A DNA stretch of 64,000 bases from Bolinopsis microptera. Taxonomy: Eukaryota > Ctenophora > Tentaculata > Lobata > Bolinopsidae. The notes under the pieces were generated by a model that saw nothing but the letters and a program-made list of their open reading frames with translations, was not told where the DNA came from and made no database searches. The translations under genes and the position numbers were made by a program. Below are positions 1 through 64,000 of the stretch, one piece after another. The DNA lies in contig NC_087074.1 in the NCBI RefSeq assembly GCF_026151205.1, positions 15,978,962-16,042,961 on the forward strand, written 5' to 3'. How positions within the stretch are numbered: position 1 is the stretch's first letter; each line of letters starts with the position of its first letter.

Positions 1-60
1 ACCCCATGGCAGTGCTAGTTTTATTATGGTACAAATTGTAAAGCGAAGTTATGAAAACGA

Positions 61-315
61 TCAGAGTTCTTCTTTCTTCAGTTTATGAATTTTAAAAGCA
101 GGGTAGAAATACGGCTGGCCAGGGCGATAGTGTGGGAGGGTACTGGGGCGGTTTGTGGGTCCAGTTTGGTCTGCTCTGGTGTTGTCAGAAACACCCATCA
201 CTTCTTTCGCATCCCTTGCTAATATCAGTCCTTCTTCTTTTCCCTGTACCCAGTGCTTGAAGAGTTTCTCATACAGTTGTTGGGTAGGGTCACAGTCCAA
301 GACAATGGTCAACAT
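61..315 (-). mobile_element. Retroelement reverse-transcriptase fragment
   Basis: Open frame of 84 residues containing the segment PYFYPAFKIHKLKKEEL. The P-x-F-Y-x-x-x-K-I-H-K pattern is typical of the region before the catalytic palm of some non-LTR or Penelope-type reverse transcriptases. No catalytic YxDD box or other domain is present, and the frame ends in a stop right after the motif, so this is a short relic. Assignment to a particular clade is not possible from this length. Confidence 0.4.
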
Positions 316-559
316 ATCGGGCAGAGTAAAGATTTTTAACTTGAATTATAACTTTTCTGGGGTTGGTTCGGCACGTGGGTGTGGTTCCAGCGGATATATT
401 GACATCGTCAATCAACGCAGTACACGTAGACACATAGATAGCCCCAAGCGTTTTGGTCCCTCATTCCTGCCACTCAGCATTGCCTACTGTAAAGACAATA
501 GAGAAACTGACCCTGTCTCACTAAATTCCCCTAAATTCAACCACTTACCATAATAAAAA

Positions 560-1110
560 TACTAACAACCAAATAAAGTTTTTTAAATAAAGAATATTTC
601 CTCAAGTTTACGTCTAGCTAACTAATTCGTGGTTTAAGCTCTTATTTTATTTATGATTAAAGGAATGTAAAATAAAACTTTTCGTTTCATTGAAAACTTT
701 TCGTTTCATTGATATGTGAATGCTTTCCCTTTCACTTTCACCTTTTGTTTACCTATTATATAGCTTGCTAGGCTTGTTTATTGTTCGATATACTTTAACC
801 AATATAATGCGAGAAGCTCAATAGAAGAGCGCTGCGCATTGGAAGTAGTGTGCCATTGATACTTGTACCACGTGACCCCCATCGTCGTTTCATTATAGTG
901 ATAGTGAAAACTCTACCCCTTGCCCCTACGATACAGGGGGAGCCGCGCACTCGTGCGCGGCGGGTCATACAACGTATGTCAAATTGATACATGTTACGTA
1001 TCCCAAATATCATACATCAGAGATATATATGGATACACCAGGAAAAACCATCTCTGCGCGGCGTCAACCAATTAATGTGCGGCGTCAGTAAATTTTAAAG
1101 TTCGCGCGAA
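560..1110. other. Non-coding stretch with transposon-like modules
   Basis: No convincing gene. The part around 960-1030 (CATACAACGTATGTCAAATT and the following TGATACATGTTACGTATCC) resembles sequence at 22135-22210 inside the 4.4-kb foldback element, with the order of the modules changed. It is probably a solo remnant of the same or a related element. A GC-rich patch lies at 930-965. Confidence 0.35.
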
Positions 1111-1586
1111 AATTGTTTTATATTGAACCCTGTTTGCTGCTTGTTGTTTTGCATTTTCTAGCTATTGTGATGTTATCGACACCTGTGAAGATTCCAGGAA
1201 ACCTTACCGTTAGGGGCCTAACTTTGGAAGTAAAAGAGATAGAAAGTTCAGGTTTTCAACAAAATGTCCGTCTCGTAAAACTAAAGTTAGCTCCCCAGGA
1301 GCCAAATTTGGGACAACTTAGATTTTGAATTAAACCGAAAAGTTTGATTTTGGGCTAAATAAAAGATCACAGCTTTTAAACTTTGCAAAATAATGTCGTT
1401 GTCATGACTCCAGATTGTAATTCACGCGAGCGATCATGCAGTGAACATGACGTACGCGCGCTGACACACGTTCTATCGAAAAACAACCACCTCTAGTAAC
1501 ACGGCCAGCCGGTAAACTTTGTTGGGATTGCTGCATCCTCCCGGACACATAAAAACCAGTTTTTCTGAGGTCTGCCTCTTAATCTT

Positions 1587-1883
1587 TTACCATGCTTTGG
1601 GATCCAGTTTGATTGACGATGTCAATCCATCGAGATCGTTGCTCTGCGAAGCAAAGCAACGATCGACGATGCGAAGCAAGAATGCTAGTTTGCGCGGCGC
1701 GTCGAAGCGGCGAAGTCCTCCAAGGATCCAGTGCAGAAGATAGTTTGGTATTCTTTCTTCTGGCATCCTCACCACATGGCCAAACCATCTGCATCGGAGC
1801 CTAGCTGCTTGTACGAAAGTATCAACAGGGGCGATATTAGCCCGCTTAAGTACGTCAGCATAAGATACGTGATAAAACTCCAA
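1587..1883 (-). mobile_element. LINE C-terminal fragment
   Basis: The frame contains RCRWFGHVVRMPEERIPNYLL-like sequence. R-L-R-W-x-G-H-V-x-R-M is the hallmark of the region after the reverse transcriptase in many non-LTR retrotransposons. It is truncated on both sides. A small hairpin (GATCGTTGCT ... AGCAACGATC, 1638-1671) lies within it. It resembles the better-preserved LINE fragment at 19435-19890 in domain position but not closely in sequence. Confidence 0.5.
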
Positions 1884-1889
1884 TTAGAA

Positions 1890-2533
1890 GGATTAAAAAA
1901 GATATGATTTCTAAAAGTATTACAAATGATTGCTTTTTTTGGAATGCTTCTAATGAAGTTTTAGTAAGAATTGAGGGAGCCATTTATGTCAGTATTAAAG
2001 AGAAACATAACGATCATCTTTGGTTTCATTCTTATGTGGCAAATAAGCGATTTATAAATCTTTATTATATATTATATATATTTTTTTAAAATAATGTTTT
2101 TGATAAATTTTTTAGAAATATTGTATTTGATAAATAATTAATGTTGGTGGGGAAATATTAATTATATATTTGTTCACATAAGTGCGATGATATTTTGTAG
2201 ACATGTGTGATGATGTGATGTCATACATTTTACTTTACTTTACTTTCCAAGTAACGATGAGCTCTTTCTGTCGGTAGCTCAAACAGATGATTTAAAATGT
2301 TATCTTCGCCACACACCATGCCCCTATTCTAACATCTAAAACCTTGACGAAAAACTTGACTTTCTTGTACAGACATGTCACTTTATCAAAAACAGTTTAA
2401 TGCTTGTGATGCCTGAGGGAAGCATTTTTCACACTGTGTCATGTGTGTTGAAATGCGATCAATTCAGGTGGATATCTACATTATTTTTAACCTTCATAAA
2501 CAAATTCAGTAATAAATATGATTTTTGTTTTTA
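1890..2533. other. Intergenic, AT-rich
   Basis: I see no gene here. There is an AT-rich microsatellite near 2060-2090 and a short (TTTAC)n run at 2229-2248. The segment ends at a likely splice acceptor (TTTTTAG at 2534) that would start the exon carrying the 5' leader of the next gene. Confidence 0.4.
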
Positions 2534-2569
2534 GCTGGTATCTTTGCTGCTCAAGACAAGTGAAGCAAA

Positions 2570-3957
2570 ATGTCTGACGATGATGGTAAATTTCTTGTTT
2601 CATTGGTAAAACTAATATAATTATTGTTTCTTAGTGAGCAATTCTCTTAGCCAATTCTAGCCATTTTGATTATTATATGTAACATTTATGAACATTTGTT
2701 AGGAAAATCTTTGATATATTAATTCATTCATTATACATTTGTCTAGATCGTTGATTGTACTCAATGTTGTTTCAGGCCCACCACCCCTAGATGATATGTC
2801 AGAGTTTGTGAAAAAACTGTCTGGAAACCAAGTTCAATTTGATAAAGTTCAAGTTTCTCAGCAAATTTCTGCAACTGAGGTAAGAAATATCGCACATTTT
2901 TCTATCCTACAAGGTTCAATCTGCTCATTATTGAAGCAACTAGAGGAGTCATAAAATGCATAGCCAAGGCTTACATTGACTGAGTACCTACCTTTTTGTA
3001 CCAGTACTTTCTGTTGCTCTAAAACCTGTACCCAGAACCTAAATCAATTAAATGATTCCATTATCATTTTTTTCCAGGCTAGAGCAGAAAATCAAACGAC
3101 AGGCATAGTCTTAAAAGCTGACAAGCCTTGTAAGACAGAACCTTCTAAATGTAATAATGCTAATGTGGGATATGGAGGAATGAAAAAAGGATTCTTAAGT
3201 ATGTTTGTGTGAACTGGAATCCTGAAATGTTTTCATTACACTATTATGAACTAAATCTTTCAAAGTTAGGGATTCATAGTTATCATTCAAAGATTTTGAC
3301 TAACAATTTTCATAAGTAAGTCAATCTATAGATTGATAATTTACATTTATTTCATGATAATTGATGAACGTGGTTCTCAAATTATTAACCATTATCTGCA
3401 GGTGGTGGATTATCAAACCCAAGAAAAAGAGAACGCAAAGAAGTCAAAATCACAGAAGTTAAAGCAAACCCACAAGCCAAGCAAGATGGCCTGAAACTTA
3501 AAGAAGTTCAAGCTAAAATGTCAGAAGCTAATCAGTTCCTTTCTGACAATAGTAGTAAGTATTTACAACATTGTTCTATTTTGATTCTCTTGCAAAAATT
3601 ACAATATATTGTAAAAGATGTTTGATTGTTCGTAATTTTTTTGATAATTGTGTACTGTGGAATATTTCTTGATGTTGTAAATTTTACATCGAAATTATGA
3701 ATTCATTCGAAATATTTTTTTCAGATGATTGGCTTAGTGATGACCTACTGAAAGGAATACAGACGAATGATAAGATAAACAGCAAACTCAGCAATCCTCA
3801 ATTCATGGCTGCCTTTCAGGAATTTCAGACAAATCCCCAAGAGGCTGCTAAAAAGTATGGCAATAATACTGAAATGAAAAAATTTATCCAAGAATTTTCT
3901 GGCCTCATGGGAAATCATTTCACTGGTTTAGCTGAAAAACAAGATGGTGCTAAATAA
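2570..3957 (+). CDS. Small protein with STI1-like C-terminal domain
   Basis: Five exons fit in phase: 2570-2585, 2776-2879, 3078-3198, 3402-3554 and 3725-3957, all with GT-AG borders, giving 208 residues. The N-terminus is acidic (MSDDDG, then PPPLDDMSEF). The middle has a G-x-MKKGFL box (about residues 71-80) followed by a lysine-rich helix. The C-terminus (about 135-200) reads DWLSDDLL, then NPQFMAAFQEFQTNPQEAAK, then KKFIQEFSGLMGNHF. The repeated asparagine-proline starts to short helices are what STI1/DP domains of Hsp70/Hsp90 co-chaperones show. A co-chaperone or client-handling role in the cytosol is inference from that domain only. No TPR motif is present. The start is the first ATG after a likely leader-exon acceptor at 2534. 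I do not recognise a named orthologue. Confidence 0.82.
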
Positions 3958-4460
3958 CATGTAAAATTAAAGTTACATGCTATTATATTCTTACTGACCC
4001 CTGAGTTAGTCATTTTTATTTGCCTCTATTGGTTTAGTTAAATCATGTGTCGTCATGTTGATCGTATTATTTAAAACAATCGTTCATAATCAGATTCCCT
4101 GTCAATTTTCATCAGAAGTAATAATGTATATATAAATTATAAAAGTGTATAAATATTTATTATATTCCAAGATGTTTCCATATTTTCAATATTAAGTTTT
4201 GTATTTATCAGAGTAATTTTTAACGCTTCAGATATTAAATTATGAAAATACTCTTTCTGTTTTACTGTTTCCTTCAAATAAGTTGCAACTTAATTTCATT
4301 GAAATTTGATTTTACTGCTTGTATTTTACTTTCCTGCTGTGTTAATAACTGTAAGTAAAAATTGTATCCCTAACTCTTCTTACCATCCTGTTATTTTTCC
4401 TTAGCTCTCAGCTGTAAAGGCATGGTATGGTGGAAGACAAAATAAGAATATCGATTGTAA
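3958..4460. other. 3' UTR and intergenic spacer
   Basis: AT-rich sequence with no open frame of interest. The stretch downstream of the stop at 3957 is likely the 3' UTR. A pyrimidine-rich acceptor-like site (TTTTTCCTTAG, near 4405) probably precedes the leader exon of the next gene. Confidence 0.35.
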
Positions 4461-6041
4461 ATGAGTTACTCTGAGTTCACTGATGGAACTTATGCTGGAG
4501 GCAGCTCAGCTGAGCCAATGTCCTTTCCTGAGTCCAAATTTCAGCTGCGCTATGGCAACATCACATTTGAAAATCTTCAGGACATAGAACTTGCAATCAT
4601 AGTCATGAAGGAGCTGAAATTCATGTTATCGTCACATTACAGATGTTACTTTGATCAGACAACTACCCTTGGGGATCAAATAGATGAGTTTCTGGACACC
4701 CAATATCATAGGAATGTGGTGGATCCAGGTGTTAAGACAAGACTTTGTGCTGTTATGAAGGGCCTTCTTTACGAGAGAAATCAGATTAACCACACTGAGG
4801 GAATTGATTTTTTGAGAGACAGGAGCAAGTTCATAAATCAGAGCATGGAGGTTTTTGTGAACCTGAGTCCTACAGAGAATGGCATCTGTGTGTCGCCCGC
4901 TCGACATAGTGTCCTGGTTCCTTGTCCTAATTCACAGTCTCTTTTGGAGGTTTGTAATCTTAATTCATACACAAATTTTGCATAAGGTTTTGAGCATAGG
5001 TGCGACCGTTAATCTCGAAAATACATATTATTATTTATAAATTATATTGGGCGATGCTTAGGAACAGATGAGCCTACAAAATGTTTTTATTGGCATAAAT
5101 CATACTTGATAGAGATTTTTATGTTTATATTTACATACATCATTGTTTCAGGATCTCACGTTTATTGACTATGAGCAATACGAGGACATCAGTATCGCTG
5201 TAAAGGTCACCAAGAGAATAGACCACATCCTGAGGGAGGTTTTCCAGCAGCGTGGTGAGACTCTACAACAGAAAATAAACAACTTTCCATACGATGCAAA
5301 CAACATCAAGCGAAAGATGTCACAAGTCAATGCTATCAAAAATAAGATAGTTAACGAGCGTTATTTAATAACTTTGACAACCGTGTGGAGTTCATCAACC
5401 TAGCTCAATCAATATTTGCTAATCTGATTGAGATTGTGGACAGTGGAAAAGTTTACAAATTTGGGAACAACCTAAACCTTGACATACTGAGTAACACTAC
5501 AGAGGACAACAACATGACAGCTTCAGTGAACGATGCGACAACAGTTTCAACATATCACATACCTGCCCATGCTCCAGGGCCAGCCACCTACACCTATCCT
5601 ACCTCTCAAACTCTCTCAGCCCCCTTCTCACCTCCCTCCGCCCCCAGAAGCTTCAATAACTCCTGGGCTACCAGTGGCAACTATGAGAAACTTCCTTCCT
5701 TCAGAGACGACTCAACAATCCCAATGGATGCAGAAACATTAAATATGAGGGAATACCACAAGCAATCTGAGAGATACCCAACACAAGCTGAGAGATATCC
5801 ACCAGATAGATACCCACCTGAGAGATACCTACCAACCCACACTGTACCAGCATCTGGTACTCGTTATGAGAAGTTACCCCACACAGTTGAAGTGGTTGAG
5901 AGGAGGTTGGTGCGGGTTGATGGAAGACACAGAAGGAAGAACAGGAAAATGGCGAGCTGTTGCAGAAACACTTGTATTGGTGTTACAATTGCTTTGTTTA
6001 TGGTGGCTTTAAGCGTCGTCTGCTGGAAATTCCTGTTCTAA
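4461..6041 (+). CDS. Tail-anchored membrane protein of unknown family
   Basis: Exon 1 is 4461-4949 and exon 2 begins at 5152 after TTTCAG, in phase. Exon 2 is open to 5402 in one frame and continues to 6041 in the +1 frame. The two frames join naturally near 5364, where one extra T in TTT would give NERYFNNFDNRVEFINLAQS, so a one-base deletion or assembly error is likely. The protein (about 465 residues) has two similar helical segments, each a 'LED/YED-I-AI-V-K' run with conserved-looking Ile/Val spacing. A Pro/Ser/Tyr-rich linker follows, with RYPP/RYLP repeats (about 5765-5850). A basic stretch (RRKNRKMASCC) then precedes one C-terminal hydrophobic helix (CIGVTIALFMVALSVVCWKF) ending two residues before the stop. 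That layout fits a tail anchor facing the cytosol. I do not recognise the family. Confidence 0.75.
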
Positions 6042-6982
6042 TTATGGCTTATTTTACTCAGTGCCTTAAAATCAAATAATCTATCATGTTACCGCTGAGC
6101 AATATTTATGAAAAGCTCTATTAGAATTGGGTGATGACCAAATCATGTAAGAATTCTACACACATACAGAACAGTCGTTTTCATCTTTTGAAGATTAAGA
6201 TTATAAACCCTTTTATACCAAATGTATAAAACTGTAATTCTATATTTAAGTACTAAATGGTTTATAGCTTCACATATCCTTGCAGATGTATAAACCACAA
6301 GAATCTATTTCAATATTTGGTTATGTTGATGATTGTTTGTTCATTTCATTCAGAACAGGGTTGGGCTTTTTATAGATATTCAATGGCAGAATTTAGTTTT
6401 TGCTACATTTAAAATGGTTTTAAAAATAATTGGTTTCATTTTAATCATATCAGAATTAATATTTTCCCCAGAATTTTAATATTAAACATATATTTTATCA
6501 TTTATTATCAATCAGAGTTATATTAGAGTAGAGCTTTTAATTTTCTAGAGATTATATATATATTTTATCATTGGATTTACATTGTATTGAAGAATTGATC
6601 ACTGTATGATGTACCTTCAAAATAATGTAAGCTGCATTCAGTTGTACTAAACGTTTATTTGTAAAATGTTTTTGATTCTTACTTCTTCAAACATGAATGT
6701 TAAACCGTGAAATGTCAAATTTAAAAAAATTAATTAAAAACGTTGTAATTATACAATATATCTCTCGGTTATACTCTGATATTAATATGACGATTTTTTT
6801 GCATAAAACAATATGCCATCAACAATATTAGTGTATTCATAACCATCACTCTTTCAGGCTACCTACTGCCTGAGTAGTATGATTAACAAGAGTAATGTTA
6901 AGTGAAACACGTTTTAACATGACCTACTCTGTTCACCATTATTAAAGAGGCATTGTCCAATCATAAGGCCCGGTACTCTGTT
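6042..6982. other. 3' UTR and intergenic spacer
   Basis: Very AT-rich. No open frame or repeat family that I can identify. Probably the long 3' UTR of the tail-anchored gene followed by the promoter region of the F-box gene. Confidence 0.35.
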
Positions 6983-8520
6983 ATGTTATCTGATCAGGAA
7001 AACATTCTCCTCAACTCGACTGTATCTTCAATCTACTTTCTCAGTGACGACTGTCTGGATTATATTCTATCATTTATCCCGACTTTGGATCTTCTTCTTG
7101 TGTTGTCCACAGTCTGCAAGCGATGGCATTCTCTTTGTTTACAAAGGATAAGTCGATTGAAAATTTTGGATACCAGAAATTTGAGTAATGAAAAGAGTAA
7201 AGAAAAGAGTAATGAAAAGAGTAAAGAAACGATAATTTATGCCAAAAATTTTATTAGAATTGTTACTTTAAATATTGGTACTCTACAACATCTTCATATT
7301 GATAATAATGTATACTATAAGAGATTTCAACTAGATACACCTAAATCTAAGTCAAGGAGCATTCCTGAAACTTCTTCTCTGTCAGAATGTAACATTCTTC
7401 TGATAGTGTCCGAATATTGCCCCAATCTCAAAACTTTATCTCTGAATATTGATGAAAGACATCATCCGTTCAAGTTACAAATCCCAGAATCTCTACCAAA
7501 TAATTTGAATAGTTTGAGTCTTAATTGCGGACATCAACTTGAATCGAACGGTCTTCTCGCAAAGCTTCTTGAAAAGACGGAGAGCTTAAAAATGCTGGAC
7601 CTGGGGCCTCTGACCGGACAAGATGAATTTGCTGATATTTTCAGAGCAATAAGGGGACATCAGATACGATGTTTATCTTTTAAACAGTGCACAAATATGA
7701 ATCAGACTGACATGGCAGTTTTGTTAGAAACGTTTCACTCGTCTGTTGAGGATTTGAGCTTTACAAATCCCAATAATTTGGAAGACATGATCACAAACCA
7801 AGAAGTTTCATCTGACCCAGAAAAAAGTTCTATAAACTTAAAAGATTCAAGGCTTCACAAAAACCGCATTGTAATGCGATTAGGTTATCCAATGAATGTG
7901 GAAAATTCAATGTGCAGCTGTTAAACCTCATGCCAAATCTAGAAGTTTTAGACTTGTCATCAACTCGTAATCGATTCAACCTCATATCTACTGTTGTAAG
8001 AGGCTGCCCGTTACTGAAAAGGTTCCATTTCAACGAATGTGAGTTCACCGCAAAACAACTCACCCCTCTGCAGCAGCTGACACACTTGGAACATTTAGAC
8101 ATAAGTTACAGCTTCAATACATTCTACCAGAATTGGCTGAGTGTCGTTGACAAAGTATTGGTTAAAATACAAAGCTTAAAGTATATTGATCTACGAGGCA
8201 CTACCATCGATGATAAAGCTCTTCACCAATTGATAGAATCTCATCATAATTTGGAAACCATTGATGTTAGTGATGCTTTGACAGTGAGCGGTGTTCTATT
8301 AGAAATGCTCCACAGTTGTAACAGAGATAAAGTTATCACAATCATTGATAGGCCTGCACGTACTAGTGCAGGTGTTAATAGTTTAAGTGCTTTGGAGTGG
8401 TCAAGAAGAAGTGACCCAGATCAGATCGGATTACCTGAGTGGTTTAGACTGAACGGACAAGATGTTTTTAGTTGGAAAGCTGAAGAGTTTTGGGAAAAAT
8501 CTTTAAAATGGTGTCCATAA
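6983..8520 (+). CDS. F-box protein with leucine-rich repeats
   Basis: Single-exon gene. The likely start is the ATG at 6983 (MLSDQENILL). Residues about 19-58 form an F-box: FLSDDCLDYILSFIPTLDLL, then VCKRWHSLC. F-boxes bind Skp1 and bring substrates to an SCF ubiquitin ligase. Downstream are irregular leucine-rich repeats, for example CPNLKTLSLNI, NLEVLDLSST, HLEHLDIS and LKYIDLRGTTIDDKALHQLI, and these would bind the substrate. The frame closes at 7924, but LRR sequence resumes in the next frame with an overlap. One added A in the AAAA run near 7840 gives SSINLKRFKASQKPHCNAIR and joins the frames, for about 512 residues. Either an assembly indel or a young pseudogene would explain it. The clean repeats on both sides argue for the former. 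Confidence 0.8.
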
Positions 8521-8614
8521 TCGATTAGTTGCATTATCACTTCAAACAAAGTAGTCGCTGATTCTTAAATTGCTGTGCTTTAAAAACCTTTGTTCCGTTT
8601 AATATTATAATATT

Positions 8615-9279
8615 TTCCGGTTCCGAATTGGAAGGGGTGTAATCCGATACGTGCGCATGATACAATATAGTGTCTAATATATAGAACGCCAGTGTTATTT
8701 GTTTTACAACTTGCCGCCAGCCAGTCTGAGGTCTATGCTGATAATACCTTGGCTTCCCTTGCGGGATATATCGGCAAATTATCAGCTCTCAGTGTCGGAG
8801 ACTTTTAGTGGATATAATTCCCGGAAGGTATTATAATACATAATACCTCCGGTTCTTCGGGCCGCAAATTCCCTCCAGCAAGCTGTCGGGAATTATCAAG
8901 CGGAACCCGAAGAGCCGAAGGCATTATTATATTATAATACGTTCCGGTTCCGATTGGAAGGGGTGTAATGTGATACGTGCGCATGATACAATATAGTGTG
9001 TAATATATAGAACGCCAGTGTTATTTGTTTTGAAACTTGCCGCCAGCCAGTCTGAGTCTATGCTGATAATACCTTCGCTTCCCTTGCGGGAAAAATTTGC
9101 AAATTATCAGCTCTCGGTGTCCCCGAGTTTTAGTGGATATAATTCCCGAAGGTATTATAATACATAATACATAATACATAATACCTTCGGTTCTTCGGGC
9201 CGCAAATTCCCTCCAGCAAGCTGTCGGGAATTATCAAGCGGAGCCCGAAGAGCCGAAGGCATTATTATATTATAATACT
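8615..9279. repeat. 0.33-kb tandem duplication with internal hairpins
   Basis: Two near-identical copies begin with TTCCGGTTCCGA at 8615 and 8942 (period 327). Copy 2 is slightly longer because an ATAATACAT run expanded. Each copy holds an inverted repeat: CGGTTCTTCGGGCCGC pairs with GCGGA(A/G)CCCGAAGAGCCG about 60 bp later. It also has a CTTGCCGCCAGCCAGTCTGA segment. It starts about 95 bp after the F-box stop. It could be a satellite seed or a tandem pair of non-autonomous elements. Confidence 0.85.
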
Positions 9280-9565
9280 TTGTTAATTTTTGTTTTCATT
9301 CTTGTCGGTATATTTTTAATTTTGAAGATATTTTTACACATTTGATTTATAAAATTTAATTTCTGTCACGAGGTGTTGTTTCGTTATATAATATATTATG
9401 CAAAATTATGTTTAGGCTGGGATTTTGCTGATTTCATTGCATCACCTGCATCAGTTCGGTGCAAGAAAACAAATCATGCGGTTAAGATGCAAGCTACTTT
9501 ATTTTGAGCTTCTCGAATCTCGATTGTCCTGAATGAATTTAGAGGGAACTGTAGTTTAAGAATAA

Positions 9566-9696
9566 GATCGTTCACATATTATTATGTAAGCAAGATTTTG
9601 GCCATTCTAGACAGCCATACCCTGAGCTCTCTGTAATCACTTTACAGTTTACACATGTTATCTACTCATCCCCTTCCACTAAATATGTGAACGATA
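9566..9696. mobile_element. Diverged MITE, GTCGTTCAC family
   Basis: Ends in the inverted repeats GATCGTTCACATATTATTAT and AATATGTGAACGATAC, the same termini as the well-preserved copy at 16421-16570. No intact target duplication was found. Confidence 0.5.
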
Positions 9697-9824
9697 CAAT
9701 TATAGATCTCAATACCTATTCATAACTACATATCCAATACAAGGCAAGAAGATCCAGTAATGTTATAGGAGTTGAAGTGAGCTGATGTAAAAATCTAATA
9801 TCGGTGACATGAGGCACTGATGTT

Positions 9825-11433
9825 ATGGCAGATTCTACCGAAAAAATCAAAGTACTAGTTTTAGGTAAACGACAAACTTACAATGATTACAAAGTTACAA
9901 TAATACAAAAGTTACAATAATTACATGTAATACAGACTGTACTAATGTATGTAACCGTTACATTGTGACGTTTGCATACTTTATGACTGCTACTCCCTCT
10001 TTTATGATGCATAATGTAATGTTTCTAGTAATAATACAAACGATCCATACATGGAAATATCATCACTAAAATTGTGGTACTTCACAAAAACTAACAATCT
10101 TTATTATTTATCAGGTGACTCAGGTGTAGGAGTGGTACTTCACAAAAACTAACAATCTTTATTATTTATCAGGTGACTCAGGTGTAGGAGTGGTACTTCA
10201 CAAAAACTAACAATCTTTATTATTTATCAGGTGACTCAGGCGTAGGAGTGGTACTTCACAAAAACTAACAATCTTTATTATTTATCAGGTGACTCAGGCG
10301 TAGGAGTGGTACTTCACAAAAACTAACAATCTTTATTATTTATCAGGTGACTCAGGTGTAGGAGTGGTACTTCACAAAAACTAACAATCTTTATTATTTA
10401 TCAGGTGACTCAGGTGTAGGAGTGGTACTTCACAAAAACTAATAATCTTTATTATTTATCAGGTGACTCAAGTGTAGGAGTGGTACTTCACAAAAACTAA
10501 CAATCTTTATTATTTATCAGGTGACTCAGGTGTAGGAGTGGTACTTCACAAAAACTAACAATCTTTATTATTTATCAGGTGACTCAGGTGTAGGAGTTGT
10601 ACTTCACAAAAACTAACAATCTTTATTATTTATCAGGTGACTCAGGTGTAGGAAAGACAACCTTAGTTAACTTAGTATCGAACACAAACAGTAAACCATC
10701 GTGGACTGTCGGCTGTAATGTGGAGGTCATCTACCATGAATCAAGAGGTTTGTAGTTTATTCGGTACTCTTTAAACTCAATTGACAGCGTTTTAATTGTG
10801 GCTTGATTTTGTCAACCCACGATATATCAAGTTGTTCAAAGTGGTCTTCATGATTCTAATACTTGATATTATAATCTACTTTTTGCACTCTCCTCAGAAT
10901 ACTCAGAGTTTATAGAAATGTGGGATGTGGGAGGGAGTCTGGTTCACGAGAACAGCCGCGCTCTCTTCCTCCGTGGTTGCATCTATCACGGTCTTATACT
11001 GGTACACGATCTGACAAACAGTAAATCTTACACTAACATGATCAGATGGGCGCTGGAGTTTGCGCAACATGGTGAGAAATCTAAGAGGCTGTCGAGAGAG
11101 GCGGAGATAGGCTTACTTCAAGGGATTGACATACCGAAACTAATAGTTGGGACTAAGCAGGACTTTTTGTGGAGTAGGAGCAGATATACTACAGATCGAA
11201 CAGGGCTTATTGGCGATCTTAATGCTCAATTAATTAGCGTTAATTGCCTGGATCACCTGCAGTATAAGAACTCTTATCAGCAACAACAGATCGCAAACTT
11301 CTTTGATCAAGTTATAAAACACAAGAAAAATGCTTCAAATAGGTTTAATAGACCTTTCCGGAGCACGACAGAGAGTCCAGCTCCCAGTACGAGTAGATAT
11401 TTCAGTTCGTTAGATTTAGGGTTTTCTTTTTAG
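9825..11433 (+). CDS. RABL3: Rab-like protein 3 (small GTPase)
   Basis: Three exons in phase: 9825-9864, 10637-10747 and 10898-11433, giving 228 residues (human RABL3 is 236). The N-terminus KIKVLVLGDSGVGKTTLV is the G1 P-loop. PSWTVGCNVEV follows, then the RABL3-type switch II EMWDVGG in place of the usual WDTAGQ. Next come HDLTNSKSY, the G4 box GTKQD, and a C-terminal FFDQVIKHKK helix. There is no prenylation cysteine at the end, as is usual for RABL3. RABL3 is a dimeric, non-prenylated Rab-like GTPase that has been linked to GPCR surface traffic and Ras/KRAS chaperoning in vertebrates. Its role here is inferred. The intron 1 acceptor plus the first 17 exon bases are duplicated ten times in tandem (10075-10653), and only the last copy runs into the real exon. 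Confidence 0.92.
10075..10653 (+). repeat. 58-bp tandem array copying a splice acceptor and P-loop codons
   Basis: Ten copies with an exact 58-bp period. The exon-like part GTGACTCAGGTGTAGGA starts at 10115, 10173, 10231, 10289, 10347, 10405, 10463, 10521, 10579 and 10637. Each is preceded by TTTATTATTTATCAG, a full 3' splice site. Copies differ by single bases, for example GCGTA at 10231 and 10289, AATAATC near 10440, and AAGTG at 10463. Only the tenth copy continues into the RABL3 exon (AAGACAACC). Confidence 0.97.
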
Positions 11434-12497
11434 CTGTTATTGTTATTGCATGGCACGTTTCCAATTTTTAGATGTTTATTCATATTATTTTGGTGGTAAA
11501 TTTTCAAATTGTTTATACCGGATGACTAAATTACTCTGTATTGATTATACCTCAAGGCATTGTTTCATTTTATGACTGTAATCTGCTTTGATTTAACGAC
11601 ACATTGTAAATTTGAATTTGATTTTGTCTAGATTGTTCACATCACATTCCAATTGAATACCAATGGATCTGTGTTTGTCAAGCTGTGTTTTACACACAAT
11701 TTCCTAGGAGCATGTCTGTTTAATCTTGAAGATGTTCTTCCGAAGGCGTGAGTAAATTTATTTTTAAATTTTCTATTTAATTACGGGATCGGAAAGCATA
11801 TCGAATTATAATGGGACAGATCGCGTAAACTTTACACCACTGTGCGCGCGCGCGGAATATTTTATCTTGTTAACACACAATTAAGTCAGCCTGTCTGTAG
11901 ACCCTTTTTCGTTCGTCAGATCATGCATATCATGTGGTATGTCGAGATCTGCTAGATCATCATGTTACGTGCCGCCACCCTTCTAATTCGATGCTAGTAG
12001 AACCGTATCTCATGTCAAATGATCAGATTACCCTTAAGATTTTACATTCCTGCTTTAGGGCAGTCAGTTCAGATCACTTTACGTTTCTTAATATTCACAG
12101 AAGATTCTCTAACGCTTGTCGCTTGACGTTGTTATTATATTACCCACTATCTGTTCAACACACGATTTTTCAAAAACTGATAATATAGCAGTGCAATGGG
12201 GTATGTAACATGACCCACGAGTAGTCGCCAAAGAATTACCTATCGGTAATTTCTTATATAATATATCTTATTTTTTACAACCCACACGAATCAATTAGAG
12301 ACAATTTTCACCAACTTTAAAGTTAAGATTGCGGCAATAATTAAATATTAGCACATAGCCCAATAATCAGTAGCGTAATTTACATAAAAAGGAAATGCTG
12401 CGAGGGACGCGGTCTGTAATCTGTATTTAATACTATCTGATATTGTTAAAAACGAAATTTGCTGATTATGAATGAAACATTGGTCGTAAACAAAGTG
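11434..12497. other. Intergenic
   Basis: Probable RABL3 3' UTR, then a convergent spacer before the 3' end of the GPCR gene. A short CG-rich run (GTGCGCGCGCGCGG) lies near 11842. I see no further gene. Confidence 0.3.
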
Positions 12498-14108
12498 TCA
12501 TACAAAAGTTGTTTGGAACGGATATTGGTACCCAGGGCTCACCACACCCCTCAGAAGCTCATCGCTTGTCGTAAAGTTTGTGTTTGGAATTTCGTCCTCT
12601 TCTGTATAGGACGGATTGGCCGTCACCATGGCATGTGCGTTTCTCTCCTCCAAGTTGGCGGTCGACTTCTTCCGCGATGCCCGTTTTCGTGGTGAAATAT
12701 TTTCTGGTAAACTGCAATCTGGTGTCAGGATATCCGTGTAGTTTGACTGCATCTCAGGTGATCTTGTTTGTAGTGACTGAGTCGTTCTCTCCGCAGGTTT
12801 GTTATCTGCTGATTGTCTCCTTGCAGAAGGTGTCACTTGGGGTGATGTATCGTGTAATCTACTCCGATGTGACTGGCATTGTCGTAATCTTCTGTTGGGT
12901 AGTCGGTTCCGCAGAGGATCAGTGGTGTCATGATGGTTTCCATTTGAATTCCTTTGAACAGCTCTGTTGTCAATACTTGTTGAGTATTGTAATCTTGAGG
13001 GGGAGTATTGTAATTTTGTTGGAGAGGGAGACGCTATTGTATTGACTGTCCCTACCTGGTCCATTCTTTTTCTTTTATGAGTGTATCTCATCATAAAAGC
13101 CATGCTGTTTTCTAATGAACGCCTGAAATATACATCTCGTCTACATCTGATGATATCAATAACATGCTGCCTGAAAGCGCGGGTCCTCCACACATAAACA
13201 CATGGGTTCAGAGCTGAGTTAACTCCCACTGATAGGACAGTGATAGCAGCATGTCCGTAGGGACTCAGCCAGTCCAAATTTATATGAGTCAAACCAGCAG
13301 TTGTTTGCAGAAATATCACAAACTGAACCAGGCAGATAGGAAGGTTGAAAAAGACATAGAGAAGTGTGAAACAAACTATGGTTACGCTGACGGATCTGTT
13401 TGTTTGGGACATTTGAGATCTAGGTTGGTTCAGAACACATATTGTTATTACGCTCGATAATATTATCGGCAGGATAAGGATGTTCATCTCAAAAGCAAAG
13501 ATGATTGAATAAGTTTTGTAGGCAGTCGGGTACGAGGAGAGTATGTAATCATTTTCCCAGGTGCAGATGCCATGTCCCGCATAATAATAGTATCTATGCC
13601 CCACCCAAAAAGGAATAGTGGCCTGGCACATGATCACTAACACATACCCCACCACAATTCCAATCACTAACTTCTTATTGAGAAACAGTCTGGCTAGAGG
13701 GAAAGTGATACAGATACACCTGGTAATACTAACAACAGCTACCAGAAACACAGTCAGGATGACGCAGCAATACCAGAGGAAACCCCAGAGATTACAGAAC
13801 CAAGGTACCATTTCCAAGAGATACATGTACCTGTGGTAGCCGATAAAGGGAAGGGATATAGGCAGCATCAGGACGCTCACCACCAGATCAGCAGAGGTTA
13901 TGAAAATGTAAATGATAGTGGCCAGGTCCTTCTTCTTGTTCATGAAGAAGTGAAGAGCAAACGAGTTTCCAGTCGTTCCGATAAGGAAGCATGTAAGGTA
14001 AGCGGTAAAGTTTAGTATCTCGATGTCTGGTACAAGTCCAGGTATTGTCCAGGGTTGAGTGGTGGCGGGCTGTGTAGTGGCGAGTTGTGTATCTGTTACA
14101 TTCGACAT
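12498..14108 (-). CDS. Class A G-protein-coupled receptor (orphan)
   Basis: Intronless, 536 residues. N-glycosylation sites sit at N3 (NVT) and N33 (NFT). Seven hydrophobic helices run from about residue 34 to 309. TM1 has TGNS, TM2 has SADLVVS with the conserved Asp at about 74, and C105 (start of TM3) can pair with C182 in extracellular loop 2. The E/DRY box is SITRC, which keeps the Arg but lacks the acidic residue. TM6 has FFNLPIC instead of CWxP, and TM7 has NPCVY (NPxxY). Together these place it in the rhodopsin class. The C-tail is long (about 225 residues), hydrophilic and rich in Ser, Asn and Arg, consistent with kinase and arrestin sites. The ligand is unknown: the sequence does not match an amine, opsin or peptide subfamily clearly. 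Lineage-specific, intronless receptor expansions are common in invertebrates. Confidence 0.88.
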   Translation of the reverse strand: MSNVTDTQLATTQPATTQPWTIPGLVPDIEILNFTAYLTCFLIGTTGNSFALHFFMNKKKDLATIIYIFITSADLVVSVLMLPISLPFIGYHRYMYLLEMVPWFCNLWGFLWYCCVILTVFLVAVVSITRCICITFPLARLFLNKKLVIGIVVGYVLVIMCQATIPFWVGHRYYYYAGHGICTWENDYILSSYPTAYKTYSIIFAFEMNILILPIILSSVITICVLNQPRSQMSQTNRSVSVTIVCFTLLYVFFNLPICLVQFVIFLQTTAGLTHINLDWLSPYGHAAITVLSVGVNSALNPCVYVWRTRAFRQHVIDIIRCRRDVYFRRSLENSMAFMMRYTHKRKRMDQVGTVNTIASPSPTKLQYSPSRLQYSTSIDNRAVQRNSNGNHHDTTDPLRNRLPNRRLRQCQSHRSRLHDTSPQVTPSARRQSADNKPAERTTQSLQTRSPEMQSNYTDILTPDCSLPENISPRKRASRKKSTANLEERNAHAMVTANPSYTEEDEIPNTNFTTSDELLRGVVSPGYQYPFQTTFV

Positions 14109-14830
14109 TCTTCTGATGAAATTTTATTGGTTATAAATGAATCTAGTTTAATGAAGCAATGTAGCAGAAGATTTTGAAACAATACATACACGGTCAAATT
14201 ATAACAATGTTGAAATTCAACATTTTGTTATTATTGATTACCGACTTTTTAAAATCGCATATTGTTGATGTTTCCTCTGAACATACTGAACGCCTAATTT
14301 TTTTCAGAGACGGTAGATTATCAAATGTTGCATATATGATCTGAAAACATGGGGCAAAACGGATTAGAAATGACGAAGTTATCAAGCATTTTCTGTATCT
14401 CGTTAACAATATTGACTGGGTGATTATGTGACACCGTGACACGACACCTTAATTGGGCACCCTTAACAATTCCCATAATGTTTAACGGGGTAGTTAACGG
14501 GGGCACCTTATCACGTGATTAGGTAAACCAATCACCTAATCCCACGTAATGAATAAACTCGTTATGCTTCATATCTCGGTCATCTGAGAAGCTACAGTTC
14601 TAATTCTTTCAGGACAAACGTAATTCGAATGGCCAAACACAATTCAATAACATTTAGCTTGATCCGACTATCCAAACTATCAAATAAATGTGAAAATGAA
14701 CCTCCATTTGAAAAAAATGAACGCGAATATTTTTCGAGTTGACAAATTCCTCGAACCAGTGGTGGTACTAAGTCATACCAGAAAGAAGTATTTAAATTGG
14801 GCACTCAGTGACTGAGCTATAAAGGCCAAC
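14109..14830. other. Intergenic with short inverted repeats
   Basis: Upstream region of the GPCR. CACGTGATTAGGT and ACCTAATCCCACGT (14514-14547) form a hairpin. GGGCACCCTTAAC and related GGGGGCACC segments recur near 14455-14510. No gene is recognised. Confidence 0.35.
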
Positions 14831-14837
14831 GTATGGG

Positions 14838-14863
14838 TACTGACTTTTGGCCCACCCTGTATC
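14838..14863. mobile_element. Possible transposon terminus
   Basis: ACTGACTTTTGGCCCACCCT followed by GTA resembles the CAGGGTGGGCCAAAAGT type of DNA-transposon end. The partner terminus was not found nearby, so this may be a solo end or chance. Confidence 0.25.
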
Positions 14864-15920
14864 ATTTCGAAGATTGAATTGATCAACAAATCGAAGTAAT
14901 AAGAATAAATTAATGGTTTATGTACTTTTATAGTTGATAGCTGATGAAAAGTTTCGAGCTAAACACAAATTTATGCAAAATAAAATCAACAAATATAAAA
15001 GGGATCACACAAAATCTAGCATTTAATGACAAAATTATATTCCTTACCGAATAAAATATTATCAGAAATCAAAAGAATTCAATTAACCCAGTCTAGTGAG
15101 GCATACCCACAAGTGGAAATTGGTAGAGCAATACTGTATTATTCAATATCATACTAAAGCCAAAATCAGGAAACACGGAGGTATCACTTTGCAGCATTGG
15201 TACTTTCGAAATAGACGGCGCTTGGAAGTTATTAGCCACTGACTAGAAGTGAGGCACAGGTGAGTTTGGGTTATCTCACCAGATGGTTGTCAGGTAAAAC
15301 GTACCTGATTCCTTACTAGAAAGAGCCCCAGTATCATCAACAAATTTGTTAAAAGCTAAAACAGCACGTTGAAAATTATTGGAACCACTGTGAAATCGAT
15401 AAATGAATTTACTCTATTCGTGACACGCTTATCAGTGACGATAACGACAAAGTATACAGTTACATACATGGTATTACCTAAATAGAGTGAACTCGGGTTG
15501 TTGGGGCCAAGTTATGCGACCTGATAATCAGGTACCACCCATGTACATTGAACAACTAGGCATGCTTTATATTATGTATGTTGATTGTTAATTTGTATTA
15601 TGGATACGAGTACTTGATTACTGAAAGGTTAATATAATTTGAAAGGTAAAGAACTAAAATTGAACTTACTTTTCTCAGCAAGTTAAATAAGTTTAAATTA
15701 ATTACAACACTACAAATCTATTACATTTATTGAGTATTATGTAACGCGATGGAAATATTTTAAGCCGATGATATCCTGTCCAAATCCAGGATACATAACA
15801 TGAAGACTTTGTTGTAACTTTGTATGACAAGCATTAATAACCTAGCTCAGTTTCAGATATGCATTATAAAAGGAGACCAGACATAAACTAACTCAGTTCC
15901 ATAGCGAGCATTATAAAAGC
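14864..15920. other. AT-rich spacer
   Basis: I see no gene, array or element boundary that I can support. Confidence 0.3.
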
Positions 15921-16044
15921 GAATGTGTGGCAGCAGGAAACGGCCCTTTGCCGTTTAATGACAGGGTTCCCCGCTATCTTGAGAATGTGTGGCAGCAGGA
16001 AACGGCCCTTTGCCGTTTAATGACAGGGTTACCCGCTATCTTGA
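15921..16044. repeat. 62-bp direct duplication
   Basis: Two adjacent copies, starting with GAATGTGTGGCAGCAGGAAA at 15921 and 15983, differ at one position (GGTTCCCC versus GGTTACCC). Each contains the small hairpin AACGGCCCTTTGCCGTT. Confidence 0.95.
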
Positions 16045-16420
16045 AAAGACAATGACTAATACTCGCGCCATTTCCTGCTATTAAACCTATTTATAGAAAA
16101 CTATAGTTGAAGATTCATAACTTATATGTTATATATTACTTATTAGTTATATCTTTCAGTAAATAGCTTCCTCCGTTGACACTAAACAGCGTTAACTTAT
16201 GAATTTATGGCACTGTCAGAATATATTAGAGCCGTTTGACATTAATTGCAATTAAATCTTGATGCTAAGAGGGTGGATGAACTTCTAATCTCGGATCATA
16301 CAGCTGAAGACGATTTACACATGTATTTTGAAAGCTCCTGCTAAACAAACTTATCGTATCACTTACTTAACTTGATTGTCACAAAATTGTCAAACAAATT
16401 CTTGAAGGTAGTACTAGTAA

Positions 16421-16570
16421 GGGGTCGTTCACATATTACGTGATCACTTTTTGGCTAATTTTTAACTCCCCTCTGTAATCATTTTTACACACAGCTATTC
16501 TGTCAAAATTACACTAGCTTAATCATTTGGAAACCCCCCTCGGCTGATTACGTAATATGTGAACGACCCC
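16421..16570. mobile_element. Tourist/Harbinger-like MITE
   Basis: A 150-bp element with inverted ends GGGGTCGTTCACATATTACG and CGTAATATGTGAACGACCCC, flanked by TAA on both sides (16418-16420 and 16571-16573). A 3-bp TAA duplication with GGG-starting ends fits PIF/Harbinger MITEs. Related copies lie at 9566, 22831 and 22970. It has no coding capacity. Confidence 0.85.
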
Positions 16571-17240
16571 TAATAAGTTCTACGAACTTGACAATACAAA
16601 GCTACCCTATAAAACTGGTGAAGTGGTAACACTTCGTCTAAAATATGCGCAGGTTCCGCCAACCGGGTTTTGTTTATCAAAGGATGTTAACCATGTTCAT
16701 GCTCTGCTGTGCAATGTTGCGGCTGCAATAAGTGGCATAAGAGCTGTAGATATACTTCTTGTACATTATACCGGGTACTAACACCTCCTGCATTTGTTAA
16801 GTAGACATTCAGATACCGTGAAATAAAATTCATGGTACATATTATAGATTGAATTCAAGAATTCTTGAGTTGGACCTCGCCTTGACTGTGCTCAACTGAT
16901 CCACACTTTGCACAACCGATGTCTTAGAGTGGGATCAGTGAACATTAATAGAGTAGCAAATCACTGCAACAGAGATGATATCGCCTAGCGTAGATAAGCT
17001 GCTGAAAGTTCTCTTGATGGAGGCACCAACAGGGCACCTGCTGAACAACAGACTGTCCAATATGTTTAATAAGTTTGTGACAGCTTGGCAAGATACGATG
17101 CAAGACATGTCTACATTTAATCATTAATGAAACCATATCATGATCATATTCAGTAATAGTCACGAGGCGAATGATTTGTTATTATCAGTATCACAATGAA
17201 TCGTTATTTCACGAAAAAGATCCTTTAACCGTAAAATATT
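16571..17240. other. Spacer without recognisable gene
   Basis: No coherent open frame or repeat seen. A 72-residue frame on the minus strand has no recognisable motif. Confidence 0.3.
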
Positions 17241-17241
17241 T

Positions 17242-17367
17242 GTGTACAGTGTACAGTGTACAGTGTACAGTGTACACTGTACACTGTATACTGTACACTG
17301 TACACTGTACACTGTACACTGTACACTGTACACTGTATACTGTACACTGTACATTGTACACTGTACA
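17242..17367. repeat. Palindromic 7-bp microsatellite
   Basis: Four TGTACAG units run into about thirteen TGTACAC/TGTATAC units, which are nearly the reverse complement of the first. The orientation switches near 17273. The array can therefore fold on itself, and because GTGTACAC is its own reverse complement, units can pair in several registers. Confidence 0.93.
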
Positions 17368-18194
17368 GCGATCCTGGGTAGGCAACTTATTGAAGCAATT
17401 AAAATCCGCGTGCTTAATGTCTGCCTTGACTCCAAAGTAACGGTCTACTGCCTCTACCTACATTATAAAACTCTTCAGCGGACTAATAGAACTATAGAAG
17501 CAATCCTCGAATCAACTTGGACTATACTGGACCAAGCAATGTAATTCATCAACAAGTTCTATCGTTCCAACTGCAAATATCGTCAATCGCTTTAATTCAT
17601 TGCCTTATTTATGCGATTGAAGTGGTTTATACATGTAACATTGGTCAAGTCTCGCTTTGTTATATAATATATATGGTGGGTCTACACCATCAACACGGCC
17701 TGTTAACTCGGATGATAGGGTCTTCATTAACAGCAACCCTCTCGAAGAAGTCCACGACTTTAAATATCTAGGATCCTACATCGCTTCAACCAGCAAAGAC
17801 ATCAATGTCAGGAAAGGCCTTGCATGGAAAGCACTTGAAAGTATAGATGTTTTCTGGAAATCTGACATGTCTAGAAAGATTTTTGATTGGAACCAGCTTT
17901 GTTTACTGGTTAATGTTTACTCAAGTATTTATACATACAATTATATAGAATAGTTATATACCTAAATCTGCTAATATAAAACCATAATAACTCTAAAAAA
18001 TATACACTGCACAAAATTATGGACCTGGAAGTAAGACTAAATACTTCAGAGCTTAATACACAAATCAAAACAAAATTCTAGAAGACTGATAGTCTTGTGT
18101 TGAAAGACGAATGTGATTTAGAAGCTTATCAAAAATTAAAATCTTAGCGAGCCACGAATCCATAAATCCAAACAAAACTCTGTCCTAACACATT

Positions 18195-19226
18195 TCAAAC
18201 AACAGTTTTGTCCACACTACACACTTTGCCTCCTTTAATGAAGTGTCTCTTATCTGGCTCGTCGTTTGATCTCTTCTTGAGTTCTAAAACAAGCTTTTGC
18301 TGTTCGGCACGTTCCTCTGGAGACCTATCCGGACTGATGAAGACTTTACCGAAATGCTCCGAGCTACGGAGATGCCTTGCTTTAGTCAAAATCTGCTGCA
18401 CAATTGTAGAGCTCGTCAAAGTCACCTTAACAGGTCTATCAGCCACCTGTTTCTTATCCTTGGATTTGATCAAACCAATTCTGCTAGCTTCTATTTTTGG
18501 CTTTTCACCAAGTTCCAACAACACTTGACCGACCTTGTCACATAACTTCTCACCTTTTTCTTCTTTAAGACCAAACAACATCAGATTCCGACTTCGGTCT
18601 CCTTCTGCTACAACATCCTTAATGACATTCTTCAAGATGTTTCTATCCGAATCCAACAAAGGACCTGCTGTTGAGGTTTTTGATTCCTTTACCGCGGCGC
18701 TGTATGTCTTTAACTCGGATTTCACAGTATTCTCAACTGATGCTACAACCTCAGATTTCAGGTAATCAAGCTGCTCGTCTTTGGCAACTAGCAGCTCTTT
18801 CTGCAATACAACTACTGTCCCCTGGCTGTCAATTACATCGGAGTGCAATTTCTGGTTATACTTCTCCATCTGATCAATGTACAATGATTGCCTATACATA
18901 ATTTGTAACGCAGAATTGAGTTTCTGAGCCATGACTTCCCTAGTGATTTCTCTTCTACCAATGAAAGCCTGAGCTACACACGCGTTACAGGGACAAAAGG
19001 ATTTCGCGGCATGTACGAAATCGCGAAATTTCCCATTCTCCGCGACAAATTTTATGTATAGATGTATAGCCTGTTAAATTTGGCCAAAATCGCCGCGAAA
19101 TCCTTTTGTCCCTGACGCGTTAACATGATTTGATTTAACAAGCTGGAGAGTTTTCCGGATCCATTCAGCTCCATCATCTCTCACTTCATCAAGCTTATAA
19201 GCCACGTATTTCTCAGATTTATACAT
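18195..19226 (-). pseudogene. LINE ORF1-type RNA-binding protein gene, interrupted by a MITE
   Basis: Start at 19226 (MYKSEKYVAYKLDEVRD), stop at 18195. The frame is cut by a 127-bp MITE plus its 8-bp duplication. Without those 135 bp it is 298 codons long and in frame, close to the 303 residues of the relative at 25610-26521. It also contains an N-terminal region before an upstream Cys cluster (CLFNRCRGC, just before the start), a coiled coil (about 120-180: VVLQKELLVAKDEQLDYLKS), and then DRSRNLMLFGLKEEKGEKL and VKVTLTSSTIVQQILTKAR. FGKVFISPDRSPEERAEQQK and the closing HFIKGGKV follow. Coiled coil plus RRM-like domain is the layout of ORF1 proteins that coat LINE RNA. The part 3' of the MITE still forms a 245-residue frame starting at 18932. 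Confidence 0.8.
18988..19114. mobile_element. hAT-like MITE, 127 bp
   Basis: Ends CAGGGACAAAAGGATTTCGC and its complement GCGAAATCCTTTTGTCCCTG. Flanked by the perfect 8-bp target duplication ACGCGTTA (18980-18987 and 19115-19122). CAGGG ends with an 8-bp duplication are the hAT signature. It sits in the reading frame of the ORF1-type gene and breaks it. Confidence 0.95.
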
Positions 19227-19309
19227 CACACAACCACGGCACCGGTTAAACAAGCAAGTCTTATCAACGTAATGATAAGTAACTGATAAGCGAGCAACAA
19301 CGTATTGAA

Positions 19310-19437
19310 AAGTGTATTTACCGTTGAAATTGAAAAGTGTATTTACCGTTGATTGAAAAGTGTATTTACCGTTGGAAAAGTGTATTTACCGTTGAAAAGT
19401 GTATTTACCGTTAAAAGTGAAAAGTGTATTTACCGTT
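19310..19437. repeat. Irregular tandem repeat, GTGTATTTACCGTT
   Basis: Six copies of AAAAGTGTATTTACCGTT separated by 0-14 bp. On the minus strand the repeats precede the ORF1-type gene, and the frame stays open through the nearest one (NGKYTF). They may be 5' promoter monomers of the inserted retroelement. Confidence 0.85.
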
Positions 19438-20929
19438 AAGATCAAGACTAAAATTTTCAGAACTGCAGTCGAGCCTGTTCTTTTATATGGCGCAGAAACA
19501 TGGACTTTGAAGAAAGCTGACACTAAAGCACTAGACGGTGTTTACACACGAATGCTACGAAGGGTCTTTGGTATCTCATGGAAATCCCACACACCTAACT
19601 CCGTCCTCTACGGAAATATCCCATCGGTGACTGATACCATCAAAACACGAAGACTTCGTTTTGCAGGGCATGTCTACCGTCTACAGGACCAACCTGCTCA
19701 GCAACTCCTTTTCTGGCAACCATCTTACGGCAAAAGGTATCGAGGACGACCACACAAGACCTTTCCGGACGTCCTTCAAGAAGATACTGGTTTAGAGCCC
19801 CACATGATACGTCTGCTCATGAGTGATAGAGATAAATGGAGACATGCGTTGACACGAAACTCGTTCCAGATTTCATCTGGACCGACCTAGGCAGGGTAGG
19901 CAGGACACCATCAACGAAGGTTCGAAATTAATAGAACTGGAAATTTAATACCCGTACTCCTTCATATTATATCAAACAGTCCCAAATTTAGTTTATTGTG
20001 CACGTGCACGTACCCTAGACTCTGGTATCTAAAACCCTCGTTTCCTCGGCCTTCGGGTCCAAGAAGCAAGGAATGGGAAACAATAAGAAAAAGGGAACCT
20101 TTTAGTAAATTGTGAAACGAAAAATAGTATCTATTATGCCCGCCATATAAAATGTCTAAAGTATTAGTAGGACTGTCTAAACTATTAGTGGAACATAATT
20201 TAAAGACAAACCTGGACCTTTACTGATAGTTGAAATTCGACATATGACGTCATCTAGCGTCATCTAGCGTCATCTAGCGTGAAATATCGCCAGATGATGA
20301 TAGATGACGCTAGATGACGCTAGATGACGCTAGATGACGCTAGATGACGCCAATTAGCGACATTGTCGCTAAGTGCACGGCACCTTTCGAATGTCGCTAT
20401 CTAGCGCTATCTAGCGCTATCTAGCGCTATCTAGCGCTATATGACGCTATATGACGCTATATGACGCTAGATGACGCTAGATGACGCTAGATGACGCTAA
20501 GCACGCAGCACTGACGCCAGGCGACAGATAGCGCTATTTTCATAAAATTTCCGCCCTTTTTTTTGCGACATCTAGCGGTATCTAGCGCTATCTAACGCTA
20601 TATGTCGCAACGACATCTGACGCAGCGCTATCTAGCGCTATCTAGCGCTATCTAGCGCTATCTGGCGCTATCTAGCGGAGAATGTCGGTTTGTGACAGTT
20701 TACGCTAGATAGCGCTAGATAGCGCTATCTAGCGCTAGATATCGCGGCGACAGCTAGCGCTAGATAGCGCTATCTAGCGTAAACTGTCACAAACCGACAT
20801 TCTCCGCTAGATAACGCTTGTTAGCGCTAGATAGCGCTATCTAGCGGAGAATATCGGTTTGTGACAGTTAACGCTAGATAGCGCTAGATAGCGCTAGATA
20901 TCGCGGCGACAGCTATAGCTATGGCTATA

Positions 20930-21405
20930 GTTGTTCAACGTTAAATATCTAACGTTGGTTATAAGTTTTATTTTTAACGTTGCAAAACGTTTATTATTTG
21001 ACGTCAGATCAAGGTTACCTTATTAACTATAAGCAGATTTTAAAATTCAACTACATTTTAAAGTTGTATGTAGGTTACATATAAAACGTTGTTAAACGTT
21101 AAATATCTAACGTTGGTTATAGGTTTTATTTTTAACGTTGCAAAACGTTTATTATTTGACGTCAGATCAAGGTTACCTTATTAACTATAAGCAGGGTTTA
21201 AAATTCAACTACATTTTAAAGTTGTATGTAGGTTACATATAAAACGTTGTTAAACGTTAAATATCTAACGTTGGTTATAGGTTTTATTTTTAACGTTGCA
21301 AAACGTTTATTATTTTACGTTAGATCAAGGTTACCTTATCAACTATAAGCAACGTTCAAAACTCAACTAAATTTTAACGTTGTATGTAAGTTACATATAA
21401 AAACT
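20930..21405. repeat. Three 158-bp tandem repeats
   Basis: TTAAATATCTAACGTTGGTT occurs at 20941, 21099 and 21257, giving an exact 158-bp period. Each unit is rich in AACGTT palindromes and contains GACGTCAGATCAAGGTTACC (diverged in copy 3). Confidence 0.95.
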
Positions 21406-22830
21406 TTGCCGGCTGGTATAGGCTTAGACTAATATTTTGAGAAAAAGCGGCGCGTGATAGTAAATTACGAGTATCACCCGTTAACGAGTGAGATTCGTCC
21501 AGTATAACCTGTTTATGCTCTAACCATAGCCCTCTCGCTAGTAGTACGCTTAGACACATGGCAATGTGAAAGAAGATGATGTAAAGATCTAAATGTTAAA
21601 TTAGCATTTGCAAATTAATAGTATTGAAATCTCGCACAGCAAGTTATTAAAAGAATGTAATGAGAGTCGAGCCGAATTTATTGTTCAGTAATCACATATA
21701 TCGTACCCACGAGTTTTCAGTTTACGAACTACGCGCAAGTGTGAAGTGCAAGCGCGAAAGCTTTAGTGCAATTTAGCTACGAAAATACCAAAACCCTTAA
21801 AATGCGATGCATTCAGTATTTAGAATTGATATATTATAAATTTATAAGTTATGTCAATCCTCTTACCTGGGGACCCAGGCTAGTATGTACATGTTCATAA
21901 ACATTAAGATTTGGCGAATAAAGATTTGGCGGAATGACAGGCTGAGCGCGGCCCAGTAACAATCCTCGGGATCGGAATTATTTTGGATAAATACTTTACA
22001 GCTTTGAGCTTCGAGTAATCTATTTGACGATGTTTGTTGTAGCGCGATGCACTACTGGGCCGCGCCGCGCAGCCAATAATATAATGCTTCTTGCAACCAC
22101 TAGTGCTTTACTGAACATACTTGGTCAGTACGTTACTTGATACATGTTTCGTATCCAAATATCAGAGATATTCGCGCGCGAAAAGTGGCATGCAACGTAT
22201 GTCAATACGCTACTGTATGTACGAACTTTTGAAAGGTGTCGAACTGTACAAATTTTAAAAAGCTGTCGAGGAATTTTTACCGAATTTTTAAAAATTTTTT
22301 GTTTTTTAATCAGTAATCACTTCAGTCCGAAAAATTTGTTATTTTTGTCCGGGAGGTTACATTTCAGATTTAAAATATTAACATGCATCCGCACGTCATC
22401 GTTTCTCGCCATTTTAACACAAATTTTTGCAATTAGCTTTTTATTATATATTTCGAAAATTTATGAGGCGAATTTTTCCCAAACTAATCCCGAACTGAAA
22501 AAACGTGCCGAACTGTACGAATTTTTTACGACTTTCGTACGAACTGACCAACTATGTTACTAAATTGGCGATATGCACCATGACTGGGCCCCGCCGAGCT
22601 GTGAACATGAACAGTGAAGGATTGACATCGTGAATCAATGCGATGCGTTACTGTGAGTGTGTCGCGCCGCGCATCCAAAAATGCTTCTCGGTATCCAATA
22701 ATGCTTTTCGGCGAAATGCACCACTGAGCTGTGAAAGATTGGCATCATGAATCAACGATGTTAGTAACTTGTATAAATTTCGTCGAAATAGTACGTGCCG
22801 CTTTCTTCCGATCCCGAAATGTTAACGGTC

Positions 22831-23110
22831 GACGGTCGTTTACATATTAGTATTACGTAATCAGCTGAGGAGGTTGGGGTTTTCAAATGATTATTGATTA
22901 CGCTAGTGTAATATTGACATAAATATAATAGCTATGGTAAAACTGATTACGGGGTATGTGAACGACCCCTCATTGTTAGTAATCAGTTCCATACATAGCT
23001 ATTAAGCTATTAGTATTATGTCACAATCACATTAGCGAGCGTAATAATTTGGAAAACCCCGGCCGGCGGCATCAGGCCCTTTATATAATTATAATATGTA
23101 AACGACCCCT
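22831..23110. mobile_element. Two MITE copies of the GTCGTTCAC family
   Basis: Copy A spans about 22831-22969: GGTCGTTTACATATTAG at the left and TATGTGAACGACCCCT at the right. Copy B spans about 22971-23110 and shows the same inner segment in reverse (AATCAGTTCCATACATAGCT), ending in ATATGTAAACGACCCCTT. Both lie inside the 4.4-kb foldback element and so inserted after it, or were carried by it. Confidence 0.65.
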
Positions 23111-23336
23111 TGATTAAGTGATATTTAATATTTTGTTCCACTCAGCCGAATATTTGATAAATCGAGTGTAATAGTTGGGTGACTTCGACGAGCCGCGCAA
23201 GCTTATAGTTATATCATTTGCATTCTCACTTAAATTATAATTAATTTTCATACACAGTAAAAATTAATTTTCATATAAAATAAAAATAACAAAAAAGATT
23301 GGGTGGGAAAAGACAGGCTGCGCTTACGGTCCCAGT

Positions 23337-23819
<483 letters not shown>

Positions 23820-24587
23820 GTTAGGATTACTGTTACTGTGATAGGATATGATATCTTGTGCTATATGTAGCGACGACATCTGACGCAGCGACATATAGCG
23901 CTAGATAGCGACATCTAGCGCTAAATAGCCTGGACTGTCACGACCCAAAATTCTTCGCTATTTAGCGCTATCTAACGCTATTTAGCGCTATCTAACGCTA
24001 TCTAGCGCTATATGTCGCAACGACATCTGACGCTATATAGCGCTATCTGGCGCTATATAGCGCTAGATAGCGTGAACTGTCGTAAACTGACTTATCCCGC
24101 TATCCAGCGCTTGATGTCGCCTGCGTCAGATGTCGTCGCGACAGATGTCGTCAGATGACGTCAGATATCGCTAGATGGCGTCAGATAGCGTCAGATGTCG
24201 CGGCAACATATGACGCTAGATGACGCTAGATGTCGTCCCTAGAATTTTTATGAAAATAGCGCTATCTGTCGCCTGGCGTCAGTGCTGCGTGCTTAGCGTC
24301 ATCTAGCGTCATCTAGCGTCATCTAGCGTCATATAGCGTCATATAGCGTCATATAGCGCTAGATAGCGCTAGATAGCGCTAGATAGCGCTAGATAGCGAC
24401 ATTCGAAAGGTGCCGTGCACTTAGCGACAATGTCGCTAATTGGCGTCATCTAGCGTCATCTAGCGTCATCTAGCGTCATCTAGCGTCATCTATCATCATC
24501 TGGCGATATTTCACGCTAGATGACGCTAGATGACGCTAGATGACGTCATATGTCGAATTTCAACTATCAGTAAAGGTCCACAAACCT

Positions 24588-25380
24588 TACATTAAATACA
24601 ACATACTGTAAACTAAACTATAGTACAATACAAACTTGAATATTAGATTTTGTTAAATAGTTAATTGAATTATGATAGAGTCTTGATGAAAGACAGGTTA
24701 ATAAGCAATAGTAAGTATGTAATACTAGTAAGTATGTAACCTCGAGGCCAATGTCATGTTTCTTGTATGCAGCGTTGTAATGTAACATAATGTACATTTG
24801 CGATGAACATAAAAAGAAACGAGGGTGTAACATTCAACCTAGCTTCGATCACAAACAAGCAGTTGCGCCACTTGATCACCTTTCGAAGCTTTATTCAGTA
24901 CAATCGCGTTTTGAGGGGTTTTGTTATATTAATCTTATGTGACAAACAGTTGTTCACCAAGCTATGCAATGTAAGGAAAAATAAGATGAATAAATATTAA
25001 ATAAAGTTTGTAACAAGCGGTTGGCCGGGCATTGAGCAAAAGAAAAGAGCGGTTCAGAAAACAATAGAATTTACACGTCATGTAACAAACCAGTGCAGTG
25101 TGATCAATGAAGTTGTCCACGTGATCAGTTACCCATCCGGATAGTTTATTTCCTGCACTTAGAGCAAGACTGAAGACATGGTGTGTCTCATTTCGGATGA
25201 TTATAATTACACTAAATTAACTAAATTTGAGAGTTTTAAGCATTACATTTTGAGTATTACATTTTAAGCATACATAGCTGATTTGTTTGCGGTATGACGA
25301 TTATGCATAATTTGTGGTTCGGTATTTTACTTAAATTACTCCATAAATCGAATTATTCCGCATAATAACAGCTAAAGCTT
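24588..25380. other. Intergenic, AT-rich
   Basis: No gene recognised. A T-run at 25388-25396 may mark the A-tail of the minus-strand retroelement that carries the next ORF. Confidence 0.3.
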
Positions 25381-25609
25381 AATATTATTTTTTTTATTAA
25401 ATACTTTTCAAACTTTACAGAGTACAGCAATTACAACGTATGAAATAAACTCGAATAAATTATTGCCCCCGTCTGTAAAATCTGACGGGAGACCAAACAC
25501 GGTACTGCACAGTAAAACGTGCCCGCAATTACATGGCCCCGATATGATTTTTTAAAGTGTGAAACAAAATTGTGATAAAATAAATGTGTGGTGAAGAATG
25601 TGAAACAGT

Positions 25610-26521
25610 TCAAATTTCTTCAGACGAGGCTGATACACTGTTCTTATCAGAGCTGACAATCTTATTGTTCCTTATGAAATGAACTCTGTTAGGCTCTGCT
25701 TTCCTCTTCTCTTTCAATTCCTCCCAGAGCTTCTTGTAAGCTCTCCTTTCTTCCACTGATCTGTCTGGGCAAATGTAGATACTTTTATAGCCCTCTTTTG
25801 TGCGTAGTAGTTTCGCTTTTCGCAGCACCTGAGTAACCATATCAGAGCTATTTAGAGATAGTTTAGTAGGTCGTATTAATGTGCCGGCTCTCTTCAAACC
25901 AACTCTACAACAGTCACGAAATGAAGGTTTCTCGTTTATCTCACCAAGAACTTCAGCAACTTTGTTTTCTAACTTCTCGCCGTCGGATTCACTTATTCCG
26001 TAGATTACGACGTTTCTGCTTCTTTCATCCTTTTCAGCTATTGTCTTAACTGCAGTACAGATCTTCTTTGGCGTAAGAGCAGCAGCACAAGTCTTCTTCA
26101 GGGCAGAAGAATATGATTTCATCTCTGTCTGCACAGTTGTTTGGACAGACTTGAGTTCTTCGTCCTTCTTTTCAATGAGCTGCTTCTGCAAATCAATGAC
26201 AGTTTTCTGCTCCGCGATTAATGAAATGTTCTGTTTATCTACTCTCTCCGCAGCCATTTGCAAATGAGGAGCTGCATAACGATTCAAAATGAAACAAACA
26301 GTTTGCAGCCAATCACACAGTTTTTCTTTCGAAACTGATCGCTTGTTCAGGTTTTTCAATACTAGATCTCCGTATTCCTTAACATCCAGTTCATGGCACA
26401 TTTCATTGAAAACACTGTTTGTAGCTCTCGCTACCTGATCTGCATGTCTGGCACTAAACAGATCATCATTATCGGGGTCATCGACCAAATGCTTCGTATG
26501 TTCATGGTATGAGTACTGCAT
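25610..26521 (-). CDS. Intact LINE ORF1-type RNA-binding protein
   Basis: An uninterrupted 303-residue frame. Residues about 1-95 form a helical N-terminal region, and about 96-150 a coiled coil (VIDLQKQLIEKKDEELKSVQ). Next comes KDERSRNVVIYGISESDGEK, the same block as RSRNLMLFGLKEEKGEK in the copy at 18195-19226. Then follow KPSFRDCCRVGLKR, IRPTKLSLNSSDMVTQVLRK and IYICPDRSVEERRAYKKLWE, ending HFIRNNKIVSSDKNS. This coiled-coil plus RRM/C-terminal-domain layout is that of LINE ORF1 RNA chaperones. No endonuclease/RT frame lies on either side, so it is either an ORF1-only element or a domesticated copy. Its intactness next to a broken relative supports recent activity or selection. Confidence 0.8.
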   Translation of the reverse strand: MQYSYHEHTKHLVDDPDNDDLFSARHADQVARATNSVFNEMCHELDVKEYGDLVLKNLNKRSVSKEKLCDWLQTVCFILNRYAAPHLQMAAERVDKQNISLIAEQKTVIDLQKQLIEKKDEELKSVQTTVQTEMKSYSSALKKTCAAALTPKKICTAVKTIAEKDERSRNVVIYGISESDGEKLENKVAEVLGEINEKPSFRDCCRVGLKRAGTLIRPTKLSLNSSDMVTQVLRKAKLLRTKEGYKSIYICPDRSVEERRAYKKLWEELKEKRKAEPNRVHFIRNNKIVSSDKNSVSASSEEI

Positions 26522-26944
26522 CGTGTATATTCCAATGTACAGTTCTTGTATACAGGCTACAAAACGATCACACTAAAAGACAAGCACTTCTTATCGCAAG
26601 TTACAACAGCTGATAACAGAGCTCGCTATTTGCAACCAAATGTAAAACGACTACACACATATATATATATATATTTAATAATATGCTTACAGCTATATTG
26701 TTTTAACTTTTGGCACAACATTGCCCGGTACAGGGAGCTGTCAGTTCTCAATTGCAAGTATTCACTTTTATTTCTTGCTCGTGCATTTCGCGTATGGTAA
26801 TTTAAGTTCATTATAGAAAACCTAGCATAAGAAAAGAACCCGTGATAAAGCAATTGTGATGGTCGATGGAGATCGGGATGCAATCTAACTTAGGTAAATA
26901 CTAAACAGGAACAATGGGTGAACTTAGCTCAGATATTTGTAATC
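26522..26944. other. Spacer 5' of the ORF1-type gene
   Basis: Contains an (AT)n run at 26661-26674. No promoter repeats like those at 19310-19437 are seen here, and no gene. Confidence 0.3.
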
Positions 26945-28660
26945 AGTATTGCTCACACACTAGATTACTGCTCCTAAAGATGATTGGATAGGAATTTAAT
27001 CTGATTTGAATCTAATATCAATAGTCCATGAGAAGGCTATGAGATATCATAATGATAATAGTAGATACAAATTGCTTTGTCGTGCAACTAGCATTGATTC
27101 GTTGATTGAACGAGGGCGCTGATATCTCAATATTCATAACTGGTATATTTGCTCTGTACTTGGCAAGTACAGAGCAAATATACCAGTTATGAATACTACT
27201 TGCTGACTGCTGAGAGCCGAGAGAGGTAAACCCAATAACCAGAGGTACAGTTCGTTCATAATTAAGCAGATGTAAAAAAGTATTATATCAGATGACAAGT
27301 TAAACTGTAATACTATCGATAATTGTGAAGAAAAAAAATTGAAAAGAGGATGAATCTTGGCAAATTGATAACTCCTAGTCCTCAAGCTGGATCGCAATCC
27401 TTCAACAGATTGAAATGGAGTCACTTAGGTTGTAACATAATATAATTTGCAGGCACTTAGCTTGTAGGAATCTAATATTGTAACATTATAATATTGTATA
27501 CGGATACCCTGCCTTAATTATGCCTTAATTATGCCTTAATTATGCTCATCGTCATCTGAACTAACCCCAGTCGTAAACCCATCTTATTAAAAAAGCTTCT
27601 ATTAGGGTAATTTGTTAGGAAACTCGGTGTTGCTTTTTGTTTAGGGAGCAACTCGCCATATAAGTCCAGGATCGAAATCAAAGTAAGGTGGCCCAAAGTA
27701 ATCATGTACATAAATATAATAAAAATGACCAAAACTCGGTGCATGTGCAATATTAACGCATTAAGTTAACCTCAGTATTGCACACACACACACTAGATTG
27801 TAGCTCCTAAAGATGATTTGATAGGAATTTAATCTGATTTGAATTTAATATCAATAGTCCATAAGAAGGCCATGAGATATCATAATGATAATAAAATTCC
27901 TTTGTCGTGCAACTAGCATTAATTCTTTGATTGAACGAGGGCGTAGATATCTCAATATTCATATCTGAAGGTGAATATTTGCTCTGTACTTGCCGACTGC
28001 CGAGAGAGGTATGCCCAATGTTCAGAGCTGCAGTTCTTATAGAATCTAGTAGATTTAAATAAAGCTGACCTGACTGATGTGTTCACTGGTCATTTAGTCG
28101 ACAAAACATGTAAAACGAAGACTATTGATATATTTGGAATGTGGATGCTGAGTGATTTTTGAGTTAAAAGCATAAAACCGAAAATTTAGACTTGTGAATT
28201 CGTGTGAAGTTGTGTTAAAATACTGCCTTGATTTTAATCAGAGGCAACATGTAAGTCCGGTGGGTGCAGAATCGCACTATTGACCTAATACCGCACTTTT
28301 CCGCACCATTGACCGATATAGGTTCTATCAGATTTGTGTCCGACCCTTCGTACTGCTGTGTACAATAAGAAAGGATCGACAGGCCCATAACTATGATTAG
28401 GTCAAAAGTTGTTCATGATGCAACATCAAAAACATCGGAAAGAAAGTATGTCAGATGTTATACTATCGATAATTATGAATAAAAAACAAAAGAGGATGAA
28501 TCGTGGAAATTAATAACTTCTCAATCTGGATCGCAATCTCTCAACAGATTGAAATGGAGTCACTTAGGTTACATAATATAATTTGCAGGCACTTAGCTTG
28601 TAGGTATCTAATGTTGTAAAATTAAAATATTGTATATCATGCCTCAAGCATGCTCATCGC
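26945..28660. repeat. Two diverged direct copies of a ~0.6-0.9 kb repeat
   Basis: Copy 1 starts near 26945 and copy 2 near 27770. Shared blocks include AGATGATT(G/T)GATAGGAATTTAATCTG, CAATAGTCCAT(G/A)AGAAGGC, CTTTGTCGTGCAACTAGCAT, TTTGCTCTGTACTTG, CAACAGATTGAAATGGAGTC and AATTTGCAGGCACTTAGCTT. No conserved frame is visible. Copy 1 also carries the perfect palindrome at 27131-27195. Confidence 0.88.
27131..27195. repeat. Perfect 65-bp palindrome
   Basis: Arms 27131-27162 and 27164-27195 are exact reverse complements (32 bp each) around a single G. The left arm starts TATTCATAACTGGTATATTT and ends CTCTGTACTTG. The sister repeat copy near 27945 has only the left-arm sequence, so the right arm is a new inverted duplication. 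Confidence 0.97.
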
Positions 28661-30095
28661 AAGCTAAACTGCCCCAGTCATCATACCCATCTAATTATAA
28701 AAGCTTCTATGAGGGTAATTCTAGGGCACGCCTACTGTACTTCGACTGACACGGAAGTTTGACACGCAACAATGTTACCTCCCTAACCTACCTAATATTA
28801 CATCTTGATTTGTCAGGAATCTCGGTACAATACTAACACATTAACCTTTATTTGATGTGTTACACTAAATAATCGTGTATTGCATAAGTAACCGCATTCT
28901 TTCCTTGATATAACATGTTCACCTGTCTGTAGTATGCGGTTACAAGCATTCCTAAACATTTGTGTAAAATCCAAATACTTAACAAAAACCATATAGAATC
29001 ATAAATTGTTAATAAAATAGAGAAAATGAAGCGTCAGTAAAACAAAAAGGTTAAATTAACCCAGAGTGAGGTTACGAGCATCAAGTACAGATTACCAGAT
29101 TCAAGCCTGATAACTAGCTTGAGATCCTAGTCTGATAACTAACTTCAAAACAATATCATTACTCTGAGAAACTTAGCTGCCCAACACCGGCATTATAGGT
29201 CACCTCCGTTATAGGATGGGCTTGTGTGTATGCCATTAAAACTACGGACTTGTTGAAAAATGGGATTATAGTTTACTAGTGTAACCCATGCCCACGGCTG
29301 GGACATGGCAGTTGAAATGCAAAAGTGTCAACCCGCTCACTGCTCAGTCCAAACACAAATTAAGCAATCAAAATACCTTTTTTAAATTTTATGTGACAGA
29401 AGAGGTGAGGTTGAATAGAACACACTTATAACATGTATAAATTATTTAAGGAATGTTGTGAACTATAAAGCACCGTTCAGCCTACATTTAGTAGCAAGCG
29501 AAAAGCACGAAGGCAAATCCGCTCCCTCACTCAGTACTTCAGTAGTCAATAGCAAAATGTTGTGATCGAATAACGAATTAGACCTCGTATAAATTTCAGA
29601 TAGAACTATATATATATATATATACAATATATATATATACAATATATATATATACAATCGCTATAATCATAATAATAATCAGGCTACTAACGTCTTACTA
29701 ATGATTTTCGAATCTCTATTTCACAAAAACCATTTGGCTTGGTCAGAGTTTTGTCGGCACTATTCCGAAAAAACAGTCCCATAATAACGCACGCACGCAA
29801 AACCCCACCCGTCACACAAACAAAGTCAATACATAGATTAGACCCTCATCATGCCTCAGTTGTAAAGGTGGTGATGCTTCAGTGAATAAGTAATGGAACA
29901 CGAGAACTAATCTGGTAATGAAGTAACAGAACACAATCAGCAATTTACTAACGAAGTGATCAAACATATTGATCTTGGAAACCCTTTTGTGATTGCTTTT
30001 GATAGGATAAGGAAGTAAGAACACTGGAAAAATGGCCAAGAACCAACATCAATAAGTTCCGGTCGCGTAAACAATTAACTAGAGAACCGAAGGTT
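28661..30095. other. Intergenic, no gene seen
   Basis: AT-rich. A microsatellite with ATATATATATACA units lies at 29608-29656. No coding region, RNA gene or element boundary can be supported. Confidence 0.35.
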
Positions 30096-30445
30096 GGAGG
30101 CTTTGTAACCAGGTAACCAGGTAACCAGGTAACCAGGTAACCAGGTAACCAGGTAACCAGGTAACCAGGTAACCAGGTAACCAGGTAACCAGGTAACCAG
30201 GTAACTAGGTAACCAGGTAACCAGGTAACCAGGTAACCAACATCGATTAGTTCTGGTCACGTAAACAATTAACTAGAGAACCGAAGATTGGAGGCTTTGT
30301 AACCAGGTAACCAGGTAACCAGGTAACCAGATAACCAGGCAACCAGGTAACCAGGTAACCAGGTAACCAGGTAACCAGGTAACCAGGTAACCGGGTAACC
30401 AGGTAAACAATTAACTAGAGAACCGAAGGTTGGAGGCTTTGTAAC
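30071..30445. repeat. GGTAACCA minisatellite inside a larger repeat
   Basis: Two arrays of the 8-bp unit GGTAACCA (about 30106-30238 and 30300-30405) alternate with three copies of a 38-bp block. That block starts CAATTAACTAGAGAACCGAA and ends GGCTTTGTAAC (30071, 30266 and 30408). The unit contains the palindrome GGTTACC/GGTAACC. The frame encoding LVTWLPGY repeats on the minus strand is an artefact. Confidence 0.95.
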
Positions 30446-31590
30446 AAATCCATTTTTACGCGCCTATTCTTTCACGCGTTGTTTTGACGAAGCAATTTTA
30501 TGCATCTACATCTACATTATATCCCATGACGATGTCACGTGATACATTAATACTCTCTCCTGACATGTGTAAGAAGATATGAAATGTCAAAAATAGATTA
30601 TATTATATTTTCCAGGATCGGTCCTTGGAAAGAAAGTGATTGTTATAGTCAATGCACGATGCGGAACAGTATGCGATAACTTCAATAATCATCCGAGTTG
30701 AACCGAGTTTAATGCCAGCTGGTGTAACTGTGTGATGGTAATACGCACAATACACCGTTGGATTCGTAAAATCCTATGTTACACAATTGCAAGTCTGCAC
30801 TCTGCATGCATAATTCACAATTGCGAAAATAATGCAAATGAAATGCGAATAAGATTGCAAATTCAAGTGAGGATTAGGTATGCAACACGATTTTGTTAAT
30901 CGTGTTATACAATTGTATGTACTCAGTAGTAAAATGTTCCCTCTTGAAGCAACTCTAAGAAAACGAGAATGTCGCAGTAGCAATTAGGAATGACTTTAGA
31001 GTCAAATAGAAAAACGATACGAGTTCAGAAAAACGGTACAAGTTCAGCAAATGTCAGAATTGTCAAGATATTGAGGCGTTGAAAAGATACAGTCCTTAGG
31101 TTTCTTATCTATTACGTTTCTTTAGCGTATTATATGTATAATAACAGTTAGGAGGCCACGTGCAGGATGTTGGTACTTGCCGAGCCTGACGTTAGAGACA
31201 GCCTGGTGGTCACCTACCAGCAGTATCCAAGCAGCCCAACCACTAAGGATTGACATTACGGTAGTGCTCTCGGTGGTCGGGCTTCTTGGATATTTCATAT
31301 TGCCCACTTCTCTAAAATCAAACTATAAATGGCAGCAAGGATTGGGGTTATGTAACTGGGATCTACTCCCATCTAATTATCCAAAGTGGAAACTGTAACT
31401 TATGGTTAGTGGTTACTCACTAATTAACTTTACCTTTCTGTCATGGTAGATGGTTTTTCAATTTTGATTTACTTTATTTAATGAGAACGGACAATTTTGG
31501 AATAAGGAGATCCTAAATCTGGTCGTAGAGCTTACTTACTTTGGTTACTTTGGTTGAGTTTATCCTCGTAGCAGGATTCAGGAAGGGTCA
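30446..31590. other. Intergenic, no gene seen
   Basis: No recognisable coding sequence. Short open frames at 31122-31398 overlap on both strands and show no family motif. Confidence 0.3.
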
Positions 31591-32390
31591 TCAGATGTCT
31601 GACCACCTCGATGGCGAGTAGTCTACCAGGGAATTAGACCGGCTGCTGCTATTACCGGAAATCGGAGGGTTGTCCGGTATCAAAGCAATAAACTTGGACA
31701 AACTAACTTTAAACGACTCAAAAGTAGCTTCAGCTTTAATACTGTCAGGCACTTTGTTCCATAGTTTTGGTCCTCTTACAGCAAATGAGTTATCATAGAG
31801 TGTCTGGTTGCTCAAGGAACTCAGCCTAGACAGGGAAAGGATGATTGGGGGGGGGGGGGGGGGGGGTACCATGTCTGGATGTTTTTGTGAACCTAATATT
31901 GCTGCAATTGGGGACAACATTGTGAAGGATCTTCCACATCATCAGAATGGTATACCGTTCCCCTCTGCGCTGCAGTGACATCAGCTTTAGATGTGAAAGC
32001 CTCTCCCAATAGTTCATATTTTCCAGACCTCCTATACGATTGGTGAATGTTCGCTGAACCCCCTCCAAAAGCTGAATCTCAGTCACCTTAACAGGGTCCA
32101 CAGCGGACAACAGTACTCTAGTAAGCTTCTGACCAAAGACTTATATAGGGTAGTCATTACGGTCCTATCACGAGTTTTGAAGACACTAAACACCCATGAC
32201 AGTGTGCTTCTAGCTTTCTTGACCAAATTACCGATCTGTTTGGACCAGTTCAGATCGCTTGATACCATAACTCCGAGGTCCCCAACGTTCTCAACGGGTT
32301 AAAGTATGTCCTCGCTGGAGACCTTGTAAAGAAGAGTTTCCACGTAAAAAGGGAGTTCAGAAAAGTGGCTCTTTCTATTGTGGAGATTAT
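31591..32390 (-). mobile_element. 5'-truncated LINE, 3' end of reverse-transcriptase ORF
   Basis: On the minus strand, frames in series encode GDLGVMVSSDLNWSKQI, then RSTLSWVFSVFKTRDRTVM and LYKSLVRSLLEYCCPLW. VKVTEIQLLEGVQRTFTNRI, YWERLSHLKLMSLQRRGERY and FAVRGPKLWNKVPDSIKAE follow. These are the thumb and C-terminal segments of CR1/jockey-like LINEs (DLG-V-S-L-W; YC-P-W; LE-VQR-FT; R-P-LWN-LP). The frame is broken by a stop near 32300, a shift near 32100 and a 20-bp poly(G) run at 31847-31866, so it is dead. Confidence 0.88.
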
Positions 32391-32784
32391 TCAGGAGCTT
32401 GAAGGTTTATTACTAAGATTTTGTGCTAGATGTGAAGTGCTATGTGGCCCTATTATAGAGGAATTTAATTCTCCCTTTGAATCAATCAAGCTAGATGATT
32501 TGTTGTAAATGCTGAGATCAAACTATAAATTTACAGGCTATCGTCAAACATGTTACAAGGCGTCATCTTCAGAGACATAAGCTTAAAATTGTAAAAAGTT
32601 AGTAAAACCCAAAATTCCTTAAAAAATCTGAACACTCTTAAAACTGTTATATAATTAAAACTAAGATGTTAGGAGTATGGCCCTAGTAAAAAACGGGTAC
32701 AAAGAAGGGAAGCATGGGATAAGATCAAGCGTCTTAAACACGTGGATGATAAATGGGAGCGATGGTAATAAGATTCGATTAATA

Positions 32785-32890
32785 ATGACTAATGGGCACA
32801 CTTGCAGGTGGGACCCGTAATTACACTCAACGGCCCCTGATTTGGGTCATTTCCCGAGACTGGGCCTTGGGGACGGGTACACAAACAAAG
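32785..32890. repeat. Dispersed repeat, copy 1
   Basis: CACTTGCAGGTGGGACCCGT through CTTGGGGACGGGTACACAAA matches 50738-50840 (CACTTGCAGGTACCACCCGT through ATTGGGGACGGGTTCTATAA) with moderate divergence. Element type unknown. Confidence 0.6.
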
Positions 32891-33440
32891 AGTTGCTGAA
32901 CCATTTAGTAACCGTAGGGAATTACATGCTGCTGAGGTTTTCAAATCAGCGAGTGTGACCACACGACCCCATGCTGTTTTATTAAGCAATGAAACTCGTG
33001 TTTTACCCTACTAATTCCTAAGTTTTAGGTCAACGATTTGCGCAGCCAGATGGTGTGTTATTTAACGAATTATTCAACTACTTTCTCACATCACAATAAG
33101 TAGTCCCGTTCTGAGAATGGGTACACAAGTTCGACCTTAGTTAAAACTGTGTGTGTGTGTGTGATGATATAGTGTCCAAATTGTTTCCTCAATCCATTAT
33201 GAAATGTAGTCATTGGTCGCTAGCTCCCCGAGTATGTAATTAATAATTATGTCTGATAAAAACAAGAGCACCAAGGTAACTACACGATCTAATTATCACT
33301 AATTTATATGCATATTGATTATTAAAACAACTGTTATTATATATTTATTTATATGCATATTACATTAGTATCAGATAATTATTAACCGGTGTGCCCTCAA
33401 CTTATTTTGTCCTCAATTCGTATGGATAATCTGAAATTCT
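32891..33440. other. Spacer without gene
   Basis: A (GT)n stretch at 33149-33162 and ATTTATATGCATATTA segments repeated at 33303 and 33348. Nothing coding seen. Confidence 0.3.
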
Positions 33441-33441
33441 T

Positions 33442-33508
33442 GCCACATGGCAGTCGGCACGCGCCACATGGCAGTCGGCACGCGCCACATGGCAGTCGGC
33501 ACGCGCCA
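33442..33508. repeat. 21-bp tandem repeat, three copies
   Basis: GCCACATGGCAGTCGGCACGC is repeated three times, then GCCACGCGG begins a fourth. GC-rich against its AT-rich surroundings. Confidence 0.95.
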
Positions 33509-33529
33509 CGCGGACATTCCTTTAAACAA

Positions 33530-34736
33530 CTCCTTTGACGCTATTAAAAGTTAGAATTCTGAAACTTTGCAGGGCGTCTAGACGTTGACCAAATCGACTG
33601 TAAAACAAATTTCAAGTTACAGGAGTATTGAGAAGTGGGTTTCCTGGAACCCCTGTTTTACAACAGATTGTCGTGAAGTATAGTATATATTATGTATATA
33701 TTATATATATGTATAGACGCGTTGGCAGTCAATTGTAGCCTACATTTAAGTGTCCGTAGATTCAAAAGTATAAAAGATACAGTCACTTCGAACCACAGGT
33801 TTTAAAGATAATCGTTTACACTTCAGTTTACATTATATTTAAAAATAATTTATCGTCATCATCATCACTTGATGACGTCATCAAATTAAGTGTTTTTTAA
33901 ACTTGATTTTTGACAGAATAACACGTTTTCAAATCGATTTTACACCATTAAGGAATAATTTTATTCTAAATCTGAGGACATTTTTACCTTAGATAATTGT
34001 TCAAGCATTCTGAAAATCTACCGGAAAAGTTTCCTACCTTACTCCTTCATAAAGATATTCGCTATTGAAGTTGGTGCTTTTTTGAAGAATAATTTTATAA
34101 AAACACAAAAGTTGTGAATTAGTATTCTCCGGTGTTGGGCCATCCCTTGGGTTGTGGAGCTCAATTTTGCTTCTTAAAGGTCTAAATTGTGTTATAGGCT
34201 AGTTTTAATGTTGAAAATAAAAAGTTGCACATGTGGGGACACGCCCAAATTGATTTAAAATTGCTTAAATCACTGAAAATTGTTATTTTCATGATTTTTA
34301 TCAACTTTGGAGTCCCGTTGTGATCCAAGTTCTTTTTGAAATCTTCTGAAACTTCGCATGCTTATCAAACTATATATAAAGTACCACTATGCAAAAATTG
34401 ACGGTGAATCAATATTTTATGCGCACGCAACGTCCGCTTAACGATTGCACGTGCGAAAGGTGAGAATCGTGCTCATTCGTGATTTCGAATAAATTCTGCT
34501 TTCCCACGATATTTAAATGGCATTATATATGAATTTAATGCCAACTTGAATGAGTAAAAAGTGCCATATTCAGTCAGATATCGACAGATATGCCTACTTA
34601 AACACAAGGAAATGTTTTAAAAGGTAAAATTTCGAAATCGTTGAAATTACCTCCTTATAAATATTAATAATAATATTGATCAGGTTAAATTTCAACTTTG
34701 TAAATTATCCTGATATTATAAACAAAAAGAGATGAT
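33530..34736. repeat. Interspersed repeat shared with 59990-60140
   Basis: CTTTGCAGGGCGTCTAGACG, then ACCAAATCGACTGTAAAA and TTTCAAGTT (33567-33620), recur at 60075-60122 in the same order. At 60 kb this block lies about 25 bp from the foldback end, while here the two are more than 1.1 kb apart. This suggests one element of about 1.5 kb with an internal deletion at the second site. No coding frame. Confidence 0.6.
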
Positions 34737-34737
34737 A

Positions 34738-35081
34738 TTTGACCAAAATGCATAATCATGGGTAGAGTGGACCGCTGCCAGTGTCTCTCTTTTCCAAACA
34801 AAAGGAAATGATATTAATTTGAATAACCGTCCGCAAATGCAAATTGATACCGAGGTCCGAGAATGAAATCGGTCGCTCGCTTTTTCCATTCAATAAGCTT
34901 TATTACAATTCGTATAAAGCTGTGAATGTCAATGAATGGGAAAAGCGAGCGACCGATTTCATTCTCGGTATCAATTTGCATTTGCGGACGGTTATTCAAA
35001 TTAATATCATTTCCTTTTGTTTGGAAAAGAGAGACACTGGCAGCGGTCCACTCTACCCATGATTATGGGTTTTGGTCAAAT
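34738..35081. mobile_element. 344-bp foldback MITE
   Basis: Arms 34738-34892 and 34933-35081 are almost perfectly complementary (about 150 bp). The only clear difference is a 7-bp duplication (CCGAGGTCCGAG versus CCGAG) in the left arm. The loop is about 40 bp. Outer ends are TTTGACCAAAA and TTTTGGTCAAA. The outer 45 bp of the right arm recurs at 60139-60184. Confidence 0.93.
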
Positions 35082-35089
35082 TATGTATA

Positions 35090-35950
35090 CCAAAAATGTA
35101 CTGATACTTAGTAAAATCTAAAAATCTCAGATTAGGAAAGAATTCAGTAGACCAGAGAGCAAACACCCGAGGGTTGACTGGCAAGATAAAGGCTACACGT
35201 GAACGTAGGAGACGTTATATTCACCACACTAACGTAATATGTATAAAGCGCAACTAATAATATTTCTTGCACAACTTTTGCCGTCATAATTATAAGTTTA
35301 ACTTGATATATAATGGGAAGCAATTACGTAGGTCGTAGGGTGCATTGAAATTTGACAATAGTTAATTTACTGCACTTCAGTCTAAATAATTTAGTACTGG
35401 ATCAGCGTAGCGCCACACTAAAGTGCAAATTATATACTGTAGATGATCAACAAAAGCTATTTTAAGACTTCTGAAACAACAACATGTTATATTGTTATAT
35501 TGATTAGATAGTTTCATAGTTTTAAAATTAGTCACGTGACCCTTTTAGCTATAAGGCGTGAACAAAGAACCGGCACTAGAAGTAAATACACTGCAAATAT
35601 GTTGTTACAACACAAATAGTTTCTAATATGAACTTCCATAAGCCAGTGTGTGGCGTGTGTGTGACCGCGTGTGTGTGACCGTGTTATTCAATCCAAGGCC
35701 CCCTGTCAGCGAAGATAACTGATCATAAAACACAAAAACAATTCATTGACCGTACTGTCAGCACATTTATGAATAGCTGTTTATTGTTTTTTAGTGGAGA
35801 CTAGATCAGATGTTTAATCTGACGATCTTGTTTAACTTTTAAGCTTATCTGCGGAATGTTTGGCTAAATTGGCGTCAACAATGCTAATCGCCAAAATTTA
35901 GAGGCCTTTGAAGGAACAGAGCATCTGAAGTGTCTGAAGTAATTGTCTTA
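35090..35950. other. Spacer without gene
   Basis: AT-rich. A short GTGTGTGACCG repeat lies at 35655-35681. No open frame of interest. Confidence 0.3.
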
Positions 35951-35952
35951 CT

Positions 35953-36010
35953 GAGAAATAGTAGTCATTTTAAGAAATAGTAGTCATTTTAAGAAATAGT
36001 AGTCATTTTA
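35953..36010. repeat. 20-bp direct repeat, three copies
   Basis: AAATAGTAGTCATTTTA(AG) occurs three times immediately left of the TIR element at 36013, the last ending at its insertion site. Confidence 0.9.
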
Positions 36011-36012
36011 TA

Positions 36013-38832
36013 TGGACACGTTCATTTGAGTTTGAGGATATTGGTAAACAAAAATGATAGCGTTTTCGACGATAGTGGCTTAATTTTGACATATACTAAC
36101 CTAGCACGTTCAGAAGTTCTGAACATTAGCCACGTAACCCATACTCCCATATGCACTGCTCAGAAAGAAAATCTATTGTTGTTAGGCACTATAATGGTTC
36201 AAATGTCACATTTTGTGTGACTTAGTTAACTGCAGTTGTCTAATTATCATTCCTTGGTCTGAAATATAGTAGATTAGGTCAATCTAACAATTATGATACA
36301 ACATTGGTTAAAGGGCACGGATCGAACGGTTACAAGGCAATATTTGGGTAACTTTGTCACACTCAGAATACCATACCTCTATTCTACTGTGAGGTGTCCT
36401 CAAAAACCTTTTAACTCATTATTTGATGGTTGATCTACCAATCATAGCCCTAAAATATTTTGTTCCGAATAGGCACTTGGTTATTGGGAAATGAGGGTTA
36501 ATTCTGTCACAATATATGGAATTTTAAATTTTGGGCGAATTATTTATATCTGATTTTGGTTTGAAAGGCGGGAAAACTTTATATGATGACAATGTAGTTG
36601 ATGCAAGTTAAGATCAGTTGATGTTTACATTGTCACAAAAAATGATACGAAATCGTAAATATGTTAAAAACAATGATTATAGAATGAAATAGTCTCTTAT
36701 AATAACTCTTATAATAACTGATGTGACAAAGTAAACATGTCTTGCCCCTATTTTGAAGATCTATATATTCTATAACTCTATTAGAATTCAACATTCTTCC
36801 AGAAAAAAATCGGTAGAATATTGTCCAGAACATCAGAGCTCAAGTTCAACAATTTTAGATTAATTTGTCAAAGACACTGAAAATGTAACAAAATTAACTT
36901 TCCCTGCCCCAACAATATCAAGATAGTGTGTTAAAATTGACATATGATGCTTAATCGCCTATATCAATCGATCCAAAGTACAAAAAAAGATCTGTTAATC
37001 TGATGACGATTACCTAACTCTAATAATAACTGATGTGACAAAGTAAACATTTCTTGCCCCTATTTTGAAGATCTATAACTCTATTAGAATTCAGCATTCT
37101 TTCAGAAACGATTGGTAGAATATTGTCTAGAACATCAGAGCTCAAGTTTAACAATTTTAGATTAATTTGTCAAAGACACTGAAAATGTAACAAAATTAAC
37201 TTTCCCTGCCCCAACAATATCAAGATAGTGTGTTAAAATTGACATATGATGCTTAATTGCCTATATCAATCGATCCAAACTACAAAAAAAAGATCTGTTA
37301 ATCTGATGACGATTACCTAACTCTTATAATAACTGATGTGACAAAGTAAACATGTCTTGCCTCTATTTTGACCTACCTATGTGACCTATTTTGAAGATCT
37401 ATAACTCTATTAGAATTCAACATTCTTTCAGAAACGATTGGTAGAATATTGTCCAGAACATCAGAGCTCAAGTTTAACAATTTTAGATTAATTTGTCAAA
37501 GACGCTGAAAATGTGACAAAATCAACTTTCCCTGCCCCAACAATATCAAGATAGTGTGTTAAAATTGACATATGATGCTTTATTGCCTATATCAATCGAT
37601 CCAAACTACAAAAAAAAGATCTGTTAATCTGATGACGATTACCTAACTCTTATAATAACTGATGTGACAAAGTAAACATGTCTTGCCTCTATTTTGAAGA
37701 TCTATAACTCTATTAGAATTCAACATTCTTTCAGAAACGATTGGCAGAATATTGTCCAGAACATCAGAGCTCAAGTTTAACAATTTTAGATTAATTTGTC
37801 AAAGACGCTGAAAATGTGACAAAATCAACTTTCCCTGCCCCAACAATATCAAGATAGTGTGTTAAAATTGGCATAGGATGCTTTATTGCCTATATTAATC
37901 GATCCAAACTACGAAAAAGATCTGTTAATCTGATGACGATTACCTAACTCTTATAATAATTACTGATGTGACAAAGTAAACATGTCTTGCCCCTATTTTG
38001 AAGAGCTATACCTCTATTAGTATACTACGTAACTTTATCATCAATGAACTAGTTATTTTGCCAGCAAGGAGCTAACAGAGTTATAATATTTTTTTTGTGA
38101 CGAAATAACCCTATTTTTGACCATGTTGCGGTAGTTTAATTGTGACACTGTTAACATATTACCACCCGATAATGATTTATGTGACTGGTGCGTGGTACTA
38201 GCAGTGTTGTTTGAATCATAATACATAATATAAGGGGTTTAAGCTGGTATATCATTATTTGTTCAATTTCACACATGTTCATATATCATCAAGATTATGT
38301 GACAAAGTAAACTTGTTTGTGCCTTCTGTGTTTTAATTCCTTACGACTATATGATATAATAACAATTCCTAGCACTTCCAGGCCATCAAATAAACCTACA
38401 CTACTCAGCATTGCTTATCAGGGTGCCCTAAACATTCTTCACATGTTTTCTTAAATGTGTGACAGAGTAAACATGAGTGCACCATCTAACGAAAAAAAGT
38501 CGTCAAATATGTACGTAATGGTCATACGTACCCATCCAATCAACTGGACACTCAAAAATCTGGTCAAAAATGGCAGCAAGGGGTCCATATTTACTCCGTC
38601 ACATGTTTATAGTGTGACAATGTAACCATTTCCGTGCCGGCCGTATTTAAGCGATATCTTATCACCTGATTAAGATATCGTTAAGTGACAAAGTTAGCCT
38701 AGAGGATGAGACGATTATCCTAACCATCAAGGGTTTGTGTAATTTCATAGTGTGACAAAGTCAACTACACTGTGCCTTTTAATAGGGTCACTTATATTTA
38801 CCAATATCCTCAAACTCAAATGAACGTGTCCA
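36013..38832. mobile_element. 2.8-kb TIR element built from a repeating 15-bp box
   Basis: Perfect 36-bp inverted ends (36013-36048 and 38797-38832) begin TGGACACGTTCATTTGAGTT and end GGTAAA, with TA on each side. Inside, the box TGTGACAAAGTAAAC recurs. Forward copies are at 36216, 36722, 37034, 37337, 37663, 37967, 38141, 38298, 38458, 38613, 38694 and 38751. Reverse copies are at 36348, 36497, 36623 and 38590. From 36640 to 38000 four to five copies of a 305-330-bp unit are arranged in tandem. Further right, box spacing is near 155 bp. No transposase frame exists, so it is non-autonomous. A TA duplication suggests Tc1/mariner-type mobilisation, which is inference. Confidence 0.9.
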
Positions 38833-38834
38833 TA

Positions 38835-40310
38835 TATATTAAGGTATATTTCTAAATATGAGAGAACTCGAAGTTTTGAATTAGCAAAAGATAAATTCAT
38901 CGCCTTTTAACATGCTTAAAGATGCTTAAAGATGCTTAAAACTTAAAAGGGACGGATTTGAGTTAGGAAATCCTGATCCCTGAAGGTTATACAACAGAAT
39001 TTTTAAGGTCACAACTTCTACAAACTCTCTCTTATTCAAGGTGCTGTGACGTTTTGATGTCTTGAAGTTTTACCATGGCACTGGCTATTATATAATGAAC
39101 TATTTAAAAAATTTTAGTTCGAGTAAGTAGTAAGTACGAATTAGCAGTATACCTGTTTTAGTTTAGGTAAATATTCTTAGTTATAGTTTCGAGGAGTAGA
39201 AATTTAGAATAAAATTAATCTTTTGCAATTACGTTTTTATCTTAAGGAATTAATTACTCCGTTGTTTATAGATAGTTTGGATTTTGTATGTTTTCACAAG
39301 TCACCTTCACCTTAAATTTCATGTATAAAATAAAACAGGAGACACCGCCACAACCTCGTACCTAGTTCCTGTCACTAACTACCGTAGACGCATTTCACTT
39401 CAATCAGTAGTTTCACTCATAGACCTAGTGGACCAATAGTATGATTTACAAACAAGTCACATGTCTTATTTCATCCTAACACCTTCATACCTAAGTTCAC
39501 TCCTGCTGATGTCATTTGTCAACGTCCCTTAAAACGCACCTATCAGTACCAACGTCCAACAGTTTGAACTTTTGTATTGCACTTGTGGTGGATCTCTACG
39601 TAAGTAAACAAATCAGAACAAGGATAATATCGGTAAAATATAACAATTCAATCATAATTTAAGGAATTTTGAAAGTCAGACATTGCAATACGCAACAGTA
39701 CATTGTATACAAATAACAAGGTTAATCTAATAAAAAATATGACCAATCACAACAAGTAGAACAGTTTCAAATAGATACGAAAAATATTTGAATTAGCTGA
39801 CAAATGGCATCGTTTTAAAAATGATTTTTAATTTCTCTATTTGGATATCATATGCATGATTGATTGCACGTAGTACTTCTGTACGTTATATAAGTCAGAT
39901 TGATGCGTGAGCAATATTTTAAGATAGCACTGTTAACTTGGAATGAAACTTGATCAACATTTTTAAAGCTTTTGTCTTATTTAAGTTTAAGATCTATTTT
40001 GACAAATATCATTAATTCAAAAATGTAATATCATGCAGGATTTTCTACCGTTCAACTGTAAATGGTCAAAAATTCTGTCTCCCTGAAAGAATTTATAACT
40101 AAAATTGTTTCTTACATACATACAAGTTTCTCGCATTCCATGGCTGATAAGATTTCACTGAGAGAATTTTGTTCGTGCTCTGAAGTGTCACTTTCACACT
40201 CTTCTTTGCAGTTAGGTGCCCCGGGTTTATACCCTCTCGCTGTAGATGTCGTCTAATACTTTCTGGAGAAAGACAGGCAATCGCCACCTTCAGATCTGAC
40301 GGCGCTTCTG
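38835..40310. other. Intergenic, no gene seen
   Basis: AT-rich. A 62-residue minus-strand frame at 40099-40287 (IACLSPESIRRHLQREGINP) looks protein-like and may be a transposon-derived fragment, but I cannot name it. Confidence 0.3.
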
Positions 40311-40317
40311 CGGGTGT

Positions 40318-40560
40318 TAGTGCCTACTGCCTAGTGGTTAAGTGGTTGGCGGTGTTAGTGGTTAAGTGGGTGATAGTGTTAGTGGTTAAGTGGGTGATGG
40401 TGTTAGTAGTTAAGTGGGTGATGGTGTCAGTGGTTAAGTGTTTGATGGTGTTAGTGGTTAAGTGGGTGATGACTGATGGTGTTAGTAGTTAAATGGTTGT
40501 GGTGTTCCGTGTTAGTGGTCAAGTGGGTGATGGTGTTAGTGGTTAAGTGTTTGATGGTGG
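40318..40560. repeat. 24-bp minisatellite
   Basis: About ten copies of GTTAGTGGTTAAGTGGGTGATG with small variants (GTAGTT, GTTTGATGG, GGTTGTGG). Confidence 0.93.
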
Positions 40561-40608
40561 TTTATTATATAATTTCTCAGGGCGTATGTTATTCTTATAC
40601 AATTTTGA

Positions 40609-40625
40609 GGGGGGGGGGGGGGGGG
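40609..40625. repeat. Poly(G), 17 bp
   Basis: Uninterrupted G17 followed by TTCACCC. One of five long G runs in the window (31847-31866, 40609-40625, 45344-45370, 46951-46972, 47361-47385). Confidence 0.95.
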
Positions 40626-42260
40626 TTCACCCTGATTTTTTTGTGAAACTTGGTTTCGAGATAGTAGTTGACCAACAAACTAGGACCGGTGACCGAACTT
40701 TTGAGGGGGTCCCGGACTCCAACCGCCAAACGGTGCCCGCGGGGCTGCCACGCCCATATTTGGTACAAATTAGGCCTAATTTAGCCAAGGTAAGCCTAAA
40801 CTTCACATTCCCTATGATTGTCAGCTCAATATCTACCTAACTGTGGATTCTGTGTTCAAATAATCGCAAAAATGAACAAAATCGCCCATATCTCAGTTCG
40901 CGATATTTGCAAAACTGACTTCGCTCAAAACAATAGAACTCAATAGGGTTTCAATATTTTTTCATGAAATTTTCAGAATCAACGTAGAATTGCCTCATAA
41001 CCCTAAGTTTTGGGACAGAATTTTGAGTTAGGCCTTTAAAAAATGTTTGCGGCTAGATTCTGAAATTTGCCGGGCATCTTGGTTACAGTTACAAAACAGG
41101 ATAAAATGTTCGAAGGCAAATGAGTAACCTGGATCGCCCAAGTTACTCACGGTTGTACTTTATTAACTCCTCGAGTAGCGCTCAGTACATCATTAAAAAT
41201 GTTTAATTGTTTTCCACTGCTGATTGCTGAATTAGTATGTTTACAAATAGGAGCTAAAAATTGAAGATTAAAAGAGTTCAGAAGAGAAATATTTGATAAA
41301 AGCGCTTTGTTCCACACTCTCAGTCATTTAAACTTTAACCAATTATTGAATTTAGGTCCTATCACAAATTTAGCACTTCGTGAGAGATGATTAGTCGACT
41401 GCTGACCGGTAATTTTATCTATTTAGGTAAAATTATCTCATTGGAATTGCAAAATAAAACAAAATATAAAACAGCTTTATTCGGTCAGTGTGAATTTTTA
41501 TTTTGATGGCATTGAACAATGCAAAATATGAATTAAAATCATGTTCGTCCAACTTTTCGTGAACATTGCACGAACATTAAAAATTCTCAAATACGCACGT
41601 TTAATTTGGAAATAGACGTTTTAAAATGAGCTAAGTTCAACAAAATAAAACCTTCAGATATATGCAGAAAAATGTTTCCAGGTCAAATGAAATACAGGAT
41701 GTTTTTATAGTCGCAATTTAATCATAAGATTCATGCAATTCCTTTTTATAAACGTTTTTAATTTTAAGATGGAAGCATAATATAATATCATAAGACACTG
41801 GCCCGAATTCTCCAATGGTTAAGCAACGAATCTCGTCGGCAAACAGTATGCTTCAAATCCAAACTGAATTCAGATCAGTAAAATAGTAATTGTAATATAA
41901 GTTCATAAGTGCTTCTTATGTTCAATCAAATAGAAAACTCTCGCAATCGCAAACAACATGATATCAAAAACTTAAATTCAACAATTACATATTATAGAAC
42001 AAACTTTATCTTAGTTACATTAAAAATTGAGTCTGTTCACTGGTTGATATTTGAAAAACACAGTAGCAAGCTTAAAATTATTTCTTAGCGTCTTTTTTAT
42101 GTTTTGTGAACAAACCCAATTTTTAATAAATAACAATTTATAAGGATATCATGAGAATAAGTTACTTTTGCTTCGAAATCAAATCCTGCTCCAACGTAAA
42201 GAGCATACATTTTAAAATGTTGTCTCTCAATCCGTCAACCTTCAAAACTTTAAACAATTT
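40626..42260. other. Repeat-derived spacer
   Basis: CTGAAATTTGCCGGGCATCTT near 41056 is a diverged match to the TTTGCAGGGCGTCTAGA block of the repeat at 33567 and 60075. No gene seen. Confidence 0.35.
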
Positions 42261-42479
42261 TCACATCTGAATATTGTCAAAATGAGAGTACTTGCCAAGT
42301 TCCCCTGCCCTAAGTAATATTATTTGCCCTAGGAATTTGTCGCACTTTTCAACAGCGCTGAAGTGTCGAAAACATGGGCTGTCGCTTATCATGCTATCAG
42401 AAAGACTCACATATCCCTTCTCATTTGATGTTAATTGCAAAAACGTGAACGATATTAGCAAAAAGTAATGCGATGTCAA
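42261..42479 (-). CDS. Possible small secreted protein (72 residues)
   Basis: The frame begins MTSHYFLLISFTFLQLTSNE, which reads as a signal peptide with cleavage near residue 18. A hydrophilic chain with two cysteines (DSPCFRHFSAVEKCDKFLGQ) and a stop follow. No homologue is recognised and no splice sites are needed. It may also be a first exon or a chance frame in AT-rich DNA. Confidence 0.3.
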   Translation of the reverse strand: MTSHYFLLISFTFLQLTSNEKGYVSLSDSMISDSPCFRHFSAVEKCDKFLGQIILLRAGELGKYSHFDNIQM

Positions 42480-42941
42480 AAAGATATTATATAACTTTCA
42501 TATCATTCGAATTTCAGTCTTTCCACTGGAACCCATAAAACTTAAGCGACCAATGTGTTTACTGAAGCACAATACGCTCTTCTCAATTCATACCAACTTT
42601 ACTCACTGTCGCAGTTAGGACTTAGGTCAGACGATTAAATCAGGCCATAGTGTCCCTTGTTTTAAATTAGCACCCTGTTGAAAACACGTGCGGTTACAGA
42701 ACGAGGAGACCAATGTCTATCCCTCACACCACACGGCACGACCTGTGTTCAATCGCCTGTTTTTGTGACCTGCTGGTTTTAAACGTGTTTTGATGGTGAC
42801 AGATTATTCAACGCTTTGAGACTTGAGCCTGGCAAGCACATGCCAGTTGACCTCAATTTTGCTCGAAGTGCTGATAAATCCAGCGACCAAAACCGCAGCT
42901 TCTCTCCTGTTGCACCTCATGACACAGTTCTCAGATCCTTT

Positions 42942-44919
42942 TCAGAGTCTCTTTTTGAACAGATGGGCCTCGTTAGCACTGAGGTAGTTGGTGTCGTAAT
43001 CACGGTCCAACTGACGCTTAGCCGCCTCTCGGGACTTACTGGCGATCACTGCTTCAACTTCCGTTGGGGCCTCTGAGGAACGGAGTGTTAGAATTAACGT
43101 TTTAACCTTAAATTAAAATTAATTAAATTAGATTAAACATTAAATTTAAGCACCTGTTAGTCGTTTAAACCAGGAGCAAGACCATAATATATATAATATG
43201 GGTGTAATGTAGTTTGATATGCATGTGCTGGCAAATATGTTGAATGATGGCGGGATCTTGAACAACGTTCAGAAATAGGTTCAACAATTAAATGAATTTA
43301 CTTTCTAGTCACGTTAATTACTTGCATTTAGTTACTTGTATTTAGTTTAATTAGTTTAGTTACTTGTTCAACAGCTTATCACAGGTAAGTTACACAAATG
43401 ATTTCGAAATTACTGTCACGAGGAGGCTAAACTAGAATGTTTTTAAACGTTTTTGTGGTGACGTGTCCCCCACATAGATGAAAGAAGGTCTTTTCCCGTA
43501 AAATTTCCTTACTTAGTTGCTGCAAACCGTAACGTAGCTGCCATTCACTATGATCGCATATCTTTAAAATAAAAATAACACCACCGTTCTGGCCATCAGA
43601 ATAGTGTCTCTGATTAGAAAATTTGCCATGTTTATTTACTTACGGAATTTGGTTGGAAGGAATTTGGTGTCCCCGGTTCCAAGATTGACGGAGTAAAACT
43701 CTCTTCTGGGGCAAGATCCGTAGTTGTCAGACACTGGAATAAGGAAAAGTTAGCAACAGTATTATCGTAATTATTATTATATGTAGACCAATAAATTTTG
43801 AGCATATATGCTATAGATTCGTTATAGCGTTTAGTAATTTGGTTTTTCGTCTAGAAAAGGTGGGTTATAAAAACGACCCTATCGTCCCTAATGGGTTAAT
43901 TAATGTTCTAATTACACATGTCTTATAACAGTTCTCTAATTTTTTTGTAAAATTTTAGAAAAATATTATCATTTCTTCCTTTACAAGCAAAAATTCAATC
44001 GTCTAATGAGTGTACTAGTGCAGTGAATAAAACTTAGAACGATTCGATGTTTACAATTTTAAGAAATGTGGCTATTTATTCGTGTCAACTGGGTGACTGA
44101 AAATTGTTAAGGGTTCACACAAGATGATCAGTCAAGTTCAAATTGAGCTGCAGGCATGTTAACAAAATTATTAATTTGCTTGCTTATGACGGATCTTTGC
44201 CCATGCACTGAACATAATAATAAAAATGATGTTTTAGCCTGATCATTGCCCAAAATGTTTATTTATTTAGGTGAAGGCCATTTTAAATCTCACTAAACAT
44301 TTAACGTAAGTCTATCTGGTAAATACAGTTCATCTAACCTTGATCTACTAGGATCCTTATCTTAAAAAAGCGATTTCTCGAAGGTTTCCTGCGCATGACT
44401 TATAAATTGTAGACGGGAGCGAGAGAGAGAGAAGTCGGCAAAAGAAACAAGCACGTCAACAAAAGCGATTACGAACAATTCAGAATTGCGATGCTTGATG
44501 TTATCGCCTACTGACAGGGCGTCAAGTCGAATATTTGTGGCAAAGTGAAATTAGACCAACCCGCTGCTGAATATCAGGGCAGTAACAGGTAGTATAGGGA
44601 AACTAGCTCCAACTGAACTGTTATAAATGTCAGGACGGTCTGTGATTGGCTCAGATGCTGGGATTACTGATACGACGCGTTACGTGGCGCTTCATTTCAG
44701 GGGAACTTTATCAACTTTCCGGCCTTTTTTGATCTTATGACCTGTCATAAACCTCAGGCTTCCGGTCAATTAGGAATAATCTAGGAGACGGTGTAAATAA
44801 ATTTAAACTATAAGCGGACAGCAACGTGATTAAATGTTGGTATGAACGTTTAACATGTTTGTTTATACCCTCTCACACTTACTGCTGGCAAGATTGCTGA
44901 ATGCAAGTACCAAAGCCAT
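42942..44919 (-). CDS. Three-exon gene for an 85-residue protein of unknown function
   Basis: Exons on the minus strand: 44919-44883, 43733-43644 and 43072-42942. All junctions are GT-AG and both phases (1 and 1) fit exactly, giving 85 residues and a stop. The protein starts MALVLAFSNLASMSDNYGSC, a short hydrophobic N-terminus that may be a weak signal. PRREFYSVNLGTGDTKFLPT follows, then EVEAVIASKSREAAKRQLDR and a C-terminal DTNYLSANEAHLFKKRL. The last two thirds are charged and helical. Two dibasic sites (RR near 24, KKR near the end) would be compatible with a processed peptide, but nothing shows that it is secreted. I do not recognise a family. The exons are GC-richer than the introns, as expected for real coding sequence. 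Confidence 0.62.
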
Positions 44920-45306
44920 CTTCAGTTTCTTTGTTGTAATTGGATAAATCCTAGAGAAGAAATGGGGTGAAGGGTAGTTGGTATGACAGCTGTGACTCGC
45001 GAGCAATGGTTCAACTTCCCGATTATTATGATAATTAAACTTATTTATTTCCAGTATTTAAAAAAACATTTTAAAACCCTGAATAAAGGTGCTGCAAATA
45101 TACGCGTTCAGCATTTCAGTTCCACCAAGGATACATTTCTAATTAAATTCTTAATTATTAAGAATAATTAATTTTCATGATAATTGAACGGGCCAATTGA
45201 TATTCTATGATTAATAAATTAATAATTAATTGATTTAAGATGAGACGGTTTACTGCAGGTTTGCGATAAAACAAAGCTATCGTTACCCGATCAGAGACAG
45301 TTACAT

Positions 45307-45516
45307 CAGTGGCATAACGAAGGGCCCGCCGACCCCGCTTTGCGGGGGGGGGGGGGGGGGGGGGGGGGGGCGGGGGGCTGGGGGCGCCGCCAAATCGTCG
45401 TTTGATTGTAGGACGATTTCGAAAAACTTAACTACGGTACTACCAAAACTGCGCGTGAATTTTAGGGAGGGGCACCAAAAGGAGAGGGGGCGCCAACAGG
45501 CAACGTCATGCCACTG
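45307..45516. mobile_element. hAT-like MITE with a G27 core
   Basis: Ends CAGTGGCATAACGAAGG and CAACGTCATGCCACTG, flanked by the perfect 8-bp duplication AGTTACAT (45299-45306 and 45517-45524). It is 210 bp, GC-rich, and contains G27 at 45344-45370. CAGTGGCGTA-type ends with 8-bp duplications are known from hAT MITEs in many animals. Confidence 0.93.
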
Positions 45517-45524
45517 AGTTACAT

Positions 45525-46590
45525 AAGAAATAACCATTCATACACCCTAGCCTAAATTGAGATAGAGCGTAATTACTTTACATATTCAATTGTTCTGACG
45601 GTGATTAATATTCTAAAATTACAATTTCATATTCAGGGCAGTCGTTATCAACAGCAAATTTAAAGGTGTCCTAAGAGGACCCCTCGAATGCACATAGTAA
45701 CAAATAACCCTATTTGTTGTGAAACAATTCTAAATTGATATACATAGTGGCCCAGTAGTAACTGCACACAAGCAACCCTTCAATTACCTACCTGAAAGAT
45801 AGGGAATTGGCATTACACTCCACGTATCATATTGCAGCATGATGATAGTTGTAATAGTGAAACATTAACTTTTTCGTTTCTGTCATTATTTTGTCCGAAA
45901 ATGAACCGGATTATTTTTTCAATAGATTAATAGTCACTACCTTTTCTTGTAACACTCAACAAATATTTAGAGTAGAAGAAGCAAGAATTTTACTCGCAGA
46001 ACTATCTACTCTAAAACAATGTCTCGCTGGACAGAGTTATCTTATTTTAGAATTGTTTTCTTGGATAAGACCTCGCAACAATGAATGATCATCGCGGTAC
46101 GCAATAGCTTTGCAACTCGTTACCAGTACTAGTTCCTAAACAATGTGTGGGAATGCAAAAGTCGAAACTGGTAACGATCACAGCATTAAACACTACCCAA
46201 TTTGGCAAAACAGCAAACTAATCTAACCGGTCATTAATTGCAAAGGTCTTATCTATGAAAACAAATAAGAGAGTAATTGCTTTGATTAAATGATTGGATG
46301 GCTGATTTGGTGATTGGCCATTAACCTAAATCTTAAATGTTTATTGATTAAATTTACAGTTGCAAAACTTGTGTGAAGATACACGTGTATTGATACAGAA
46401 CAAGAATAAAACAGGGAGTTACTAGACCTTGGTTAAAGAACTGGACTATTAGATTCCAACAACGTCATCTCAGCTTTAAATTGGCTTGTGGCTACAAAGA
46501 TTAACATGTCTCCCTCCCTTTACATCACATCTGCCATGACCATAATTAAAAAGAAGTGAGACAAAACATGTAAAAGGTTAAAGCTTAGGA
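45525..46590. other. Spacer
   Basis: A plus-strand frame at 45891-46088 (RVEEARILLAELSTLKQCLA) looks helical but has no recognisable motif or splice support. Otherwise no gene. Confidence 0.25.
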
Positions 46591-46591
46591 C

Positions 46592-46693
46592 ATGGCACTG
46601 CTCATGCTGCTACGACTGATAGCTGGCCTCTTTGTGTGTTGGACGGTGAAGGTTATGTGGAATGTTCTCAGAACAATGTTTCATAGTAATTAA
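46592..46693 (+). CDS. Possible 33-residue membrane micropeptide or signal exon
   Basis: ATG frame MALLMLLRLIAGLFVCWTVK followed by 13 residues and a stop. It is strongly hydrophobic, with Arg and Lys placed as in a single-pass helix or a signal peptide. It stands in AT-rich DNA with clearly higher GC. A GTGAAG donor at 46648 would alternatively make it a first coding exon. No downstream exon was found. Confidence 0.25.
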   Translation: MALLMLLRLIAGLFVCWTVKVMWNVLRTMFHSN

Positions 46694-46950
46694 ATTATTT
46701 GTTGTAGGTAATTATATAATGAAAAAGAGTAATTAAGTAACTCTAGATCAATATTGACCCACAGTTGACTAGATAATTGTCGATTTCAGATCTTAGTTTA
46801 GAAAAAATTAGACGTTTGTGTGCAATTATTTGATGGTTCTAATAAACAATGACAATATTATGTCATGTATACTACAGTATGGCAAACAGTTTATGCAAGG
46901 CATCAACCAGTTTACTATCTATAGTGATTAGTGAAGGGTATACAGGCTAC

Positions 46951-46972
46951 GGGGGGGGGGGGGGGGGGGGGG
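46951..46972. repeat. Poly(G), 22 bp
   Basis: Uninterrupted G22 between GGCTAC and ACCACC, not associated with a recognised element. Confidence 0.95.
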
Positions 46973-47360
46973 ACCACCTAAACCCAACTAAACTAAACTG
47001 AAATGAATCTCTTTCTCATTCACTTTATAAGCGGAAAGGAGAAAGTGGTTACTTTTGTTTATAACGTCATGTTGTAGCTGAGCGCGTGCCAATCTTGCTC
47101 CTTTATTATTGTTCGCATTAGATCATGGAGCCACCTGATGACGTAAACTGTTGAAGCCGACTTCACCAATAATATAAGGGAACAGATAAGGATATCTGAG
47201 GAAAACAGCGAGGTGTGGGATGACCTGTTGGATAAGTTAATTAGGTGCACACTACACATACTAATCTACAAAACTGATCTCTTGGCATGGGGATGACGAG
47301 CTTTTAATCCTTTGCTTAAATATTCGCTTTATTCACAGAAACTTAGATCAAATTATCGAT

Positions 47361-47385
47361 GGGGGGGGGGGGGGGGGGGGGGGGG
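47361..47385. repeat. Poly(G), 25 bp
   Basis: Uninterrupted G25 after ATCGAT, 155 bp upstream of the 21-bp minisatellite. Confidence 0.95.
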
Positions 47386-47541
47386 TGGTTAATTTCCTTA
47401 CGAAAGTTTAATTGCCTGTACTGCGTAGCTATGATATTGAAGTATTTCACTGTTGTCAAGTTCCTTAAAAGTTGTAGTATACCTACTAGGATCTTTGCCT
47501 TCTGCAATACCCTTAAAGTTCGCCTTGTATCTAAAGTATAT

Positions 47542-47842
47542 ACGGTAAAAATCTCCACTTTAACGGTAAACATCTCCACTTTAACGGTAAACATCTCCAC
47601 TTGAACGGTAAACATCTCCACTTTAACGGTAAACAATAAACATCTCCACTTTAACGGTAAACATCTCCACTTTAACGGTAAACATCTCCACTTTAACGGT
47701 AAACATCTCCACTTTAACGGTAAACATCTCCAGTTTAACGGTAAACATCTCCACTTTAACGGTAAACATCTCCACTTTAACGGTAAACATCTCCACTTTA
47801 ACGGTAAACATCTCAGTCCACTCTAACGGTAAACATCTCCAC
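47542..47842. repeat. 21-bp minisatellite
   Basis: About 14 copies of AACGGTAAACATCTCCACTTT with a few point changes and two short interruptions. Because 21 is a multiple of three, the minus strand reads as repeated MFTVKVE. This is a by-product, as neither end has gene features. Confidence 0.95.
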
Positions 47843-50730
47843 TATAAGACTCGAAGCTCAAAAAGTAGATCGCAAGACAAATGTCATGGTAACTGGAAGA
47901 ATGGTCTTAAGACAGAGGGCCTTAGGTTTTAAGGTCGAACACCTTCAATAACATTGTCAAATGTCAACACCAAATTGGTTGTCAGACGTTGCTTGACCCA
48001 TCATCCGATCAGTGGGTGCACACAAAGCCATACAAATCTAAAGGAGCACGCTTAGGAAGTGTGAAATAGTCTTGGGCTTCCTTTAAATCTAAACTGACGA
48101 ATAGTTTAGTTTAGTGATATAACCTTCATATTACCTTCAGTATGTGGATCGAATAAGCAATAATAGTCTAATCATTCCAAGTTATAACTTCTGTAGATTG
48201 TAGACAGTACAGTCACAATGTTGATAAGGAGATATTGAAGGATATATTTAACATTAAAGGTTTGACACAGAAACTGTTTCATTAATATCTAACCCCACAG
48301 TGCAAAATTCTAAACTTATGAATTTATCGTAAAATGGGACGCAAATTTACAACTGAAAAGGAAAAAAAAACCTCACTCATCCTACTCACTACTTTGTGTC
48401 CGTAAAATATGGGTTCCAAAACTTTTGGCAGACTGTTTGTGACCAGGAAAAACTATTCCCATGAAAGTATGATTTATTTGGGCGACGAAAAAAGCGGGAC
48501 ATTGGCGATTTCGCTCTTTGATTCGTTCAAATTTTGTTAAAGTTTTGGAAGTTGAAATTGTTTAAAAATGCTCGGATACAGTAACCTTTTCTATGCATAT
48601 GGCTTAAAGCGAAAGGTTCTGGCCATTGAGATGTAAAACGCTTTTTCGTTTTAAAAAAATACACCAACCGTGAGAAGTAAAGGAAAGCATAAATACTGTG
48701 ATTAACGTTAGCCTACATGTGACCTCACATTTCCGTTTAGTTGACAACGAATCCAAAAAAGTTTCAAATTGTGATGGTCTCAAATCACTCCTATACGAAA
48801 GCATACGTTTTCACTCCAAAATACTGACACAACGTTATATCTTTGTACTAGTATCTCTCCTGCCGTATTTTTTAAATGTTGAATTTGAATACCCTGATCT
48901 AAAATATTAGCATATCATTACTTCTTACTTACTCAAAATCTGTCATGATTCATGCATATTTCAAATTCTACTTACTCATTACTATTATATTTTGGCTTCA
49001 TTTCAATACGGATACTAAGGTATTTGATGTTTTATTTTGCCCTACGATCTTTCCTAGTGATCTGGCTAGAGTAAAATCCATTATTTTTTATTTCCAACTT
49101 CCTCAAAACAGTTCAGTATATAAGTGTATTCTGGCCCCGGATACCGGGCGACACGACGGCACCTTCGCAATAGCGTACGCAGATGATTTGTGTGCCAAAA
49201 ATTTGGGCCTGATTGCTGTCGCACGTAATCTTATTTCAAAGCGAAACGTTTTCATTTTTCATTGATCCTCTAGAGTTTCTAGACCATAGCCATCTCAACA
49301 ATGAATCCGCTTTAAACAATACTTTTATTTTAGCTGGATTACCTATGAAACTCTTAGTATCCTAGGTAATAGATCAGTCCTCATCAAAACGGATTTTTGA
49401 GCTATGTGTTTGTATTAAAGTATTAATTTGGATCCGATTCAGTTACCACATCCCAAAGATACGATAAGCCAAACGGCTAGCATCAAAAGTGAAGATCCTT
49501 CAAACGAGCTACAAGGTTAATCGAGGAATAAATTAAAATACTCGCTTAACACGAAAACATAGACAAGAATTCTCGGGAAAAAGACGGAGGTGTTCGTGAT
49601 GATAAATTATCGATCAATCCTGGGCAAGTAATAAGAAATAAACGCTCTTCACAGTCCAACACAGGACGCTACTTCAGCGACTATACAGGAAATCAGAACA
49701 TCTATAAGTTGGTGTGAATAGTGTTCACAGCATTCTAAAGTTATCAGGACTAGGTGACTCGCCCGATGGCACTCAGCTTGCTGTCAACAATACAGAGATC
49801 TCAATCAATATCATGTCACACCTAGCTAATTCCACAAAAATTGTGTTAATTTTTACTGATACCTACAATTGTTAATCCAATGACCAGCACATTATTTAAA
49901 GGTATTATGTTTGTTGAAGAGTGTTCTTTGAGGTTGTGTATAGGAATTAAAACGGGTTGGTTTCCTTTTAGCGAGGCTGTAAAACATTGAACTTGGAAAC
50001 CTTTACCTGACATTCACGAATCATGCCTTATTAAGTTCGTCCGTAAACCTTTGAAGAACATAGGAAAAAACAAACGTTCGTCATGACGATATTATGTAGC
50101 TTTAGGCATTGGCAGCAAAGCGAGTAACAGTTCGTGAGATAATGTTAATTATATTCCATGATATGATGTTCGACATCCAGTGTGGCCTATGAAGCGGTGA
50201 AAGGAACAATGACTGTAATTTATCGAGTGATACGGTCGCGGTATTAGTAGATATAATTATGAAATTTCATTCTTCACACAAATAATAATCACAAACACTA
50301 ATCACAAATAATTTGAGGACAACATGACACTCCAAAACTTTGAAAATAACACGAGGAAATATGGACAGAACTGAACAAGAACAAAAACCACACTCAAAGA
50401 CTGAGGAATCAGGAGGACTCTGTATCCCAGGAATCAACTATTATTAAACTATCATTGCTCAATATCGGTTTGGTATCAACGCTACATACTTTGATTTTCC
50501 GACTTTAAAGCTGACTTAAGAAACCAGGGAATTAATTTTACCTCCCTAACGTTAAATCGTTGATTTTGTTTATATATCACTTTCTTTTTTTTCCTTCAAA
50601 ACATTCCAGTACATTGCGCAAAAACTTGAAGATTAAAAATTTTGGAAGCATGTAGGGATTTAGACCTGATATCGATCGTATATACTAAAAATACTCTAGC
50701 ACAAGTGTAACTGCAGTTTTACAGAACTCT
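47843..50730. other. Long intergenic stretch without gene
   Basis: AT-rich. A frame at 48945-49265 contains IAYADDLCAK, which resembles the RT catalytic box, but nothing else in it looks like a reverse transcriptase. No repeats of note. Confidence 0.3.
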
Positions 50731-50737
50731 AAATGCT

Positions 50738-50840
50738 TTATGAACACACTTGCAGGTACCACCCGTATTCACACTCAGACCTGAGTTTAGTCTTTTTCCG
50801 ATACGAGATTGGGGACGGGTTCTATAAGTATAAATAAACA
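50738..50840. repeat. Dispersed repeat, copy 2
   Basis: Matches 32785-32890 in the same orientation: CACTTGCAGGT, then CACCCGTATTCACACTCA and ATTGGGGACGGGTTCT. Confidence 0.6.
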
Positions 50841-51439
50841 AACGAACACTAATCATATAATAAGTCGCAATTTTTGACCCCGTTAAAAAATTGCCGTATA
50901 TGGTAAATGATTCCATCTATGAGTATTGGCTTATGAAACTTCCCCAAATTTCTCTCTGACATGCAACGATTAATGCAGTTTATCACTTTCCACAATGACT
51001 GAGTGATCAGTATTCATCTCAACTCTTGTTATCGATCGATCTCCGTTCCAATGTTTCGTCTAAATAGTTTGATTCCGTCACTCACCAACTCGATGATTTA
51101 ACCTCACATAAACGTCTAAGTCCGGTAATGATGATACTTTATAGTGGGTGCGTCTCACGAGTTACAAATCAAAACGGCTAGTCAAGCGGAATAAATTGTG
51201 ATTTATTTTTACATACGGTGATCTAAGTATGACATAATATTTAAACCATGTCCGCTGACCTAATCTGCCGAAATGACCCACCCGCGAACATTTGAACATA
51301 AAGAAAAATAACTAATCGTGTAATTCAAATCTCGTGCTTTATAAACTGAAACAAAACAAGGAATAAATAAAAAATAATGCGAACGGATCCAAAACAGATT
51401 ACAGAAATTGTACAGAACAACATGAAAAAGAACTTCATA

Positions 51440-51582
51440 AGAAATGTGAACAGGAATTGAATTCAAGAACTGTGAACAGGTTTTTCATAAGAACCGTGAA
51501 CAGGAATGCATAAAACCGTGAACAGGAATTTCAGAAGAACTGTGAACAGGAACTTCCGAAGAACTGTGAACAGGAATTGCTG
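51440..51582. repeat. Irregular minisatellite, GTGAACAGGAATT
   Basis: Six or seven units of AGAACTGTGAACAGGAATT with variable 5-12 bp linkers. Confidence 0.85.
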
Positions 51583-51922
51583 ATTGCACCTGTGCAGGTA
51601 CTATATCTGAAGTACACCAGAACTCAGTAGTGCATATGAACTTAATACTTATAAAGTGTAAAGGTCCTCTTCCTGGCTGTCCCACTGAAACAAATCATGC
51701 TTGTTCAGATTACCGGTTACTTAGAATTAATGGCCATGTGGCGGATAGTGACGTGCTATGGACGTGCAATAGAGTGACGTGCTATGCACGTGCAATGATC
51801 TGTCGGTATATCGTGTTCCTTATGAGGAGAATGACATCATCCTAGTGATAGTAAAAATAAGTTAAAGATACAGATTACAGATCGTGTTTGAGTTTCTGCT
51901 CTCAAGAAAACGGGACTAGAGT

Positions 51923-53258
51923 ACAGGGCCTCCTCCACGAAACTTGTACTTAACTTTTTTGAACTCAAGCTTAGTTCGCACTTAGCTTAAGTACGACAAT
52001 TTCTGCTGTCCACGAAACTAGAGACACTTAAGCAAACACAAATTTAGGACAAACCTGTCGTCCACGAACGGGTATCATGCAGAGTACTTAACTGTCACGT
52101 GACTGAGGTAACGCAGGTCACACTAACCAATGGTGTGATAGCAAGTAGGAACCAAATTGAGCACACCCAGTCAGGTTCTATTAGTATTATTGATTATGTC
52201 ATTTCCAGTTATTTGGAAGCGGGACATGCTATCAACTGTCAGGTTATATGTGACATCAATGAGCGATTTCTGGACTCTGTTGTGCGTTGGCCCGGTAGTA
52301 TCCATGATTCAACCATTTGGAAATTAAGTGGGGTTAAGACCTTGATCGAAGATTTTGTCAAGAGCCAAGGGCCAAACTATTTAAAGGGTTAGCTTCTTGG
52401 TGATTCGGGGTACGGCCAGCGAGAAATCATGATGGTTCCACTGCTTGAAGAAAAGCTCACTCCGAAAGAGAAACGGTACAACGTTGCACACAAAAAGTGC
52501 AGATGTACTGTAGAGGGGGCCATTGGTGTCCTGAAATCGAGGTTTAGGTGTCTCTGCAAGAAGACAGGTGGTGCAATATTATATCAGGAAGACACCGCAT
52601 GCCATGTAATATCATAGTTAGTTGTATGGTCCTGCATAATTACTGCAGATCTAGGAATATGGACTACCCTGTAGATACAGACATCGCGAGGACATCAGTG
52701 AAAAAGGGGCCCTGAAATTGGGACAGGAAGCTAGAACATGTGTCATTGATTCGTTCATGTAAATATTGACTGAAGATAACTGTTACTAAGCCCTTCAGCT
52801 TATTGAAAAACACTCCAAATTTACGGTTTATATGTTTTTAAAACCCTCGAAACTGTTTACTGTTCCTCAATCACTATTTTTAGTTATCACAAAATCCGAT
52901 TTTACATTTAAGTTCGACTTAAGTACAGCTTAAGTGAGGTTTGGACTGGTCTTAACTTTTTACTTAAATCTCCCTGATTTAAGTCCACTCATAAGTAAAT
53001 TTAGGGCTTAAGTAAGTATCGATTACAATTACGCTTCCAACACGCACCATATATGGAGGCTAACGCAACTTTAAGTGCACGCTAAGTTTAACTCCCAAAG
53101 TCGTACTTAAATATTTAAGTAGGAACTTAAATCATGCGACTTAAGTAAAAATTTGTACTTAAGACTCAGTTCGTGGACGACAAACGAAGGGTTGTACTTA
53201 AATTTGTACTTAAGTCATTCTTAAGTACACCATAAACTGTTCGTGGAAGACACCCTGT
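51923..53258 (+). mobile_element. Degenerate Harbinger (HARBI1-like) transposon
   Basis: Ends ACAGGGCCTCCTCCACGAAA and TTCGTGGAAGACACCCTGT form imperfect inverted repeats. Subterminal ACTTAAG/CTTAAGT motifs recur on both sides. The central frames (52099-52392 and 52393-52617) encode INCQVICDINERFLDSVVRW, then PGSIHDSTIW, LLGDSGYGQREIMMVPLL and RYNVAHKKCRCTVEGAIGVL, ending KSRFRCL. This is the DDE_Tnp_4 nuclease core of PIF/Harbinger transposases with its D and E residues. An in-frame TAG at 52390-52392 interrupts it, and the N-terminal part is missing, so the copy is inactive. No clean 3-bp target duplication was found. Confidence 0.9.
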
Positions 53259-53388
53259 ATGATTACTATGTAAGATTAGGAATTATTGTGACAATATTTC
53301 TTTGGGAAGTCCTCTAAATGTTTGACAAAAAATTAGTCCGAAAGTCGGGTCTTCTTGACGAATCACTATGTCATGGGCCAAACAAAAA

Positions 53389-53455
53389 GTTGCTATTTTA
53401 TTGAATATCGAAACATTGGGCATTGGTATCGATATTCAGTAAAATAGCAACTACC
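53389..53455. repeat. Inverted repeat, ~25-bp arms
   Basis: GTTGCTATTTTATTGAATATCGA pairs with TCGATATTCAGTAAAATAGCAAC across a 20-bp loop with one mismatch. It may be a hairpin MITE or an element end. Confidence 0.85.
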
Positions 53456-53982
53456 AATATGAATATTTCCAATTTGGCGTGTGAGCTAATAAATGAAATG
53501 TATCATGAAATTTTTCTGTCCCCATTTTACTATCAGCAAAAATCATTCGAGAGGGTCTATCCCTTACGGAACACACCCATGCTGCTTAATTCTCAAACCG
53601 TTAAAACACCATACTAATATACTACACAAATTACTTTTTCAAGCCGCGAAGTTTAAAGCTAGCTCTTATTAAGCCAGAAGCAAACTATTTCAAAGCGGTA
53701 GAAACTGTTGAAACTGTTGAAACTTGTTCCGATTGCTTTCAGTTGCCGTACTTATAGCAGGGTCCATTTTAAAACAGGGGTGCATGTTGAAAAGCATGGT
53801 GACAGAAAAGTTGGTTCTGCCGTGTTTATGGTTATATATCTGCTTATTTTGGGTTCAAAAATTCGGCACCTGACATGAGAAATAATGTCACCCGTTTCAC
53901 GTACTGTGATAATGTCATTTGAAGAGAGTCTGAATTTGGCAGCAACTGTGAGGTACTATTGATGTGGCTGAAAACGCACAAA

Positions 53983-54212
53983 CTAAAACCCAGCTAATTC
54001 TTCATCAGTTCTGTCAACAACTATAAACACGGGGAGTGGGAACTGATAAAGCTTAAATAAAGTGGGAATTTTAAGTGACGTTATCGACACCTCTTGATCG
54101 GCAATTAAACTTGTTTTGGCAAGGAATCTCAGCTCTTCCTTATCTTCAACTTGTAAACCAGTAACCACATTAAATCTCGTCAGGTCACGCTCTCTTTCAT
54201 AAAACTAATAAA
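53983..54212 (-). CDS. Possible terminal coding exon
   Basis: After an acceptor-like TTTATTAG the minus strand is open: FYERERDLTRFNVVTGLQVE, then KEELRFLAKTSLIADQEVSI, then LFKLYQFPLPVFIVVDRTDE, LAGF and a stop. Composition looks like a real protein C-terminus. No upstream exon or family was identified. Confidence 0.3.
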
Positions 54213-54213
54213 C

Positions 54214-55950
54214 AAGTAATTGATACTATTATTCAGCGGAAATCAGACTGGAGTAAACATTTTGAAGGTTCTAGATTAATGAGGATAAAGAGTTTAGTTG
54301 TTACCTAGAAACAGTGGTGTCATATCACTATCAGCGTTGTAAAGATTGTCCGGGATCTGTTTGTTGCTATCACAACGTCACTGGGGTAAGTTTATACTGA
54401 AGTGGGGATAAGATTGATTTAATTAATATTGACTCAAAGGATCCTCCTATGAATTTGATTAAATAGACTTAATATTTTAATGAGAGGACAATTATCTAAA
54501 ATTGGCTGGATCTTTACTGCAAAAAGCTCCGTATAAAGAGTTGTGTTTTAATATTTTAATACTACACTACCCACCCTACCTACCCTGCCGTCTGCAGGTG
54601 TGGTGCCACTTTTCAAAGTTTAGATGAAATCAACCATGTATGCAGGAGTATAAGGTAACTTTTTACTGTCAAGACAGAACAGCTCTGAAATATATTCAAT
54701 ATTCATATACGAACTTTGTTTATAAACAAAGTTCGTTAGCTTTTTAAGATGGAGTATGGGGGAATATGCGATACCTTACATCTCTGCCGTATATATATAT
54801 TATTATCCTGACCTCATGAACAAGGTGTATGAGCATATGAGAGGATACTGTATGTTTGACTGACAAAAATCATTCGATAATGGACAGGGCCTTTCCTTTT
54901 TGATTTTTTGTATTCTCATTCTCACGTTCTTTTAAGTAGAGTTGGCATACCAGAGGAGGGTATCCTCCAGAAAAAATAAACCTTCTTAGCGTTTTCAATC
55001 CTTTTAAACTTGTAATAGAAATTATGATATGTACTTGAGGCTCTTGGGTCAGACTTTTGGACATGACATGTGTCGCCTCAAAAGTCTGGGCTAATGGTTG
55101 AAGGTTAATTATAAATAATGATATCATGAACCATGATATCATTTTTCAAGCTTTATGGCTCACCGCCCTTTTTTCATGGAAGCGGCAGAGTTAAGTTTTT
55201 TAATCTGTAGTCTGTATCTGACGGATTGCTCGCCCTACCCTAAATATTAATAATGATTTCATTGCCAACCACCATGACTTAAGTGCTTGGCCACGAGCCA
55301 AAACTTTTGTTTTCTTTTTCTAGAGAAGTGTATCTGCCTCTACCGGGAATGCTTTCGTTTTCAGCTTTTTGAAGAAGAAGAACTTCTACTTCTTATAGAT
55401 CGGACTTTTAATTTTACCGCTAATAATTTATAGTGACATCACTGAAGAGGCAGACTCAAGTTTGTAGTCTGTTCACTTGAGGCTGTTTATATCTTGAGTG
55501 AATGCACGCCCTTCCCCTGATTGTAACTTCATTACCGACCACTCTGGGATCCGGACCAGACCTTTTTTCTTTCTTACTTTTAAAGGAGTATAACTTTTAC
55601 TGGAATATTAATATTGGCAATTTGTAAGAATTTTAATGAGGTTATTGAAAATGTAAGTCGGTAACAGATTTAGTTTGTCGTGGGAACAGCAACAGTTGTA
55701 GACAAAGAAACCTTTTTTAGGATTTGTAACTGTGTGCTTACAAATACCAAGAATCAGCTGTAGTAGGGCGTCTGCATGTTAACCGTACTAAGTAACTGTT
55801 TAATGTGTGTCAACAAAACAGAAACCGTAGGTTTAGTTTCCGTCGACACGTTATTATTAGACCAAATATCGGCTCACTAAAACTGAGAAAAAAGGCACTG
55901 ATTGACCCCACTGAATTGATGTCCATAGGATCTGTACGTCTCATGGAGGA
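54214..55950. other. Spacer with a weak duplication
   Basis: The blocks at 55165-55330 and 55430-55580 share order and wording (AGTCTG, then TTGAGTGAATGCACGCCC versus TGACGGATTGCTCGCCC, then ACTTCATTACCGACCAC versus ATTTCATTGCCAACCAC). They look like an old tandem duplication. No secure gene. Confidence 0.35.
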
Positions 55951-56136
55951 ACATAGGACTCATAATTGTTTATGTTAACTATGCAGTATGCTGCTCGGGT
56001 GATAGGACTCATGATTGTTTATGTTAACTATGCTGCTCGGGTGATTGTTTATGTTAACTATGCTGCTCGGGTGATTGTTTATGTTAACTATGCTGCTCGG
56101 GTGATGGTTTATGTTAACTATGCTGCTCAGGTGATG
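55950..56136. repeat. 30-bp minisatellite, five copies
   Basis: GTTTATGTTAACTATGCTGC followed by TCGGGTGATT repeats with a 30-bp period from about 56012. A longer, irregular first unit begins near 55966. Confidence 0.93.
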
Positions 56137-56604
56137 CGACGAAGGGTTTTAGATCTTACAGATCCACTTCTTTAACTTCAACTTGTTTAACATTTTTAAG
56201 GATACTGACCTTTAACTTACCGCTAAAGCTTGTGATAATTCTAAGTAAAAATTTAGTGTTAAAGGTCCGAAATTCGAATACCGAGCCCCGAAAGAAACAT
56301 TTAAAGCGTTTCAATTTATGTTTTGTAGCATTCATTTCTTTTTGTGCTGATTTCCCTAAAAGTAATTAAATATCTGGTCTGCATGATTTAAAATCCCTTT
56401 TAAAATCATTTGTTACATTAACTGATTAACAGTGAAACTGCAGTTTTTCCACCCCAAGCCTAAAGTTAATGACGATATAACCTGAAATTATTATTTATTC
56501 TCATACATATTCTAGCTTTTAAAAATGACAGTGTTAAAACTATAAAAATGCAGTTGTGGATATTAACACTAAGGCATCTAACTTCACCCACCAAACTATG
56601 TAGC

Positions 56605-59600
56605 ATGCCGGGTATAGTGAAGGTGAGGATCCTAGAGGGGAGAGATCTCCCTATCATGGACCGTGCTAGCGAGCTTACTGACGCGTATGTCGATGTCAAG
56701 TTCCACGAGAGAACCATCTTCAGAACTCAAGTGTGCTCCAAAACACTTTGTCCTAAGTGGAACTCAGGTTTGTTCAGCTATCCAAGGTTTCAGCGAGAAT
56801 CTTATTCTCCCCTAAATTTCAATGAACATGGGATTATATCTTAGTCTGGAAGCTTATAACAAAACCCTCCTCCCCTACTAGATTGGTTCACGTTTGAAGT
56901 GGATGATGAACAAATCCAAGAAGACTTGCTGCAGATAAAGGTGTTCGATAAAGATACGGTCACAGCTAATGACCCCATCGGTAAGGTTTGTGCTTTTCAG
57001 AATGTTTTTTCCTGTAGTCGTAGATCCCATCCGTGCTGTATTCTGTAAAGAGATTGCATCCTGCGTGTAGTTTTCCTGTTTATAGAGGACCCATTTCCTT
57101 AATTAACGCACGTAATATTGCATAATATTGCTTCAAACATTGCATTGAATTAATCCTACGGGTGATTTTGTCAAGTATGTTAGTCATAATCTCCAAAAGA
57201 ACAATCTAAAAACACCCCCTGTAGCCTGTACGTCTTCGCTTTACAAGATGTAGAATTGTCGAGGGGATTGTCAACGCGCTGACCTAACCCCGCCTAATTC
57301 CCCCTTTTAACACACCTGATCAGAACACTGGACCCTATAACTGCAGGTTCACGTGTCGCTGGTGCCCCTGACATCACCTGGTAACCCTAACTACCTGACG
57401 GGCTGGTTCCCTATATTTGACACGCTGCACGGTATACGGGGGGAGATTAAGATTATAGTCAAGGTGGGTAACAGTGTGTTTAAATTAAATATGTGCGTGA
57501 TTTACATTTTGTATTCACACGATGTATAATTAGTATCACGTACATTCATTTATGAGTTGTTTTATAGTGACATGTTAGAAGTAGACGCCACAAAGTAAGC
57601 CACAATTCTGATTATCTAGATAAGTAATATATACAAGTACTTAATTAATTATCAGTAATGTTTTCTACTGACTTCAGGTAAAGTACATATCAGATACGAA
57701 ACAAAGTTCCTGTGGCGTGAAGTTCTTTTATAGCAAAACTGTTCCCTCCATTTATCATCTAGTTGAGGTTGGTTATTAACCGTTAACAATCTTCTTTCTA
57801 TCATAACCAGTACAGTTAGCAATCATTATTCAGTATATTACTTTTACTGATTATTGCCCTGTTGGAACAAACTATCCCGGGCTCCTATGGGTAATTATAG
57901 CAAAATTTAGATAATCAGTTAAACAGTTAAAGGAAATTATTATATATGACATCCAGCAATGACAATTCAGCGTTCTCTCACAAAAATGCAGATGCCTAAG
58001 ATAATTGTCTGAGCGTATCTTGTCCATTTTTACTTTGCGTTTGCTAAGAGGAGGGCTTATTTATAGATATGATCCTCACTTTTATAAATGCATTCTACCT
58101 AAAATCCGGAATGTATTTATTGTCAGCAAAATATTACCAAACTCATCAGTCCGGTTACACACATAACAACACATAACAACACATAACAACACATAACAAC
58201 ACATAACAACACATAACAACACATAACAACACATAACAACACATAACAACAGGTTAAGAGTTTTGTGGAGGAGCTAGTAATAGAGGATGATCCTGAGTAC
58301 AAGTGGATTGACAAGATCAGGACTACTCGAGCTAGCAACGAGGCCAGGCAGCTCCTCTTCCTAAGACTAGCATCCAGTCTTCAGAGAAAGGTTCGTGGGA
58401 AATGTGGGATAAAGTGTGTCATGTTTGTTATGATGTTGCAATAAAACACACCTTTAACCGTACATATTTCCCCTTTGCGCTCAATTTTAGGCGTTAAATG
58501 TAGATAGTAATATTTATCCGAGTCAGAAAACGGGATTCGTGGCCTGAAAGTGGACACGAACATAAAACATTACAAATTCTCAACCGGGAACTCGTTCTGG
58601 AGTTCAGTTCAATTATATCATCAGGTTGTCATTTCTTTCAACAATTGGTAACTTACGTAATTTGTATGATAAATTATGGACATCACACTTTGCAGTTAGA
58701 ATAAAGGTATTGTGTTCTTGTAAATAATGGCTTCCAAGCCTCAACTTTTGACTTTTTTCCGTCAAGAAAAATGGATCCAGAAGCCCTATAACGAATAATA
58801 TTAAATTTTCAATTTTGCATTACTCAGATTGGGAGCAAAGTATTGGACTTGGGAGGGAACGCTGTGATTGGCTACAGACAGTGCCTTGATTTGGAAGGAT
58901 CTTTTGGTGTGGTTGTCAGGGCTATTGGTTTGTTATTCTGATATTATGTAATTCAGTATGTTGGACCGTATACATTATACAATGTTAAAGTGGCACGTCG
59001 CATCTTGGTTATAAATCAAATCCAGACTTAGACCTGTTAAAAGCATTCCTGAGTAATTTACGATTGAAGCATAGCCCAGAATGTAAAATCAACTAATCAG
59101 CTGTCGTTGAGTATGATGGTATTAAGCATCAGTCGCCTCAAAATAATCCAGTGTAGAATCTTAAGATTGATATTGATCACATAGACGTAAAAACGACGTA
59201 TCCGAAGCGACCCGCTCGTGACTCAACTAGTCTCGGATTTTTACGGCCATCCACAAGGGAGTATCACCTCAATATCCAATAAAAGAATAATTGCAATAGA
59301 TTTCTAATGTTGTAATCAGTTAAAAATTGAATCATATCGTCATGATCACCATCACTCTTAAAATCAGTCACTGATAGTCAAAGTAAAGCCGTTTCACCAC
59401 TTAACTATCCGTCAGGAACGTGTGTGACCATTAAAGAGAACAGGATGCCACCCTGTAGCCCCACAACCCCTGGTCCTGACTACAGGGCCTACCCCGCTGA
59501 CTCTTACCCTATAACTCCCGAATACGACTCTCCTCACAAGGTAATGGGTAGTATTTTAATTATTAATTCACTATAGATTAATTATTTATAATCTTAATCC

Positions 59601-59890
59601 GATAACGTAATTCGAATTATTTTAATGGGAGTGTCAGCTTTGTGCTTGTAATAGGTATGATTTTATCCACCTGTGGTGTTGATAAACAACGTGGTAGTTT
59701 CTTGGTTCATTAGAAATATTTTGGAGCCCCTTGTCTTAGTGAAAGGTGCGAGAATTTTGGCCCCTTATCACAGTGCTGGCAAGCATGACCGTTGCAATTA
59801 TACTTACTATACTATTTAAAGATACTATTATATACTATTATATACCGCCTTTACTGTTTTTCAGGCATTAAGACTCACCGAAAGTAGGTC
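56605..59890 (+). CDS. C2CD5: C2 domain-containing protein 5, 5' part of gene
   Basis: Seven exons fit in phase: 56605-56767, 56882-56985, 57347-57463, 57678-57767, 58253-58390, 58828-58927 and 59416-59540. An eighth starts at 59865 (end unclear). The start is chosen at 56605 because the protein then begins MPGIVKVRILEGRDLPIMDR like its vertebrate orthologue, although an in-frame ATG exists at 56548. Residues 1-110 form the C2 domain with its acidic Ca-binding loops (DRASELTDAYVDV; DKDTVTANDPIGK). GWFPIFDTLHGIRGEIKI follows, then the C2CD5-specific SSCGVKFF, FVEELVIEDDPEYKWIDKIR and GNAVIGYRQCLDLEG. C2CD5 is a Ca- and lipid-binding protein linked to GLUT4 vesicle insertion after Akt signalling in mammals. 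The remaining ~700 residues of the family are not recognisable in the window. Confidence 0.93.
58161..58250. repeat. (ACATAACAAC)9 array abutting a splice acceptor
   Basis: Nine perfect 10-bp units end at 58250. The next two bases are the AG of the C2CD5 exon 5 acceptor (58251-58252). No pyrimidine tract is present for about 90 bp upstream of the splice site. Confidence 0.97.
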
Positions 59891-59989
59891 AGCAGGCATA
59901 TTTTAAGTTCAGAAAATTCCAATTCAATGTCAAAGATAACAGGAATAAGAAATAGTTACGTGGAGTTTTTAAGAAATTTGCGCAAAATA

Positions 59990-60184
59990 CGCGCCAGCAC
60001 CATGTTCTACGAAATTCGGTTTAAAAAAATCGCCATATTCAAGTGTTAAAATTGAGTTAGAGATCTAAAATTTTGCAGGGCGTCTAGATTTTACCAAATC
60101 GACTGTAAAAAAAGTTTCAAGTTTCAATGAAGGCTACAATCGACTGCAGCGGTCCACTCTACCCATGATTATGGGTTTTGGTCA
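59990..60184. mobile_element. Deleted copy of the 33.5-35.1 kb repeat
   Basis: TTTTGCAGGGCGTCTAGA, ACCAAATCGACTGTAAAAAA and TTTCAAGTT match 33567-33620. GCAGCGGTCCACTCTACCCA through TTTTGGTCAAATTA matches 35039-35084. The intervening ~1.4 kb is missing. Confidence 0.82.
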
Positions 60185-60194
60185 AATTATTGAC

Positions 60195-60357
60195 CCTAGC
60201 TATGACCCTCGGTGATCTTCTCCCAGACCCTAATACAAACACTATAAGTCTAGCGAGTTTCGACGTGTTGAGGGTCCCGAAAGTAAAGGCCCGCTACGTC
60301 AAGTGGTTAGTTCAGTGTGTTTCCAAGCTGCACAACTCCAGCTTAATTATCAGCTGA
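60195..60357 (+). other. Possible exon or ORF of unknown nature
   Basis: Open from an ATG at 60195: MTLGDLLPDPNTNTISLASF, then VLRVPKVKARYVKWLVQCVS, then KLHNSSLIIS and a stop. The composition is protein-like and GC is higher than in the surroundings. It could be a downstream C2CD5 exon (CCCAG acceptor near 60219) or an unrelated fragment. I cannot match it to C2CD5. Confidence 0.3.
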
Positions 60358-60630
60358 TTATTTGATATCTGAGTCAGGAAAGGAATGTGGCATTTTCTGT
60401 ACTGGGCTGGAAGATTTACATAATATCCCATGAGTAAGGACCATGACTTCAAGCTCAGTCTGTTTCAAGACCTGTTACAAGTCACTTGATAAAGCAATGA
60501 TATAGCGATGATATAGTAATAATATAGCAATGATATAGTAATAATATAGCAATGATATAGCGATGGAATAGTGTTTTCCGTATAGATCATATCTTTATAC
60601 ATGAATATGCATATTGATGGTGACAATGTG

Positions 60631-61575
60631 TTAGTTATGATCCTCCAACTTCAACTCACCAATAATAAAACTCATATAGTTATCCCACTGAAAGTAATCC
60701 CTGTACCGGAGCTCTAATACTATTCTTGTAACAAGAGTTGAGTTTAGGGTTGATACTCCAGAAACCAACTTCCTAGACTCTCCATTCTGCTCGACCTCCA
60801 CTGCAAAGTTATTTTCCACCTTGATGGTAAACAGCAGTTCACCATTAGTGTAGTCAGACATGTTGAAGTAAGGTGGTTGGTACTGAAATTAGTTATTAGG
60901 AGTTTAGTTTCTCAGAGTCTTCATGCTAGGTAACTCAATATTAAATAATACAACTTTCATAGCTTATCTTTATATAATATTAAGTAGTATTATAAAACTT
61001 ACTATCCACGTATTATTATATATGCTGCTGAAAACTATTTTTCTGTGAACCAGGGTTTCCATATTTTCAACAGAGCCATCAAACCTGTAATAGTCAGTTA
61101 AAGGCTCACTATCTAGTACTTGTAAATCATCTTCTAAATGTTTGAAGTATACTAGATGCTACAATATGTGGGAACAAAATTAATAAAGCTGTAGAAACTG
61201 AACCTATTTGACATGTAACTGTAAGCACTCAGGAATCGCACCTTAAAGCCATTCTAAAGACAGTATCCCAATTGTCCGTGAGTAGGTTCACTCTCACAAC
61301 CCCATAAGGCAGCCCTAAGTAATTCCCCCTTAACTGTATCTGACTTCCTTTTTTTAGACTACCCTCTTCTACGCTGAACAAATAGTAGCCTAGAGTGGCG
61401 TTGACTCTGAGTCCTGAAATATCATTGGAGGTGAGAGGGCCAGGGGTCGCCTTTTCTACAGAAATGCAAGAAGCGACATAAATATTTAATTAAATTTATC
61501 CTTGAACAGGATTGTTTACTTACCAAGTATGAATATCACAACAAAAGCTTGTTGAAGAAACAAGAGTTTTGACAT
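60631..61575 (-). CDS. Secreted protein with galectin-like beta-sandwich pattern
   Basis: Four minus-strand exons: 61575-61524, 61455-61242, 61158-61003 and 60882-60631. It begins MSKLLFLQQAFVVIFILG, a clear signal peptide. Exon 2 has LFSVEEGSLKKGSQIQLRGN followed by VVRVNLLTDNWDTVFRMAL, which matches the galectin start (L-x-x-G-x-x-I-x-V-x-G then F-x-V-N-L then D-x-x-x-H-F). Exon 4 has NGELLFTIKVENNFAVEVEQ-NG, matching the galectin F-x-I-x-V-x-x-x-x-F-x-V-x-V-N-G strand pair, and ends GELKLEDHN. The sugar-contacting H-N-R and W-E-R residues are not conserved, so carbohydrate binding is doubtful. A ConA-like fold is inferred. Junctions 1-2 and 3-4 fit, but 2-3 is off by one base unless a T is missing in ATGGCTTTAAG (61242-61252). 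Length would be about 224 residues. It could instead be a LamG or other jelly-roll family. Confidence 0.65.
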
Positions 61576-61792
61576 TTGCTTCGATGGAAAGCTAGCACGT
61601 AGCCAGATAACCAGTCTTTATTATTGTGTTGTACATAGAAAACCTGTTAGTGAATAAAGAATCAACCAGTAAACCATCATGCTGACAATTTACCAATAAG
61701 GACTGTTTATTTGACTAAAATGTTGTATTATCTATAAAATTACCACACTATTAGCAATGAGTTAACTCTATTGTTTAAAGAGCTGAATTACA

Positions 61793-61945
61793 ATGGACAA
61801 TATTAGTGAATATTCTGTGGCTCTTAACCCAAACCCACCGAACCTCGAGTACAACAAGTGCAGAAGAAACAATAACTCTAGCTGTCCCTGGATCTCTCTG
61901 GCTGGCACATTCTATTACACTATTATACTGATGCAATTACTTTGA
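61793..61945 (+). CDS. Possible 50-residue small membrane protein
   Basis: ATG frame MDNISEYSVALNPNPPNLEY, then a Cys/Asn/Arg stretch (NKCRRNNNSSCP), a C-terminal hydrophobic helix (WISLAGTFYYTIILMQLL) and a stop. It lies 217 bp from the start of the minus-strand galectin-like gene and points away from it, so the two could share a promoter. The layout is that of a tail-anchored micropeptide. It may equally be a first exon. No family recognised. Confidence 0.35.
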   Translation: MDNISEYSVALNPNPPNLEYNKCRRNNNSSCPWISLAGTFYYTIILMQLL

Positions 61946-62740
61946 TGAGAAATTCTGCAACCTGAAACCATGGTCCATGTTGGATATTACTATATATCAC
62001 TATATATTGTATAGCGACACCACGATATGGTGTCTGTAACGGCTCAGAATATTCTATGAGTCCTTTCTTTAATCCTCCTAACACCTTGTAAACTGTAAAG
62101 CTATAATTTTTTCTTTCCTGTAACCATCCAATTATACTCTAGACAATCGAACTTCGAAAACGCCAAGAAATCTCAAAACGAAATGAAAGCACAAAAATTA
62201 GATTATTCGAATACTAATAAGGTAATCGTTGTCCTGCCCCAGTGCCCTCACGCTCCAAAACGATGCGCGCTAGGACGTCGTACCAGATAATTTAGCTACA
62301 GGATGGACCAGAATTCGCTAACCCCACTCGACCCCTCGAATAACTCACGTTATTCGTGTCGAAATTGTTCAAATATGGGGTCGAATAAGATTCCCTAATT
62401 GTTCCTTAAACATTTTAAGATAACAATGGGTGTAGCTCCTGCCAGTCACTCTCTTTTTTCTTCTTTTTCTCTCCTTTTATAATTTAAAACTATTTTCCTC
62501 ATAAATGACAACGTTTTGAACAAGGAACTCAAAATTTGTTGGATATTAATAAATATAGTTTGTAACACTAACAATCATAACATAAGATTCCACATCTTAA
62601 AAACTAAAATTTGAACTGAGACATTTAAACCGTTTTATTCAACCGTTTTATTCAACAGATAAACCGTTTTACGAGCAGTAGAAATCAAACTGAGGGTATA
62701 TAGCAAGTTTATTACGATAGTGTTCATGATTTCTCAAAAG
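61946..62740. other. Spacer
   Basis: No gene recognised. A small GC-richer patch at 62235-62285 (GATGCGCGCTAGGACGTCGT) resembles 63065-63090 (CACGCGCGTTAGGACGATCGT), hinting at a repeated element that brackets the coding fragment at 62.75-63.0 kb. Confidence 0.35.
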
Positions 62741-62753
62741 ATTCAACCAATGG

Positions 62754-63011
62754 ATCGTTTTCTTAGATTGAATACGACAGTTATGTTTAAGAATACAATT
62801 ATCATCAATATCAAACAACATTTACAAATAAAATCTAATAAAGCTTCCTTTGTTTCTAGTCCGTATCTCTTGCGGTGAGATTCGACTGCTTGAACTAGTT
62901 CCTGGAAGGACTCCTCAATGAGGGCTCGCCGATTTTTTTAACCCCTATAGGCCCTACCACCAGGCCATCAATAATTTCATCATGGACACATCTGCCAAGG
63001 GATAAGACTTA
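62754..63011 (-). pseudogene. Coding fragment, possibly transposon-derived
   Basis: The minus strand reads LGRCVHDEIIDGLVVGPIGV then KK in one frame. After a run of seven A (62937-62943), the adjacent frame reads RALIEESFQELVQAVESHRK, then RYGLETKEALLDFICKCCLI, then LMIIVFLNITVVFNLRKRSIG and a stop. One extra A would join them. The end is hydrophobic. It lies just downstream of the minus-strand frame at 63414-63995 and may belong to the same unit. Confidence 0.4.
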
Positions 63012-63413
63012 ATTTTCATTTTTAAGGACCTTTCGGCCACGTTCATTTTTCCAAAAACTGCCACGCGCGTTAGGACGATCGTACGTGCACCGCGCGAAAA
63101 AATATGACACTTTGTTTGATTAATCACCGCTGCGCCAGCCGCGATGCGTGGTAGTTTCCATGGTTACGGATATATCGGATTCCTTTCTCTCGGGTTTTTA
63201 TTTTCCATGAATCCATGAGTATGGTTGCAGGTTGGTACAGTTTATGTAGTCAATTAGGGTTGTCAAGTAAGAAACACATGTGATGTCAACAACTAGAAAA
63301 CAGGTTCTGTACTGATTTATAGCGACATTTACACTCAGATAATAACATTAATCGAATAAACTTGAACTAGGATAATCTCCATAGCAAATAGATAACTAGC
63401 TTTTCATCAATAA

Positions 63414-63995
63414 TTACTTATTCTTCGTCTCCTTACGTCCCAAAAGAACTAACATACCTTCAGCACTTTGGTTTACCCTACCACACACCCTCTTGGAAGC
63501 GTCGGTCGTGAGCTTGACCAGGCGTTCCACAGACTGTGTGTGAGAGGGTAACTCCGTCTTCAATGGGCAGGTCAAAAACTCACTCACATCTAATCCAACA
63601 GTAAGAGGCGGTTCAGTTACGCTAACAAGATCTCCCGAAAATGACTTATACATCCAGCGCCCATTAACTTCACTTAAATTACACAAATCAGCATATCTCT
63701 TGGCTTCACAATTCATCAAAGGTAAATAATAATCTAAGTCTAAACTTTCTTCCCCATATCTCCTCAAATCTAATATAATATCAACTGCCTCTTTCCTAAG
63801 TTCAAAACTATCATCTCCCAGCATTGCTATTAAAATATTGTGTGGATGAGCAAAATAACTGTTAGTCTGAAGGCACCCCAAAATAGTATCTAAATCTGAC
63901 TTGCTTTTCATAAACTTCTTAACTAAACTTATTTCCTTAAACAGATTTACTGAACCATTAACTAAAGAACTGCGATACTTAATAAACATGTGCAT
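63414..63995 (-). CDS. Uncharacterised, probably mobile-element-associated protein (C-terminal part)
   Basis: A 193-residue frame that may continue beyond the window edge. Key segments are DTILGCLQTNSYFAHPHNIL, then MLGDDSFELRKEAVDIILDL and TEPPLTVGLDVSEFL, then LPSHTQSVERLVKLTTDASK with a final RVCGR. From memory of the family, the P-x-H-T-Q-x-V-E-R-x-V-K-L-x-T-x-A-S block followed by V-C-G closes a group of uncharacterised proteins that recurs in many copies in invertebrate genomes. That suggests a transposon or expanded family. The function is unknown. The start at 63995 is only the first ATG seen. Confidence 0.55.
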   Translation of the reverse strand: MHMFIKYRSSLVNGSVNLFKEISLVKKFMKSKSDLDTILGCLQTNSYFAHPHNILIAMLGDDSFELRKEAVDIILDLRRYGEESLDLDYYLPLMNCEAKRYADLCNLSEVNGRWMYKSFSGDLVSVTEPPLTVGLDVSEFLTCPLKTELPSHTQSVERLVKLTTDASKRVCGRVNQSAEGMLVLLGRKETKNK

Positions 63996-64000
63996 TGGAA

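Follow-up and report, generated by a model that had tools for sequence, protein, structure and literature searches.

How the splicing machinery decides between equal sites that lie next to one another is a long-standing question, approached chiefly with artificially duplicated sites. The first intron of the gene for Rab-like protein 3 (RABL3) in the ctenophore Bolinopsis microptera raises it in natural form, as the 3' end of this intron holds ten tandem copies of one splice acceptor together with the start of the following exon. Which copy is used, what becomes of splicing events that enter the others, and whether the arrangement is peculiar to this gene were considered here for a window of 64,000 nt on contig C3, the whole stretch of DNA that was analysed, and for the remainder of the same genome assembly. 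The ten near-equal acceptors of RABL3, together with ten donors and seven acceptors in a CDK1-like gene, form a natural series within one genome in which each array has a single productive copy by reading frame, and such arrays constitute natural tests of splicing choice among near-identical sites.

Anatomy and coding outcome of the RABL3 array

Tandem Repeats Finder (TRF), when applied to the window, identified an array with a period of 58 bp, 10.0 copies and 98% matches (score 1125) across the end of RABL3 intron 1 (Table 1). Reading out the units singly gave the same picture, in agreement with an earlier note on this DNA that had described a tenfold amplification of a 58 bp unit carrying the full 3' splice site and the P-loop codons of RABL3; the start given there, 10075, is one base from the 10074 found by TRF and denotes the same array. 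In each unit 41 nt are intronic and 17 nt exonic, such that the exon-intron boundary lies inside the repeat in all ten. A branch point-like CTAAC, replaced by CTAAT in copy 7, is followed by a T-rich tract, by CAG and by the 17 nt that open RABL3 exon 2. The AG and GT signals adjoin one another in every unit, CAG/GT (with the slash marking the splice junction) being present in ten of ten.

The copies vary only at unit positions 3, 22, 50 and 52. Unit positions 23-49, which include the T-rich tract, CAG and GTGACTCA, are invariant in all ten units, and the description of the decoys as identical to the true site therefore holds for the acceptor stretch but not for the units as a whole: a silent T>C is present in copies 3 and 4, copy 7 has CTAAT in place of CTAAC and is translated as GDSSVG, and copy 10, at the edge of the array, has a private change at unit position 3. 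Pairs of units differ at a mean of 0.96 of 58 positions (1.65%), with 16 of the 45 pairs identical, and it is on account of this low divergence that the array appears young. The 19-mer TTTATTATTTATCAGGTGA occurs ten times genome-wide, on every occasion inside this array, and no microhomology was found at the array ends (0 and 0 nt).

Joining exons 1, 2 and 3 produces an open reading frame of 228 aa, the best PDB match of which is Rab-like protein 3 (6vih, E 3.9e-31), supporting the identity previously assigned to the gene. By contrast with acceptor 10, which alone among the ten keeps the RABL3 frame open, acceptors 1-9 when joined to exon 1 encode GDSGVG (GDSSVG in copy 7), then VVLHKN and a stop in nine of nine cases, and all nine stops fall upstream of a later intron. 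The further claims of the earlier note, that splicing into any of the first nine copies leads to a premature stop and that only the tenth is productive, are thus borne out at the level of the reading frame. A search of the genome, represented by one haplotype, with positions 10660-11434 returned one match, and hence neither a second allele nor a RABL3 paralogue lacking the array was found; with an upstream query, matches elsewhere in the genome were confined to query positions 179-235, a different short repeat.

Several other features were observed in the surroundings of the array. A second short repeat, of the TTACAATAA type, lies just past the exon 1 donor (9872-9925), and similar repeats are present on contigs C4, C9 and C10. 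Reading frames for F-box and leucine-rich-repeat sequences are located upstream of RABL3 (6923-8520) and a rhodopsin-type receptor is encoded downstream, on the minus strand (12501-14123). A 303 bp unit is repeated in 4.2 copies with 91% matches (TRF) at 36703-38020, and no Rfam family reached its gathering score in the window.

Table 1. Positions of the RABL3 features in the window and of other arrays in the genome (C1 and C10, contigs of the same assembly)
Feature	Position	Strand	Basis or remarks
RABL3 exon 1 (MADSTEKIKVLVLG, phase 1 end, TTAG/GTAAAC)	9825..9864	+	ORF join, PDB match; donor 5.5 bits
RABL3 intron 1, 772 nt	9865..10636	+	Final 563 nt are nine full units and the intronic part of the tenth
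10 x 58 bp array over intron 1 3' splice site and 17 nt of exon 2	10074..10653	+	TRF, units read out singly
Branch point-like CTAAC, copy 1	10091..10095	+	Last A 20 nt before CAG end; recurs every 58 bp, CTAAT in copy 7
Decoy acceptor 1 (CAG)	10112..10114	+	Decoys 2-9 at 58 bp steps, last 10576-10578
GTGACT right after CAG, exon 2 start and donor-like	10115..10120	+	Present in all ten units
Productive acceptor, copy 10	10634..10636	+	Sole one of ten with open frame
RABL3 exon 2 (GDSGVGKTTLV...)	10637..10747	+	ORF join, PDB match
RABL3 exon 3 with stop	10898..11433	+	ORF join
CDK1-like gene, two arrays (L068-L075)	C1:213897-215800		Match E 2.3e-43
CDK1 exon 1 donor array, 10 x 43 bp	C1:213964-214394
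CDK1 exon 3 acceptor array, 6.5 x 109 bp	C1:215075-215782		7 acceptors
Dynein heavy chain exon end array (L076)	C1:849931-850118		8 donors; AAA_7, E 9e-11, over the join of this and the following exon
3 x 50 bp array at dynein-type exon end (L077)	C1:858818-858970		AAA_8, E 4e-5, under family cut-off
43 bp array, about 100 copies	C1:859581-863970		Unit CCCCTCAG/GGACCTGTTAGTGCAG/GTGATAA, like acceptor, 16 nt exon and donor
WD40-like exon donor array (L085)			9 donors; Pfam WD40 of MABP1/WDR62 type, E 2e-5, under curated cut-offs
32 bp unit, about 57 copies (L089/L090)	C10:1535207-1537051		Array ends read; begins at open-frame end, ...AGAACTGAAACTACAG/GTAAGT

Splice-site strength and the fate of the decoys

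The sites of the array were compared with introns from 26 Ras-family loci of the same genome, fitted with a custom spliced aligner. Of 66 fitted introns 54 were kept, including those of the alike loci L030 and L031, both of which were retained; the 12 dropped consisted of nine from near-duplicate or poor loci (L042, L043, L052 and L059) and three under 100 nt (45, 51 and 75 nt), judged to be artefacts. On score tables that were built from the same introns they rank, sampled from one gene family, the array acceptors reach 10.0 bits, or 10.2 bits for copy 7, which places them at the 81st percentile of the 54 acceptors, and the exon 1 donor is weak, at the 26th percentile of 54 donors. A YTRAY motif lies 10-50 nt before the intron end in 33 of the 54 reference introns. 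The array is also unusually unstructured (z +5.2; 100 of 100 shuffled sequences fold at least as well), such that folding of the RNA would not conceal the decoys. Masking of the decoys by RNA structure is ruled out, as the array folds worse than its shuffles.

The array is probably a young minisatellite lying over an exon boundary, which is tolerated as the copy next to the exon, judged by reading frame to be the one in use, continues to serve as the acceptor. A 58 bp stretch consisting of the branch point, the T-rich tract, AG and 17 nt of exon 2 would have been duplicated in tandem and then expanded, presumably by unequal exchange or slippage. Copy 10, adjoining the remainder of exon 2, would have remained the working acceptor and the nine others would have become intronic decoys. 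Through exon definition, the exon-proximal copy would be expected to win, as no other copy runs straight on into exon 2 and the donor beyond it, and the array would consequently be nearly neutral. Any splicing that leaked into the decoys would yield transcripts with premature stops or be spliced again, the latter being permitted by the presence of AG/GT in the same register in every unit. A productive copy nearest the exon is what neutral expansion on the intron side would predict, and exon definition would enforce it. The practically equal scores of the acceptors weigh against the use of copy 10, since a rule of first AG or of proximity would predict that decoys are chosen.

An unlikely alternative is that the decoys are used often and that the donor remade by joining exon 1 to one of them, TAG/GTGACT, goes on to splice to a copy further downstream through recursive splicing, the array thereby erasing itself from the transcript. 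In a variant of this reading, units would be removed from each other before exon 1 is joined, all routes that end at copy 10 giving one mRNA. That the same mRNA results from every such route follows from the anatomy of the array: with CAG/GTGACT in all ten units, every one reads as both an acceptor and a donor, so that further splicing could undo the use of a decoy and leave no mark on the mRNA. As a donor in place within the unit, CAG/GTGACT scores 9.0 bits, and the donor remade on joining exon 1 scores 7.8 bits (57th percentile of 54 donors, on the same tables) against the original 5.5 bits, meaning that a decoy splice would create a donor outscoring the one just used; an equal or stronger donor is remade by just 3 of the 54 reference introns. 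However, GT directly after an acceptor is common in this genome, being found in 18 of the 54 reference introns, and in RABL3 it follows from the P-loop codons. The unit of 58 nt is also shorter than the smallest kept reference intron, of 107 nt (three shorter fits having been dropped), whereas two units, at 116 nt, and longer multiples are within range; decoys 1-8, for which introns of 116 nt or more are available, could therefore be rescued, but decoy 9, requiring a 58 nt intron, not easily. Furthermore, in the available portion of a study of human cells, the exon junction complex is reported to repress remade donors (PMC6224609). Self-erasure of decoy splices is accordingly best described as possible.

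The earlier note's proposals, that the nine decoys reduce expression of RABL3 by way of nonsense-mediated decay or act as a switch tunable by copy number, are improbable. The location of every decoy stop, the practically like scores of the ten acceptors and the openness of the array to the splicing machinery, as far as folding is concerned, would all be consistent with such an effect. Nevertheless, CDK1 carries two arrays of this kind, and its open frame survives beside both donor and acceptor decoys. CDK1 is essential in animals. Normal splicing has also been reported for the same architecture in amphioxus, in those parts of the accounts that were available (PMC3087553, PMC3902484). Expansion of a single or double unit during assembly is very improbable: near-identical tandem copies are a classic site for collapse or expansion in assemblies, but the copies carry distinct changes at four unit positions, the array, at 580 bp, is short relative to a long read, and similar arrays with different units are present elsewhere in the assembly.

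Arrays at other exon ends in the genome

The RABL3 array is one of a recurring class, with further arrays lying across exon ends in the same genome (Table 1). In the CDK1-like gene, the frame stays open only with the first of the ten donors and the last of the seven acceptors, as all 15 decoys (nine donors and six acceptors) lead to a stop; by reading frame, the productive copy in RABL3 and CDK1 is thus the last for acceptors and the first for donors. More generally, the frame-keeping copy is the exon-proximal one in RABL3, in both CDK1 arrays, across all eight donors of the dynein heavy chain array (L076) and across the first four of the nine donors of the WD40-like array (L085). The smaller dynein-type array (L077) is 9 kb beyond L076 on the same strand, and the two exons probably belong to the same dynein gene. 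No recognised coding sequence was found at the array of about 100 copies on C1, the unit of which resembles an acceptor, a short exon and a donor.

Genome-wide searches were made for triplicated splice-site words. Three copies of CAGGTRA at gaps of 30-60 nt were found at 6488 + 7550 places, the reversed word giving 422 + 561, and triple CAGGTAAGT at the same gaps at 133 + 291 places against 0 + 0. These figures are inflated by long arrays, inside which places overlap heavily, so they do not count arrays, and the reversed-word control is not adjusted for single-word frequency. Among the matches listed, those to triple CAGGTRA represent at least three separate arrays, all on C1 (CDK1 exon 1, L076 dynein and the 43 bp array of about 100 copies), and those to triple CAGGTAAGT at least eight. 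Four of these eight have an open frame that ends at the first donor (L083, L084, L085 and L089), with L085 alone having a Pfam match, under the curated cut-offs; no coding exon was found at the other four of the eight among the matches listed (L082, L086, L087/L088 and L091/L092). The acceptor-like triple TTTTCAG was found at 597 + 473 places against 102 + 93 for its reversed word, corresponding to at least 14 separate arrays among the matches listed.

Splice-site arrays are nevertheless a minority, since a single one of the 132 boundaries of all 66 fitted introns, in a poor fit, lies in an array with a period of at least 6. Among array rows of period 15 or more, CAGGTR is present in 1 of 35 in the window and 0 of 70 in the sampled loci, and three arbitrary 10 kb regions (L079-L081) contain one such row with AGGT in the unit, on the minus strand. 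A tight cluster of Ras/Rho-like GTPases, many of which have their entire domain within a single open frame, was also observed on C1 (12427279-12459122), with 22 bp arrays of up to 45 copies at some of the sampled loci.

It is doubtful whether these arrays, CDK1 included, make up a genome-wide class of splice-site minisatellites in which units with AG/GT in register erase themselves by recursive or nested splicing and are thereby harmless. Were this the case, exon boundaries would be able to stutter freely and to seed new introns.

Relation to boundary-spanning repeats and intron gain

The closest counterparts of the RABL3 array are the 'mirages' of amphioxus, minisatellite-like tandem repeats over an intron-exon boundary that have been described in Adh3, the globins BflGb6 and BflGb9, troponin C and PGBD5 (PMC3087553, PMC3902484). 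According to the available parts of these reports, regular splicing of the Adh3 and globin genes is seemingly undisturbed, although the repeated sites could act as cryptic sites, and mirage length differs between haplotypes (PMC3087553); likewise, no aberrant mRNAs accompany the Adh and troponin C mirages, and the same is suggested for PGBD5 (PMC3902484). RABL3 resembles them in having units that span the boundary, AG/GT in the units and one authentic edge copy, as judged by reading frame. As in amphioxus, the arrays of B. microptera occur at acceptors or donors, many units contain AG/GT and edge copies are less homogenised, the private change in RABL3 copy 10 paralleling the exclusion of edge copies from homogenisation in the globin mirages (PMC3087553). 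Unlike the mirages, as far as they are described in the available text, the present arrays belong to a ctenophore, the ten 58 bp units of RABL3 are 98% alike and each forms a module from branch point to exon, and several unrelated genes in one genome are affected, CDK1 carrying a pair of arrays and a dynein gene, probably a single one, a further pair. Among the matches listed in the open-licence literature, no description of splice-site arrays in ctenophores was found, and within that scope the arrays would extend mirages beyond amphioxus.

A second likeness is to recursive splice sites (PMC6224609), in which, in the available portion of the study, an acceptor leads straight into a donor-like GT in the same register and joining the upstream exon remakes a donor. 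The RABL3 sites differ in being ten in tandem, 58 bp apart, with the last opening a real exon, and in being known from sequence alone. Human internal tandem repeats that alter gene structure (PMC2812944) likewise involve minisatellite expansion inside genes, but those, as outlined in the accessible text, are primate segmental duplications.

Splice-site arrays also bear on the gain of introns from tandem repeats. In the accounts available of intron gain by tandem AGGT duplication, in a potato RdRp gene (PMC4974935) and in Cryptococcus (PMC2395259), the expansion carries splice signals and a unit might be removable as an intron, as in RABL3. Unlike in those cases, the RABL3 intron predates its array, its P-loop position being common to another Rab-type gene: at locus L048, which has no array there, a phase 1 intron lies at the same place in the P-loop, ruling out the birth of intron 1 from the array itself.
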